A stretch of DNA of 64,000 bases from Branchiostoma floridae (taxonomy: Eukaryota > Chordata > Leptocardii > Amphioxiformes > Branchiostomatidae): NCBI RefSeq assembly GCF_000003815.2, contig NC_049993.1:8243762-8307761 (forward strand), written 5' to 3'. This document shows, piece by piece, positions 1-64,000 of the stretch (the first letter of the stretch is position 1; every line of letters starts with the position of its first letter). Below the pieces are notes generated by a model that saw nothing but the letters and a program-made list of their open reading frames with translations, was not told the origin of the DNA and did no database searches. A program made the translations under genes and the position numbers.

Positions 1-54
1 CTCCTTCATATTAAAAAAAGACACGCATTTCTTTTACAATGCTTCGAATCAGTA

Positions 55-281
55 GGGCCCGTTCACACTTGAGTATATATTCAAATTTGTATGCGTTCCG
101 TATTGATATCTTTTGACGTAGGTTTTACGACCGAAGAAACTTTCGGTTTGATAAACAACAAATAATGGCGGTCAAAGTAAAAGACAACTTCTTTCATGCA
201 AACTTGACCTAAACCAAAATAATGCCAATCGCAATTCATATATATATGGACTGGAAAACACCCACAAGTGTGAACGAACCC
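55..281. mobile_element. MITE with GGGCCCGTTCACACTTG termini
   Basis: The left end GGGCCCGTTCACACTTG is mirrored at the right by CAAGTGTGAACGAACCC. The element is 227 bp, AT-rich inside, with no coding frame. Flanks GTA and TTA may be a decayed 3-bp TWA duplication, suggesting the PIF/Harbinger group. Confidence 0.6.
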
Positions 282-675
282 TTACGTGCTGAACGCCAGC
301 CAGAACGATTACTATCAACATAAAAAATCATTAAATGATTGAATTATGAATAAGTTGAACCATACTCAAAAGAGAATTTGATTAGGCTACAAAGGTTTGG
401 ATAAAATAGTCTGTTGCCAAAACCGGAAAGGACTGGCATTTAGCCAATTTAATTACCTGAGACTTAACCAGAATGAAAGGCGTGAATATTAAGTCATTCC
501 TAACACGTCTTAAACAAATCGTATCCGCAGTGCGATTGCAATTACAGGATACTGATGTTTTCCAGTTGACTGTGTTATCGTCATGCTGTTAAAAGCACGG
601 AGGGAATGAATCGGTGAGAATTAAGCTATGGAAACAAGTCGTTGAATACAACTCTCACATGTAAACCTGCCTCAA

Positions 676-1050
676 AACCTTGTCTTTTTGAACACATAAC
701 GCAAAATAATTTGCAATAAATCCCCAAAACAAGAATCTGGCATTGAAATAAACACAATACATACACATATGGCGTATGAAATGTTCCGTAGCTTAGAAGT
801 ACAAAGTGAACGTCTGTGTTGTATACAACTCTCACATGTAACCCAGTATTTAACTCTGCTTCGAACCTTGTCTCCTAAGAACACATTATGTAGAATACTG
901 TGCTATAAACCTTGTCTTTTTGAACACATTAAGTAAAATAGTTTGCAATAAATCCCCAAAACAAGAATCTGACATTAAAATGAACAAAATATATTCACAT
1001 ATGGCTTATGAAATATTCCATAGCTCAGAGGTATAAAGTGAACGTCTGTG
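676..1050. repeat. Tandem duplication of a ~143-bp unit
   Basis: Copies at 676-818 and 908-1050 share most bases, for example GCAATAAATCCCCAAAACAA and AGTGAACGTCTGTG. The leader TACAACTCTCACATGTAA also occurs twice (about 648 and 823). No gene is seen here. Confidence 0.75.
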
Positions 1051-1338
1051 AGAAGAAGCTAATCTGAATAATTGTTCCATCATGTCGTGCATAAACTATG
1101 ACATCCCCTCATGTTACGGATGATCACCCTTTGGTTATCCGGCTGGTTGGAAGGAATAGCAAATGATGGTAGCCACTTTGTTCATAAAATTTTCACCCTA
1201 CATCAAAGTGAAAATTTCTACGGATTAATCAGTGATAGCTGAACGAAACTGGCGTGGAGATTTATTTGTGGATAGCAGATTGGTCTGTATCTAACTGACT
1301 TTGATACACGTTGAAATTCGAGGTGGACTTTAGCTATA

Positions 1339-1572
1339 GGTTGTATCTCACTACACTTGTGGCACCGGTGCTGCACTGCGGGGTACGTTCACTGCGGCAC
1401 CGTTGTGTTTTCGACGATTTTTATAATTTAGATATTACGTAATACATAAAAGTATGACTTGGAAGACAAAAAATATACACAAAACGTAAGAAAATTCGTT
1501 CTTTATCTCTGAAATTAATAATCTTTCGAACACCGCAGTGCCTCAGCGGTGCCCTAAGTGCATTGAGATACC
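1339..1572. mobile_element. MITE, family A copy 1 (GTATCTCA...GCACTGCGG termini)
   Basis: Inverted ends of about 40 bp: GTATCTCACTACACTTGTGG on the left against CTAAGTGCATTGAGATACC on the right, with GCACTGCGG inside. The core is AT-rich and matches the reverse complement of the copy at 5641-5816 over almost its whole length. Confidence 0.75.
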
Positions 1573-4500
1573 ATATTTACCACAGTATTGTGTTTGATGT
1601 ATTGGGCGTAATGATCTATATTTTTTTCCTATTTCTATTCTTAGATAATGGTGCGTTGATATATTCCCGTGAGGCCTAGCGATTAGACAACTATAGGCAG
1701 TTGTAGACTATGAATAATTTACAGGTCTGTTGTTTTAGCATTATCAACGTTTTTCATCTATTTCAGTCAGAACTATGAGGTTATTCTCGCCAACTCTGTA
1801 GTCATGATGGAAAGCCCATTGCCCCTAGCACCTTCAGCATAACGATAATGTCTAATGTACTGAATCCAGTCCTGCGTAGCTTATAGAGTACTGCAACAGA
1901 GTATCTTCGTAGTTCTATTGATACCCCCTCTCTGTTTCAGTCTGTCTATTAATAAGATCGGACCAAATTTAGAAGCTGCGAAGCATAACACTCCATATCA
2001 CACGTCTTAGCCATTCTATGAGTTATTCTTATGGGCGAGATAATGCTCGTGATGGCGTATCTAGGTTTGAAGGGGGAAATCTTAAAGGCGTGGTCAAAAA
2101 GCCGCAATTAAATGTTGACGAAAAGTGACCTGTATGCAACATGACTGCCCATGTTAGTGCTTAGTTGTAAGCGTCTGACCTCCAAAGTAAATTTTATTTA
2201 ATTAAAAAGTACTTTTCTTACGAGTTGTTTGTAAGTAAATGGTACTTTAATACCCGAGGCCCATTAACACTCGGCTCACATTCGCAAGTCCACGTGAAAT
2301 ATGAACCTAAATTGCGTTGTTAAAAGCACATGACAGTCTGAATTAGGCTAAATGACCCGCGTGGGAACAAAATGAGGTTCATGTCCACATGAATTTATGT
2401 GATTACAAACCAAAGTAACAGGAAGTCCGCTAGGTACAATTAAAACAAGTTGCAGTGCCTTTAATGCTAAAGACGTGTAGGCCGAGGGAAGAAGCTCTGC
2501 GCTTCCAGGAAATGCGAAAGTTACGTAAAATAAAAATGACCAAAATAAGCCAACAGGATGATCCAATGTTTCCGGGTATCCGGCTAACCCTAGTAGAAAT
2601 GTCTCGATCCTAGCCTTTTTGGCGCCAACTGCTGGACTGGCAAAGTGATGAAAACGTTATAGAATCGCTCTCAACACATGTATATGGATATGTGTACAAT
2701 GTATATAAGCTGTATGAATACTGGCGGCTGAAAATATATGAATTACGTAGTTGTGAATTGTTACGCTTTATTTGTTAGAAAAATTAATTAGTCCGTAAAG
2801 TGAAAGGTAAAAAAAAACACAGAATGCATACCTACAAGCTCCATATCATTCATGACCATTATCGGATATAGTGTGGGGAAAACTAGTGTGGGATTGTGAC
2901 AGTCTATGTGTAATCAGGTAAACAAAGTTGACCTATAAATGACCTTTGTCAGAGGTTATATCAGACCCCCCCCCCCTCCCTCTTTTCTTTTACAGTGCGA
3001 AAGTCACCTTGTCATGGCTGAGCGCTGCGTTAGACCGGGAACACTCTTTCAGTCTTCATACGTCCTGCTCAAAACGGATTGCCTGCCACAGATGAAACTC
3101 ACAGACGAGTGTGAGGTTTGAACAGGAATATCGAAGCAGTGGCAAGCAGCAAAGGTCAATATGTGCGCCTGATGACCGTAATAGTGTTGCATGTCGCCTG
3201 GTGACACAAATAGTGTCGCCACAATTAGTGTTTGCTTCCCAGTTCATATGTTGCTCAAAATGTATTATCTGATACAAGAATTTAAAAAAAAAATCGTATA
3301 TAAGTAAGCTATTCCGTAGACTACCGCATCTATACCTCCTACATATTTTCTACATTGTACAGACAGACAAAACTTTAATTGGTAATATCTAGTCAAACAT
3401 GTTGCGAGTCAGGCTTCAAATCTCCTACGGAGGCGTACTTTTTAAAGCAATATTGTTAAGGCATACCTCCTTTCATCCTTCGTGCATAATTCCATCGCAC
3501 ATTTCTCAAAGCGAAGCGCTGTCCACCCACCATACAACTCTGCCTACCCCATGATCAGCAACGTTGAAAACAGGACGGACCCATTACACGAAATGGACCG
3601 GAACCATCGACAGATTGCTTAAGAACGTGCGTGGCTGTGAAATGACAAAGATCTTCGATGACATTTCATCATGTAGGGTAATAAGGTTACCCTCCCACAA
3701 ATTATGCACATCATCGCTAGTATGCCATGGAAGCAACTTATAAACACACATAACTAAAGAGCTCAACACTAGTACTGGAGACTTGACTCCAAGCCAAAAA
3801 GTGCCTAAGACCATAACAAAAGTCAACCTACTATATGCGCACGCGGAAGTAAGTATTGATATGAGGTCAATACCGGTACTTCGCCAGAAAGCTTCAATTC
3901 GACACGGCTAGTTTCACACATTTATCACCCCATATGGTTCACAGTGGATTAAAAGGATTCATTCGGGCAATGGGTCGTGGACAAAATATTTTGCTCATAT
4001 AAACTTAGTGAAACGTACAGAATTATCACAAGGAATCCTGTGTAATGAGACACTGCTGTAACTAACAAAAAACAATCAGCTTAGAACATGGATTACAGAA
4101 GCTTCAGTGCTCTCTTTCCATAAACAGCTACTAGTTTACATCTGACCTGCTTTGGGCTTGATGCTAAAGAGAATGCACAACACTAGTTTAGAATTGCTGC
4201 GTGTACAGTTTTATTGTACAACTTAAACATTTTTGTTAAGAAGGCATTTCCATAATTACTTTAAACAGCGTCACCCAGCGAACCAGCAGGCCTTCACAGA
4301 GCCCTTCTTGTATACCATGAGATGCGAAGTACAGTGGTGCTCGAAGGTTCACCGTGAGGCCAGCATGTGAAGGCTGGACAGTAAACAAACAAACACCAGT
4401 ACGTGAAAACTTTTGAATGGAGGTAACAAGACCACCTTGCCGATTCGTTACAAAAAAACGATCATCTATATTCCAGTATACCTGGATATTTACGACAAAA

Positions 4501-5640
4501 ATGGATTAATCAAGCAACTGAATATGATTTGGGAAACAGACCGTTTCCAAAATCATATCTCGTTACTTGAGATCTTATTAACTGGATGTCTAACCTTCAT
4601 CGACGTGCTTGGATATTCTTTTGCATGTAATTATGTAGTAAAATAGGAAAATTATAGTTGTTTCTTCAAAGATATTTATATCTTTGTAGGGTTAACAGGC
4701 CGTTTGTTCTTATGACATCAATGATATAAAGATAGTCCAATCTTGTGCCTCTTAATTGCCCTTTATTCATTAGCTAGCGTCAGGAAATTAGAAATCAAAA
4801 CGATGAATTATGAGACGAAATACACATGACTTGAATACAATAAATGTTATTGGTATGGGTACCATAATTTCCCCCAGGCTAAGCTTTTAACTTTCCATGA
4901 ACAAGTACAAGTTCTAATCACCAAGTAACGATTCACGTCTCGGGAGACTAAACCAGGCCCTCAGCATGGGTAAAACGTGTGCCTTTATTCCTGACTTAAT
5001 TGGTTTTAATCGTCACCTTCCAAAGTGCACAATCCGTGAGTTTTCCCTCAGGAACTTGAGATGCATTGAATCCCAATCGCCAGGGACCTGTTGAAAATGT
5101 GCATTGTATACCGACAGCAGTGATCAGCATCCCATTATTTGGGACTAAATTGATAAAGTTTGGTTTGAACTTTATAAATAATGATTTATCTATCTATTAT
5201 TTCACATTTTTAGCAAAACTGCAAGGTACAAAATTTGCAGGTAATAGACTAAATTATCAGGACATCACATCGAGTTACATTAGTAAAACATAACGAAAAT
5301 TATCTAATTATTTAAAAAAATATTAAATTAAATACCATATCTCTTTCAGGCTGCTGATTATGTCAAACACATTGCAAAAGTAATCCCTCGAAACTTTTCT
5401 TGATCAAGATATTGGATGTCGGTATTTCGATGTCTATTATTTGGATAGTGAATACCACGCAGCATGATGTTACTAAATATCAGGCATGTGTCCTTCATTG
5501 AGCTATTTTCCATTCTTTACTAATTGACCTGCCAAAGTAAACCCAATTTATGCCATAGCCATGCAACACCAGAGCAAGGTGCCAATTATATCCAGTTTAG
5601 GGTTTGCAATAGTAGGAGAAGCAGTCTCCCGTCTAGTTAG
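1573..5640. other. Gene-free stretch
   Basis: AT-rich, with only scattered open frames under 100 codons on both strands and none with family resemblance. A poly-C/pyrimidine tract lies near 2965-2998. Confidence 0.6.
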
Positions 5641-5816
5641 ACAATTTCAGAGATAAAGAACGAAGTTTCCTACGTTTAGTGTACTTTGTTGTCTTCCAGG
5701 TCATACCTTTACAAATTACACAATATCTAAATCATTAAAAAAAAATCGGGGAAAATAACACAGCAGTGAACAAACCCCGCAGTGTCGCATCGGTGCCCCA
5801 AGTGCAGTTTGATACC
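5641..5816. mobile_element. MITE, family A copy 2 (truncated, opposite orientation)
   Basis: The core aligns in reverse complement with copy 1 (shared TTCGTTCTTTATCTCTGAAA and GACTTGGAAGACA-like blocks). The end with CCGCAGTG, GGTGCCCCAAGTGC and GATACC is kept; the other terminus is missing. Confidence 0.7.
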
Positions 5817-6119
5817 ACCTTATTAGATCTCCTGGAACTACTGAGGAAATCAAACGTAACTCACAGCGGACGATGCCCTTTCTCGGGGATCTACTCTTGG
5901 CACAATCAGAGATGTCTGCCAGACACAAGTAGACTAAGGGCCGGAGGGCGCCCTTCCGAGAATGGCAAATGAAGCCATTGTGGAGCCAAAGTTGATCCGT
6001 GCAGTTTGTCACTGTTCGGTGCCAAGGGAACGCACATATCGCACATGGGCATCATCCAAGTCCTGAAAATTGTGCTGCTGCGATGATAGAAGGTCGTTGT
6101 GAAGTTAAACATGAGATGT

Positions 6120-6330
6120 AATGATCCATATCGTCTGACCCGTCTACCATAATGTCATCGGTAGAGGATGAGTCATCTATCTGTAAGATGAATGATCATG
6201 CGGTAGGCAGGTTTCAAGTCGTATGTCACGAATGGTTAAAGAATTATGGAAATTTCAGATATTTAGTTAAAATCTGACCCGCTGACATAATGTCGTCGAG
6301 AGAGGATAAGTCAAAATACACGTCTAGCGG
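6120..6330. repeat. Degenerate duplication with CTGACCCGYY...ATAATGTCRTCG
   Basis: Blocks TCTGACCCGTCTACCATAAT and TCTGACCCGCTGACATAATG, each followed by GAGGATRAGTCA, recur about 147 bp apart. A G14 run follows at 6364-6377. Confidence 0.45.
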
Positions 6331-9300
6331 ATGTAGCATAGCCGCCAGGCAGTCCTGAAATATGGGGGGGGGGGGGGCATACGAGATGTTTTAGCTCTGT
6401 AGTATCTTTTGCTGTAAGTCAAGAATAATTCCTCTGTCATTACTAAAAATACTTGAAATATTCAGTCCTGGTAAGGTTTGAATTATCATTATTATTCCAA
6501 AATATGCAAAAGGCTAGCTATTTGTTGTTTGCTTTTTTCAAACGTTTGTAAAGATATTAAAAAAATCAAAATACGCACAATTAGTTCTACATCTTTATTA
6601 TAAATATTTGATTACATTTTACATAGAAATTAACTACGACTTTGACGTTGCTGACGTCACACTTCCGTTCAGGCCACGTGACTTTGGCCTCGGGTCATTT
6701 CAACTTCATAAGGATCATAGGATTGATCGAAAAGTTATTTGTATTCGCCTTAGATTATGTACGTAAATAGAGTGCATTTTTTAGACTCAAAAAGATGAAA
6801 GCAAATAGATTCCGTGTGGCACAGTCATAGCGATATATCAGGATATCGGTAATGTGTTATGTAACAATATATGTTTGCAATGATATAAGGGAAACTCGTA
6901 CATCGCCAGAGGATTTAATGATAATGATAAACGGGGACAACGATTACCAATTTCCGGAAATACATTCCGTTGCAATCCGTTACTATGTCTTTAAGGCATT
7001 CACTGACTCACAAGTGAGTGAACATATGTCATCAATCAGGCAGCCAACTCTGTAATTGTGTCTGATTAGCTATCTTTCGTACATTGTGAAAGATTGAAAA
7101 ATCATCCAATTCAACTTCATATACTAGAATATGCTTCCTAGATATAGGAGATATTTCATGAGTGCACAGCTGAAATAATTGGTTGATTTTGAATTATTAT
7201 TTTAAGCTTTTCATCGCAGTTTGATCAGAAAATTTTTCACACACTTTCCCGAGGGACTCATTTGCCTTGTCTCATATACATCATATACAAGATCAAGATG
7301 AATGTCACATCCCCATGCTAAATTGTTGACTTAAGCTCTTTCAGTGAAATAAACTAGATAGATTTTCAGAGTGTTGAGTTATGCCCCTCCTCGGTGCTAT
7401 ATAACTAGACGACTAGAGGGACGAACGACATGACTCTTTATTACTCCATATTCTCTCCAACGTCATTTAGTGACATAAACTAGTGTGAGAGCTTTACTCA
7501 TCGGATGAATTATGTTGTACCGTGTAGGTGATTAAGGGAGCATCTTTTTGTACTACTCTCTAATGTTTTCAGGACTTTAAGTACAGGAGCCAAGACCTGA
7601 AAAATGATTTCGTTCAAACCATCTTACAGAAAAGGTTTGACTTGATATTTTGGTAGAGGGGGTCCATCTGCATCACACCTAATGATTTTGCTCAAATCGT
7701 GGTATCACTAGCGCTGATTAAATTATTTTTTTAGGTTGCAGAACGAGTGCTATTCCTAGCCAAATGTTTGTCTCACATGCAGTAGATACTTTCGAAGCTA
7801 GGAGAAGAAAACTTACGCATTTGTACAGCGCATCGCCACCTCCGAAAAATAACATCATCATCCACTTATTACATTCAGATTCCTCCATTCACAGTGCATT
7901 CTGGGCACATTACATCAACCTCGTCTACAAACTCCCCGGCTTATTCCACTCCACTTTTTACTATATATGAACTGTACTTATCATTGTATTGTATGTTTTA
8001 TATTCATACATCAATTGTCATGTGATATGGGCCAAGTCCCTGAAATAATTAAGCAGAAATTAAAAACAAACTGCAACTTTCGTCTCAATCCGCTGAGATT
8101 GGTTCGATTTTTTTCCTCCGGCGACCTCCATTAACCACAGAGCCCCCGGGGCCACTTGTTTGCGCGGCAGGTTCAATCAAGTCATTACCAACAGCGCTCA
8201 GACGAAGAAACAAGGGATCCGTAATGAACCTTAATGAATTTAGCCAAGAGAGCACTTGATTTATAGCCTTCTTTTCTTCAATTCATCCAATCTTACATGA
8301 CTGTGTCGGTGGCATTTTCGGTGTAGCCAGATGTGCTTGAATAGTTGATATGCTAGGAAGGAGATTACATGAACCGTGAAAAATACATCTTACCTTTCCT
8401 CGTTAAAATCCTCTCAAGTAAGTTTTGTTGTAATGATTTTATAAAAGTTTTGTTGCCAGCACAAAAACTACCGAGTGGATCCTCACATTTTTTCTAAGTT
8501 TTCAAACTTCATGCCAGAATGGTCACACAATGGCGTTCGTTAGAAGTTCTCCATGTCGTATTTAACATACCCATCTCATGGGAAATAGTATCACGATGAG
8601 TTAGAACGAACTGCAAGTCAATTTCATTGTCCATGTCCCGCTACAAAATTGTATGAGGGGTACGCCCTCTCTCATTCATGCAACAATTGGTCTTCCAATA
8701 TTACGTAATGGGCGGTCAGGGGCTATTAATCACGCTATGGGACCGGTGATTGTTTTATGAAGTGCAGAGAAGTGGAAATGTCGACAGAATTGCCATCACA
8801 TTCCCTGAGGACATCTATCTCTTCCACTGTTCCTAAATCACAGTAAGAGTGTCAATTTGAGTCGCAACCCAATTGCTGGCCAATGTAACGCACAATAGAG
8901 GCAATAGTCACTAATCTCAAGTGTGAAATGAGGTCCTGGGACCCTGTTGATAGCAAAAATCTAATTGGAGAGAGAGCGGGTTGCATAGAATGGCATCAGT
9001 ATATTTTTTGCCTACGTTAGATCATGGTATGTTACCACCACTTCACGTTAAGTGAGGACAAATCAACAAGTCAATGAGCACATTTAAGACTTTTCAAAAC
9101 CTGCATCAAAAGACACATAGAAATGGCAGTTTGAAGACGATTCACCAATATTGTGAACTAGGCATTGACTAATGTTCTTCGTCTTGAGTATCAGCAAGCC
9201 ATTCACCGCGTGGGGTGGTACTAATGGATAGACTTCCTTGGGAGTCTACTTCTTGTTATTTTCTGTTAAAAGATTGAGAGGGAATACGCTCCAAAGTGTG

Positions 9301-10587
9301 TCAAAAGAGTAAAACTTTAACGAAGAAGGATACTGTGATAGTCTACATTGGTCACTGGAAATTTCGCATTGAGGTCATCGGAATGGCGCCAAATGGCAGC
9401 TCGCTCCAGACACTGGCGACAGTCGTATTGAGGTCACATGGGTGGCGCCGAACCCTTTGCGATTTATCCCCGTCTATTGTAAGCTCCTTGCACTTCAGCC
9501 CCTGGCTGCGAAGAGGGAGTAGTCGGCCCACCCAATAAGCAATGAAATGTGGTTGAAATTGGCCCAATAGATATGTAACATGCCAGAGGAGTTTTTGCCC
9601 TGGGAGTACGTACAGCATACAACATAGGGATTATAATTGATTTGCCAAGTTGTATTGTTTTTTCCAGCGACCTATGGAGTTTGGTAGAGGCTCTAGAACA
9701 TGGAAGAGCTGTAACCCTCCAGGTCAAACAGTTTCCAACACAGATGTAAGTCCTTACTACTACTTCCTACTCAAAGATCAGAGGCACTTGCCAATTATCT
9801 ATATCTAACTAACTACGAAAGTACAATGAATAACATGACGATATTGGTTTAACTTTAACTGATTGACTAGACCTCAGTCGAGGTGAAGGACACAGAGATT
9901 GGGATGTAGATACTACTGTTCCGGATCGATGGAAGTCTTGCTCTCTGCTACCATCGGAATACCCAGAGACAAAAGGTTATGTTATGATGGAAAACATAAT
10001 TACAGTAAAACTTCCGTATACATGTATTGTCAATATTATACATCCACGAGGAGAAATCGAAGTAAATAAGCTGCATATCGTGAATGTATTTTATTGGCAT
10101 TTGCCTCACATTTTACTTTGGCTAACTTCGACTCGTGAAAACAGGAATATGAGATTCTATCCTAAACTAGTAATACGTCTGTAAATGGATTCATTACTTT
10201 TCAGCTGTATAACTCCTACGCTTCCCGTGTGATGAATTAAAAGTAGTTTTTGATCGCATGTTGGTAATGAAGTAAGTAACGATATTCTATTTTTGCCGAT
10301 ACAGCTAACTAGTCCAGCCCCCTAAAACCGCGGCCTGTGCAGCTTTGTAGCCCGTGGTGCCTCATGGGAAATAAGTTCGATATTTGAATACTTGACCAGA
10401 GGGGTCAAGGGAATCATGGAAGCCTGATTGCTTTGCAGTTGTGCTGAAAGACATCGGGATTAACGGATCAGGTGGGTAGGCAACCCCACTGCGATCCACG
10501 CCGCGGAAAAACTTCATGTCAGCGAGACGATTTAGCTCCACTGATGTGCCACCAGTTGAGTAAACCCTCCTGCTTGGTGTCCGTACA
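6331..10587. other. Gene-free stretch with a GC-richer block at ~8,090-8,240
   Basis: No exon chain seen. The 8,090-8,240 block is GC-richer than its surroundings and lacks long frames; regulatory DNA is possible. A pair of TTGAGGTCAY...TGGCGCC units lies at 9369 and 9428. Confidence 0.5.
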
Positions 10588-10804
10588 GGTGCACTCTCAC
10601 CGCCCTTGTGTCAACCTTGCGTCACTGTGGGGTCCGAAAGATTTTCAGAGAATGAATTTTCTTACTTTTTGTGCATTTTGTCGCTTTCTAAGTCATACTG
10701 CAATATCTGAACTATAAAAAAATGGGAGAAAATAACCAAAGTTTGACGCAGTGAACGAACACCACAGTGACGCAAGCTTGACGCCAGTGCAGTGAGAGAG
10801 CACC
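10588..10804. mobile_element. MITE, family A copy 3 (diverged)
   Basis: Inverted ends of about 43 bp: GGTGCACTCTCACCGCCCTT and its counterpart before 10804, each followed inward by CTTGCGTCACTGTGG. The AT-rich core retains the AATATCTGAACTATAAAAAA block found in copy 2. Confidence 0.68.
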
Positions 10805-11322
10805 TTACCAGGGATACTCTGGACAATGTCAGAGTTTATCGAATGCCACGTCTGCGATGCGGACTGGAACTTAGAGTCGATACGATTTATCGAAAGGAAG
10901 TGATGCGTTGTAATTCTTTAGCACGGGAAGAGCTTACCGTTTCCTCTCTATAGAATCAAAAGGTACACGTTCTGAATAATAAAGTAAACCACTCCCACAA
11001 CAGAAGAGGTTCTACTGTTGCATTGATGCCCGTGATCAGAGAAGTTCAAGTTCAAGGTATAAAGAGACAAGAAGTTCAAGGAGACACTTATTTGGACAGA
11101 GATAAAAACATTTCAAAGTCACAAGGGCACACTACATGTATGTTGAACACAATTTGTACAATCATTAGCTGTTACAACCGAAATGCCCAAGACATCGATG
11201 ATTTCCGGGCATGACGGTCGTTTCCTTAGACTTTGCAAGGACTTGCCCAGTAACGACGATGTTGGACTTATCGAATGCCGATGCGGGCTTGCTGATGAAA
11301 GTCATCACGGTACAAAATACAC

Positions 11323-11740
11323 TCATCTAAAACTCCAGCCTGTAAGTGCCTGACTCACATCATGATTAGTTGTATCGCCAAACGCAAAGGAAAACGGTTT
11401 TACTCCAGTCGGCACAATTACGGTGCTGTTGCACACTAACGTGGACAGAGACATTCTTATCAGAATTGCCGAAGACAGCCAGGCGCCTAGGCTATCGATT
11501 ACCAAGAAGAAGAAGTCGATTTCCTTACAAGCACTCAGTGGTACAGGAATAGACGGATTGTAGATTGTTCCTGCTCTCGCTCGCATCGATGTCTGATCGA
11601 ATGTTACGGCGTTACATGAAGTGGGTGCTGCAAACTTTACAAACATCGTAAGTCTAGGGATGATCGTCAAAACATCGTAGCAGACGCCAGTTTTCAGCGC
11701 AGAAAATTGGCTACCGGCGTCACAAATTATTTCATATCAT
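11323..11740 (-). pseudogene. Possible C1q-like domain relic
   Basis: The minus strand holds an open frame (about 130 codons from the upstream stop) with QFSALKTG, AVTFDQTS, TIYNPS, FFFLVIDSLGAWLSSAILI and SLSTLVC in the order and rough spacing of a C1q domain. The link between the first two blocks is too long, the YxPxxGxFxxPVxGxYxF core is damaged, and the end is missing. No collagen stretch or splice partner is seen. The resemblance is suggestive only. Confidence 0.25.
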
Positions 11741-12042
11741 GTGTCCTTGGCGTATCAAATTGTTATATACAGACAATAAGTGATGGGTACGATGAAATCA
11801 GCATTGATATGGGCCTAACAAGCCACTATGGGTTGCTTATATGAAAATGGCCAGGTTTAACCAAAAGAATTGAATATATCACTAGAAGGTTGATGGCCCA
11901 AACTGACAATCTTAAGTGTTCGATTTATGTCAGTTTACATAATTTTTTATTACGATGTTCTCAAGATGGCTAAAAGATAGACGGCTGATGAATCAAATTT
12001 TCAAATCTTAAGGCATCTGTGAGATAATTTTTATTGCATGTT

Positions 12043-12180
12043 TAAGGTATTGTACCTGCTCTCCAAACAGAGGTTAGGCTACACTCCAACTACAAAATAG
12101 AAAGCCCGATAAGAACACCTAAATAACGTCAAAAACAGTGGGAGCCTAACCTCTGCTTGGAGAGTAATTGTACCAACTTA
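12043..12180. mobile_element. Short MITE with CTCTCCAARCAGAGGTTAGGCT arms
   Basis: About 138 bp. The arms CTCTCCAAACAGAGGTTAGG and, in reverse complement, CTCTCCAAGCAGAGGTTAGG enclose about 60 bp. TTAA-like bases lie at both edges. Confidence 0.65.
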
Positions 12181-15100
12181 AATCAGACAGCAAGGCAGAC
12201 GATAAGGAACGTCCCTGTGGTTGGCAGACGAGTTCTTCTCCACAATTGATACCTCCCCTACCCACAGTGCTACGTCTGTCCACAGAATGTAGACACACAG
12301 TCTAAACTAGAACCGACGGTGGAACAAATCATTGTTTATTGACCCACAGAGGTCAATTCGGCACCCACAATCACGTTCTTCAAGTTGTGGTGATTCCCCG
12401 AAGCCCCGTGCCAATGGAAGCCGGATTGACCCCGAGGTCAGGCGGGCTATAACCACAGCTCCCTCCCTCCATCAGTCCCCACGATAAAGTCGCATCCGCC
12501 GATCCCTCTCGTTTATCAATGCCGACAGGCCGACTCGGAGCCCCCTGAATCAATCTGTAATCATTACCAGGCGGGTCGTCTTGTAATCCCCAGTACCTAT
12601 AGAGTTACGAGGTGGTCTGGTGTGCTGCAGACCGAGCAGAACTTGGAAGGTGGTACGTACAAAGTTTCTTTCCCTGAATTAACGAGGTAAGATTTTGACC
12701 TGTGTGCTTACATTGCAAACTGTCACATGGTACTAACAAATACATTATGGATAAGCCATGGATTTGAGGATTACGTTTATTGTAGTGTAAAGAAGAGGGT
12801 TTCAATTATTAGGCGCTGCGTTTGAGTTTGAAAACGCTTTTACAGCAGTTAGGTTGCTACTTGACCATTTTGCAGAAGTACTGAAGCACCGAGAAGTTTG
12901 CAAATGAGTGCTCTTTACAAAATCCAGTAAATCGTTAACCCTCTTTTAAGCTCATTGTTTTTGATAAGATATGAAAGATGTTTGTGATAAATTTCTGTGG
13001 TCTTCTCACTTTTATACTAAATAATGTCGGCACGTATTGTATCTAACTTACTTTTGTCAATGTTGCATTTTGTTTCCATATTTGCCTTGAATCACTAAAC
13101 CATAGACTATGAGTTTTGTGTGCTTTTTACTTATACAGAGTGTATGTTCATGTGCTTGCTGTGCTTATCGACAAATCTGCATAGATTTTTGGCTAGGTCC
13201 GTTATGCCAATCATGCTCTGATTGATTTTCAAATCCCCATTGCTAAGCACACGATGTATAAAAACGTACCCTGCATAAGTACGTCGGACATCATTTACCA
13301 TGTTAATTATGAGATCGTCAATACCTGGAATGCAGACCAAAAGCACCCAACCAATAGCTAATCGACCATGTTGTAGCCCATGTCGATAAGGTCAAAGAGA
13401 GTTAATGTTGGGTGAAGTCGCCGTTTAACATGACAACATAGATCGACATATCACTTTGGCCATTCGTTTATTAACGGTGCTTTTTGTCTCTTTCAATGCA
13501 TTGTCAAAAAATTCCGTCTCAAAAACCATATGATTGTTTATAAGCCTTTGCGTAAAAAACAGAGAAGAAAATTACCAGGTGCCCCAATGACGAATATACA
13601 CAAGATACAGATGAATTACAAACTTTCTCAACCGCGACGGTGGCATCTATAGATTGTCGTGTAATACTATTTTGGACACATAAAAATAACTGTGATATGG
13701 AAATACTGTTAATATCGAGCATATGCCTCATCCCTCTACGAGGCATAACATATTATGATCATTTGTTATATGGGATTTTCCTAAACCAATTTCCTCTAAA
13801 TATCGACGCCATTAATCAACAGTATGTTTGCTATCGTTTTCAAAATCTCCAGAACGAACTGAAGTTATGAGAAAAATTTCAAGAAATCGACTGTGTCCGT
13901 TCACCATGCTTTGAGCCTTTGTCACATTCCACGGGCGTTATCAGCAGGTGGTGCAGCTTGTAATTCGGCCAACATTCAATATAGTCCCATGAGGTATGAC
14001 CCTGGACATTGCCAGATAGCCACCAGCTGTCTTCCTGGCCATCACGCCTCTAGTTGAGGTCAATGTCACATCCCAAGCAAGAAAAATGCAATGTTATCTC
14101 TCCTCGCATATTTGGCAAGAAGCTCAAAAGGTCCTGTTATACATTGCTAAGGTATTATAGTCTTGTGCATTGGGACTCTTTGGAGAGCTAGATCTTGTGA
14201 CGGAGGCAGGCAGTCGACCATGTAGTTTACAAAGCTAAACAAAAAACAGATGATAGGTTGGGTCGGGTTCCTGACGTTGTCAATGCGCAAACGCTCACTT
14301 CCTGCCAGCCTGTCAAAGAAATTTGTTGGCAGGCAACATCGACCTTTACATACTGCCAGTCTACAGCTACGGTTGCAGCTCAGCTCGGGACCAAACTTGG
14401 ACCCGGGCCAGTTGGAACAAACGTAAAACTCAACAAGATAAGCAGACAAATTGGTCGTTTTTTGCGGAGATAACAAATCTGTTATGCAGTGTGGAAGGCA
14501 ACACAATATACACTTTTTAAACCAGTGAGTAGAGACATTGGCTATCTCTGCAGGGATGTTGAGATGTATGCTAAGTTCCCAAGAAGCTCAATCCACGAGT
14601 AAAATGATTTATGCTGAAGGGATCATAGACTTTCTCTGTCAACTGAATTGAGCCACTCTCTTCAATTTCAAAAAGACATTTGCATGGATCTTCGTTTCCA
14701 CTGCTTGTTTGAATGGCTCAGTGCAGTCAATGTTATAGATTTCTGTTAGACATGACCGCGATACTACCGCCAGGCGACCGATTCCGCTTAGCCATTGGGT
14801 TCTTCATTGATCTCTTCGGTAAGATCATAAATCTTACCACAATAACCTTGATATTTCATTTGGATCACTTAGTATTGCAGTTTGTCACTTAGAGAGATGA
14901 CTAAAACGTTCAAACACGCAAGTACTCCTCGTGCATGAACTCCTCATTAGACCAATGGGACAGGGCAGCTTCTATTTGTCGTCATATGTTCGAATTCCTG
15001 AGGGCGAACGTAACCGAAGGCAGGTCATGTATCAAATACGGAAAATGCAATATTTTACTATCAACTAATCCATTTAAACAGTTATGAATTTAAAAAAAAA

Positions 15101-15265
15101 CATGAAGAAAAATAGTGACTCATCCAGCAATGATACGGACATGTACAGGCGTAGATGTTGACGAATGAGTGGGCCGATATCCTGGCAAAGGCAAAGCTAA
15201 ACAAAGAATAAGTATCAGCTACAAACGTATATACCTGGTCTTCTTCAATAGCTCAACTATCATAG
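12181..15265. other. Gene-free stretch with a GC-richer block at ~12,360-12,600
   Basis: The block contains TAATCATTA (12558-12566), a paired homeodomain core, and no long frame. The remainder is AT-rich; the 119-codon minus frame at 14147-14506 has no recognisable domain. Confidence 0.45.
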
Positions 15266-15640
15266 ACAATCTTTATTGACACGACAAAAGTACAGCGACT
15301 TTCGTAAGGTCTACATGTATAACACTACTTACAGTACAACTTAACACACATATATATGGATATCTATAGGTATGGATACATTAACATAAAGGGTCTAGCA
15401 TGTCATTTACACTATTGGTTTTACGGTATAAACAATCGTGGATATATTTACCTACTTGTACACAGTGAGGATTATCGCCTCCTAGAATGTAGTTAAATTT
15501 ATCTATCGAACAGAGAGTAGCAAAGTCTTTAGAGCAAGCGGAAAGTAATGTGCGTTTATCATTATATCGAGAACAATCCGTAACAAAGTGACGTTCGTCT
15601 TCGATCTTATTTGGTCATAATTGACAAAACCTCTGGTCAC
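15266..15640 (-). mobile_element. LINE (CR1-like) ORF2 C-terminal remnant and 3' tail
   Basis: On the minus strand, from about 15600 down to the stop near 15391, the frame reads ERHFVTDCSRYNDKR, then KFNYILGG, VGKYIHDCLYR and a stop. This is the typical end of a LINE reverse-transcriptase ORF. Upstream of ERHF the frame is broken by a stop, so the copy is dead. The 3' end carries AATAAAG at about 15268. Confidence 0.65.
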
Positions 15641-15740
15641 ATAACCGTAGCATTCACGAACAAAAATGGTGGACTTACCACGGAAAGTTTGAAAGACCAC
15701 TGTGACGGTTTCAGGCTCCGTCACCTCGCACCTTACCACA

Positions 15741-18700
15741 GACCGACATAGATGGATGGGGGTGTCTATAGGAGACCAACGGCCTTGCAGACAAGAAAAT
15801 ACCCCGACGGGTTGGTTTAGTTAGAAAGGCCCTTAGCAATTTCCTCCTTGCACAATCTGACAGCTACCCTGTGACAGGACTTGCGGCTACGCGAGATACA
15901 GTAAGGATACTCCAATTATATGCAAATACAAAATGATAATATCTCGTAATATTTATCATTAGATAACCCCTTTCAACTAGCTTTCCGGCATGAATTTGCC
16001 ATCAAATGTTTATGAATGTTATTTCGCTGCTGGAATCGAGTTCAATGATATGCCATTCAACGCGTTTTAGAAAACAAAATGTTGCAAAGTAATTAAAATA
16101 CTGGGCTGCATTCAATTTTACCATTTAGGCATGCCTATCCGCCGTATAGTGACTTAGATTTGTTTAGAAATGAGACTGCACCGGAATCGATAGATCCAGA
16201 CTATGCACATCGATCGTTGCCTGCCCTTGTACAGTCTGTGCTCGGGTGCGACCGTCCGCAATACTGATACGCCGGGATAAAACAAGAGCAACAAGCTCTT
16301 AGATACATGACTTCCGAGGCGATATGCATGAGTCTACAGTTGTTAAGTTATTTGGGCTCGTCCGTATCTTATATAAGCATAACGGAAGTCTTAAATTCAC
16401 GGAATCAAAGTGAAGTCACTGAATTAATAGAAGATGAGACTTCTGGCCAGGTCAATACCACTCTACATGTATTTGTAAAGCTTATCGAAGTCCAAAGCAA
16501 TGTTAGACTTCCATATAAAATATCCACTATAACTGATCGACATTTCTGCACATTTGACTGGACATACAAACTCTGCTGTACAGGACATTCTTCTTACAGA
16601 TACCATCTGTACCTTTTCAAACATGATGAGTTGTTGCAAAAGTGTCTGCGTATACATATGACTGTTTTCCATGCCAGTGTGTCCAAAACTGGCCTCTGCT
16701 TTTTCCGCATCTAACCTCTCGCATTTTGACTCTCCCGTCACAGTGGTTTGACGTATGTGCTATAGGGGAGAGATGACATCCCCAATCTTGTGGGAGTGCA
16801 CCCTATTAACTTCCCCGTGGCCCCGTCACCAGGGGAGGAATTACGCCTGAGCGAGGTTGTTTGAACTTGACAAATTTTCTGCGAAGGTGTCTTTGATCTG
16901 GATTAGAGCGGAAACACAGTGCTTAAGTGCCTGGCAGCTATGTCTTGGAATTACCCAGGGAGTTCGGGGTTTCTATTTATCACGACCAACGCCTGAAGCC
17001 TACTAGACTCTTCGGAAACTTCGGTCTCGTGGTATGTTATCTACGGTTGGAAAACTTTTGCTGCGTGTGTGGTGATCACAATTCTATCAAATCAAATCTG
17101 TATAGAATTCAGATTTTGTAAGATACTGCGTGTCTCAAGGTATGGGATATTGTAAAAGTGACTTGAATTTACAATTCTGATATGGCAGCCTGCTATAGCT
17201 GTATTTCGTCGTCACCATTGGAGAGGTAATGTGTCTATAAGCCGTGCAACATTTGATTGCTATAGTTTCGTTTTTCATCAGCAGAAGGTTAGGCCTTCAT
17301 AAAGGTTTGCCAATGCTATCGTCTTCATACGTGACAGTATAAACATAGCATAACGCGTCGACGGTAAGAATGAATGATCAATCACTAGCCCTTATAAAAT
17401 AAAACAAGATCCCGTTTAGAGCTCTGCTATCATGAGACAGATACACATTCATGTTCTTGCAATAGACATACTTTTTATCCTACAATCCTTTATATCTTAT
17501 AGAAATGCACGCACCATGGTTTTCTCTGTAGAAACATGTAATAAAAGACATAACAATGGGTGATGATAATACATCAATACAGAGCGTAGTAAAAGCCTCA
17601 AATGCTGCTATGATAACGGCTCTTACACATTGTTTGATGAATAAATTCCTGCTTCTATAAAGTAGAAGATGTGAATCTATCTAACAATGCTAAGGCAAAA
17701 GGCTTTTCTGAAAGTAACAATATTTCATTGGACCTCTACAATGTAACATTGCGAATATATGTAAAACCTATATGATGTCACATTGCATTTGTGGGCACAT
17801 TAGCACAAAGTAATCTGATTTATTGTTTTTTCCGTTTGATGGAATTAGCATATGCACTGGTATGAAATTCTCAATTATGATGATTTGTGTTTTGGTTGCT
17901 TCTTGTCGATAGCATCTTTTGAATTTGTGTGATATGTCTTCTTTTCGAGTTATGATTAAGTGTTTCAATATTTTTGGAATATGAAATGTGTTGATGAATT
18001 CATGCCAAGATAGAACAGAGCCTGCCCACAGGGCATGTTAAAACTTTGCCATTTGTGCGATTTTTTTGCTCATTTTCGAAAAATTATGACGCAACGTTTT
18101 GGTTAAATGCGGTAACAACTTGCTGCGAAGAACCATTTCTGCATCTAGTTCGATTGTGGTCTCAGAGAACAGTTGTTGAGCGTTGAGCTGGCGTCGCCGA
18201 GCCTTGCGTGAAAGAAAACTGAACGCTGTACTACTCACGAGCCTAACGTTAAAGAAGATTCTATTTTCTAACAGTCTAAAACTTGCGTTTTTATTGCAGC
18301 CGTTAAATTAGAATCATCGCCAATGGTTAGAGTGATTGATGGATTTGGCATTTTCTACAATATCGCACGAGCCGTTTATAGGTTCAAAATAACAGCATCG
18401 GACAAGTTGATTGGACCAGCTGTGTTCACATTAAAGATGGCAATAAACGTCATTATCAGCGCATTACGCAGGTGGCACATCTTGCACCAGGATCGTAAAA
18501 ACGTCCGGGCTGTCATCGCGCGGAAGAAAATGATAACAATTGATCCGCTCCCTGTAGACACCCAAATTGGTAGAGCTGGTATTTGTCCTTAAGTAGAGAT
18601 GACATTTTTGACGCGTGACGAAGATGTAGCAGAGGAGATACGTGCATGACGTCCATGTGACGTTACGTCTTCGTGATATCCCCTTTGACACTAGTGACTG

Positions 18701-18756
18701 TGACCCCACTGTGACCGCCCAACGATCAAAAATTTAACAAAGCATGCGCGCATACC
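15741..18756. other. Gene-free stretch
   Basis: A 135-codon plus frame (16307-16714) lacks any domain or splice context. Nothing else was noted. Confidence 0.5.
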
Positions 18757-19137
18757 ATGAATCCGCTTATTTTCATTTAATTTCGTCTATTTAGCCATGG
18801 AAAAACATGTCATCACTAGTGCGGTTTTCTTGGATAAACGATTTCGGCGTCTCGAGTGTCTTTTTGTCCGTTGAATCATACGTTCGCATCCAATTTTGTA
18901 ACACGAATCCAATTTTGGTCGCTGTTCGGTCGTTCAGCTGTATGAATTTCGCTTATTGTCATTCAGTTTTATCCATTTATCCATGGACAACGATGTCACC
19001 ACGTGTAAGGTTTTCATAGATAAATGACGATTTTGTTTTACGTTTGTGTTTTAAATCAAACGTTTACATCATATTCAAAATATATAAAACAAGTGTCACA
19101 CGAATCCAATTTTGGTCGCTGCACGGTTGCTCAATAA
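18757..19137. repeat. Two tandem units of ~190 bp
   Basis: Shared blocks include CGCTTATT, ATCCATTTATCCATGGA-like sequence, and CACGAATCCAATTTTGGTCG at 18902 and 19099. No gene is recognised. Confidence 0.65.
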
Positions 19138-19308
19138 TCACCGTCTAGTGGAAAGGACCCGCGAGGAAGGAATCATTGATCTTGCCTCCATCACTCTGAT
19201 AACGGGAGTCTATAGCACTCCTTTTTCATCAATCTCAGGATGAACGTGTCAGAAATGAAATATGGACAGGATCTGTCATGTATAAAGATGACGATGATAT
19301 GAGGGAAG

Positions 19309-19503
19309 TGATAGAATAGGTGGATTACGAAAAGAATAACACAAAAAGTCTAGTGTTGATAAGAATACATGAATGAAGGAACTATGCCATTCTATTGGTG
19401 AGATGTGGACAATGATAGAACAGCTGGATTGAGAAAAGAATAACACAAAGCATCTTGTGTTGATAAGAATAAATGAATGAAGGGGCTATGCCATTCAACA
19501 ATG
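19309..19503. repeat. Two tandem units of ~104 bp
   Basis: Both copies contain AAAAGAATAACACAAA, GTTGATAAGAATA and GCTATGCCATTC-like blocks. Confidence 0.65.
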
Positions 19504-20035
19504 AAAGGCACCAAATATTTTGCTCTGTTAATCAATGCTAGCCTGTATAAAGAATGTGTTTTTGTTACATTTTGCTGAATGAGGTGCATTTACAAAGACC
19601 AACTACGATCACTGGTAAGATTCCAGCGAAATTGTTAATATCAACGCCCATATCTACGGGACCAACAAGAAGCGTGAACGTATGGTCTTCTTTATCTACG
19701 CGCAAATGTTAGAAATAATAGTCGTAAGCAAACTATTTCTTACAGAAGTTTCTTCTACTTTCCCAGGCTTGCCTCAAGCTGCAAAGACTTAACGCAAATG
19801 GCAAGTTGCAGCGAAGATATATCAAGGCAAATGTCACGTTCCACCTGATTTAACCAACATCTTAACGACGCTATTGCCGAAATATCGTAATTCTGTGAAA
19901 CTATTGCCACGGCACCAGGCAGACACATGATGGAACATGTCACCATGGGGCAGTAGGTCAGCTCGCGCCCTTAATTGTGTACAGGTGTTGGTTGGTGGCA
20001 CTCGCGATAACCGCAATTACCCGCAACATTAACCC

Positions 20036-21016
20036 AAAGGTATGGCCGGCGTTAAACGCGCAATAAACACGTCAGAGTCGGCGACCTATGAGACAAGTAT
20101 GGCGGTAGTTTTGCCCCTTGATTTGGTTACAGTAAGGATTAGGCCACATTTCCAAACGGGGCCCGGCCATGGATGCCTTAAGAAACGAAAATTTAAAATG
20201 CATACCTAGAAATATAAAAAAATTATGCCCATGAATCTTATTTTGACATTTTGAATTTTTTGTATTTTGATGTCTTTAATACCATTCTTTTCGCTCCCGA
20301 AAGCTGCCCCGCCGGGCGCCGGTTTGGAAATGTGACCCAAGCCTATCTGAGGGATCCTAGGTACCAAACGTCTGTGAGTAGATGAGTGATGAAAAAATAA
20401 CCGTAATTGTTACAGGTAAAGTATGCTGATATGTATATCTGCCGTTAAACGCACCATAGAACATGTCAACTTCGACGTTGTATGAGACTAAATCGGTGGT
20501 AGATTTGCCACTTGCTTTGGTCACCAGAATATGAGAAATCTGAGAAACCTAGATACAAAATGTCTATGAGTAGATGAGCGATGAGAAAACGTTGTCTCCG
20601 TAAGTGTTGCGGGTAAAGAAAGTATGGCCGGCGTCAAACGCACAATAAACATGTCAAAGTCGACGTCCTATGACACAAATATGATCATGATGGTATGGCC
20701 CCTTGATTTGGTCACAGCAATGGAGGGAGCTGTGTGTTCCTGCTCCTAGGTACCAAATGTCTGTGAGTAGATGAGTGGTGAAAAAAAAATGTTGTCTCCG
20801 TAAGTGTAACAGCTAAAGCATGTTGATATGTATGGTTGTTGTTTAACGCACAATAAACATGTCAAAGTCGACGTTGTATGAGACTAATACGGTGGTAAGT
20901 ATGCTCATTGCTCTGGTCACAGTAACCTAAGGAAGCTGTGTATTCTTGAGTATGTCTGAGTAGATGAGTGAAAAAAGTTGTCTCCGTATGTGTAATATTG
21001 CAGGAAAACCATGTTG
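20036..21016. repeat. Tandem array of ~190-205-bp units (4 copies plus a partial)
   Basis: Recurring landmarks are AAACGCACAATAAACATGTC, TATGAGACTAA, TTTGGTCACAG, GTCTGTGAGTAGATGAGTG and GTTGTCTCCGTAAGTGT. Unit starts lie near 20045, 20438, 20628 and 20834. Divergence of 10-20 percent suggests an old array. No conserved frame was seen. Confidence 0.75.
20135..20344. mobile_element. MITE inserted into the 20-21 kb tandem array
   Basis: About 210 bp with inverted ends containing CACATTTCCAAAC followed by a GC-rich GGGSCCCGG-like block; the outermost bases read AGGMTTRGG. It accounts for the spacing between array copies 1 and 2 being about 190 bp longer than the others. Confidence 0.65.
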
Positions 21017-22460
21017 ATATGCGGTGCGGCAGACTCTTGGCTACTTCAACATGGACGATGCATTCCTTACACAGAAGTCGATCTACCCTCAAACTAGCGT
21101 TTTGATCAAAGTTGTCCAAACAGATTTCCATAGCATGTTTACATGCCGCCCGGGGTTAGCATTAAGCACTCTACCAAGTTGAAAATCAATTGCCCATTGG
21201 CCTTCGGCGCGTATACAGACACCCCGTCTGCCCATTTCTATGCTAATGCTGACCTTTCACGGGGCACCTGGGCTAATGGGGGTTTCTCGTGTATCGGTTC
21301 CAACTCCGCGTCCTTTACCGTTCCAGGAAAAAGCCACGGGTAAGAAGAAATGCCATCGGCGGCAGAGCGGGCAGGATCATCTTACCTTATCACCAGACGG
21401 CAGGGGCGGTAATGTAACCTTACGGGTGGTCATTAACACAACTGTTTCAAGACTTCGCAACTTTAAAGGTGTTGGATTGTTGGTTAAATGTTCTCAGGGA
21501 TCGTATCTGACCATCTGTCAATCTCTTCTTTGGCTGGAAATGCATCGGTTGAGCTGTCTGTAGGCAAATGTGAAGTCCTACAAGCATAAGTCACTTTGGT
21601 TACGACATCGAAGTTGAAGGACGCATCCTATAGAGAATCAACGACAAACTTTAGTACCAGACAAATGGAAGAATGCAGCATATCATTTGTTTGTCCCCGA
21701 ACAAAGAGAATGAACTCACCGACTTTTCGGCCAGAATCAGACCAGAATCTCGTATTAGGACAACCGACCCGATTTCTCAGATATCACGTGACCTATGTGA
21801 TTCATCGAGCCAAAGGTGATCGAAAGTACCCTACATGCGGAGGACGGATGGAAAGATTGTCATCTTCTTCTGATTAGCCCCGCATCCTGACAGTCAGTCC
21901 ATCCAATTGACATTGTGTGGCCGGCTGTCTATTTATAGAACGGTGTAAATCAGGAAGGTGGATAGGTCGGCAGTTAGAAGAAGGTCCCAATCTTACCATC
22001 AAACCTCTACAGGTAGTTGGAAGTCGGTCCACTGTTACAGATGACCTTAATCCCGCTTGCACATAATTCATACTTCATGGGTATTTATTGTCACCGTTTA
22101 CACTATCGATGTCTTCGAGTGTAATTTCCGGTTTTCTAGGAAACTGTGGCCTGGTATCCTTTCCTATTGTAGCTGCCAGGTTTCTTGGAATGTATTCTAC
22201 GACTCATGCACCACATAACACTACAAATATATTGATGAATTACTTAGCTTTACACTGTGTTCTTTTTATTTTCAATAATGAAGATGTAACTTTAATAAAC
22301 CCGGTACAATAGGCGTCGGGGGCGCATGTTTCCGTTTGTACCAATGCCATGTGAAACAATAGTACGTAAACACGTGTTTACCATGCCGTGTACCTGAAGC
22401 TTTTACAAACGAAATATAAAATGTACGTCATCGTCGTCAAGAGATACGAAACCTGTTCAC
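21017..22460. other. Gene-free stretch
   Basis: Several frames of 60-107 codons overlap, none with family resemblance. AATAAA occurs at about 22294. Confidence 0.45.
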
Positions 22461-22833
22461 AGCTTATATAGATCCAGCATGGGCCTTAAAGTCAACAGGA
22501 CCTGTGTCCCTTCCCGCCCCCTCCCCACTCTACGACGTAGTAGTAGTCGCCAAATGGCAGAGATACTCGACGGCGTCGGTCAAGAAGAAACCGGTCTTTC
22601 CAGTTTCCTGGACTTCACCATAGCACTACTTACTGCGTTACAACATGTATTCAGGGCTTGTGGTGCAGGATCGGGAAGACAACATCATCTTGGGCAGCAC
22701 AAAACACCAACCAAAGTTGAATCGCCCGGGCATGTAGTTCAGATCAACTCTGCGCAAACTCGCTCACCTTTGACCTTTGATGAGATGGCGGGAAACTATT
22801 CCAAGTAGGAAGAATGTCGTGGTTGAAAGAAAA

Positions 22834-22938
22834 ATGGCGAGGATTCTTCTTCTCACCATTCCACTATGTCTGCAGCCACAAGTTGCCGCTCAAGTACAGT
22901 GTACATCACACACGATCGTCTGCGGTACGGGTGGGTAA
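22834..22938 (+). CDS. Candidate signal-peptide exon (unrecognised secreted peptide)
   Basis: The ATG opens MARILLLTIPLCLQPQVAAQ, a good leader with an AAQ cleavage site, then VQCTSHTIVCGTGG and a TAA that overlaps a possible GGTAAA-type donor at 22935. A TATA-like TTATATAG lies upstream at 22463-22470. It could be a first exon of a small Cys-containing secreted protein, or a chance frame of 34 codons. Confidence 0.22.
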   Translation: MARILLLTIPLCLQPQVAAQVQCTSHTIVCGTGG

Positions 22939-25900
22939 ACTCCTCTGAAGCAGCTTGGGTCCTGAGTATTAATGATTTATTACCACATTTAGAAGGGGGA
23001 GGGGTCTACTTCAGGTCTTCATTATCTCTGTGAAAGCAGACACATTATTTTCGGCCTGTCTCTGTCTGTCTGTTTGTTTGTTTGTTTGTTTGTCTCAGCT
23101 GACCAGTATGTGTCCGCAGTTATTCGAGTGACCCGGGTTCGAGAGTGGCAAGTGTGCGAGTGCTACATGTCATACATCATAGCTCCACCCACACAGTTAA
23201 TTAGCTAATGTCATTAACCTATGTCTGGCAATCCTTGTTACTTGTTGTGCAACACTAGTAGTAATAGCTTGAAACTTCTCCCCGCTTTAGTAAAAACACG
23301 TGACGAATCTAGGATAAAGATGAACGCAGGTGGTTGGTAAGACCGTAAAAGCTAAAAGCCTTTTAAAGAATCGATAACAGAAATGTACCACACATTATCA
23401 AACAACTGCATCTGCACGTATCCTTCTGTACTTTGTAATGTTTTTCATGGTACTTTGAAATTCATCCCACAGATAATGAGACTACTATACCTGCAAGTTG
23501 AAACGAAATTTACGACGTACATGTAGAACCACCTTAAGGTTCATCCCAAATACCTATACAGCACTTCCAAACGTAAGCATGAATGTTTCTTGTGATGAAT
23601 CTGCATTTATTTAAACTCTGTATTTATTTGAACTCCCCTTGTGTTTTAACCCCCATGGCTATTGAATGGTACGAAATTTGCCGTCTTGTTTTCTTTTACG
23701 TCCATTTAACGTCAACACGAACCTTCCACATAAATAAATGAATCAGATGTAAGTCACCAAGTAAATGCATACCTCTGACCTACAATGACAAAGAAATCAT
23801 GAAAACACAGAACGCCAGATCTATGGAAGTGTTGCCTATCTGACATCAAAAAGTGACTTTTAAAGCAATACATATATATATTTCTGATGTAGTGATTGCT
23901 ATCACATTTCACAAGTTAGACCTTCTGGACTTTGTTATATATTTTCCATCGCAGCATGAGTTACTGCGACAATTTGGTACAAGGCCCGACAGGACTGCAT
24001 TTCCCATGCACACTTTGCAATAAAAAGACTTACCAAGCCAAACTTGTATTTGCCACAATATAACCAAAGGCTACTGCCGTAACCTGTGTCACCGTAATTC
24101 TACTTTATGGCCCAAAAAGCCGATTATATGCAGGACTTAGTGTTATTGTACTGCGCATGCTTTCCTCGTGGACTAATGAAATAGGATATGCAGTACGTTT
24201 TGATGGAAAAAATAAATAGAAAATCCCGCCTTTGAAATAAAATAAGAGGCTACTTACGGACGTGTCAGGTCGTGATCTTTTTTAAGAGGCTTTTTTTAGC
24301 TTTTCTTCTGGCTGGGCTATAAGTATATGCGGCCCGCCACGACTGCATACAGCAGTGGCTTATGAAATAGCAACTGCTTAGCGGTATTTATGACATCCAA
24401 AACAGTAATTTCCACGTACTTCACGGTTGCCGGACACTCAATCATAAAGTTAAGCTTTATAGTCCTTAGCGTAGCTTTAGACATTTAGCTGTTATTAAGA
24501 AGATTATCAGCTAGACAAGTACAAAAGAAAATTGTTTTTCGAGCAAAATCATTTGACTAACATATATTGCATTATAAGAGCATGGTCACTTTCGTCATTC
24601 ACACAAACAGGGCATTCTTGGGATTGTTGCATTATTTGCATATGTGTCGTGCAAACTTCAGCTGTTATCAAAACGCATTCTTCGGTGCTTGTCGGCGGTT
24701 GGTTCTGTCAGCCTACCTGAAAATCCCACGACATTAAAATTGTACCTAGTTCTGCGAAGAATGTGCTTGTAATAGCCAATCGTGACCCAGGCATTGGTTC
24801 CTTCCAAGGTTACATGTAGCTATGCTGGGGCATTTTCGACAGAAATGTGCTATTAAAACTTGTTTCACACGTAAGGTAGTCATTGTCTAGTACTCTTTTA
24901 TGGGAATTGCATCGAACGTATATCCAGCATAAAAAATGCAGTGCCAATATATCATATCGTGGATTTCTTCAAACCAGCGATAGCGTCTTATCATCTTCAA
25001 GTTTTCACTGTCTACACTAGATTCTAGCGTTAGTGTCCCAGAAGGCTGCAAATCTTCTGCTACATTTCATGTCACAGCACAACACTTCCACAGCTGGGTC
25101 TCGAACTTTTGAGGATCAAATATGTGCGTGTCGGTGTCGGTGTAAAAATCTCCGCCGCTACTCTCATCTCTAAATTACCTCACTTAGCTGGGCAATGTAT
25201 GATCCATACGTATTTCCGCATCGTACATTAAAATGCTCATCAATCTGGGAAAACTTTTCGAGAATGTGGGTAGGCGCTATTTCACGTACGGTGAACACCC
25301 CCATTATCCCAGGACGAGCATACACACCCGCTGAGTCCATAGGAACTGGGGATCAAGAGACGTATGATGGTCTAGTATCTCGGCTTGGCTATCTTCCACG
25401 TTATATAATCCCCGCAAAACTCATCCAAAGTCCCTACGGCTCGTAACGGCTGGTAACGCTCCTTACCCATGCAGCGCAGACAGGTTCTGATGCGGTCATT
25501 GCTTCTTCCAATTTCTGGAAGGCTGAGGTAACCAAGACTTTAATCCGAGTGGTGTCTGGTCGGAATCACAAAAAGTGGTCGGTTTTACAGCGAAAGTTTT
25601 CGAAATGACTTTATATATACTATATGTGATACTAATTCACATCTTTGCTTTCAGATTCCGAATAAAAGATGAAGTAGTTGCAACCGTCAGATAACGACGG
25701 TTTGTTGCAGACCTGTTGCAGCTTCTCGGAAATGTCACTCAAATGCGTGGCATTTGCTCATGGGGAAAAGGTACACAATATAAGGCAAGAATTACATCCT
25801 TAGTCAGTGAAGTGAATGTCAATATACTCCCCCCTCAACTCAAAGTTTGCACATCAGTCTTTCCAGTTTCCGCCATTGACATCCAAATCTTTCCATGTCT

Positions 25901-26842
25901 TCTTCGAACTCGTGTCATGAAATGGGGGTAAGAATCCATGATGTCTGGAAAATGGTCTCACTGCTACGTTCTTCAGCACATTACCTTCTTTAATGTGTGC
26001 AATAAAGACTCCTTCCGGCCATGCATCTGAACTCTGTCTTTGGTCCTGTAGACTTCGGCACGCCCTTGACCCTTTTCAACAGAAATCTTCAGTAGAAACC
26101 GCTGTCATTGAGATTTGGAGATCGATCTGCCGTCTATCACATCTTGTGGAATTTACGTATTGAATATTCTAGGGCGAAACCATGTCAATATTGTCATGTC
26201 ATTGTAGTTACTCTTCTGGAAGAAGTTGTCAAGAATTGTAAGCTTAGATACAATATTAAAATGTCTTTAAGTTCCTTTTTTCAGTCATAGATCTATTTTG
26301 ATGATGCTAACGTTGCCGCCGGGAGCATGAGATCTCCTAGAAATCCACAGAGGCCTTCCCATAAAGCCTTTAAGGTCGTGTCCAGGTGTGATATATTCTA
26401 AAGGAATGTCCTCTTTGGCATGTCATACCATTACCTCTGTAATATCACGGGCGGACAACCGCGGAACCGTGTAAAAAGTAACGTTAGTGTCACTCCATGA
26501 CACAGCTTTTCGCCAGTAGAATCGCGAAGTTTAGTTTTACGCCCTGGAAAATTAACCGTTACCTACAGAAACGAAGGTTTAAACGTGTCATCGTACAGTT
26601 CAGTATGGATGTTCCCTTCAATTGTTAATTTTCTGCACCGCCGGACGCTGGGGACGACTTCATCACGGTGTCAATCACTGTCGGAGCAGACTATTGGGTC
26701 AATTTGTCTTCCTCCATGTTGTCCTGTCGAGACGGGGGCAGCCTTCCCCAGTCTAACTACATTGGTACATGCTAAACAGCTGCGTGATAATTATCGGCTT
26801 TGTAGTTTCTATCAGAAGCCATGCTTGCTGGAAAAATAAAAC
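22939..26842. other. Gene-free stretch
   Basis: Apart from the microsatellite at 23057 no supported feature is seen. Confidence 0.5.
23057..23093. repeat. TCTG/TTTG microsatellite
   Basis: About three TCTG units run into about six TTTG units. Confidence 0.9.
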
Positions 26843-26968
26843 AAACTGGACGAATAGACTGAATAATATGCTATATACGAGTTGGCCATTATCCGTGGAT
26901 TGCAAATTGGAATTCTATGGCTGGATAACCCGTGCAGTGTATTATTCAGTCTATTGGACCAATTTCTA
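26843..26968. mobile_element. Short inverted-repeat element (~126 bp)
   Basis: The left arm contains AATAGACTGAATAATA and the right arm its complement TATTATTCAGTCTATT, with further imperfect pairing of about 40 bp per arm. Confidence 0.6.
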
Positions 26969-29900
26969 CTAAATTTATATTTCCAGAAACCCATGGGGTT
27001 TGGTACTATGCAGAAAGGAATTAGTTGTAATCTGACGTCTAGACGACGCGACAGGCTGGAAACTAAATTTTACTTTCTTTTCAGCTTCAAAAATAGATAG
27101 AGGCCTGGTGCTTTCTGCTGGCCCTTCGTGGATACCCTAATTTGAGAGCGGGTGAAGAGTTCAAGCGCAGAAGAAATGGATTTCAAACTAGTGACTTTTC
27201 ATTCGTCTGTTCCAGTCTCTTTTCCTGAAAGGACATTTTTTTCACCAGCATTGGGATAATAAATCATGGCTTTATTGTACTACAATACGTTCATCAAAAG
27301 CTATCAGACGCATAAAGCTATTCATTATTACTTCCTGCAATCGTATTATTATGATCCCTTCATCCATAAGAATGCATTTTAGAGCCATTCACATCTTAAA
27401 AGACAAACTAAAATCGATTGTGCAGATGAGTATCGTGTCGCCAAGTACTTTATAACACGATTGCCCCCAGGATATGGTTGAAAATCAATATATTTGTAGA
27501 TAATGGTGTGTGGTGTGCCAATGCAATGTGAAGCATCTGTAGATACATTTTGTGCTCCCGGAAGTCCTTCACCTTACCTTGCATCAGATATTCCCCGACT
27601 AGTAGTTCTAAACCACATATCTCCATGGGTGAAACATATTGCCAATAGCCTTATGGGCTCCGGATCTGGTCCCAATTTGGTTCTGATGGGCCTAGGCCGT
27701 GGTAAATAATAGCTCATCTTTCCGTAAGGACTATAAAGAGTCAACTCTTGCAGTGTCTGTGTTCATCATGCAGTAAATCATATCAAGCTTGGTCGGGTGA
27801 CGGGACCAACTTCCGACCACCTTTAACCGATTGCCCATCGCATTTCCGTACGGTGACATGCTGTGAGCAATCAGGCTGATAGAAATCGTTAAATTCCCTC
27901 TCATATTTTTTGTAACAAGTGGTTAATGGTTATGCCTGAAGTACGGGATTTACCTGAAACATTTGTTTGACTCAATCGTACCCAATGGAACTTGTTCTAC
28001 GTATTACTATACATTCTGTTGATCGAGCGTTCGAGACACAAGATAGTGGTTATTTCCAGAATCTCGTCGCTTTTTCTTTTCGCTCTCTTTACTGCATATT
28101 TTCATTCAACCAAAAGCATTGATATTGCTGGTGTTTCCCCCATTGTAGCCATATTGAACATGTATGAAAAGCTTGTGATGGTCGATGCACGTTTTTATAG
28201 ATAACTTTCTAAAACATTTTCTTTCATCAATCGAGTATCCTAACTCTAGTACACGTCAAGTAAGTCTCAGTCCCATTCTATGAAGAGCATAACTGAACTA
28301 TATCTTTACAAATCTGTTCATGCATAACAGCATCACGTACGACGCCTAAGCCACTGGGAAATTGCCATTTCAAAAACTATACGCGGCATGATCCCATGAG
28401 CAGAAGAGCTCAATTCGCCTCGGTCATACTCATGAAAAGAGAATTTCCTGTACCGACGAGAAGCGCAGCGATGGAGGGGATCATGATTGGGTATTACCAA
28501 TACATTAGCGCCCTTTAACTTTTCCATTTACCGGGTAAAGTTGCATCTGCGGTAAGAAAGGAAGAAAGTACGAAAGGAAGAAACCCCGAGACGGCCAAGG
28601 GAGGGTTTTAAAACGACGCATGGTGAGAAAATTTAAAGCCATTCAAGATGATACAGAATACTAATGACATAGTATGAATGGTCTGATATTTTTAAGTACT
28701 TGCATTTTCCTGGTTTATGACTTTTCTCTAGATAAGACAAATCAAAGTTTACGGAAAGTTCTACCATACCGCTACTATCTTATGTATATACACTCCTGAT
28801 CATGACCATCTGACCATCGATAACAATCTTATGATATAGCTTGTGGGCATTGTCCGTTCGTGAACTAACACATCCCCTGAGTCCATCTTTACAAAGGCAC
28901 CCGGTGACTATGCACATATTTTATAGGTGCAATGGCAGTGACAAACGACTTTCTCCGGGTTACATCTCAAAGTGTGCCTCCGCTGTCTTCCTATGGCTAC
29001 GCCTGTGTCAACTGCCTGACTCCCTGAGATAAGTAATACCTTCTGTGTACATGGCACCTGCAAGGGTCACTTCGATGAAATAACAATGATCGTACTAAAT
29101 CACAACATCTAAAAACGTCGAAGACGAGGGGGACCTTTTAAGATTCCTTGGTGAACGCAGATGTTTCACTGGAAATACGTTGAAAAGGCATTTACCCTTT
29201 AGCGTGACATATGGGGAACTTTGAGGTTGTGGCTGCCGTACTTTAATCAGATCATAATGATGGCATTTGTGGTGACAGTGAGTAATGTAATCCCGTGCAA
29301 TGGAGCAAAATGGGTCAAATGATAAATTCCATAAAACATAAGAAGGCGGCCAAAACTGTAGTGAAATCACGGTCCGTTGATGGGGTAAAGCGTACTGTGG
29401 TGTTTGTGTGATGTTAACGTGACATACGGCTGTTTTTTTAGCTGAATTAAACTTGGCATAAAGTGTCAACAAGTCAAACGTAAGGTATTAACAAGATGAT
29501 GGAGCAGATTGAGTAACAAAAGCAAACACTATGGAATTTGGTATATTTATCACGCCGACACCCTTCTTCAATTATAATGCTCATTGTCATGTGTCAATTC
29601 AGTTCCTCATAGTCCTTCCGATCTCTAAAAAGGTTATGCCCCTAGTAACAGTTAAGCACGTTTCATTCCAGTAAAAGAAGAAGAAATGGTGACTGCGTAC
29701 GTGTGTCACATTCCGAACCGCAATGTACATAAAGCACGTTTACGATGTCACACTAAACTTAACTCTTCGTCATTCTTGGAATTTCCGCTCAGATAGTGTC
29801 AAATTATGAGACTTTTGATTATGACTTCATGGACGTTCTAGTGGCCATTACTTGATATCCTGTAGCAAGAGACTGGTCGAACTTACCATAGTGAATGGCT

Positions 29901-31260
29901 GTTACTGGCGTTGACATATCGATAGAGTCGTATACTACTTTCTGTGACGAAATGGGCGATTATCTTTGGAGCAATGAAAATGTTGACCTAGACTAATAAA
30001 AAGCTAGTAATAACAAAATATCGTCGGGCCATGTAATGACCTTTTGGAAACAGTCTTTCATGTGTACTTTATGTCCACGGGGACATTTCATTGCTTTAAT
30101 GACCGCTTTTTATGGCGCGTAAAATCCCCTCAAGAAGCGTTGGCTATCATCATAAAATCTCACCGTGACATAAACTAACGATGATTTGGTCGGTGATAAC
30201 CAGAGACCGGGCCTGACTTGACTCCCAGATATTGTATCATTTAGTCTGACGGATTCAAGATTCTAGCGGCCCTTCCATGCACTTATCAGGCCGGAGGAGG
30301 CCATCGACAGCGAAGGATTGTGTAACAGAGGCTATAATATTCTTGTCACAGACAGAAATAGTATTGTTTTATTCTTATTTCACTAACGTTTATATCACAA
30401 TAAGTATAAACTGATGGTTACCTACAATGATCAGGGTATATATATATTCATTTATGTATACATGTGTTTCGTTGTAAATATCAACGCCATTCAGGCTGCC
30501 ATGTCAAGGTGTGTAACGTTACGTTGAATGTTGATAAACATTGATAAGACAAGACACAGTTTTAAGTAATGTTTAAGAACGGGCTGGGTGAGAGAGAGAG
30601 AGACTATTGTGGTCTATACGTGGTCTTCCGCTGTCTGATTAGAAAAATATCTAGCAACTAATGAATACAGCAACGTATGTGAATACACTAATAAGAGTAC
30701 AGCTAAAGTGATGAATAAATGATAACAGATACATACTATAGATAACAACCAAATAAATGCAACAACTTACAAAGGAGTAAGAATAGATAACCATAACAAC
30801 TAATAACTATAACAGCCAAATGATCAATAAAGACTGATTAGGAAAAACAAGATTTATACTGATAATCTGAGAATTTATGAACAGCATGATAACAAGAACT
30901 TCTTAAATAACTCCGTCAGGCATTACTTGATCGCACAAAGTAATTTGTAGGTTGTAAATGTCAGATAGTACGAGTGATGCTACCTCAGTATCAATGCTGT
31001 TATCAGGTGTTTTGACAGCCACAAAAGTGATTAGTTAATGAGAATATACTTGATGCTGATTATATTTTGCTAATCCATCTAACTGTCGTGTATGTCAGAT
31101 ACAATCATATAACACTGACAAGCATGATTAGATAAACAAATCTATATCATCAAATGTTCACTATTTTTTTCATTAATTCGAGAAACTGACACATCCGCAC
31201 GTGGCAATTAATAAGTAATTAGCAAGTATTGCCAATTTGCCATATTAGCCCGCAAATCGC
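26969..31260. other. Gene-free stretch
   Basis: A short GGAAGAAAG-type simple repeat lies at about 28555-28585. A block near 30,050-30,330 is GC-richer with no long frame. Longest frame is 125 codons on the minus strand (29095-29472), unrecognised. Confidence 0.5.
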
Positions 31261-31324
31261 GATCGGTACTGAATATGATATACATGTACAGCATATATAC
31301 ATGTGTACACCACATACATGTACA

Positions 31325-31346
31325 CAAGGAGGTCATAACCTCCTTG
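31325..31346. repeat. Short palindrome CAAGGAGGT-N4-ACCTCCTTG
   Basis: A 9-bp perfect stem with the 4-base loop CATA, set among repeated ACATGTACACCATAT-like motifs (31283-31382). Confidence 0.8.
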
Positions 31347-31389
31347 ATGTACACCATATTCATGTACACCATATACATGTACCGTTCGA

Positions 31390-33370
31390 ATAATGTATCT
31401 ATCGGTGACAGACATCAGATGATGACATGGAGTTCTGGTTGAATTGCGAGGCTATGTCATTTGTGCATCATTGTAGCGGTACTTTAAAAGTACCACTATG
31501 GAAATATTGATAGCATGAAAGATCATCTGTGTAAGTAAATCAACAAAGAATTTCACTATTCTCCATTTCAAGATAATGAACTCATCGAAGTTCGCACAAC
31601 CTTCTTCCGGACCTGATTGTATATCACCGATACCCGATATGAATTGGGCTGAAGGAGGTTCTAAAACAGTATGACGGTATGCATTAAACCTCAACCGTTT
31701 TATAGACAAGGTAATGATCCATGAATCCACCCACCGTCTCTTCTTCGTACTTAGACAATCTGCGATGACCTTGGTTAAAGTTATAGAAACTTGATTCTCA
31801 GTAATGTGGGCCAACTTTGTGCTCTACTTTCCAGACTCCTTGCATGTCGTTGATAAAGTCCTGATCGATTTGTACCTGCCGCTTGCTTGGCTGTTACAAG
31901 GGCGTTTAGCGGTCGTTTACATCACCATCTCAGACTTCAGAGGCAGGAGATCGTTTCCGGTCGGGCGATGCTGCTTTGTTCATGGAGGCGGAGGGAATCA
32001 AGGCAAAGCCTTTGAGTAGTTCTCGGTAAGCGGGAAGTCCGGGAAGTTGATTCAACTCAGAGCATGGATCAACGGTGTAAGACGTGTGCCCAAGGAGGGC
32101 ATTACACACACGCTTACTGTGAAAGAGCATACCTGTAATGTTACCTGGTTGAATGCTGTTGACGGTGGTGTACAGTACGCAGTTCAAATCATTAATACCC
32201 TCACCATGTGACACCATGAAAGTTACCCGGTGTACCATTTGTGGCATTACTTGCTTATAAAGCCGATGCACAGCGGCTGCCATATTGCAAATCCAGTAAA
32301 GAAAATTGCTTGAGTTGAAAAGGACGTCGTTTTTTGATGCCGTATGTAATCATGGTGAAGTCAATTTAAAAAAAATGTTCAAGTCGTATCTGAACTAACA
32401 AGGTGACACAAGAACACTCTAAAAATCCTATCGAGAGTTTTTTTTACTTCAATCACTGAACTTTTATGTAAGGAAGAGCAACAATCAATCCTAATAGAAT
32501 AGAACGGCATATAATAGAATAGAATGGTAGTCTAAAATGCGTATCTTTCTATATACATATACCTTGCATATGGATTTATTTTGCCGTGACATATGAGGAT
32601 GATTCCAACCATTGCCTGACACGATGCTATGCGGTGTCTGCGTAGAGCATCAGGGAACTTGTGGTTTTGGTGCACCATAACTCAACAAGATACGGCAGGG
32701 GGGATTTGAGCCGAAGCTTATCTTCACATGACGTATGGTCGTAATTTTGCCGCCATCGAAAGATCCACGCCGTGGGGAAATTACTGAAGTTGTTTTTCAC
32801 TTCACAAATATCGGCAGGAAAATCTATTGCGTTTTGTATTTTCCCACACCGAGACATAGTCTTTCAACGCGCTTGAATATTTATTTTCTCCCGCGCCCGA
32901 AAATGCCTGGCCAGTGTGGTCTTACTAAAACTTACTCCAACAGCTTTAGCTGACTTCATCAAAGCAACGGTTATGCCAACACTACCAAGTGTAAGTGCGG
33001 ATTATCGTCGAACCCCAACACAATTTCGACACGTTTACTGACTTCACGAAAGCTGCAACCTTCCCTAAACCCACTCATTACAGAAAACGTGAGACACTTC
33101 GTCTTCCACTGCTTCCAAAAAAGATGCCAAATCCCAAAAGCTTAGATTGTAGTCCGTAGCAGCCCTTATTAGAATTTGTTCCACCTGTCACCATTGTTAT
33201 CTTGCACCGTCTGCATACTTTTCTATGTACTGTTGCATGTTGCAATTACCTGTTTAGCCCTCGGGCAAGAGCTTGCAAGTAAAACTCATATGTAGTGTAC
33301 TTAAAGGAGAAAATGTTTGCTGGTTGCGAATGCCTCTTAAGACGCACCCGTCAACGGAAGATAAGTGCAA
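31390..33370. other. Gene-free stretch with two unrecognised minus-strand frames
   Basis: Frames of 120 codons (31452-31814) and 117 codons (31930-32283) lie end to end on the minus strand. Neither shows a known domain, signal peptide or convincing splice sites. Confidence 0.4.
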
Positions 33371-33414
33371 GTTTAAACTTCAACTACAGTGACACCGCGG
33401 CTGACCAGACTTAC

Positions 33415-33607
33415 AGAATAGATGTGCGAGGTAGTTTTCCATCTTCTGAAGATCCTTGATGGATCTCCAGCGGCGGGGCGATACTTTACTCTTCCTGCCT
33501 GTCGGCTCTTCAAACGCGGCCACCTGGCGGTCGGGCCGGCCGCGTGACGCCTGTTGGACACGCCACAGCGGCTCCACAAGCCGCGCAGATCCCGCTAAGA
33601 CCCTCAT
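33415..33607 (-). CDS. Candidate first coding exon, minus strand (unrecognised, Arg-rich start)
   Basis: It reads MRVLAGSARLVEPLWRVQQA, then a basic stretch and KDLQKMENYLAHLF, ending at a GTAAGT donor after 193 bases. The Arg-rich, acid-free beginning looks like a mitochondrial targeting sequence. The start is 86 bases from the plus-strand candidate start, head to head. No further exon was recognised. Confidence 0.3.
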
Positions 33608-33693
33608 AAATGTGGAATGACTCGGCTCGCCGCGGTAGACGTTGTTTGGGAGGCGCTAAAGCTTTCATGAGATTCACACATTTCTGTTTCAAG

Positions 33694-33770
33694 ATGGCGG
33701 GGTCAGCGCGCGGGTCACTGCTGTCGGCGCCACGCTGCCGGCCCACAAACACCGCAAGTCCTCCTGGAAG
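33694..33770 (+). CDS. Candidate first coding exon, plus strand (unrecognised protein)
   Basis: The ATG sits in AAGATGGCGG, a strong start context that is also a YY1-type core-promoter motif. It is followed by MAGSARGSLLSAPRCRPTNT and a GTGAAC donor after 77 bases. The patch is rich in CpG compared with its AT-rich surroundings. No downstream exon could be matched, so this is a hint, not a gene model. Confidence 0.3.
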
Positions 33771-34661
33771 GTGAACACGACTTCTGGAACAGTCGCCAGC
33801 AGATTACAGCATTCAAAAGTGAGGGTCGGACTTCTTTGTACGCTCTGGAGCAAAGCATCTTGCCCAGAAGCAGTTGATCCTGAAATGCACTGTTCTAAAA
33901 CTTTGTCTTGTTTCAAGTTTTGTAACAAGAACAGGTTGACTCCCGTAGGATCCTTTCAATGTTTTTTTAAACGAATGTGCTCCGTGCTTCCTTGTGCATA
34001 AAACCACGGCGAAAGCCGCGTAACATTTGCCCTCAAACTTTCTTTTTTCAAGCTGACTTCGTCAGGTGAATATAGAATGAGATAAACTTCACATACACAT
34101 GTATCGTGGTGATTTAGCCAAGGAGGGGTCAGTACTTCTAGCACCCGGTTACAACTTTTAAATGAATACGTATACCGTTTTGAAGAGAATAGTATTCGTC
34201 TATAGTATATATATATAGTATTTCTATTGCTCTGAAGGAATCAACCGCGGCATATGAAATGAACTTTGCACTATCCAAGCAAGCTATGAGGGAAAATGCC
34301 ACTAGGGAATATAAGGGTCAACATTTAGAGCAGCAAAGACGAAAGCAAAACAAGAATAAATGAAATACAATGCGGAAAACGAAAAGCAAGAACTAGAAAT
34401 AAAAGTAGTTGATATGAATGAATGGGACAATTATATTTGATGTGCCTCTCTCGCCGGTATCAACTTAATTTACAGACGTGCAATTTGTCAGTATCCAGTC
34501 GTGTTCAGATTACTTACTGTTACTGCCCTAAGCCAATCCCAACATTTTGACGGTTTGAAACTGGGACGTAAGTTGCTCACGGCTGTACGTTCCCGGGGAG
34601 TTACAACTGAACTCCGTAGCCTCATAGCCTTCGCAGACATGGGGCGAAACTCCCTTCCACT

Positions 34662-34925
34662 GTAAACTACTTTTCTAGGTAAACTCCCTCCATCGGCAAA
34701 CTCCCTTTCCCGGCGCGGCAATAGAGAACTATAGCTAACTCTGAAACTAGCGCCGAACCTAGCCCCACTCAAAGTATGCGAAGGAGACTATACGGCAAAC
34801 TACTTTTTTAGGTAAACTCCCTATATCAACAAACTCCCTTTCAAGAAAATATTAGCTTATAAAACTTTGAAAATAGCGAACTAGCGTCGTACCCCCATAA
34901 AAGTATGAAATGTTTACTGACACGA
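34662..34925. repeat. Two tandem units of ~132 bp
   Basis: Copies starting at 34662 and 34794 share AAACTACTTTT, AGGTAAACTCCCT, CAAACTCCCTTTC and AAGTATG. A diverged earlier copy may extend to about 34580. Confidence 0.55.
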
Positions 34926-34975
34926 CAAAAGGACAGCGACTTTTGTAAGATCTAGAACATAAAATTATAGCCAGC
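34911..34975 (-). repeat. Fragment of the LINE 3' tail seen at 15.3 kb
   Basis: TACTGACACGACAAAAGGAC followed by AGCGACTTTTGTAAGATCTA closely matches 15277-15320, so both derive from one repeat family. Confidence 0.5.
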
Positions 34976-37880
34976 ACCACTTAAAGTCTGCAAAGTAGGC
35001 TATATGAACTCCATGACTTTGTGAGTTTAATTGCCGGTGTCATTTCCTACAGATCTGTGACGAGTGGTGGGTGGGGAAGTGGCGTTCATTTCGGCGCCGG
35101 CGCCACCTCACGTTACTGCACATTTCACGCAACGAAACCTCTCCTTTAATTAAACCAAAAAACGTTCTTACCTGCCCAAGGGTGTCTGAAAAGTATGAGA
35201 CTCTGTTATGATGATTGTAACATGCCCATATTCCTCTTTGGCGGTACCTTTATGTGTCCATGTTAGATATATGACTTATCATCACAGTCACGAAATAAAA
35301 GTTTTGCGTGTATTAGATGTACTTTTCTCGCATCTACGTGCTTAAATGAAGCCGTACTCACCCTTCTGAATCGATGATAATATAGTACATAAAGCTGAGA
35401 ATACATGTGTTGTGTGTTGCATATCACCTTCACTGATTACCTGCTTGAGATGAGAAATTGCAGCGTACTCCTATATGGAGAGTTATATTAGACATAAATC
35501 TTTATTTTCATACCTGTGATGTTTGGCATACTAATCTTGAACCAGATATTGTATAAAAGGAAAACATAAAGAATATAATTAGTTTTCTACCATTTTACGC
35601 AGTAGCCGCAAACTTGAAACCATCAGATTCTATACTGTGTGTTATGTGCGGCTGCAACAAACTGTGTGGCTGCAACAAACTGGTTTTCCAGGCTTTTCTC
35701 AAGTAGACATGAATGTGCTAATCAAAGCAATGGCAGTATTATATACATGTGATGAAGACGTCAATATACGGGTATAATCGGTGACGTGGAAATACATGTA
35801 CTCTCAAAGCACAGCTTCCTCTATGAAGGCGATATCTCACTACACTGCGGCACCGTGCTCTAAATTGATCATCAATTTATGTTATCCTTGGCTTTATATT
35901 GCGAACATCTTTCAAAACGTATGACAAAAAGACAACAAATCAGACAAAGAGTGGAAGTATTCGTTTTCAATCCATCAATCCATCAACTTCGTCGAGCGCT
36001 CTTCAGATCGCTCTGCCGCAGTGAGATACGAGTGCCCCTTAAGAACGCCTCCTGTCGATTTTGCTTTGTACGCCATCTGAGTAACAGTCGTATATATCGA
36101 TCACACGACTTTTTATAGCACGGCTTTCTGAAGCAGGTATGCCAGAGTCAAACATTGTACGACATAAATTACGGTACATCTACGATTTTTCAAGAATGCC
36201 CTCAATTCGTTACCGTATCTCTATCGTAGGACGTACGCATAGTATAGTATAGTATAGTATAGTATAGTATAGTATAGTATAGTATAGTATAGTATAGTAT
36301 AGTATAGTATAGTATAGTATAGTATATAGTGGTATAGTATATGGTATAGTGACTCACAAATCTTCTCTTTTCCTCTCTCTATACATAATGTTATATATCT
36401 CTTAGGCATACACGCGCCGTGTACCACTGTTTTGCTTTGTTTGCAATTAGCTTTCGTGTATGGTTTTGCAGTAAAACATTCTTAGGAGGTGAAAACTCGT
36501 AAGATTACTAGTACTTCATGATGCCGTTATCTCATTACTTGCAATGATGATTTGTGTGTTGATTCTGGTATTGCTGACGAAAACTACGTTTTATTGCCTC
36601 ACTTTCTGAAGGACACCTTGAGAAGGTAATTGGATTATCCAGCGCCTTGGGATGAAAATAAGCGAACGCATTCTAAACACAACGCGACGCTGTCTTGGCA
36701 ATCAGAATTAGTGAAGTGGTGATTGAACAAGACGTCTCAGGGGTGTGAAGATGTGTTAGTGACAACGCAATTAAGATCCTCAATGCCATTCTCAGATTTC
36801 AAGGGCGAAAATATATGTATAAATGTTCGCCTTGCTATTAAAAATCATTGGTGAACACAAGTATGTGTAGAACAAATAACGTTTATACTAGGAACGTTAA
36901 CTTATTTAACACACTGTCAAGTCATACAACACCCAGTGTCCAAAAATGCACAATATGCGCAGATCGTAAGATACCATATATCATGTCCATCATGAATAAA
37001 TCGTATAAATATACGAGGCATGGGTTTCTAGTCCCCCCAGACCTCCCAGGGAAATGTCCTGTTGAAGACGAAACCCCCGGGTCGTTTTGGAAGTTTCTGA
37101 AGATTGAAAAAAATCTGTGTTCTAAAACTTTAAGGGAGTTGAGCTATGTGCTAGTGGGCGGTAATAAAGTGAAGTAAGTCCGTCTGCCTGACCAAGCCCG
37201 CGGCTTCCGCCGTAATCCACTCAGAAATGTTGAATAGTTTCTGGACCCGGACATTTGTCGTGAAATTTAGTTTATTTAGCATATCTGGCAATGTATCGAA
37301 AGAGTTTAGATGGAGATGGGGGAACTGATTATCGACGTGGGGGACCGACCTGGGTGGGGGGAACGACTTGGGAAAGGGGGGGGGGGGGGGTTCTGGCGGA
37401 CGACCTGGGGGGAAAAGACCTGATACCGGAGACATGTACCTGTCTCTGACGAAACTCCATGCAGTCGGATAGGTGACCAAGCCATGTGACCCATGTTAAG
37501 GTGTCACGGAGCGGCTTGTTGGCGGCAAATGCTGGGTTAATTGAGGTCTGGGACGTCTTCACCTCTTCCTTATACGTCTTAGTGGCGGCATTCTATCAAA
37601 CCGCGCATGCTTCGGTGCTCTTCATTGATGTCACCAAGTGTCAGGGTACCGGTAGTCTCTGTACTACCTTAGATTCAACTCTAACTCTTACTCATAGATA
37701 GATAGATTTAGATTGATTGAAATTGCAGACAAAGCAATACATGGCAAACCAGAAGGGTTTAGCTGATATTGCTGATATTGGGTGCCAACACATACATACA
37801 TTTACACTTCTCATTGAATACACATAATTAACTCAACTGGTTATCGTATAGATGTAGATACATGATTGTGATGTACGATA
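34976..37880. other. Gene-free stretch
   Basis: It holds the AGTAT microsatellite, a fragment near 35831 resembling the end of MITE family A (ATCTCACTACACTGCGGCAC), and a G-rich tract at 37320-37410. No gene is recognised. Confidence 0.5.
36241..36325. repeat. (AGTAT)17 microsatellite
   Basis: Seventeen perfect AGTAT units in a row, followed by a few degenerate ones to about 36350. Confidence 0.95.
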
Positions 37881-37930
37881 CTAAATGCTCAAAATGCCCA
37901 ACAACCAATGACACATGGTATATAATGTTT

Positions 37931-38104
37931 ATAACTGTTTTAAGAAGCGAGGAGAAGTTGAACTTGTACATACTAGAATGTATTAGCATATGTAGAGATG
38001 ATAAGATACCTTTTTGTCAAAATTGTACCTTATCACTAGCGCTACGACCTGTACTTAGTTTGTTTGAGCACAAATGTACAATAAAGGTCATTCATTATTA
38101 TAAT
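37931..38104 (+). mobile_element. LINE 3'-end fragment, plus strand, with flanking duplication
   Basis: The sequence runs from TTTTAAGAAGCGAGGAGAAG through CGACCTGTACTTAG to CAATAAAGGTCATTCATTAT. It matches the two minus-strand copies downstream. A similar block, AAATGCTCAAAATRCC, lies at about 37883 and 38107 and may be the target-site duplication. Confidence 0.55.
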
Positions 38105-38315
38105 ACCAAATGCTCAAAATACCAGACGAGTCATCAGCGCCGTTTGATGATCAGAAAACTGATTCTAGGATATTGCAAGGAAAAATGGTAGGGGTTCTGC
38201 AAAACTCCTCTGATCGCAAGATGTCCCCACAGTGTGGTGTCGCCTTTTAATCTATGATGCAATGTTGACCTTGGTACCAAGAAGAGAGATATATAGAGAG
38301 GAAGATAAACAGATA

Positions 38316-38655
38316 GACAAATAAATGCGCAATGGCAATTATTGAATGAAAGACCTTTATTGTACATTTATGCTCCAACAAGCTAAGTACAGGTCGTAAC
38401 TATAAGGCACAATTTCATCTACAGAGACTACTATGTGCTAGTATGTACAGGTTCAACTTCTTCTCGCTTCTTAATACAGTTGTAGACAAATAAATGCGCA
38501 ATGGCAATTATTGAATGAAAGACCTTTATTGTACATTTATGCTCCAACAAGCTAAGTACAGGTCGTAACTATAAGGCACAATTTTTCATCTACAGAGACT
38601 ACTATGTGCTAGTATGTACAGGTTCAACTTCTTCTCGCTTCTTAATACAGTTGTA
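38316..38655 (-). repeat. Near-perfect tandem duplication (169 bp) of a LINE 3' tail
   Basis: Two copies (about 38316-38484 and 38485-38655) differ by only about two bases, the second having ATTTTTCATC for ATTTCATC. Read on the minus strand each ends in ACAATAAAGGTC, the same tail as the fragment at 37931-38104. Confidence 0.8.
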
Positions 38656-41600
38656 GACATATTATGATCCATAACGCTGCATCGCCAAATCATATGCAGG
38701 TGAAACTATCTCTGTGATTTCTTGCTAAAACTTTCTCTACTTTACTCTTAATTACTTCACCGATTTCCCAAACACTATCCCGTGCCAAGTGACCAAGGTG
38801 ATCCCATAAATAGACAATGTAACGTACAGTATACATAAATGGATAAATTACGCAATAACAATGCTGATAGTCCCGGATTTGATAACTGGCAGGCCGGCCC
38901 ACCAACTGAAGGCCACGCAGACACAACGTTTGACATTCAGTCTGACAAAGAAAGAGTCTTACCCAAATACTAGACAAGTAGATTGACGTCATTGCGGTGG
39001 TACTAGTAACACGCCCACTCAACTGTATGGTGGGACAGCGGAGATTGGACATGATCATGAGAGTGACTAAGCAGAAATTCTACTGAGTGGTACAACCCGA
39101 AAGTTCATTGATGGGCGTGGCTATAACAACCTACGTAACGTCCGATGCCATACTACAGTACATGATATCATAATTATGAAATTTGGGCATCGTATAACAT
39201 GTAGGGTAGTTAGTTACACGTTATAAATGCAATGAAACAAAAACGATTTAATATTATATTCTAGTAGGTGTAGTGAAAAAAAGGGAACAAAACATTACCT
39301 TAAAAGATTATTCTTTCGCGGGATGCCTTTTCTAACTTATGATGATTTGTGCTCACTTGATCACATTTTTCAGCAGTAAACAGTCCTTGAACTGAAAAGA
39401 GACATTATTTATATAATCAGGAACGTAACACGGACAGTCCGTTATATGTCATGGTAGGGTTTCAATCTAACAACAACTAACGTCCTGTCCTTACATTATA
39501 AAACCACCATTTTTTCTTGTCTATTGTGTGCTACAAAAATATCATAATGTACTTCCCATCGCACATTGCAAAATAAAAGATCATAACATCCATCTGCCAC
39601 CCCGACATTGTAACCTACAATGGTTTGTCCCGAAAGAAAGGTGAAAGGTCATCACGAAGAAAACACGCCCTCGTAAATCGCACGAGAAGGCGCTGCCGGG
39701 CACTTCACCAAGATCGCCGTGTTTCTCCCTGCTTTGGGCGTTTCTTCCTCTTGTAGCAGCGACTTCCATGATATAAGGTAAGCAGGAATCAAACACGAAC
39801 ATTTTGGAACCAGTGGAATCAACGTATGACTGTTGTAACGCCATAAGTTTAGCAGAACAGACCGCCGCCTGTAACCACTAGTCTGACTGAGGTAAATTAT
39901 GCTCCCACCGGCCTTTCTTAATCAAAACATATGGTAGCCATATAAACTCGGGGCAAGTGGTAGATACGTTCAACAACAAAGGGATCTAGTTGGTTTCATA
40001 CTCCTAAGGTCCTGGCGATTAGATTGTGTGCATAAATGTCCAAATGTCGCACCTTTGGAAGTGCTTCAAGCATGAAGTGTTGTGTACACAGAGAGTTATA
40101 GACCTAGGGCGGTCTTTCCAGTTCATAAACAACAGCCAGGTGAATAGATACTTGCGTGGGAAAGCGTTTAGACCGTAGACAGCTTATTTCAAGACTTAGA
40201 AGTTAGACAAAGATTTGGCAAGGGAAAAATATCTCTTGCCCATCCCCCAGTAGTATATTCTGATGTGATTATTGTGAAGTTTGTAATTTAGTTAATGCTT
40301 TAATTAAAACTGAAAGTTTGTGTTTAATATGCATAATGTTTTGACCTATTTTATATGGTACAATGTAGTAGAAGAATATTAGTCTGGACCCTGTTGATTT
40401 TGTAAAATTTAGGTTAGAATTCAAAACAGGCAGTCTTGCAGCTAAAGGCTCTAGTAAATTTTGTTTTCAGTGTGACTACTGTCATTGTGACACTTGAATA
40501 CCTTACTGGCTGCAAAATAGTAAAAAGAAATCTATACTCAACTCGTGAACTATGAACACAGTTAAAGTTGCCCCTTAGCCCTCTTTTGCATTTGCACACG
40601 CTTGCCCAGCCCCTTTACAGCAAGAGTCAAAGATCTCACGACCCTGTGAAATATTCAGTTTCCTGTATGTCTTGTTAAATTATAGTTCATTAATTATGCT
40701 AGCCAAATAGAATTTTAATTCATTTTGCATGTCTATTGTTTAAAAAACACCTTTGGTGACCTTGTCCTAGAATTAGTAGCCTCTTGCATTGATCATTGGA
40801 CAGTCATGTCGGATTAACAACAAGTTCAACCATCTCTGAACACTACTTCCTGCCAACAAGTCTAGATCTGAACTTTGCAATGTTTCCCACAACTGATCAT
40901 GAGCTCCTGCCAGTCTACTGACAATACTATTAAAAACAAGAGCTGACTAATGTGGACACCAACAACTCAAACACTGCATTTTAGCAAAACCTCCATACAC
41001 AACAAACATAGCTGTAGCGCAATTAGCACAAAACCTGTACCAGTCAGTGCCATGCACTGCGATGTTGACAGTTGCTATAGTATTATAGCCTATTTGATCC
41101 ATTGACCGTTAGTTCAACACTGGCACAAGTGGGCCTATAGGGACTCCAATGTCCAGTAGAGCATGACTCAGCTTGTTTTGCTGTGCCCTCTCTACTTTCA
41201 CCTGTACTATTTTAGATCCACTTCATTTCTTAAGTTATGGGGCCTCAATGCTTCAGATTCTGCTCAGTACCTGAACCAATTCTAATTGATGTTTTCTGTG
41301 GCCCATGGTTTGAAGCAATACCCCTTCAGTTAACAGAATTTGAAGTTAGGCTCCCACTACTATCAATTTCGACTGTCCCAAGCTGTTATTTTACCCTGTC
41401 TTCAAAGACATACTGATGATATTCCAAACTGCATTATTTATTAGATTTAAAGTATATGTAGCAAAATAGATTTTGCATGTCATTAATATTTTGAAATGTT
41501 CAGTTCAAATGCATTTTGACTTTAAGTTTTCTCTTATACTAGTAAGACATTACATGGAAAAACAGCAAGATATTGTCTTTTTAGTCAGAAGCTTTAGTTA

Positions 41601-42020
41601 GTCTATTCGTCAAACTGTCCTATTGTTATACTCTTGTCTTGCACCGTGACGTCTATATCATTATAAACTTGTGTTATTGTTCTTCCACGAAGCATGTCAC
41701 AAAATTCAGGGAACAAGAGGATATTTCCAAGGAAAAGTGACAGGCAGGGATCATATCCTGCCTTTTGTGACCTTCTCAGAAGCCTAGGCAATTCATTCTC
41801 GGTATTGCTGTTTTGAATATAAAGTGCTTGTCACTGTTCAGTGCGCACACCCACAAATCCATTCATCCAGAAATCGTGACCCAGTCTTCAAGTGCTCTTG
41901 GGTTGGTAACAGCAAGGAGGTTAAAAAAAACTTGGTAACAGTATTTATAATGGATTTAGAACATGGCCACTACCCCTCAGCCAATGGGAGCCCTTCAATT
42001 ACTGTGATTATATCCACATA
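38656..42020. other. Gene-free stretch
   Basis: A 122-codon minus frame (38690-39058) is unrecognised. From about 40.2 kb the DNA becomes markedly AT-rich and frame-poor, like intron or upstream flank of the FRRS1-like gene. Confidence 0.5.
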
Positions 42021-42139
42021 GTGCAGAAAAAGTGTTGTACTATTTGAAAAGTGTGGTACTATATAAAATTTGCATAAAATAATTCCACACTTTTTAGATA
42101 CAACACTTTTTTGATAATACATCACTTTTTTTGCACCAC
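42021..42139. mobile_element. Palindromic MITE-like element rich in AAAGTGT motifs
   Basis: The left arm GTGCAGAAAAAGTGTTGTAC with AAAAGTGTGGTA pairs with the right arm (TCCACACTTTTTAGATACAA and the CACTTTTTTTGCACCAC end). Confidence 0.55.
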
Positions 42140-42756
42140 TGGTTGGCTCACACACGGTGCTAATTGTTGGTCAAGATTTGGATGCCAGAGCCATAGAACT
42201 GTTTATATTTAGCATTACTGAGCAATTTAGCATTGTTGAGCAGAAAAATATTAAGGAAACAGTTTATCTATTTACTTAGACACAAAAGGTTAGATGAACA
42301 GTCATGCTTAACAGAGGTTTAAAGATAACAATGAAACACACAATTCAGTTTCATGTATCAAGCTGTACACGTGGTTACAATGCATGTAAGAATGAATCAG
42401 CAGGTTTATATTGTCTAAGGTCAAGACTAGCAGGTTTCAAAATACCACATTCATATGCAGATTAGTGCAGGTATAATAAATAACATGTAGTTGGGCAGGT
42501 ATTTCTGATGTCTACATGCACCTTGCCTGCACAAAACAGCAGCACTATTATAAGTTGCAGTGGGGAGTCTGACAAGATCTAGAAATACCATACTTACAGT
42601 ACAGTCAACTGTAAGTACTAGTAGTACATGAAGCTTGGCTTCTCACATCAAAACATTCTCTTTGTGATGGCCTTAAACTGTGTACAGGTTCCATCACTAT
42701 AGAAAATACCATGTCCATGCAGATGTAATATTCCAAGCAAGGTAATATTCAAAGGG

Positions 42757-43107
42757 CAGGGCTCGAAATACTGGGTGCATGTGCACCCAGGTGCACCCAA
42801 AATTGGAGCTGTGCACCCAATTATTTTCTGTGGGTGCACAGGGTGCACCCAAATATTTTCTTGGATTTATGTATCAAAGTATACCAGTATACATCATATT
42901 CTTGACATCTAAGTGTTAGAAAGACAACAAAAATGTCTGCCATGGTACTTGTTTAAGAATTTGATAGCTTGTAACTAGGTTTTGCTATTTGTATACTAAG
43001 GTTATTTCTTGAATTTAAGTGGTGCACCCAAAAAAATTTTGGTTCACCCAATTTTTTAAGCTAGGTGCACCAGTGCACCTAATCCCAAAAATGAATTTCG
43101 AGCCTTG
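42757..43107. mobile_element. hAT-like non-autonomous element (351 bp)
   Basis: The termini CAGGGCTCGAAAT and ATTTCGAGCCTTG are inverted and fit the hAT pattern. Just inside are repeated GTGCACCCA units at both ends in opposite orientation. No long frame lies inside. Flanks share AAGGG, but a clean 8-bp duplication is not seen. Confidence 0.7.
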
Positions 43108-45305
43108 AAGGGTCATCAGTAACTGTAAGATACTAGTTGGTCCTTTGAATACTGCATTGTCACCCATAGATCTACTTGGAGATAAGTCCATGTGAGCTTT
43201 TTAAATGCCATGACCCAGAAAACATTTGATCCCTGCTGTCTATCTGTGTATACAAATGTACCAGGTGTACATTTAGGAGTGCTTACTACTAGTATTATAT
43301 AACCAACACTGTTGAAACCTTACATAATGACATACATCATGCTACCTGTATGTGAAAATATTACATTCTTTGTGATATTCACTAGTAGTAGTAGCCCCGA
43401 ATGTTTGGAAATTCATGATTGAAGGAAGACTTTTTGTCATAATGTGACATTTTGAGATGGAGATAGATTTGAATCGGAACTTCAAAAAGCTCTGATATTG
43501 AGATTTTAATTTAAGAAATGCAGACTCTGAGTCAGATTTTCCATATGTGTGTTTGACTTACTTGTAAATACATTGTAGCTTACCTATGTTCCCATCCTCA
43601 ATTGGTTGAGGGCACTTGGATTATACTAGTAATATGACATCAACCTCCAAACGCTTCCAGTTCAACCTGTACATGTCTCTAGGATGTACACAACATTGTG
43701 TGTTTTCCCAATCAGTCTTCGATTGTGTTCTCTAGCTATAGCCAGTATAGTTATGAAATTGATGCAAAATAGGTCTGACAAGGCCGTTGCCTAGCCTCTA
43801 AGTCCCTACGTCACAACCTAAGCTGCAGCACTGTATATCCATTTCATTTCTCAGTGGTTAATGTCATTATGGCATTACATAAAGGGCGATTTTCTTGGCG
43901 CTTTAAATCCATGGTTCACACAATTCTATAGTACTGTCTGTCAATGATATATGAAATGCACAGTCATAGTGTTTTGAACTCACGGTACATAAGGTCAAGA
44001 ACTCAGGGCCACTGCAAACGTTTCAATATTTACAGTATTTGGTAACTTGTCAGTCAGGTTTGCCTGGCAAGGACACAGCTCCCTGCACCTATTGTTATTC
44101 ATGTCATTCCGTTTGATTAGATTGAAAGGTTAGAAAAGAACGCCAACCAGGTTGAAACTTGAGCGTCTGCCGGATTAAAAAGGTACAATTTCTCACCTTT
44201 TATCCAGTATGAATTTTGACCTTAAGGTATTGAGAGGTAGTATTGACAGGATTCAGAATGTATGGTTGTGTAACAAACAATATGGCATCAGGGTGTGGCT
44301 AAGGTGTGACCTTACTACAGGTCTTGTGTTTGCAACATTCCAGAGAAGGTACCGGTATATCACTGACATTTTTGAGCACAACCTTATACATGTACTAGTC
44401 TAGTCTACTAAGAGTAGAGCTCTCAGAGGGCATGCTGATTTTGCTGCCTTATTGTACTATGAGTAGTTGAAAGGGTAGAGGTATTATGTCAAAGTAAAAG
44501 AAATGCCTATATAAGGAACTCTTTAGTTATGTGGTATTGCAGAACCATTACATGTACACACTCACCTTTGTGATTGTTGTACATTAAGTAGAGCATTGGG
44601 AATTTAGACTAGGTGTGTTGTAGTCATGTGAAATAGGTACACTTGCATGCATGTGATGAATTTTTGCCTTTACAAAATCATACGGTGTACAATCTTATTC
44701 CATCTTCAATGTAAAATGAAGTTATGACTTATAGTTATCAAGCAACAAAGGACATTATGCCTTAGCTTGCAAGTGATGAATTATTGATGTGTCCATACTT
44801 AATTAGTGTCACTGTCATGTGCATGCATATGAAGCATTATCATGTTCTGACTCAGAGTACCAGTTTCCTATTTGATAAACTCTGAACAATATATAGTACA
44901 GTAACTGATGTAGAGTGACAGATTCATGTAGGTGTGATAATGTTGTTTTTCCAGCTAACACATTGAATCATAACTTCATATTGTATGTGATGTTTTTCTT
45001 GCCACTTCTAGTCTGAGTAACCTGCATTCTTGTTGAATAATTATTATGTTTTTTCTTTATAAACAATTTTAATCTCGACATCACAAGAACAGATGATGTA
45101 TACATGTAGGTGAAGAGATTTGTGCTTTAAACGTTATAGATGTTGAACCTAACAACTAACTTAAACTGAAAATCAGTGTCTTATGATATAAGTTATATTA
45201 AGCATTGTGTTATTTAATCTGTTTGTGTGACACTATTTCAATCAGTATGAATATACATAATGTGCATGTTGCAATACATTCATAGTTTTTGTTTGTGTGT
45301 AACAG
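43108..45305. other. Upstream flank or 5' intron of the FRRS1-like gene
   Basis: AT-rich DNA without frames of note. If the AACAG at 45305 is a true acceptor, a non-coding first exon lies somewhere here or further upstream. Confidence 0.4.
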
Positions 45306-45509
45306 TGGGGTTCAAGCGCTGCCAAAATGACCGTGCAAAAGGTCCGACGCATAGTGGTTAGCATTTGGTTTGTGAGCTGGCGGCTTGTGTTTGGCGCAGG
45401 TTCAAATCCCGGGAGCCAGGAGACTGTTTCTTGTTTCTGTTCACTTCTTGTGTTTCATGTGAAACTGGAAGTCTTACAAGGTATAAGCGGATGAAACCTG
45501 CTATTTCTG
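45306..45509 (+). promoter_or_regulatory. Probable 5' leader of the FRRS1-like gene, with upstream out-of-frame ATG
   Basis: A pyrimidine/GT-rich tract ends in AACAG at 45301-45305, a possible splice acceptor, so this stretch may be the untranslated start of exon 1. An ATG at 45491, 19 bases before the real start, opens a different frame that runs through exon 1 to about 45646. It could lower translation. No TATA box is evident. A tRNA-like sequence lies inside the stretch. Confidence 0.35.
45340..45415 (+). repeat. tRNA-like sequence (SINE head or tRNA pseudogene) in the 5' leader of the FRRS1-like gene
   Basis: An A-box-like TAGTGGTTAGCA (45352-45363) and a B box GGTTCAAATCC (45399-45409) have tRNA-like spacing. 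The two ends do not pair as an acceptor stem, so a functional tRNA gene is unlikely. Confidence 0.55.
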
Positions 45510-47745
45510 ATGGCCTTCTTTGTGTTGATCCAGATGTTGGGAGTTATAGTGTCGCTGCTGGCCCTTACAGCGGGTGTGTGGGCTTACCCGTCAGGTGCCC
45601 CAGCCACAGCCTGTCTGGACATGACCCCTCAACACGGGCCCTCTGAACAGACCAGCACGCCGTCGTATGAACTAGTGGTCAGCAATGATACATACGCAGG
45701 CGGGGATGAGATTGAAGGTAAGATCTACAGGTTTGATGAAATAGTAAAGATTCAACACACTGAAAGAGCCGAGGGTCTCCAGGACCAACTGGAGGGAGTA
45801 CATGTACATGTGTATGCCCAGGACAGATCAACCTGGCGTGAACTTTCCATGTCTGTAGCTGCTATGCATCAGACTATGATGCCTGCGAATGATTGATTGA
45901 ATTGAATGATTACGTGCCATTTTTAAAGTTTTTATTTTACAAAATATATCATATCTTCTGTTATAACATAATCCAGAAATTCTTTATATCACTGTTTTTT
46001 TACCTTTTATTGATTCAACATAACACATAATGGTAGCCTGAATGGCGTTAGAATTTACAACTGACACATAGCCTACTCGGTCCGCATATGTACAGAAAAA
46101 CAATATATAAAATAGTATACAACATCCCTAACATTAAGTACCAGTCATTACAAACTAAGTTTTGTATCAAATTGTGCAAATTTCATCTACATGTAGTTGT
46201 TTAGTGACCGCAGTAGGACAGTAAAACTTCAGTGCACTAAGTTAATGTGTAACATTAAAGTGTACTGATAATTGTTTCCCTTTACTTCAGTCACCCTAAG
46301 AAGGACGGGTAACTCTGCACAATTCAGGGGGTTCTTCATCCAAGCTCGCACCCCCGGATCAACAGATGCACAAGGACAGTTCACCACTGTTGACTCTGGC
46401 ACCACCCAAACTGTCAACTGTGGCAGTGTGGCAAACTCACAAGTAAGGCAAAGTCTGTTTTCAAGTTTCAGGTTACATGTGTTGTAAGTTAAGTCTATTG
46501 TATTTTAGTGATAAACCAAGGAGGTTAAAGAACCTCCTTGGATAAACTGTCACCTTTGTACGAAGATTAAAAAGTTTTATTAATTTTCAATATCAACTGC
46601 AATATTATCACAATTCTTATTTGCAGATTCGGATTTGTGAATCTGTAATCTTAAAAATTGGTGTCCGCGATGATATTTCTACTAGTTTGTTCAGGTACAA
46701 GTACAGGTACACATCATTTAGGTCTAGATCTGTATCTAGGAAACAATCTTAGGGGTGTAACAGATACAGCACCGTGCACGTAATAGGTACACAGCCCTAT
46801 TCATGATCATCATATAGATGTCATAACCCATTAGACACAGGTACCGCGGGAAATCATTGCCTTTCCTGTGTGATACGTTCTAGACTATAAGTAGTAACTC
46901 TGAACCATGTTATGACCTTGTATGTGTTGGTTTCACAGAATGGAGTGACTCACACAGGAAGGTCAGATAAAACAACTGTGACTGTGACATGGACTGCACC
47001 AGCAAACCGTGTGGGACACATACAGTTCAGGTATGTGAAATCTTATTGTTGCCTCTTGATTTGAACACAGTTGTACTCTTGTTACCCCAAGTGCTATGGA
47101 TACATACAGTGCTACATGTGTAAGTACACTGTGTAACACAGACTCTTACTGTTCAGGGCCTTTGATTGTCCCTTTCCTTGGAGTTTATGAACATAAACCT
47201 GTAACTGTGAAGAACTGTACAGTAGTGTAACAAAAAAAATAACAGATAATGAGAGGACTTTGTGGAAATGACTATGGAAACTTGACACAATAGAGAAAAA
47301 CAGAACAGTTTTGATTGTAACCACATTATAAATGTAACAATCCATTATGATAGAAACCACCAGATTTAACACTTAGATATGATGTTCCAAACTCAGTGGG
47401 CAATGTGTGCATGAATTTCAAAACCATATTGTGATGGCCTCAATCCTCCAGATCCAACTTACAGGTACACCAAGCATTGGTTAATCAGCCAGAGAGGGCT
47501 GCTTACAGTTTAAGTTTTAGAGTATAATCTAATCAGGCTGCTGTACTTTGGGATGAAGAGTGAATTTTACCCCACAGCTCTTAGATGTTTCTTTAATACA
47601 GTAATGTGGTTAACCTTTTTCCAGGGCCACAGTTGTCGAGACAGAGGCTGTTTTCTGGGTGAGCGAGGTGAAGTCTGCATACGTGCAGGACCCCACAGCT
47701 GGGCCTTTACCCACACAAGCAACCTCTAGTGGACAGGACATTGGG
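45510..47745 (+). other. Signal peptide and Reeler-domain exons (1-4) of the FRRS1-like gene
   Basis: Exon 1 encodes a hydrophobic leader (MAFFVLIQMLGVIVSLLALT) followed by YPSGAPATAC, the typical opening of a Reeler domain. Exons 2-4 add the GFFIQAR, NGVTHT and AVFWV segments characteristic of that fold. An NDT glycosylation sequon lies in exon 1. Intron phases after exons 1 to 4 are 1, 0, 2 and 0, and each junction restores a family-like residue. Exon 4 runs past the domain into a Pro/Thr/Ser-rich linker before DOMON. Confidence 0.9.
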
Positions 47746-50700
47746 GTAACTACATCTAAATTTCCTTATGGGGTAGAGTGCTTTTTGTGTTCGAAAGATC
47801 GGGGATTCAAACCCTGACCTAGCAATTCCATAAGGCCTGTAAATGGTATAGTAGGCACATTCTTCTTTTTCTGCTCTTTGAAAAAGAATGGGAGTTGAAC
47901 ACACTCCACTACCAGTAGAGTAGCCCCCTAGTATGGCCCAATGGTTGATTTATTGACGAGAGTATAACTTAAGTATTTAATGACATGTAACACTATTGTG
48001 TTGTAGACTACATATACATAATGGAATGTTATTTGAGGGTTTATGAAATAGACAGAGGCACGATTTACACGAGGCAAAAAATAAAACGACATACGTAGTT
48101 TGACGTGTGGCGCGCATCCTAGCCAGGACACTATTTTTTCCCGTGTAAACAACGAAAACGACGTGTTGCAGCGCACTGTGGTGCCTCACCAGAGTGGGTC
48201 ACCAGAGTTCACGGCAACGCCACGCAGTGTGGCGCGTCGCAACGCACTGCGGCACGCCGCAGGGGTGTGTGTAAAACGAAAACTGTCCTACGTCACTGTC
48301 CTAGGACAAACGACGTACGTCCTTCAAAGTGCCTCGTGTAAATTGGGCCAGAGTTAGATTCACTCACACACACACACACACTCACTATCCGGTTTGATCA
48401 ATTGAATGGCATTTTTTCACTTGATCCATGTAGGTGACGTCCAGTGGCTGTGGCTCCACCAAAGGTTGTTACCAGGCGCCCACTAACTGTGCCCCGCCGG
48501 CTTGTGACTACTTCTCCTCCTGGCAAACCAGCGGCAACAGTGTACTGTTTGAAGTCAGCGGGACGTCCAACGGATTCGTGGCTGTGGGCATCTCTGATGA
48601 TAACATGATGGTACGATTTGTCTTTTTTATTATCACAAAAAACGTCTTTGCATTGCATTGCAGAAGGTTTGGTGTTTGATTTTGGACCAGGTCATCATTT
48701 TCTCAAAGACTTTGCTTTCACTCCAAAGTGCTCAGTACTAATGGGAGTTTCGCGACCACTACCAGTGGAGTTTAGTCACCACTACTGTAGTGACCATGTG
48801 TGGCCCAAGGTCTATAAAAATGGAGATAGGCACTGTCCCTATACACTGAAAAGTGTTGGAAGAATAGTATGTCCTGCCTGAACACCAATTACAAATGAAC
48901 TCTCTCTACATTTCTACTGTTCATTGTTTCATTAATTGTTGCAACCAGTGTCACTTGCTCATGATCGGTGGACATGTATTAATTGTACATTGTATCACCT
49001 GAGGCACCAGCCCTATAGTGCTGGTAGGATTGCCCAACTTTAAGGTGATCGGACCCGTTGGAGGGCTTGGACCAAGAGTGATACGGAATTCACCATCATG
49101 TTGTATTTCATTAGGTCATATTCTCCTGAGAAAATATAATGCTTCAGTGCAAAATGCGCCAGGAGTTGAGAACATTTCTACAACAAAAACCATAGTTCCA
49201 ATGTCCGAATCCAGTATTTGAATTTTTGAAAATGGTGCATGCCAAGCATGTTCGAATTATTCTTTGGAAGCTGTGCAATGAGCCAAGTTATCACACGGTG
49301 GAAATTGTCAACATTGGTCAGACTTACATGTAATTGACAAGGATTAGAGTGCTGAATGAAATCTTGAGAGTTATATGAATATTGTTTACATGATTTCAGG
49401 GTTCGGATGACATCTATGAGTGTGTGTATGACTCAGACACAGGCAGTACCACTGTCTTCTCCACCTGGAGCCCAGGAAAGACCAGGCCAGAAAGGGACAG
49501 CACCCAGGTATGTGCATTGGCAATCCCTCTGGGTAGATGCTATTGTGTATTATTATAGCAGGCTCAACTTGAAAATATTAATTTAAAAGGAATTCTGTCT
49601 GTATACATGCCATAGGGAGTTGCTTTTTGCTACAACAGTACATCTCATGGGCATGGTGTTGAGCCATATATATATAGCAGAATGCTCTTTGCAAGCTATT
49701 GCATACAAAAAGAGCAACAATTTACTTCCTGCACAGGTATGCTTATGCTCATGTTTTGATATTATTCAAACTTAGCCTATTACATGTTTTGATATTATTC
49801 AAACTTAGCCTATTACTTACATTGCTGTTATTACAAAGAAGTGAGAAGAAGCCAAATACACAACGTCATATATACTTAACTACTATAGTATTGGCCATGG
49901 CTTGTGTGTAGTATTTCCAAACTTTGACGTGATGTGCATTAATGTCAATCTTAAAGTTGTACATTGTACATTCATCAGTGTTTCAGAAATGCCATTGATA
50001 TTTCATAGAATTTAGCTATACATAGAATCCAACCTTTGAGTCCTATAACATGGATCAATTTTGCTCCTAACCTGTCCCAGGGTGGCATCTCGGCCATTTC
50101 CGGGTCGTACGTGAATGGTGTTGTGTCGTGTAAGTTCACCCGAGCTATCAACGACGCTGCGGCTGGCAGGAGGAAGAGACAGTCAGAGAAGGTCAATAAC
50201 GGCAGGTTCTATAACCTGAGAGACAATTACTACGTGCTGATGTCGAAGGGATCCACCAGTGGAAGTAGGTTTAAACTTCTTCTATCAACAAGTAGATTAA
50301 GTTACTGTGTGTTTGTTGTAGCTTATAAGGATCTATATCACTGGACTGGGGTATGTTGGTAGCAGTTCAGCTCGTACATGTGTATCTTTGCAAACAAGAA
50401 AGTTTTTTGTTGAGATCCACCAAGTTGAGCATATTCATTTTTTCTATTTGTAACACATTATGTCTCTGTGTAACTTTCTCATTTATATAAGCATCATTCA
50501 CTTTACAAATGTATGTGCAGCTCACTCAACTCCAAAGACAGATGAAAATGTAACAAGTAAAAAAAAATACCATCAGTTAATACACACCAATTTACATGTC
50601 AATGATCAGACAGCCTGTGCTCTCAACAAATATGTTTAACAGGAATGTATATATCAAAGAATGTATATATCAAAGATTTGTTGAGATGAATGTTGTAAAT

Positions 50701-53700
50701 TTTTTGCATCTTTTATATTTCAGATACTATATCCTACCATGCTACTAATCGCGTGGTTTCATCAAGTAAGGTTGATTTTCAAAGCAACACCCAAGTGACT
50801 GGTGCAGGGAGCCCGGACATTGTCAAGGCACATGGTATAAAGGAACATTTAGTTTTAATTTAAAAAAAAAAAGTATAAAGAAAGAAAAAGATTTTTTGTA
50901 GTTGGTAGAAGGTAATATTGCCTGATGTTATTGTAGTTTATGATGATTCCTGATCAGATTTTAAGAAAAATTAGTCAATCCTTTTCCCTCTTGAATGGAG
51001 GTTCCTCTGTGCTAGGTTTTTACCAACCTTTTGTTATGGAGCTTGTCAACAAGTCGGTCGAGCTCAATTCTTGATTTGTGACGGGGCTTTAGGACAGGAC
51101 ACTAAGCCATGGTCCACTGTTCATTAAGCTTGTCAAAAAGAGCTAGGGTAGACTGGTACGATCAACTTGTAAATTCTGTCGTATAGCATCTATCTTCATC
51201 AGCCATGATCAGCAAAAGAGTTGCTCTTCAGTGAGCTTAACTTGTTCAAGATGACTTTCCGTGTTCATCTCTGACCAGGCGTGTGTTGTTGCAGGTTCCC
51301 TGATGATGATTGCCTGGATCTGCACTGCCAGTGTCGGTGTGCTCATGGCACGTTTCTTCAAACACCTCTGGCCTGAAGACACCCTCTGCAAGGAGAAAGT
51401 CTGGTTTGCTGTAAGTAGTCCATAATAAGTATCTCTTGAAGCTGTAGTCTGGAATAACTCTGTTGCAGAGTCATTCCAGTGCTGATTAATCATTTTCTGA
51501 TCATTAAAAGAGTCTTACTGCACTGCAGTTAACTTTGTATTTCATTCTATGTCAATAAAGGTTCGACATCCATGTAACAAGACATGCCAAATAGCACAAT
51601 AACTGTATCTGTATCCAATAGGAAGGATAGCAGTTTCAAGTACTTAGGGACTGTACGATATTTATCAGGGGGGGGGGGCTGGTGCGTTAGGGGGGGAGGG
51701 CCATGTTAATTTTTTTTTAGGTGGGGGGAGGGCCATGTTAATTTTTTTTAAGATAGGGGGAGGGCCATGTTAATTTTTTTGAAAGAATATACTATTTTTG
51801 TTTTGATATCTTGACATGGCCCTAAAACTGATAAAATAAGCCTTCTGAATAGCCTAAAATGCAACAGCTTCCGGGGGGCTTCGCCCCCCTAAGTCGCCCA
51901 AAAAGTGGCGCTGTCCTGGACCAGCGTTCCCGCCAGGCATACGTCATTCCGTCTTGGGACTTATTTTTTCTGGAAAGACGCACTCAGCTTGGGTGAGTGT
52001 GTCCATAAAAAATCTGAAAGAAAGGCTGACCTGTACCACCGGTGTGGAATCTTTTTAAAAATCTATCTTTATAAGAAGGAATCCTACCTTTACAATTTAT
52101 ACTGGGGCATGGGCGGAGCGCGGCACGTTTTAGATATATTGGTAGCCGCCCAGAGCCGCCCGTGTCGTCTGGCAAGTTTCTTCCCCAACAATTTACTATT
52201 AAACGGTTTCCTCAACTACGCGCGGTGCGCGGTAACTATGCGAAGAATCCAAAGCTATAAACTTTTTTTTTTTTTACAACATTTCTTTTGTTTCAAAAGG
52301 GCAAAATTTGCGGCAGAAAAGGGGCCGCAATATTGTTGTCAAGCGTCGATCGAGTCGGCTGTGCACTCAATGGCACATGGCGCGGCACGCCCCCCTCCCC
52401 AGACGGACGGTCGATCGCAGCGCCCAGCACGTTGGGACGTCTTTTCTGGCTACTCCTTCAAGGCTACACCGGCACTGATCACTGCCAAAGACGCAGCAGA
52501 TCGCCCTCCTTCGTATAATGTACATTTGTATAACGTTCTTGGTCTATGTAAAAAAAGAAATCCAGCCAAATATTTCACGCCGAAAACGGGGTTACCTGAG
52601 GCCGCAGGAAACGAACGCACGCTCCTGGAAAATAACGGCGCGGCCCGCCCGTGTAAAACCCGACCAATTTAATTTGAGTAAAATCATCGGGCAAAATAGA
52701 AAAAAAAAACACAAGGTGTGATGGCGTCGTTATTCTATGCTCTGGAAAAACTACTAGTATTTGATGCGGGAGGACGCACCATCGATCGCACGAGGTAGTC
52801 ATTTTTTTACTCAGTCAATGCCGGAAGAAAATTAGCAGGATTTTTCCATGGGCTGACAAACTCACTGGCTAGAGCCCTGTTTCGAAGCATCGATAACCCA
52901 AAATTTTCATATAGACATGACTGGACAAATAATACCCGGGCCAGATCACGGACGGCTGATTCCCCGTGCTTATAGTTATTTTGTTTATTCTGAATAACGG
53001 GAGTAGAAAAAGGCAAACGGCATCCAATCTCAAGGGCATAATTTTCCTCTCAAATTGCAGGAAATTCTGCTTTAGAGGGTTTGAAAATCCAAATTTTCCC
53101 GGGGGAGCATGCCCCCGGACCCCTGCCCCGACGCTGTGAAAAAATCCTGGCAAGAACACTGGCTACACCAGGTGGACGCCGGGTGCCCTTGTGCCCTGAC
53201 GTCTATATTACTTTAAGACTGTTTTTATCGGTTGTTTTTAACCGATTAACCTTTTAATGATGCCTGTCGGGGGGAGGGCCATGTTGATTTTTTTGGGGTG
53301 GAGGGGGAGGGTCACGTTAAATTTTTTTGAGATGGGGGGGAGGGCCATGAAAAAAATTTTTGATCGGACTTCCAACGCACCAGCCCTCCCCCCCCCGATA
53401 AATATCGTACGGTCCCTTACAGGCCAGCATGTAGTTTTTGCTCTATGCTGAGATTTATTGATGATTTTTCCCTGTTCCCTGTTCCCAGATCCACCGTGCC
53501 ATGATGATCACCACAGTGGTCCTGACTATCATCGCCTTCATCCTCATCATGACTTACAACAACTGGCTCTGGGCTTTTGTAAGGCTAAGTCCTGATTGCT
53601 TTTATATTTGTGAAAAAAGACATTTACTTGTTCTGTTAGTAAAGTTTATACAACTGTATCTTCTTATCAATTAGTGTAAATTTGTCCTTTGCTAAAAGTT

Positions 53701-56440
53701 TAAATATGCGTGAAAACAGTGAACACGATTTTTAGGCATCATTTTTTTCCTTTCGCAATGTTCCAAAAAACAAACAAAGCATCATTTAATTACATATCAT
53801 ACCATTTAGAATCAATTTCAAAGATTGTCATCATTAAAAAAAGTCCATTGATTCTAAAACTAGTTATATTCTAAAACTTTGTAGAGGACTAGTATGTTAT
53901 ATAAGAGTTAAGCGCAGAATTTTATTTTTGTTTAACCTTTCTTCTGCCCTTAACAGCATGCTGGTGCCCATGCCATTGTGGGAATCATCGTGGTGATCCT
54001 GGCTCTGATCAACCCCCTCATGGCCCTGGCACGGCCACATCCTGATCAGCCCAAGTAAGTCACACTTACAATGTAGTCTGGAATAGCTCACTGGCTTTCT
54101 GTCATAACCATTGAAAGTCTCATTAACATGTATTCTGGAATAGCTCTGGCTTTCTGTTAGGTTTGCTGGAGTCATTCCTAGAGATCCAATGCTAGTAAGC
54201 ATTCACCAAACATTGAAATAGCCTTACTGCACTGCAGTCAGCTGTATGTATTTCAGTCTTAATTTATTGATTTTTTTTAAATTGTCATGATGACAAAATG
54301 ATATGACAGTAACAGGAAGAGCTATGATATTTATCTTTACTCCAGATAGAAAAGTCCAAGTGAAGATACAGCAGATTGTTTCTATAATTGTCATTGAAAC
54401 GTTGTTGAATTGTTCATGGACACTGTATTTATTTTTATTGATTGTACATTTAGATGGGGTAACCTAGAATATTATCTAGGGGTAACCTAGACTATATATA
54501 AAGCACTACATAGTTTTAGGGTTTTTGAATGGCATTTATTCCTTTTGTCACACTAAATTTCCTCTTCTTTTCCAGGCGTTTTATCTTCAACTGGGCCCAC
54601 TGGGGTGTTGGTACAGTTGCCCGAATCCTGGGTGGTAAGTCTCCTTTATTCAACATCCATATTGATCAAGATAAACACTTTGAGTATGAAACTTAAGTTA
54701 CATAGTAGTTGATTACAGTACAGTATCACGTAGTGGGCATAAGTCATTGTCTACTCAACTAGCTTTCCTACAACAATGAATGAACCTTGTATATATATTT
54801 TTGTTGTGTGATGTGTACATGTATGGAATCTTTGCATCGTAGATTGCCCTTACAGGCCATTATTTGAATATTTGTAAATGTTTTTACTGTTTCCCAGTGG
54901 TAGCCATATTCCTGGGGATGGGCCTGCTGTAGTGGACCTCTGGGTCATCTAGTTTATTTGTTTGCATCAGGCCCATGGCCCATAAAAAACAGTTAGTAGT
55001 AGTATCATATTTGATTATAGTACATCTGGCTGTAAATGTGTTACTAATTATATATTTAAGTGTGTTTATTCTTTATTGTCTCCCAGTGGTGGCCATATTC
55101 CTGGGGATGGACCCTGCTGTAGTCTGGCTGTGAATGTTTTGCTTATTACATATTTGAGTGTGTTTATTCTTTATTGTCTCCCAGTGGTGGCCATATTTCT
55201 GGGGATGGACCTGGCCGCGCTTGACCTCCCCCCTGCCGCCACCTTCATCATGGTTGGCTGGGTCATCTGGCACGCCCTGGCCGAGATCGTCCTGGAGATA
55301 CACAACTGTTCCACCAGCTCCAAAGGTTAGTACACTTCCAATAAGGAATGAATTAAGAACTTTTATTGCACATTTTTGCCACACCGGGCTAAGTACAGGT
55401 CACAAGAAGACATGTCAAAGAGATACTGTTGTACACCCAGGAGCAAATTATACACTACTTCCTATTTGCTGTTTCTGAAGTGGTGTCCAGCAAACCTCAG
55501 CTTGTATTTTATATGATGATCTTTATTTGCATGTTCCTGCCCATGTGGGCTAAATGCAGTAAATCCCATGATGGGATACTAAACTATTACATGTAGTATT
55601 ACATTTGAATAAACAATACATCTTGAGCTATGCTATCACTATATCTAACGTTTACATGCCTCTTCCCTTTTCTTAAAACATATGATGACTTACTTGACTT
55701 AAAACATATGATAGTTTCTACATAATAAACACAAGGAATAGTAACATACAGTACTTGTAAAGATTTTCAGCAAACTCTTCTGTCTTCTCCATGTACAGTG
55801 TATGCTTATCAGCGGTTTAATTTTGGAAAATCATTTCTTTCTCAGAAGGAAAAGACTAGCAGCTACCACAAGGAGGCTCTGGCTCTTAAACCATTCCAAA
55901 TAAATCAATATTGTTGTTGTTGTTGTTGTTTAGCTGGCCGTGCTGAAGAGATGGAGATGGATAATGCTGCTGGTGACACAAAGTCAAAGCCTTTACGGGG
56001 AGGAAACTACTCTGGGGTATGTCACTCTTGTCATATCACTGATTTACTGATTGTTTTGAAAATTTTTCTTAAGATATTGTAGTTGATTATCAATCTAAAT
56101 AAGGTACAATGTAATAGCCTATTAGTATGTACAATGTAGAGAGTGTGTGTGTATGTTTGTGTGCATTTTTGCTTGCCATTAGGCATAGGGTTAATGGAAC
56201 AAAATGCCTTTGAGAGAATTGGGCACAATTGTCTCACATGATGTTAATGCACTTCATAAGCTTCAGGTGGAATATAGTACTGTGTTAACATTATGATTAT
56301 ACTGTGATTGGAGCTGATATTGAATATTGTATACATTTTTCCCACAGGGCCATAACATCAGGAAGGGCATCCTGGGCCTGTATGTGTTTGGCATGCTGGG
56401 ATTCCTGATCGCCCTGCTGGTCTATGTGGGGCTCAATTGA
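45510..56440 (+). CDS. FRRS1-like: Ferric-chelate reductase 1-like protein (Reeler-DOMON-cytochrome b561), 15 exons, complete
   Basis: Exons read from splice sites and frame: 45510-45717, 46291-46442, 46939-47030, 47625-47745, 48434-48610, 49400-49507, 50081-50264, 50724-50834, 51295-51410, 53489-53578, 53957-54054, 54576-54634, 55185-55325, 55934-56016, 56348-56440. They sum to 1833 nt, giving 610 residues and a TGA stop with no frame break. Residues 1-25 are a signal peptide, about 26-165 a Reeler domain, about 205-370 a DOMON domain, and 384-605 a b561 core of six helices. The family is known to move electrons across membranes and reduce ferric iron. Length and order match vertebrate FRRS1 (about 590 residues). 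The ATG at 45510 is chosen because it opens the signal peptide directly. An RRKR motif in DOMON is unusual. The family call is firm; substrate and location are inferred. Confidence 0.93.
46516..46541. repeat. Short palindrome CCAAGGAGGTT-N4-AACCTCCTTGG in intron 2 of the FRRS1-like gene
   Basis: An 11-bp perfect stem with loop AAAG. It shares its core with the palindrome at 31325, and a degraded form occurs near 41912. Confidence 0.85.
47764..47835 (+). repeat. Degenerate tRNA-like sequence, 72 bp, in intron 4
   Basis: CCTTATGG and CCATAAGG form an 8-bp stem-like pair at the two ends. GGTAGAGTGC resembles a D-arm and GGGGATTCAAACCC a T-arm. No clear anticodon stem is present, so it is probably a pseudogene or SINE relic. 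Confidence 0.4.
48057..48349. mobile_element. MITE in intron 4 of the FRRS1-like gene
   Basis: The ends GGCACGATTTACACGAGGCA and TGCCTCGTGTAAATTGGGCC are inverted, followed inward by ACGACATACGTAG against ACGACGTACGTCC. It is 293 bp and GC-rich inside, with repeated CGCACTGYGG motifs. Confidence 0.7.
48434..50834 (+). other. DOMON-domain exons (5-8) of the FRRS1-like gene
   Basis: Exon 5 carries the Cys-rich entry (CGSTKGCYQAP) and the FVAVGISDDNMM strand. Exon 6 follows with DDIYECVYD, exon 7 with SCKFTRAIN and YYVLMSKG, and exon 8 with TISYHA. This order matches DOMON domains of FRRS1 proteins, which are expected to bind heme or sugar. Exon 7 holds the basic stretch RRKR at residues 316-319, a furin-type site. 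Exon 8 ends in the AHG segment that leads straight into the first b561 helix. Confidence 0.88.
49751..49816. repeat. Perfect 33-bp tandem duplication in intron 6 of the FRRS1-like gene
   Basis: The unit starting ATGTTTTGATATTATTCAAA occurs twice back to back with no difference. Confidence 0.9.
51450..51481. repeat. Hairpin CTGGAATAACTCTG/CAGAGTCATTCCAG in intron 9, repeated in intron 11
   Basis: A 14-bp arm pair with one mismatch. Related blocks with GTCTGGAATAGCTC, GAGTCATTCC and CTTACTGCACTGCAGT lie at 54075-54240 in intron 11, so a dispersed repeat entered both introns. Confidence 0.6.
51647..53416. mobile_element. Harbinger-like non-autonomous DNA transposon (1.77 kb) in intron 9 of the FRRS1-like gene
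   Basis: The ends are long inverted repeats, starting GGGACTGTACGATATTTATC on the left and ending with the complement GATAAATATCGTACGGTCCC on the right, each followed inward by a G-run and CTGGTGCGTT. The flanks are TTA (51644-51646) and TTA (53417-53419), a 3-bp TWA duplication typical of PIF/Harbinger elements. Inside both ends lie three direct copies of a GGGAGGGCCATGTTAATTTT-like unit. A 255-codon frame (51905-52672) matches no transposase I recognise, so the element probably depends on another copy. G/C hairpins occur at 51871-51890 and 53099-53118. Confidence 0.78.
54890..54952 (+). pseudogene. Decoy copy A of the start of FRRS1-like exon 13
   Basis: After a TTTCCCAG acceptor the sequence copies GTAGCCATATTCCTGGGGAT, then jumps to a segment like CTGGGTCATCT found later in exon 13. 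If spliced in it would reach a TAG stop after about ten codons. Confidence 0.6.
55026..55126 (+). pseudogene. Decoy copy B of the start of FRRS1-like exon 13, in a ~100-bp tandem duplication
   Basis: The upstream intron end, acceptor and first about 26 exon bases (GTGGCCATATTCCTGGGGAT) are duplicated immediately before the true exon at 55185. The copied reading frame meets TGA within about 15 codons. Confidence 0.65.
55350..55572 (-). repeat. Two LINE-tail fragments in intron 13 of the FRRS1-like gene
   Basis: ACTTTTATTGCACATTTTTG with GCTAAGTACAGGTC (55357-55400) and a more diverged CTTTATTTGCATG with GGGCTAAATGCAG (55521-55560) resemble the tails near 38 kb. Confidence 0.45.
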
Positions 56441-58605
56441 TCTCTGGGCACCGTGCTAACGGCAGGGACGCTATACAGGCTTTTATTTGTAGTCATCTAT
56501 TGGCTACATGTTGGATTTACAGGGTACATCTGTAAAACACAAGAACATGCTACAACATGATTCAATTATACACCAACATGATTGTCGGCCAATTTAGGTT
56601 GACATTATTATCAAAGAAAAGCCTGTATAGAATTCTCAAAGGAACCCTCATTGGAGTTCTTCTATGGAGCTAGATACTTGATACAGGTCACAAATGCTAA
56701 ACACAACTCACAGCATTATAGGTTAGGAAATCGTTTTGTTGACATTTGCAGTTGTGGCTCAAATAGCACAATGATTCAAAATTACAAATGGTGTAGTGGT
56801 CATAGTGGTGTAAGTATTCCTGAGGCAAAATGAACAAATATAGATAGCACTTGATTGTACTGATAAGTAACGTACATTACTTGGTGAAGCTACCACTCAG
56901 TACAGAAGTTCAACTGATAGCAAGGATGTTTAGTTATTGCCATGTTGCCACTGGTTTTAACAGGATCTGGCATGCAAACTTTTACGTAAAGCTACACACC
57001 GCATCAAATTGTTGAAGCAAAATTAAGTGCCTTGGTAAAACTCTTCAAATTTCTGTATCTTTTTGAGCCTGTCAAAAAGACAGAAATTTGAATTTTTCCA
57101 GCTTGATCTGCTGGTTCATCAAATTGTCTTTTAACAGAGTACTCGTCTCCTGTCTTGTGAATAAGACTCAGAAATCTATATTATCATTTTGATGGAAATG
57201 TTGGGATAGTATAATTCTTTTTTTTTTGCACTGTGTATTGAAAGACCAGGATATGGGGCTGTATATATTTCTGCATGGTGGTCTATGGACTTAAATTAGA
57301 AGTAGGTTGGATTGTGTTGTCTTGGACAAGAAAATAGGTTGTTAAACAGCAGATATGAAGTCATAAAAGTTATCGCCTTACCCTATCACACATTCACACC
57401 TTTTGTCAGCCCCTTGCTGATTTTACTGTCATTATAATATTGTAATAAGGGTATGCCATGAACCTGCCGTAACTAATGCTAAAGAAGTTTTCTACAGTTT
57501 ACATGTTAAACCATAGGCTTACAGTTACAGAGGGTCTTGTGTTTACATATGAGTAGTGTTTCCAAGTATTGAAGAGGTGGCGATATCTTTTTTACTCTAT
57601 TTATGGTCAAGATAGGTGAACTGACAGTAGCAGTTTCAGAACCCAGAAAGTAGCAGTTTTGTCTTATGTGATTTTCACTGTGCTGGACAATCATAGAATC
57701 TATTTTTGCACAATGTGCTTTCAAATTGTTAAAAGCAGCATCAAGTTTCTTTGGCACATTTCATGCCCCAGTAAAGGAAAATAGCCTTCTTTTTACTTTT
57801 ACTTACTTTTGATTTTTTTCACCTACTCTAGTATCATCATTAATGTTTTGTTTAAGTTCTTGTTTTTGTAAATATACATGTAGCTAAGAGGATTGTGTGT
57901 CTTGAGTGTTTAGATGTAATGGAATTTAGTTCAGGATATTGCAAGGCACTTGTATGAGAATGGTCCTTTCATTTTGTTGAAGAAATGCTTGGCTCATTCA
58001 GCAGTGCATACCAGTAGTTTGGTTCGTTATGTCACAGTCATATTGTAACCAGACTACATAGATTGTAGCAGAGTAAGTATATTCCCATTTTAGAGTACTT
58101 TCATCGTATCCATTTAAAGCTGTTATAGGAAGATAATTATTGGTACATACACATTGCAAAATCAAGACTGATGTTGACTGCATTGCAGGTTTCCGGGGTG
58201 TGCAGATAGCTATTATTAGTATTAAGGGGACCAAATTTCAAAATCTGTCTCTTAAAAGGCCAACGATTTTTGGAACAGTGCCTTAACGTACCTTGACATA
58301 CCTTTTTCCATTTCTCCAGGCATCGCTATATATATAGCTTTTGTACCCACACCTTTTGTACCCACATTATTTTTTTGTACATTGTGCAAAGATTAGTAAG
58401 TAGTTGTGTTACAGTGGTTGATCAGTGACTTTTTTTGTGTGGAAAACCTTTAAAATTTGTGCCTTAGATCCTCGGAATATTTTACCAACATAAAAACATT
58501 GTACTAGATTTAAACTTAAACACATTAAAGAAGAGGGAGTGTTGGGAATAAGTGGCACATCGTAGATATTTGTGAAAAATAAATGTCAAGATATATTTGA
58601 GACTT
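56441..58605 (+). other. Probable 3' UTR of the FRRS1-like gene
   Basis: The stretch is AT-rich with no exon-like reading frame. It ends with AATAAA at 58578-58583, followed about 36 bases on by a TG repeat, the usual arrangement of a polyadenylation site. No closer canonical AATAAA was noticed after the stop at 56440, so a long 3' UTR of about 2.1 kb is likely. Confidence 0.5.
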
Positions 58606-58640
58606 CACATGATTAGGCCTCTGTGTGTGTGTGATATCTT
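58578..58640 (+). terminator. Polyadenylation signal and GU-rich downstream element
   Basis: AATAAA at 58578-58583 is followed by a (TG)n run near 58621-58632. This is the best candidate 3' end for the FRRS1-like transcript. Confidence 0.5.
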
Positions 58641-59482
58641 AATTAACAGTCAACAACTGACAATGATACGCATATACAATGTACATGTTGACAAACACTG
58701 ATTTAAAAAAGGCAATGGGAAACAAAAGTCAAATCAGTATTGCGATGAATGTTTTATTGTAATACAATGTGGTTTAATTACATGATGAATTGAGCCACGT
58801 GTAGTTCTCTAGATTATCGCTAGGTCGCGTGTACTACGAGAACCCAGCGATGGCCAACGACTCAATTCCATTTTTGCGCCTTTTCCTCGTGTATAATAGA
58901 TGTACTGCTGGAAATGTCGTCCGTTTCCAGTGAATCTGTCCGTGCATTGCCTCCGCGGGATCTGTTCACATGGCGCCCTCTAGCGACTGACCGTTCGGTG
59001 CAGCGAGATACCTGACACTACAGTTCACACAGAGTAACTCTATTTACTTCCCACACAAAAGAACGGGATAACTAATCAAACTTTTATGCACCTCTGAAGA
59101 ACAAGCGATTTTGCGTGCGCGCTCTTTGGCCGTTGAACCCAAATATTCATTTTTCTACACAGCTCGTTTTAATAATACAATAAAGTACTCAATCCACCAC
59201 ATTTCAATGTATGCAACTTATTTCATTATTTTGGTTACTGGACAAAGTTCTTCGCACAAACATTGGCCGTATCCATTCAGTCACCCTTGACCTAATTGAC
59301 GTCATGGCGAATGAGGAAGTCGAATGAGGAAATTGATTTGCCCACGGAGATTTGGGGCTCGTCAAGTCACTTGTAGACTTACGTATAGTACGTGCAGGTC
59401 TATATTTCTGTCGATCTTGGTGCTTGCTGAGAAGAGGAAAGTATATCCCAGTCAGATCCCAGTGCTCGACCACAAAGAAAGT
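58641..59482. other. Intergenic region and 5' flank of the fibrinogen-domain gene
   Basis: GC-richer patches at 58790-59010 contain the E-box-like CCACGTG and the CTCF-like motif. A doubled GAATGAGGAA lies at 59308-59330. No TATA box was identified. Confidence 0.4.
58971..58985 (-). promoter_or_regulatory. CTCF-like motif between the two genes
   Basis: On the minus strand the sequence reads CGCTAGAGGGCGCCA, which matches the core of the animal CTCF consensus (YAGRGGGCGC). It lies about 500 bp upstream of the fibrinogen-domain gene and just past the FRRS1-like 3' end, a natural place for a boundary. Confidence 0.35.
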
Positions 59483-59537
59483 ATGGGTTGGATCGGACTT
59501 TTGATAGCCTGGCTCGGCCTAAGCACCTGTGTCGTCG
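59483..59537 (+). other. Exon 1: signal peptide of the fibrinogen-domain gene
   Basis: The ATG at 59483 opens MGWIGLLIAWLGLSTCVV, a compact hydrophobic leader, then a GTAAGA donor in phase 1. An in-frame upstream ATG at 59324 would add a hydrophilic extension and mask the leader, so 59483 is preferred. Cleavage is expected near the exon junction. Confidence 0.75.
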
Positions 59538-62500
59538 GTAAGAATGAAGTTTTCTTAGCAATGTTCTTACCATTCTAACGAATGTCATTGCCCATTTCAA
59601 GAGATGTTCGTATTTTCTACTGTAGCACGTCATAACGTCTTATTTTTGCACGTCGATAGACTTGGAGTAGACAATGCGTGTGTCATATTTTCTTTCGTCG
59701 TCCACGCGAAATAACTAGATAAAGCTCTCTAAAACTAAGGGGGTGAGAGTAGTGCGAAGGATCTACTTTCGTAAAACTATTGAGACCATTTTGATAAGTG
59801 CCCGATCGCGACTTCATGTATGATTTGCCATTTTTCTGACTGTCAAACGCCTAGACTCCGATAGCTATTTTTGTCACGCTCAAGATACTTTGTTGAATAC
59901 AGGCATTTCTCGTTAATGTACCGTCTAACAGTAAACAAACAAAGCGACTGTGGCTTGGAGGCAGTACCTGGTACCCTTTGCTTAAACATTTGTATCTTTT
60001 GTGTGGGAAGTGGTATAGTGTCACTACTCTGTTAATCTTGTTAGAATGGTGCTGCCCACGTCCATTAGATAGTACTGTGTAGGACTGAAATGTTTTGGCG
60101 ACGCGACGCCTCATGAGCATAGCCTTTAATCGAAAAGTGGAATCTTTAAAAGACTCTTAAATTTGTTCAACACAGGCACAACCCCGCCTCAGGACTGCTC
60201 GGACCTGTTCGCAACCGGGACCCGTCAGAGTGGCACATACACGGTCGGTGAACAGAGTCCGTACCAGGTCTACTGTGACATGAGCTTCCTAGGAGGCGGC
60301 TGGACCGTCCTCCAACGCCGACAGGACGGCTCCGTGGACTTCGCCAAGACATGGGAGGAATATCAACAGGGGTTCGGCGATCTGGACCGAGAGTTTTGGC
60401 TGGGGTTAGACAAGATCCACACACTGACTATTGCGAAGCGCAACATTCTTCAGGTCGAGCTTGAAGACTTTGATGGAGAAAGGAGGTTCGCGCGGTACAA
60501 CACGTTCTTGGTCGGGGACGCGAGTGGTAATTATACGGTGTCCATCTCTGGGCACACAGGGAATGCAGGGGACAGTCTTACTAGCACAGGTAATGACGGA
60601 CGAGACAACATAAACTTAAGAATGTTTTCCACGATAGATAGGGACAATGACAGAAACGGTGGGCATTGTGCGTCTTTATACAGCCAAGGCGGGTACCCAG
60701 TCAGTTGTGGACAGTCCTTCCTGAACGGAAAGTATAACTGTCACCTCAGCTCGGTATCCTGTGGCGATTCGCAGGGTGTCGTCTGGTCGTCATGGGGAGG
60801 TAGAAGTTACTTCTTGAAGAAAATAACCATCATGATCAGGCCTGCTGACTTCACAGGTATGATGATACTTATTCTGTACAAAAGACCTAATTTAGTGGGA
60901 AGAAGCACGTGTTTTTGTCGCGCATATCCATGCTCTGTTAATCAGACTACTAAATGCCAACCAACCAAAGAGTCTAACGAAGAGGATTTTTTAGAAATCA
61001 ATTCGCTCCTTTAAAAGAACATTTTCAATATGAATTCTTTTTCATTATCTGATTACTAGTAATAGTTAAATTGTTAAGAGGAGTAACGTAATGTCTTACG
61101 CATGCTCATCTATTTAAGTATGAATTTAGGAGTTCTTTTTATACTAGCCAGTACAATACTTCGTTTGTATCAAACCTTTGGTATTGTAGTGTCTGAATAA
61201 AAGTAAAATCATGGTGGTACCTGTCACATCAGGCTCAGGTTCGCCCCAAGACTGTGCTGACCTGTACCGAGACGGGATCATAGAAAGCGGAGTCAACGCT
61301 ATCAGCAGCCCTCGCGTCTTTGTCTACTGCGACATGAGGAACTCAGGCGGCGGGTGGACCATGATCCAGCGCCGACAGGACGGGTCCGTGGACTTCGCCA
61401 AGAACTGGGCAGGCTACGAGCAAGGATTTGGAAACCTCGATGGGGAACACTGGCTGGGACTGAGCAAACAGAACCAAATCACGGGACAGAAGACGTACAC
61501 TTTGCGAGTCGATTTAGGAGATTGGGAAAATCAGAGTAGGTACGCGACTTACAGCAGTTTCAGTGTTGGTGGCAGCAATTCGGACTATCGGGTCAGCATC
61601 AGCGACTACTCGGGTGATGCCGGAGACAGTCTCACAAGTGGGGGCAACCGTTTTGACATAAACGGTATACGTTTTTCGACCTCAGACAATGACAATAACC
61701 CAAATACTCGCACAAATTGTGCGAGTAGCTTTGGTGGAGGTGGATGGTGGTTTCCGGACAGTTGTGGATACGCATTCGTAAACGGAAGGTACAACGACTC
61801 GGATAGTGCAGAGGGTGTGAACTGGGAAAGATGGAGAGGTTACACTTACTCCTTGAAGATGACATCTCTAAAACTAAGACCGGATGACTTTGCAGGTAAG
61901 TTGACTTCTACTCGGTATCCTGTTAATATATCATCAGATATGTCTACAAAAAAGGGAATTCGACCACGTTGTTGTTAAGATAACGTTATAAAGCAGTGCC
62001 GTTTTACCAAACTGATCTGTCCCATAGTAAATTTTTACATTAGTAAGTATTACACTAAAGCACTGAAAAAATATGAATTACTATTCTTCAATTTCATTTT
62101 GCCCACTCAGTTTGCGCAGAGGGAACGTTTGGTCCGAATTGCTCTGAAACATGTCGCTGTCTGAGAGGAAACGCCTACTGCAATCATGTGACTGGGGCGT
62201 GCTTTGGCGGATGTACTGATGGATGGGCGGGCAGCGACTGTCAAACAGGTACTTGTTATCGCACTTTGCTTCAGACACTGGTAAACAATTAACTTAGTCT
62301 ATTGAGATCCTATTTTTGTTTGGTTTATGCAATAATAAAAAGACTTCCACCGTTAATTTTCGTTGGTGATGGGTAGGTGTAGGACGATGAAGTTGGGTGT
62401 AGGCTGTTTCAAATTCAAATCCTTTGTCCACTTTCAGATGTGGAATGCAGTGCACCTTATAAACCTTGGGTGGGTGCTTATATCAAGTATTACAACTTGA

Positions 62501-63733
62501 TGGTGACTCATGACATTCCACCAAGCGAAGAGCCAAAAAAGGGCTGCCATGACAGCATCAAGTTCACATTGCACTTTTCTATTTGTAATCGCAATGTTGT
62601 TATCACCCGCCCTTTTCATTTTGTGGTATTGTGATGGCTGACCTTGCGATATAATTGTGACCTCGCATTCATCAATATCCAATGATGTTAGCCCTCCATT
62701 ATTTCTTCGTTGCATCAGTCCCTCCACAGTTTCTTCAGCCGACACCAGCAAATGAAACGAGAAAATTAGGGCGAGCCGTCACCTGGACATGCAAGGCCAC
62801 CGGAGATCCCCTTCCTACCATTACCTGGTGGCACGGCAGGGACAAGCTTACGGTGGCAAATACATCACAGACAGAGTCAGGAGTTCAGTACACTGAGAGC
62901 GTCTTCACCATCAACGCCGTGAGCTTCGACGACAATGGGACTTACAGCTGCGTGGCTGCTAATATCGGGGGATTGGAGATAGTAACGTTCTCGTTGACTG
63001 TCCAAGGTAAGTTACTAATTGATTAAAAGTGACGTCACCGGTGTACATGTGATGCTTGTTTGCCATACGCTAGGTGACCATTTTTTTCAGGTAATTTTAT
63101 GAAAATGGGATTTACATAGCTAGGATGTGTTTTGGTACCTCTATCTCATTACCTCTGTGTAAAGCATGTATTGTGGTGACGGAGATTTGTGTCTGTCCGA
63201 AAGGTAGCTAGAGAACGATTTGAATGGATTGTTTTGATATTTGGTATGTGGGTAAGTTTTCATAAGATCTTGTGTAAGTTAAATTTTATTTCTGTATCAG
63301 CTCGTCGTATGAATCCATGTAGTGGTTTTCAAGATTTTAATGATGTCTGAACGATCGCTTTATTTCAGCATGCACATCCGGCGAGTTCGGGCCTGGCTGT
63401 TTTGGTACCTGTCACTGTGCGCATGGAGGTTCCGTGTGTGACGTCACGACTGGAGTCTGCTCTAGTGGATGGTGTGAGGCTGGGTGGGAGGGGAGCAACT
63501 GTCAGACAGGTATGAAATTCAAACATCCACAAAGCACTCCAGTTTTGGACTTTGGTCATTGTAGCTCATCATTCCATGCTCATTTATTTCAGCTTGTATG
63601 CCCGGTGAGTTTGGACCCAACTGTACGTTCACCTGTCACTGTGCGAGTGGAGGTTCCGTGTGTAACGTCACTACTGGAGTTTGCTCAAGCGGTGGGTGTG
63701 AGCCCGGGTGGAAGGGAAGCGACTGTCAGACAG
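59483..63733 (+). CDS. Secreted or membrane protein with two fibrinogen-like domains, EGF-like modules and an Ig domain (5' part; continues past window)
   Basis: Exons: 59483-59537, 60176-60856, 61233-61895, 62111-62248, 62719-63006, 63369-63509, 63593-63733. They give 702 residues up to the last clear exon. All six introns are phase 1. Residues 1-18 are a signal peptide, about 24-245 fibrinogen domain 1, 251-466 fibrinogen domain 2, 467-512 EGF-like, 513-608 I-set Ig, 609-655 and 656-702 EGF-like. Fibrinogen-related domains bind carbohydrates, acetyl groups or receptors. EGF/Ig chains of this type occur in Tie and scavenger receptors. The protein is therefore probably extracellular, in recognition or signalling. 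No stop or transmembrane helix is reached, so whether it is secreted or a receptor is unknown. Splitting into two genes after the first fibrinogen domain remains possible. Confidence 0.85.
60176..60856 (+). other. Exon 2: fibrinogen-like domain 1
   Basis: One exon encodes a whole fibrinogen C-terminal domain, from QDCSDL through VYCDM, GGGWTVLQRRQDGSVDF, FWLGLDKIH and the calcium-site motif DRDND (residues 173-177) to IRPADF. The standard Cys pairs are C26/C52 and C183/C197. The tryptophan-rich segment usual before the last standard Cys is replaced by YPVS, and an extra Cys pair (207, 214) is present. A sequon NYT lies near residue 137. Reading through the donor gives 52 more residues before a stop at 61012-61014. 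Confidence 0.92.
61196..61201 (+). terminator. AATAAA inside intron 2 of the fibrinogen-domain gene
   Basis: AATAAA lies about 180 bases after the read-through stop of fibrinogen domain 1 (61012-61014) and just before exon 3. It could serve intronic polyadenylation and give a short secreted form with one fibrinogen domain. Confidence 0.3.
61233..61895 (+). other. Exon 3: fibrinogen-like domain 2
   Basis: A second full fibrinogen C-terminal domain lies in one phase 1-1 exon. It keeps the features the first lacks, including GGGGWWFPDSC and the motif SDNDNNPNTRTNCA around the calcium site. It shares GGGWT, IQRRQDGSVDFAK and HWLGL with domain 1, so the pair probably arose by tandem exon duplication followed by divergence. 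An acceptor CATCAG at 61227-61232 sets the start; the ATG at 61211 lies in the intron. Confidence 0.92.
62111..62248 (+). other. Exon 4: EGF-like module 1
   Basis: It encodes a 46-residue Cys-rich repeat of the type FGPNC-x-C-x-C-x-C-x-TGxC-x-C-xDGWxGxDCQ. It has eight cysteines, closer to the laminin/Tie/MEGF style of EGF repeat than to the classic six-Cys form. It is phase 1 at both ends. Confidence 0.85.
62719..63006 (+). other. Exon 5: I-set immunoglobulin domain
   Basis: A 96-residue domain with VTWTCKATGDPLP, ITWWHG and DDNGTYSCVAAN, which are the B-strand Cys, core Trp and F-strand Cys of an I-set Ig fold. Phase 1 at both ends; acceptor TGCATCAG at 62711-62718. Three N-linked sequons are visible: NET, NTS and NGT. 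Confidence 0.9.
63369..63509 (+). other. Exon 6: EGF-like module 2
   Basis: A 47-residue Cys-rich repeat: GEFGPGC, CHCAHGGSVC, TGVC, GWEGSNCQT. Phase 1 at both ends. It is closely similar to the next exon, so the two are recent tandem duplicates. Confidence 0.88.
63593..63733 (+). other. Exon 7: EGF-like module 3
   Basis: A 47-residue repeat of the same length and phase as exon 6: GEFGPNC, CHCASGGSVC, TGVCSSGGC, GWKGSDCQT. The reading frame runs on past the donor only to a stop at 63838-63840, so a further exon is expected. Confidence 0.88.
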
Positions 63734-63961
63734 GTAGAAACTCAGAAACTGACGTGTGGGTTCGGTATAGAGCAGTCATATTGCTTGTTCCATATTCGGA
63801 CATGAATCCGTTTATTTTCAACGTGTCCGTAAAAAGTTGATAACATTCATTCTAACATATGTGCCAGGTAAGTTTCTATTACTTGCAGACATTTCCTATT
63901 TAACCACACATTTGCATATTTCTAAGTGTTCCCCACTAAAATGCTCTTTATCGTACTCCAG

Positions 63962-64000
63962 AACAAAAGACAGTTGGTTTACCATTGGTATACATAGGGA
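63962..64000 (+). other. Possible start of the next exon of the fibrinogen-domain gene
   Basis: A pyrimidine-rich tract ending in CTCCAG precedes 63962. In the required phase the following bases read EQKTVGLPLVYIG without a stop up to the window end. No domain can be recognised from 13 residues. Confidence 0.25.

Follow-up and report, generated by a model that had tools for sequence, protein, structure and literature searches.

The analysed window is a 64,000-nt stretch of lancelet DNA. Seven exons within positions 59483–63733 encode a signal peptide (SP), two fibrinogen C domains (FBG1 and FBG2), an EGF module, an I-set Ig domain and two further EGF modules (Table 1). The six introns between them are all GT-AG, every junction is in phase 1, and all six internal exons (exons 2–7) are phase 1-1. 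Thirteen further exons follow downstream on the same strand, and the last of them ends the gene at C15:8311824, about 4.1 kb beyond the window. The eighth exon begins EQKTVGLPLVYIG before the window ends and continues IIAGAVAGVIAIAAAGAVVFYC in the genome. The full predicted model comprises 20 exons and 1154 residues with the order SP-FBG-FBG-EGF-Ig-EGF-EGF-TM-SAM-TyrK, has 19 GT-AG introns out of 19 and remains open in frame to the stop. The initial annotation had placed FBG modules ahead of EGF and Ig modules in one polypeptide, each encoded by one phase 1-1 exon in the pattern of exon shuffling. As a gene model this order holds, with an open frame and consistent phases, and the exon pattern applies to six of six internal exons. 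Extension past position 64,000, where a transmembrane (TM) segment or kinase had been considered, found both a TM segment and a tyrosine kinase downstream.

Table 1. Exons of the predicted gene that lie wholly or partly in the window.
Feature	Position	Strand	Evidence and remarks
Exon 1, ATG and signal peptide MGWIGLLIAWLGLSTCVVG, ends in phase 1	59483..59537	+	donor GTAAGA
Exon 2, FBG1, phase 1-1	60176..60856	+	Pfam Fibrinogen_C 6.6e-66; alignment with six PDB FBG chains; cysteines
Exon 3, FBG2, phase 1-1	61233..61895	+	Pfam Fibrinogen_C 8.9e-64; 48% identical to FBG1
Exon 4, EGF1 (8 Cys), phase 1-1	62111..62248	+	78% / 73% identical in paralogs A / B
Exon 5, I-set Ig, phase 1-1	62719..63006	+	Pfam Ig_3 3.8e-16, I-set 1.8e-15; 63% / 68% identical in paralogs A / B
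Exon 6, EGF2 (8 Cys), phase 1-1	63369..63509	+	76% identical to EGF3
Exon 7, EGF3 (8 Cys), phase 1-1	63593..63733	+	frame, phases, cysteine spacing, PDB matches
Exon 8 start, TM exon	63962..64000; full exon C15:8307723-8307828 (L009:4524-4629)	+	acceptor CAG, phase 1 entry

The ATG of exon 1 has A at -3 and G at +4, and its signal peptide is the best hydrophobic 19-mer of the protein apart from the TM segment. An upstream in-frame ATG at 59324, which would turn the signal peptide into an internal anchor as in FIBCD1, was set aside because of its weaker start context. The 215-bp intron between FBG2 and EGF1 contains neither AATAAA nor ATTAAA and thus leaves little space for a gene boundary. No additional phase 1-1 exon in the introns of 59500–64000 passed a crude splice filter, which is so strict that the FBG2 acceptor itself falls below it. 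Rfam and tRNA scans gave no matches, and a Pfam search of eight other open reading frames in the window gave a single match, Reeler, slightly below the cut-off.

Pfam recognised two Fibrinogen_C stretches in the 702-residue protein (E 1.6e-127), with six cysteines in FBG1 and four in FBG2. Both domains were compared with the FBG chains of Ang1, Ang2, FIBCD1, MFAP4, ficolin-2 and tenascin-R from the PDB. They are 40–46% identical to all six (FBG1 alone 40–44%). In a tree of the eight sequences, FBG1 grouped with FBG2 rather than with the angiopoietins, with modest support (80/84); both domains are about equidistant from all six chains. Bit scores point the opposite way for FBG1, whose best matches are the angiopoietins; the best match of FBG2 is FIBCD1 (177 bits). 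Identification of FBG1 as an angiopoietin domain was rejected, since neither identity nor the tree upholds the bit-score ranking. The three EGF modules all score below the Pfam cut-off, and each has eight cysteines with near-identical spacing. The EGF2-EGF3 pair matched five PDB entries, with Tie2 first (31 bits, a weak match) and SCARF1 at 21 bits; judged from their sequences, EGF2 and EGF3 are a tandem exon duplicate. The Ig exon matched Ig_3 and I-set in Pfam (E 7.9e-14 to 3.8e-16) and resembles a generic I-set domain in the PDB, where Robo2, DSCAM and titin come first.

The TM 19-mer has the highest hydropathy in the protein (mean 2.53) and is followed by CRRKNN. Pfam places a SAM domain at residues 783–842 and a kinase domain at 871–1138. 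The SAM domain lies barely above the Pfam cut-offs (SAM_1 23.6 bits, cut-off 23; SAM_2 22.1 bits, cut-off 20.5) and has weak PDB matches (best E 0.0089), which we counted against the receptor model. The kinase domain (PK_Tyr_Ser-Thr, 6.1e-91) has the P-loop, VAVK, HRDLAARN, DFG and WMAYE motifs and two activation-loop tyrosines. Its PDB matches include FGFR2 at 287 bits and Tie2 at 283 bits; by total score the top entry is an EGFR chain that contains the kinase twice, at about 155 bits per copy. In a search with the kinase family profile, FGFR1-3 and VEGFR2 make up the matches listed (60 of 168), and Tie2 is not among these. A kinase tree with FGFR1 and EGFR as its sole references contained no starred fork.

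Parts of this gene recur elsewhere in the genome. The FBG-FBG-EGF-Ig cassette is found with 63–86% identity at two other loci on the same chromosome, termed paralogs A and B, with no kinase match within the 20 kb examined. There the cassette is followed by FN3 open reading frames and a hydrophobic, TM-like stretch, the latter judged by eye. An unplaced contig, C393, shows 98–100% identity that extends across the Ig exon and into intron 5. The third kinase exon matches at least ten loci, the nine others being 59–88% identical; six of the ten share a strand and a region of about 155 kb around this gene, and a SAM-like exon match lies upstream of the kinase at all ten. The order of JM, SAM and kinase exons is repeated at C5:2747-2749 kb and C15:8318 kb. 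The gene fits this SAM-kinase chassis group, in which a SAM exon precedes kinase exons of close sequence. At C15:10.28 Mb and C15:1.92 Mb, unspliced exon matches follow one another on one strand in the same order, FBG, EGFs, SAM and kinase, with two FN3 domains between EGF and SAM at the former. Genome counts of kinase and FBG matches are lower bounds, since only the best candidates were scored.

The module chain is not due to chance, and the tested modules are under purifying selection. FBG1, FBG2, EGF1 and Ig gave dN/dS values of 0.12–0.27 against paralogs A and B, and EGF2 gave 0.25 against EGF3 (dN 0.168, dS 0.668). For FBG2, dN/dS between the window and C393 was 0.24, without positive selection. 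Compared with the next gene, dN/dS was 0.27 for JM and 0.45, 0.09 and 0.06 for three kinase exons, the parts that the cytoplasmic comparison covered.

We conclude, with a probability of roughly 85%, that the exons form the extracellular half of one predicted receptor tyrosine kinase gene, SP-FBG-FBG-EGF-Ig-EGF-EGF-TM-SAM-kinase. What the DNA itself shows is how the modules are ordered, their common strand and phases, the domain matches and kinase motifs, and purifying selection in the modules tested. The model draws support from related loci: at least ten match the third kinase exon, and at two others FBG, EGF, SAM and kinase exons recur in matching order. A signal peptide, an extracellular region, a single TM segment and an intact kinase are all predicted from genomic DNA and hydropathy. 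Of the two roles suggested initially, immune lectin or receptor, the receptor is the one that stood, as a TM segment and tyrosine kinase follow; a purely secreted main product is now unlikely. It counts against the receptor model that, according to two lancelet studies, errors of gene prediction lay behind many unusual domain architectures (PMC6071037; PMC4967905).

In the predicted receptor, the paired N-terminal FBG domains would form a ligand-binding head, which the EGF-Ig-EGF-EGF stalk would keep away from the membrane. Ligand-driven clustering would bring the kinases together for trans-phosphorylation on the activation-loop tyrosines. The SAM domain, in its juxtamembrane position, may help clustering or recruit partners. 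The gene seems to combine two receptor types by shuffling, and 1-1 exon shuffling may have put the FBG-FBG-EGF-Ig cassette onto the EGF-TM-SAM-kinase chassis of the local kinase gene group.

In acetyl-binding FBG lectins such as ficolin and FIBCD1, a pocket histidine is probably needed for acetyl binding. Both FBGs have Cys-Gly at this pocket, as in Ang1 and Ang2, whereas FIBCD1, MFAP4, ficolin-2 and tenascin-R have Cys-His. Because both lack this histidine, the ligand would be a protein or a non-acetyl glycan. Cys-Gly is also present in the FBGs of the 10.28 and 1.92 Mb loci and in FBG1 of paralogs A and B. FBG1 of the window gene lacks the Trp-Trp adjoining the pocket. We therefore consider it unlikely that these domains act as a ficolin- or FIBCD1-type lectin for acetylated microbial sugars, with or without the kinase (a reading compatible with the receptor model), although FIBCD1 is the top PDB match of FBG2, FBG genes are numerous in the genome (at least 151 FBG1 matches, 150 of 528 candidates scored) and lancelet FBG receptors are named among fast-diversifying families in one study (PMC4284660).

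It is improbable that the locus is instead split between two neighbouring genes, one for a secreted protein of FBG-FBG-EGF-Ig (or FBG-FBG-EGF) make-up and one for a receptor kinase starting in intron 4 or 5. Readthrough of the Ig exon past its donor leads to a stop (TVQGKLLID*) with ATTAAA at 63022, and intron 4 contains a signal-peptide-like in-frame start from 62549, MTASSSHCTFLFVIAMLLSPALFILWY, which is nearly unchanged in C393. A split also agrees with the cassettes that have no kinase match in paralogs A and B, and with the break in C393 identity at ~63062, just into intron 5. However, introns 4 (470 bp) and 5 (362 bp) would each have to fit the 3′ end of one gene together with the promoter and first exon of the next, and frame and phase are open across the junctions of both. 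Moreover, paralogs A and B have no evident 3′ end after Ig, and FBG lies upstream of SAM-kinase exons at two other loci. The stop with ATTAAA and the intron-4 start count against the receptor model in so far as a short soluble form terminated in intron 5, or a form without FBG, may exist.

The gene has a SAM domain, unlike Tie2. The receptor model could also take the special form of a Tie receptor of cephalochordates into which angiopoietin-type domains were taken as a tethered ligand signalling in cis, but this is the least probable reading: the EGF and kinase matches to Tie2, the FBG1 bit scores, the Cys-Gly pocket and the Tie-like order EGF, FN3, kinase at 10.28 Mb are outweighed by the even FBG identities and tree, the low EGF score, a kinase a few bits closer to FGFR, and a single generic Ig where angiopoietins bind the second Ig of Tie2 (PMC8294587).

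Beyond the single receptor, we tentatively consider, as a rather doubtful extension, that one SAM-tyrosine-kinase chassis of a lancelet-type lineage was repeatedly refitted by 1-1 shuffling with paired FBG, single FBG, PAN and EGF-array heads. The FBG-FBG-EGF-Ig head would also sit on kinase-less receptors, of which one has a tail with a tyrosine motif. Shuffling in the germline would then supply a kinase and adaptor system for immunity or allorecognition, in which haplotypes might exchange FBG2 as an exon cassette. Most known fibrinogen domains serve as ligands or soluble lectins, whereas the receptor kinase predicted here has a pair of them as its head. No FBG-bearing receptor kinase was named in the titles or abstract openings of the literature searched; the combination of SAM and kinase was outside its scope, so absence from print is not claimed. 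Some relatives have this head, apparently without the kinase, and others have the kinase under a different head. The locus is therefore a natural experiment in the making of new signalling receptors by exon shuffling, in which every swap is open to direct testing by transcripts and chimeras.

Among known systems, Tie1 and Tie2 (TEK) share a similar EGF type, Ig, TM and tyrosine kinase with this gene, and have the FBG domain on their ligand side. Here FBG is in the receptor, the order is EGF-Ig-EGF-EGF, SAM lies between TM and kinase, and the ectodomain has no FN3, whereas that of Tie reads Ig-Ig-EGFx3-Ig-FN3x3. A specific link to angiopoietins and Tie, the families named in the initial annotation, is not supported, as FBG identities, Ig and kinase scores do not single it out and the EGF match to Tie2 is weak. 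Among kinases of solved structure, FGFR and VEGFR narrowly lead in single-domain score, but their ectodomain is wholly unlike this one and SAM sets this gene apart. Eph receptors are likewise receptor tyrosine kinases with SAM; theirs is C-terminal of the kinase, while here SAM precedes it, and the differing ectodomain has no ephrin-binding domain match. Angiopoietins, FIBCD1, MFAP4, ficolins and tenascins share the FBG domain but carry one C-terminal copy each, as PMC11401434 describes for tenascin, where this gene has two N-terminal copies on a kinase. Molluscan FREPs and FReMs combine FBG with IgSF and EGF, respectively; FREPs carry a V-type IgSF at the N-terminus and an FBG at the C-terminus (PMC7588048), whereas here the order is reversed, with N-terminal FBGs, an I-set Ig, and a TM segment and kinase after them.

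The seven exons that the initial annotation had placed at window positions 59483–63733 proved real, with exact coordinates. Spliced together they encode 702 residues comprising a signal peptide, two fibrinogen C domains (FBG1 and FBG2), EGF1, an Ig domain, EGF2 and EGF3. Pfam matched Fibrinogen_C twice and an I-set Ig domain in this product; the EGF modules fall below the Pfam cut-off, and each contains eight cysteines with matching spacing. As claimed for the module exons, every junction of exons 1–7 is in phase 1, a pattern that is expected for shuffled domain exons. Upstream on the same strand, Reeler and DOMON matches probably mark a ferric-chelate-reductase-1-like gene.

Extending the gene model past position 64,000, as had been proposed, revealed a transmembrane (TM) exon followed by SAM and tyrosine kinase exons on the same strand. 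The window ends with the first 39 bases of the TM exon. Next come a basic juxtamembrane (JM) exon, two exons for SAM, eight for the kinase and a short final exon containing the stop codon. The predicted splice model on genomic DNA has 20 exons, GT-AG borders at 19 of 19 introns and 1154 residues, in which Pfam detects Fibrinogen_C twice, I-set, SAM_1 (barely above cut-off) and PK_Tyr_Ser-Thr (6.1e-91). No other part of the protein is as hydrophobic as the predicted TM segment, and the predicted kinase has a P-loop, the motifs VAVK, HRDLAARN and DFG, and a pair of tyrosines in its activation loop. The internal exons of the extracellular part are phase 1-1 and the intracellular exons are of mixed phase, a pattern that would agree with shuffled modules having been added to an older chassis of JM-SAM-kinase exons. 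The intron before the intact HRD kinase exon holds a partial second copy of that exon's start (TGTGTTCACCGCAAGGAACATCCTACTTGGATC) with an AG ahead (C15:8309.94 kb; positions 6738–6772 of L009, the stretch running past the window's 3′ end).

In the genome (513,431,437 bases, 431 contigs), the window occupies C15:8243762–8307761. To find relatives of the kinase half, the genome was searched with JM, SAM and the first kinase exon, which gave at least 25 matches; the third kinase exon alone matched at least 10 places.

Matches to the chassis query in the genome and to neighbouring domains in the window
Feature	Location	Strand	Evidence
Chassis loci	this gene's locus; C15:8318, 8354, 8379, 8412, 8461 kb	+	JM/SAM/first kinase exon query
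Chassis locus	C5:2747 kb	+	JM/SAM/first kinase exon query
Chassis loci	C15:10280 kb, C15:1921 kb, C3:5057 kb	-	JM/SAM/first kinase exon query
Weak match, kinase part only	C2:13207 kb		JM/SAM/first kinase exon query
Reeler	window 45495-45893 and ORFs of 44-57 kb	+	3/85 ORFs, best E 4.3e-9
DOMON	window 45495-45893 and ORFs of 44-57 kb	+	1/85 ORFs, 5.3e-6

Six SAM-kinase loci lie on one strand at C15:8303–8461 kb, and kinase pieces of four aligned relatives are 74–88% identical to the gene under study. By exon matches, the second of the six, directly downstream, begins with two PAN domains, followed by four EGF matches resembling this gene's own EGF modules and lastly by the same JM-SAM-kinase exons. 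At least 151 FBG1-like matches occur in the genome; C10 has many of them at 19.3–20.3 Mb, and C3, C14 and C148 also carry some. Among those listed (150 of 528 candidates scored), the 8.30–8.46 Mb group has only this gene's two. Elsewhere on C15, one FBG (53% identity to FBG1) precedes EGF matches, SAM and kinase on one strand at two loci: at 10.28 Mb with three EGF matches, a marginal PAN ahead of the FBG (22.0 bits; cut-off 21.4) and two FN3 between EGF and SAM, and at 1.92 Mb with 184 FBG residues matched and six EGF matches. The C3 relative has a TAG within its third kinase exon (C3:5055273–5055455) and is perhaps a pseudogene.

The extracellular half has relatives at two paralogous loci, A and B (C15:14.77–14.79 Mb), where FBG1, FBG2, EGF1 and Ig are 63–86% identical to those of the gene under study. 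At locus A, FN3 follows the Ig (three of four scanned ORFs above the Pfam cut-off, one below); by eye, the ORFs after the Ig of locus B are closely similar, and both loci show a hydrophobic TM-like stretch farther along. No kinase match was found in 20 kb at each locus (1249 N at B). Past the TM-like stretch, a locus A ORF without a Pfam match contains YDMV, YQAL, YTSL and YVEL before its stop (C15:14.797 Mb; positions 1721–2032 of L014). Over the four shared modules, dN/dS is 0.12–0.27 for the gene under study against A or B and 0.15–0.37 between A and B, which indicates that the cassette is constrained. The cassette seems to be mounted on differing signalling ends.

Unplaced contig C393 (positions 1–5488) aligns with window 61232–63062. 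Between intron 3 and the first part of intron 5, EGF1 and Ig included, it is 98–100% identical to the gene under study. Its FBG2 exon, however, is just 86–95% identical in 100-base steps (about 90% overall), and dS is 0.29 for this exon, 0.03 for EGF1 and 0 for Ig. The match stops within intron 5, beyond which lies other sequence, repetitive near the contig end. C393 could be a recent copy, a chimera created in assembly, or an allele whose FBG2 exon was exchanged between haplotypes.

Two papers attribute many odd lancelet architectures to prediction errors (PMC6071037, PMC4967905). Here, the small introns of the extracellular part (83–638 bp), the continuous phase and the presence of FBG alongside SAM-kinase exons at other, separate loci argue against such an error. 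Intron 4 has a signal-peptide-like start, and ATTAAA and a stop lie directly after the Ig exon; given these features, shorter products may also be made.

The architecture, the kinase motifs, the relatives and the constraint on those modules that were tested are all read from DNA, and they describe a predicted receptor. In the mechanism we propose, the FBG pair would form a binding head on an EGF-Ig-EGF-EGF stalk, clustering would drive trans-phosphorylation of the kinase, and SAM would serve in clustering or docking. An immune use is plausible. One passage places lancelet FBG genes among fast-diversifying receptor families (PMC4284660), and the dispensable genes of two lancelets are reported to be enriched in functions that include protein tyrosine kinase activity (PMC12373286); the main text of the latter paper does not contain the word fibrinogen.

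Two readings of low probability, an acetyl-binding FBG lectin and a cephalochordate Tie receptor with ligand domains, are compatible with the receptor model, and both can hold within it. FBG1 and FBG2 cluster together in an eight-sequence tree (support 80/84) and are 40–46% identical to Ang1, Ang2, FIBCD1, MFAP4, ficolin-2 and tenascin-R. Trp-Trp is absent beside the pocket of FBG1, which also carries two additional cysteines; these cysteines are shared with FBG1 of A and B and with the 10.28 Mb FBG, all three of which retain Trp-Trp. Together with a Cys-Gly pocket, these FBG1 features argue against a standard acetyl-lectin site. A link to angiopoietins is not established by tree, identities or pocket features. 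The pocket Cys-Gly itself is present in both FBG domains as in Ang1 and Ang2, in contrast to FIBCD1, MFAP4, ficolin-2 and tenascin-R.
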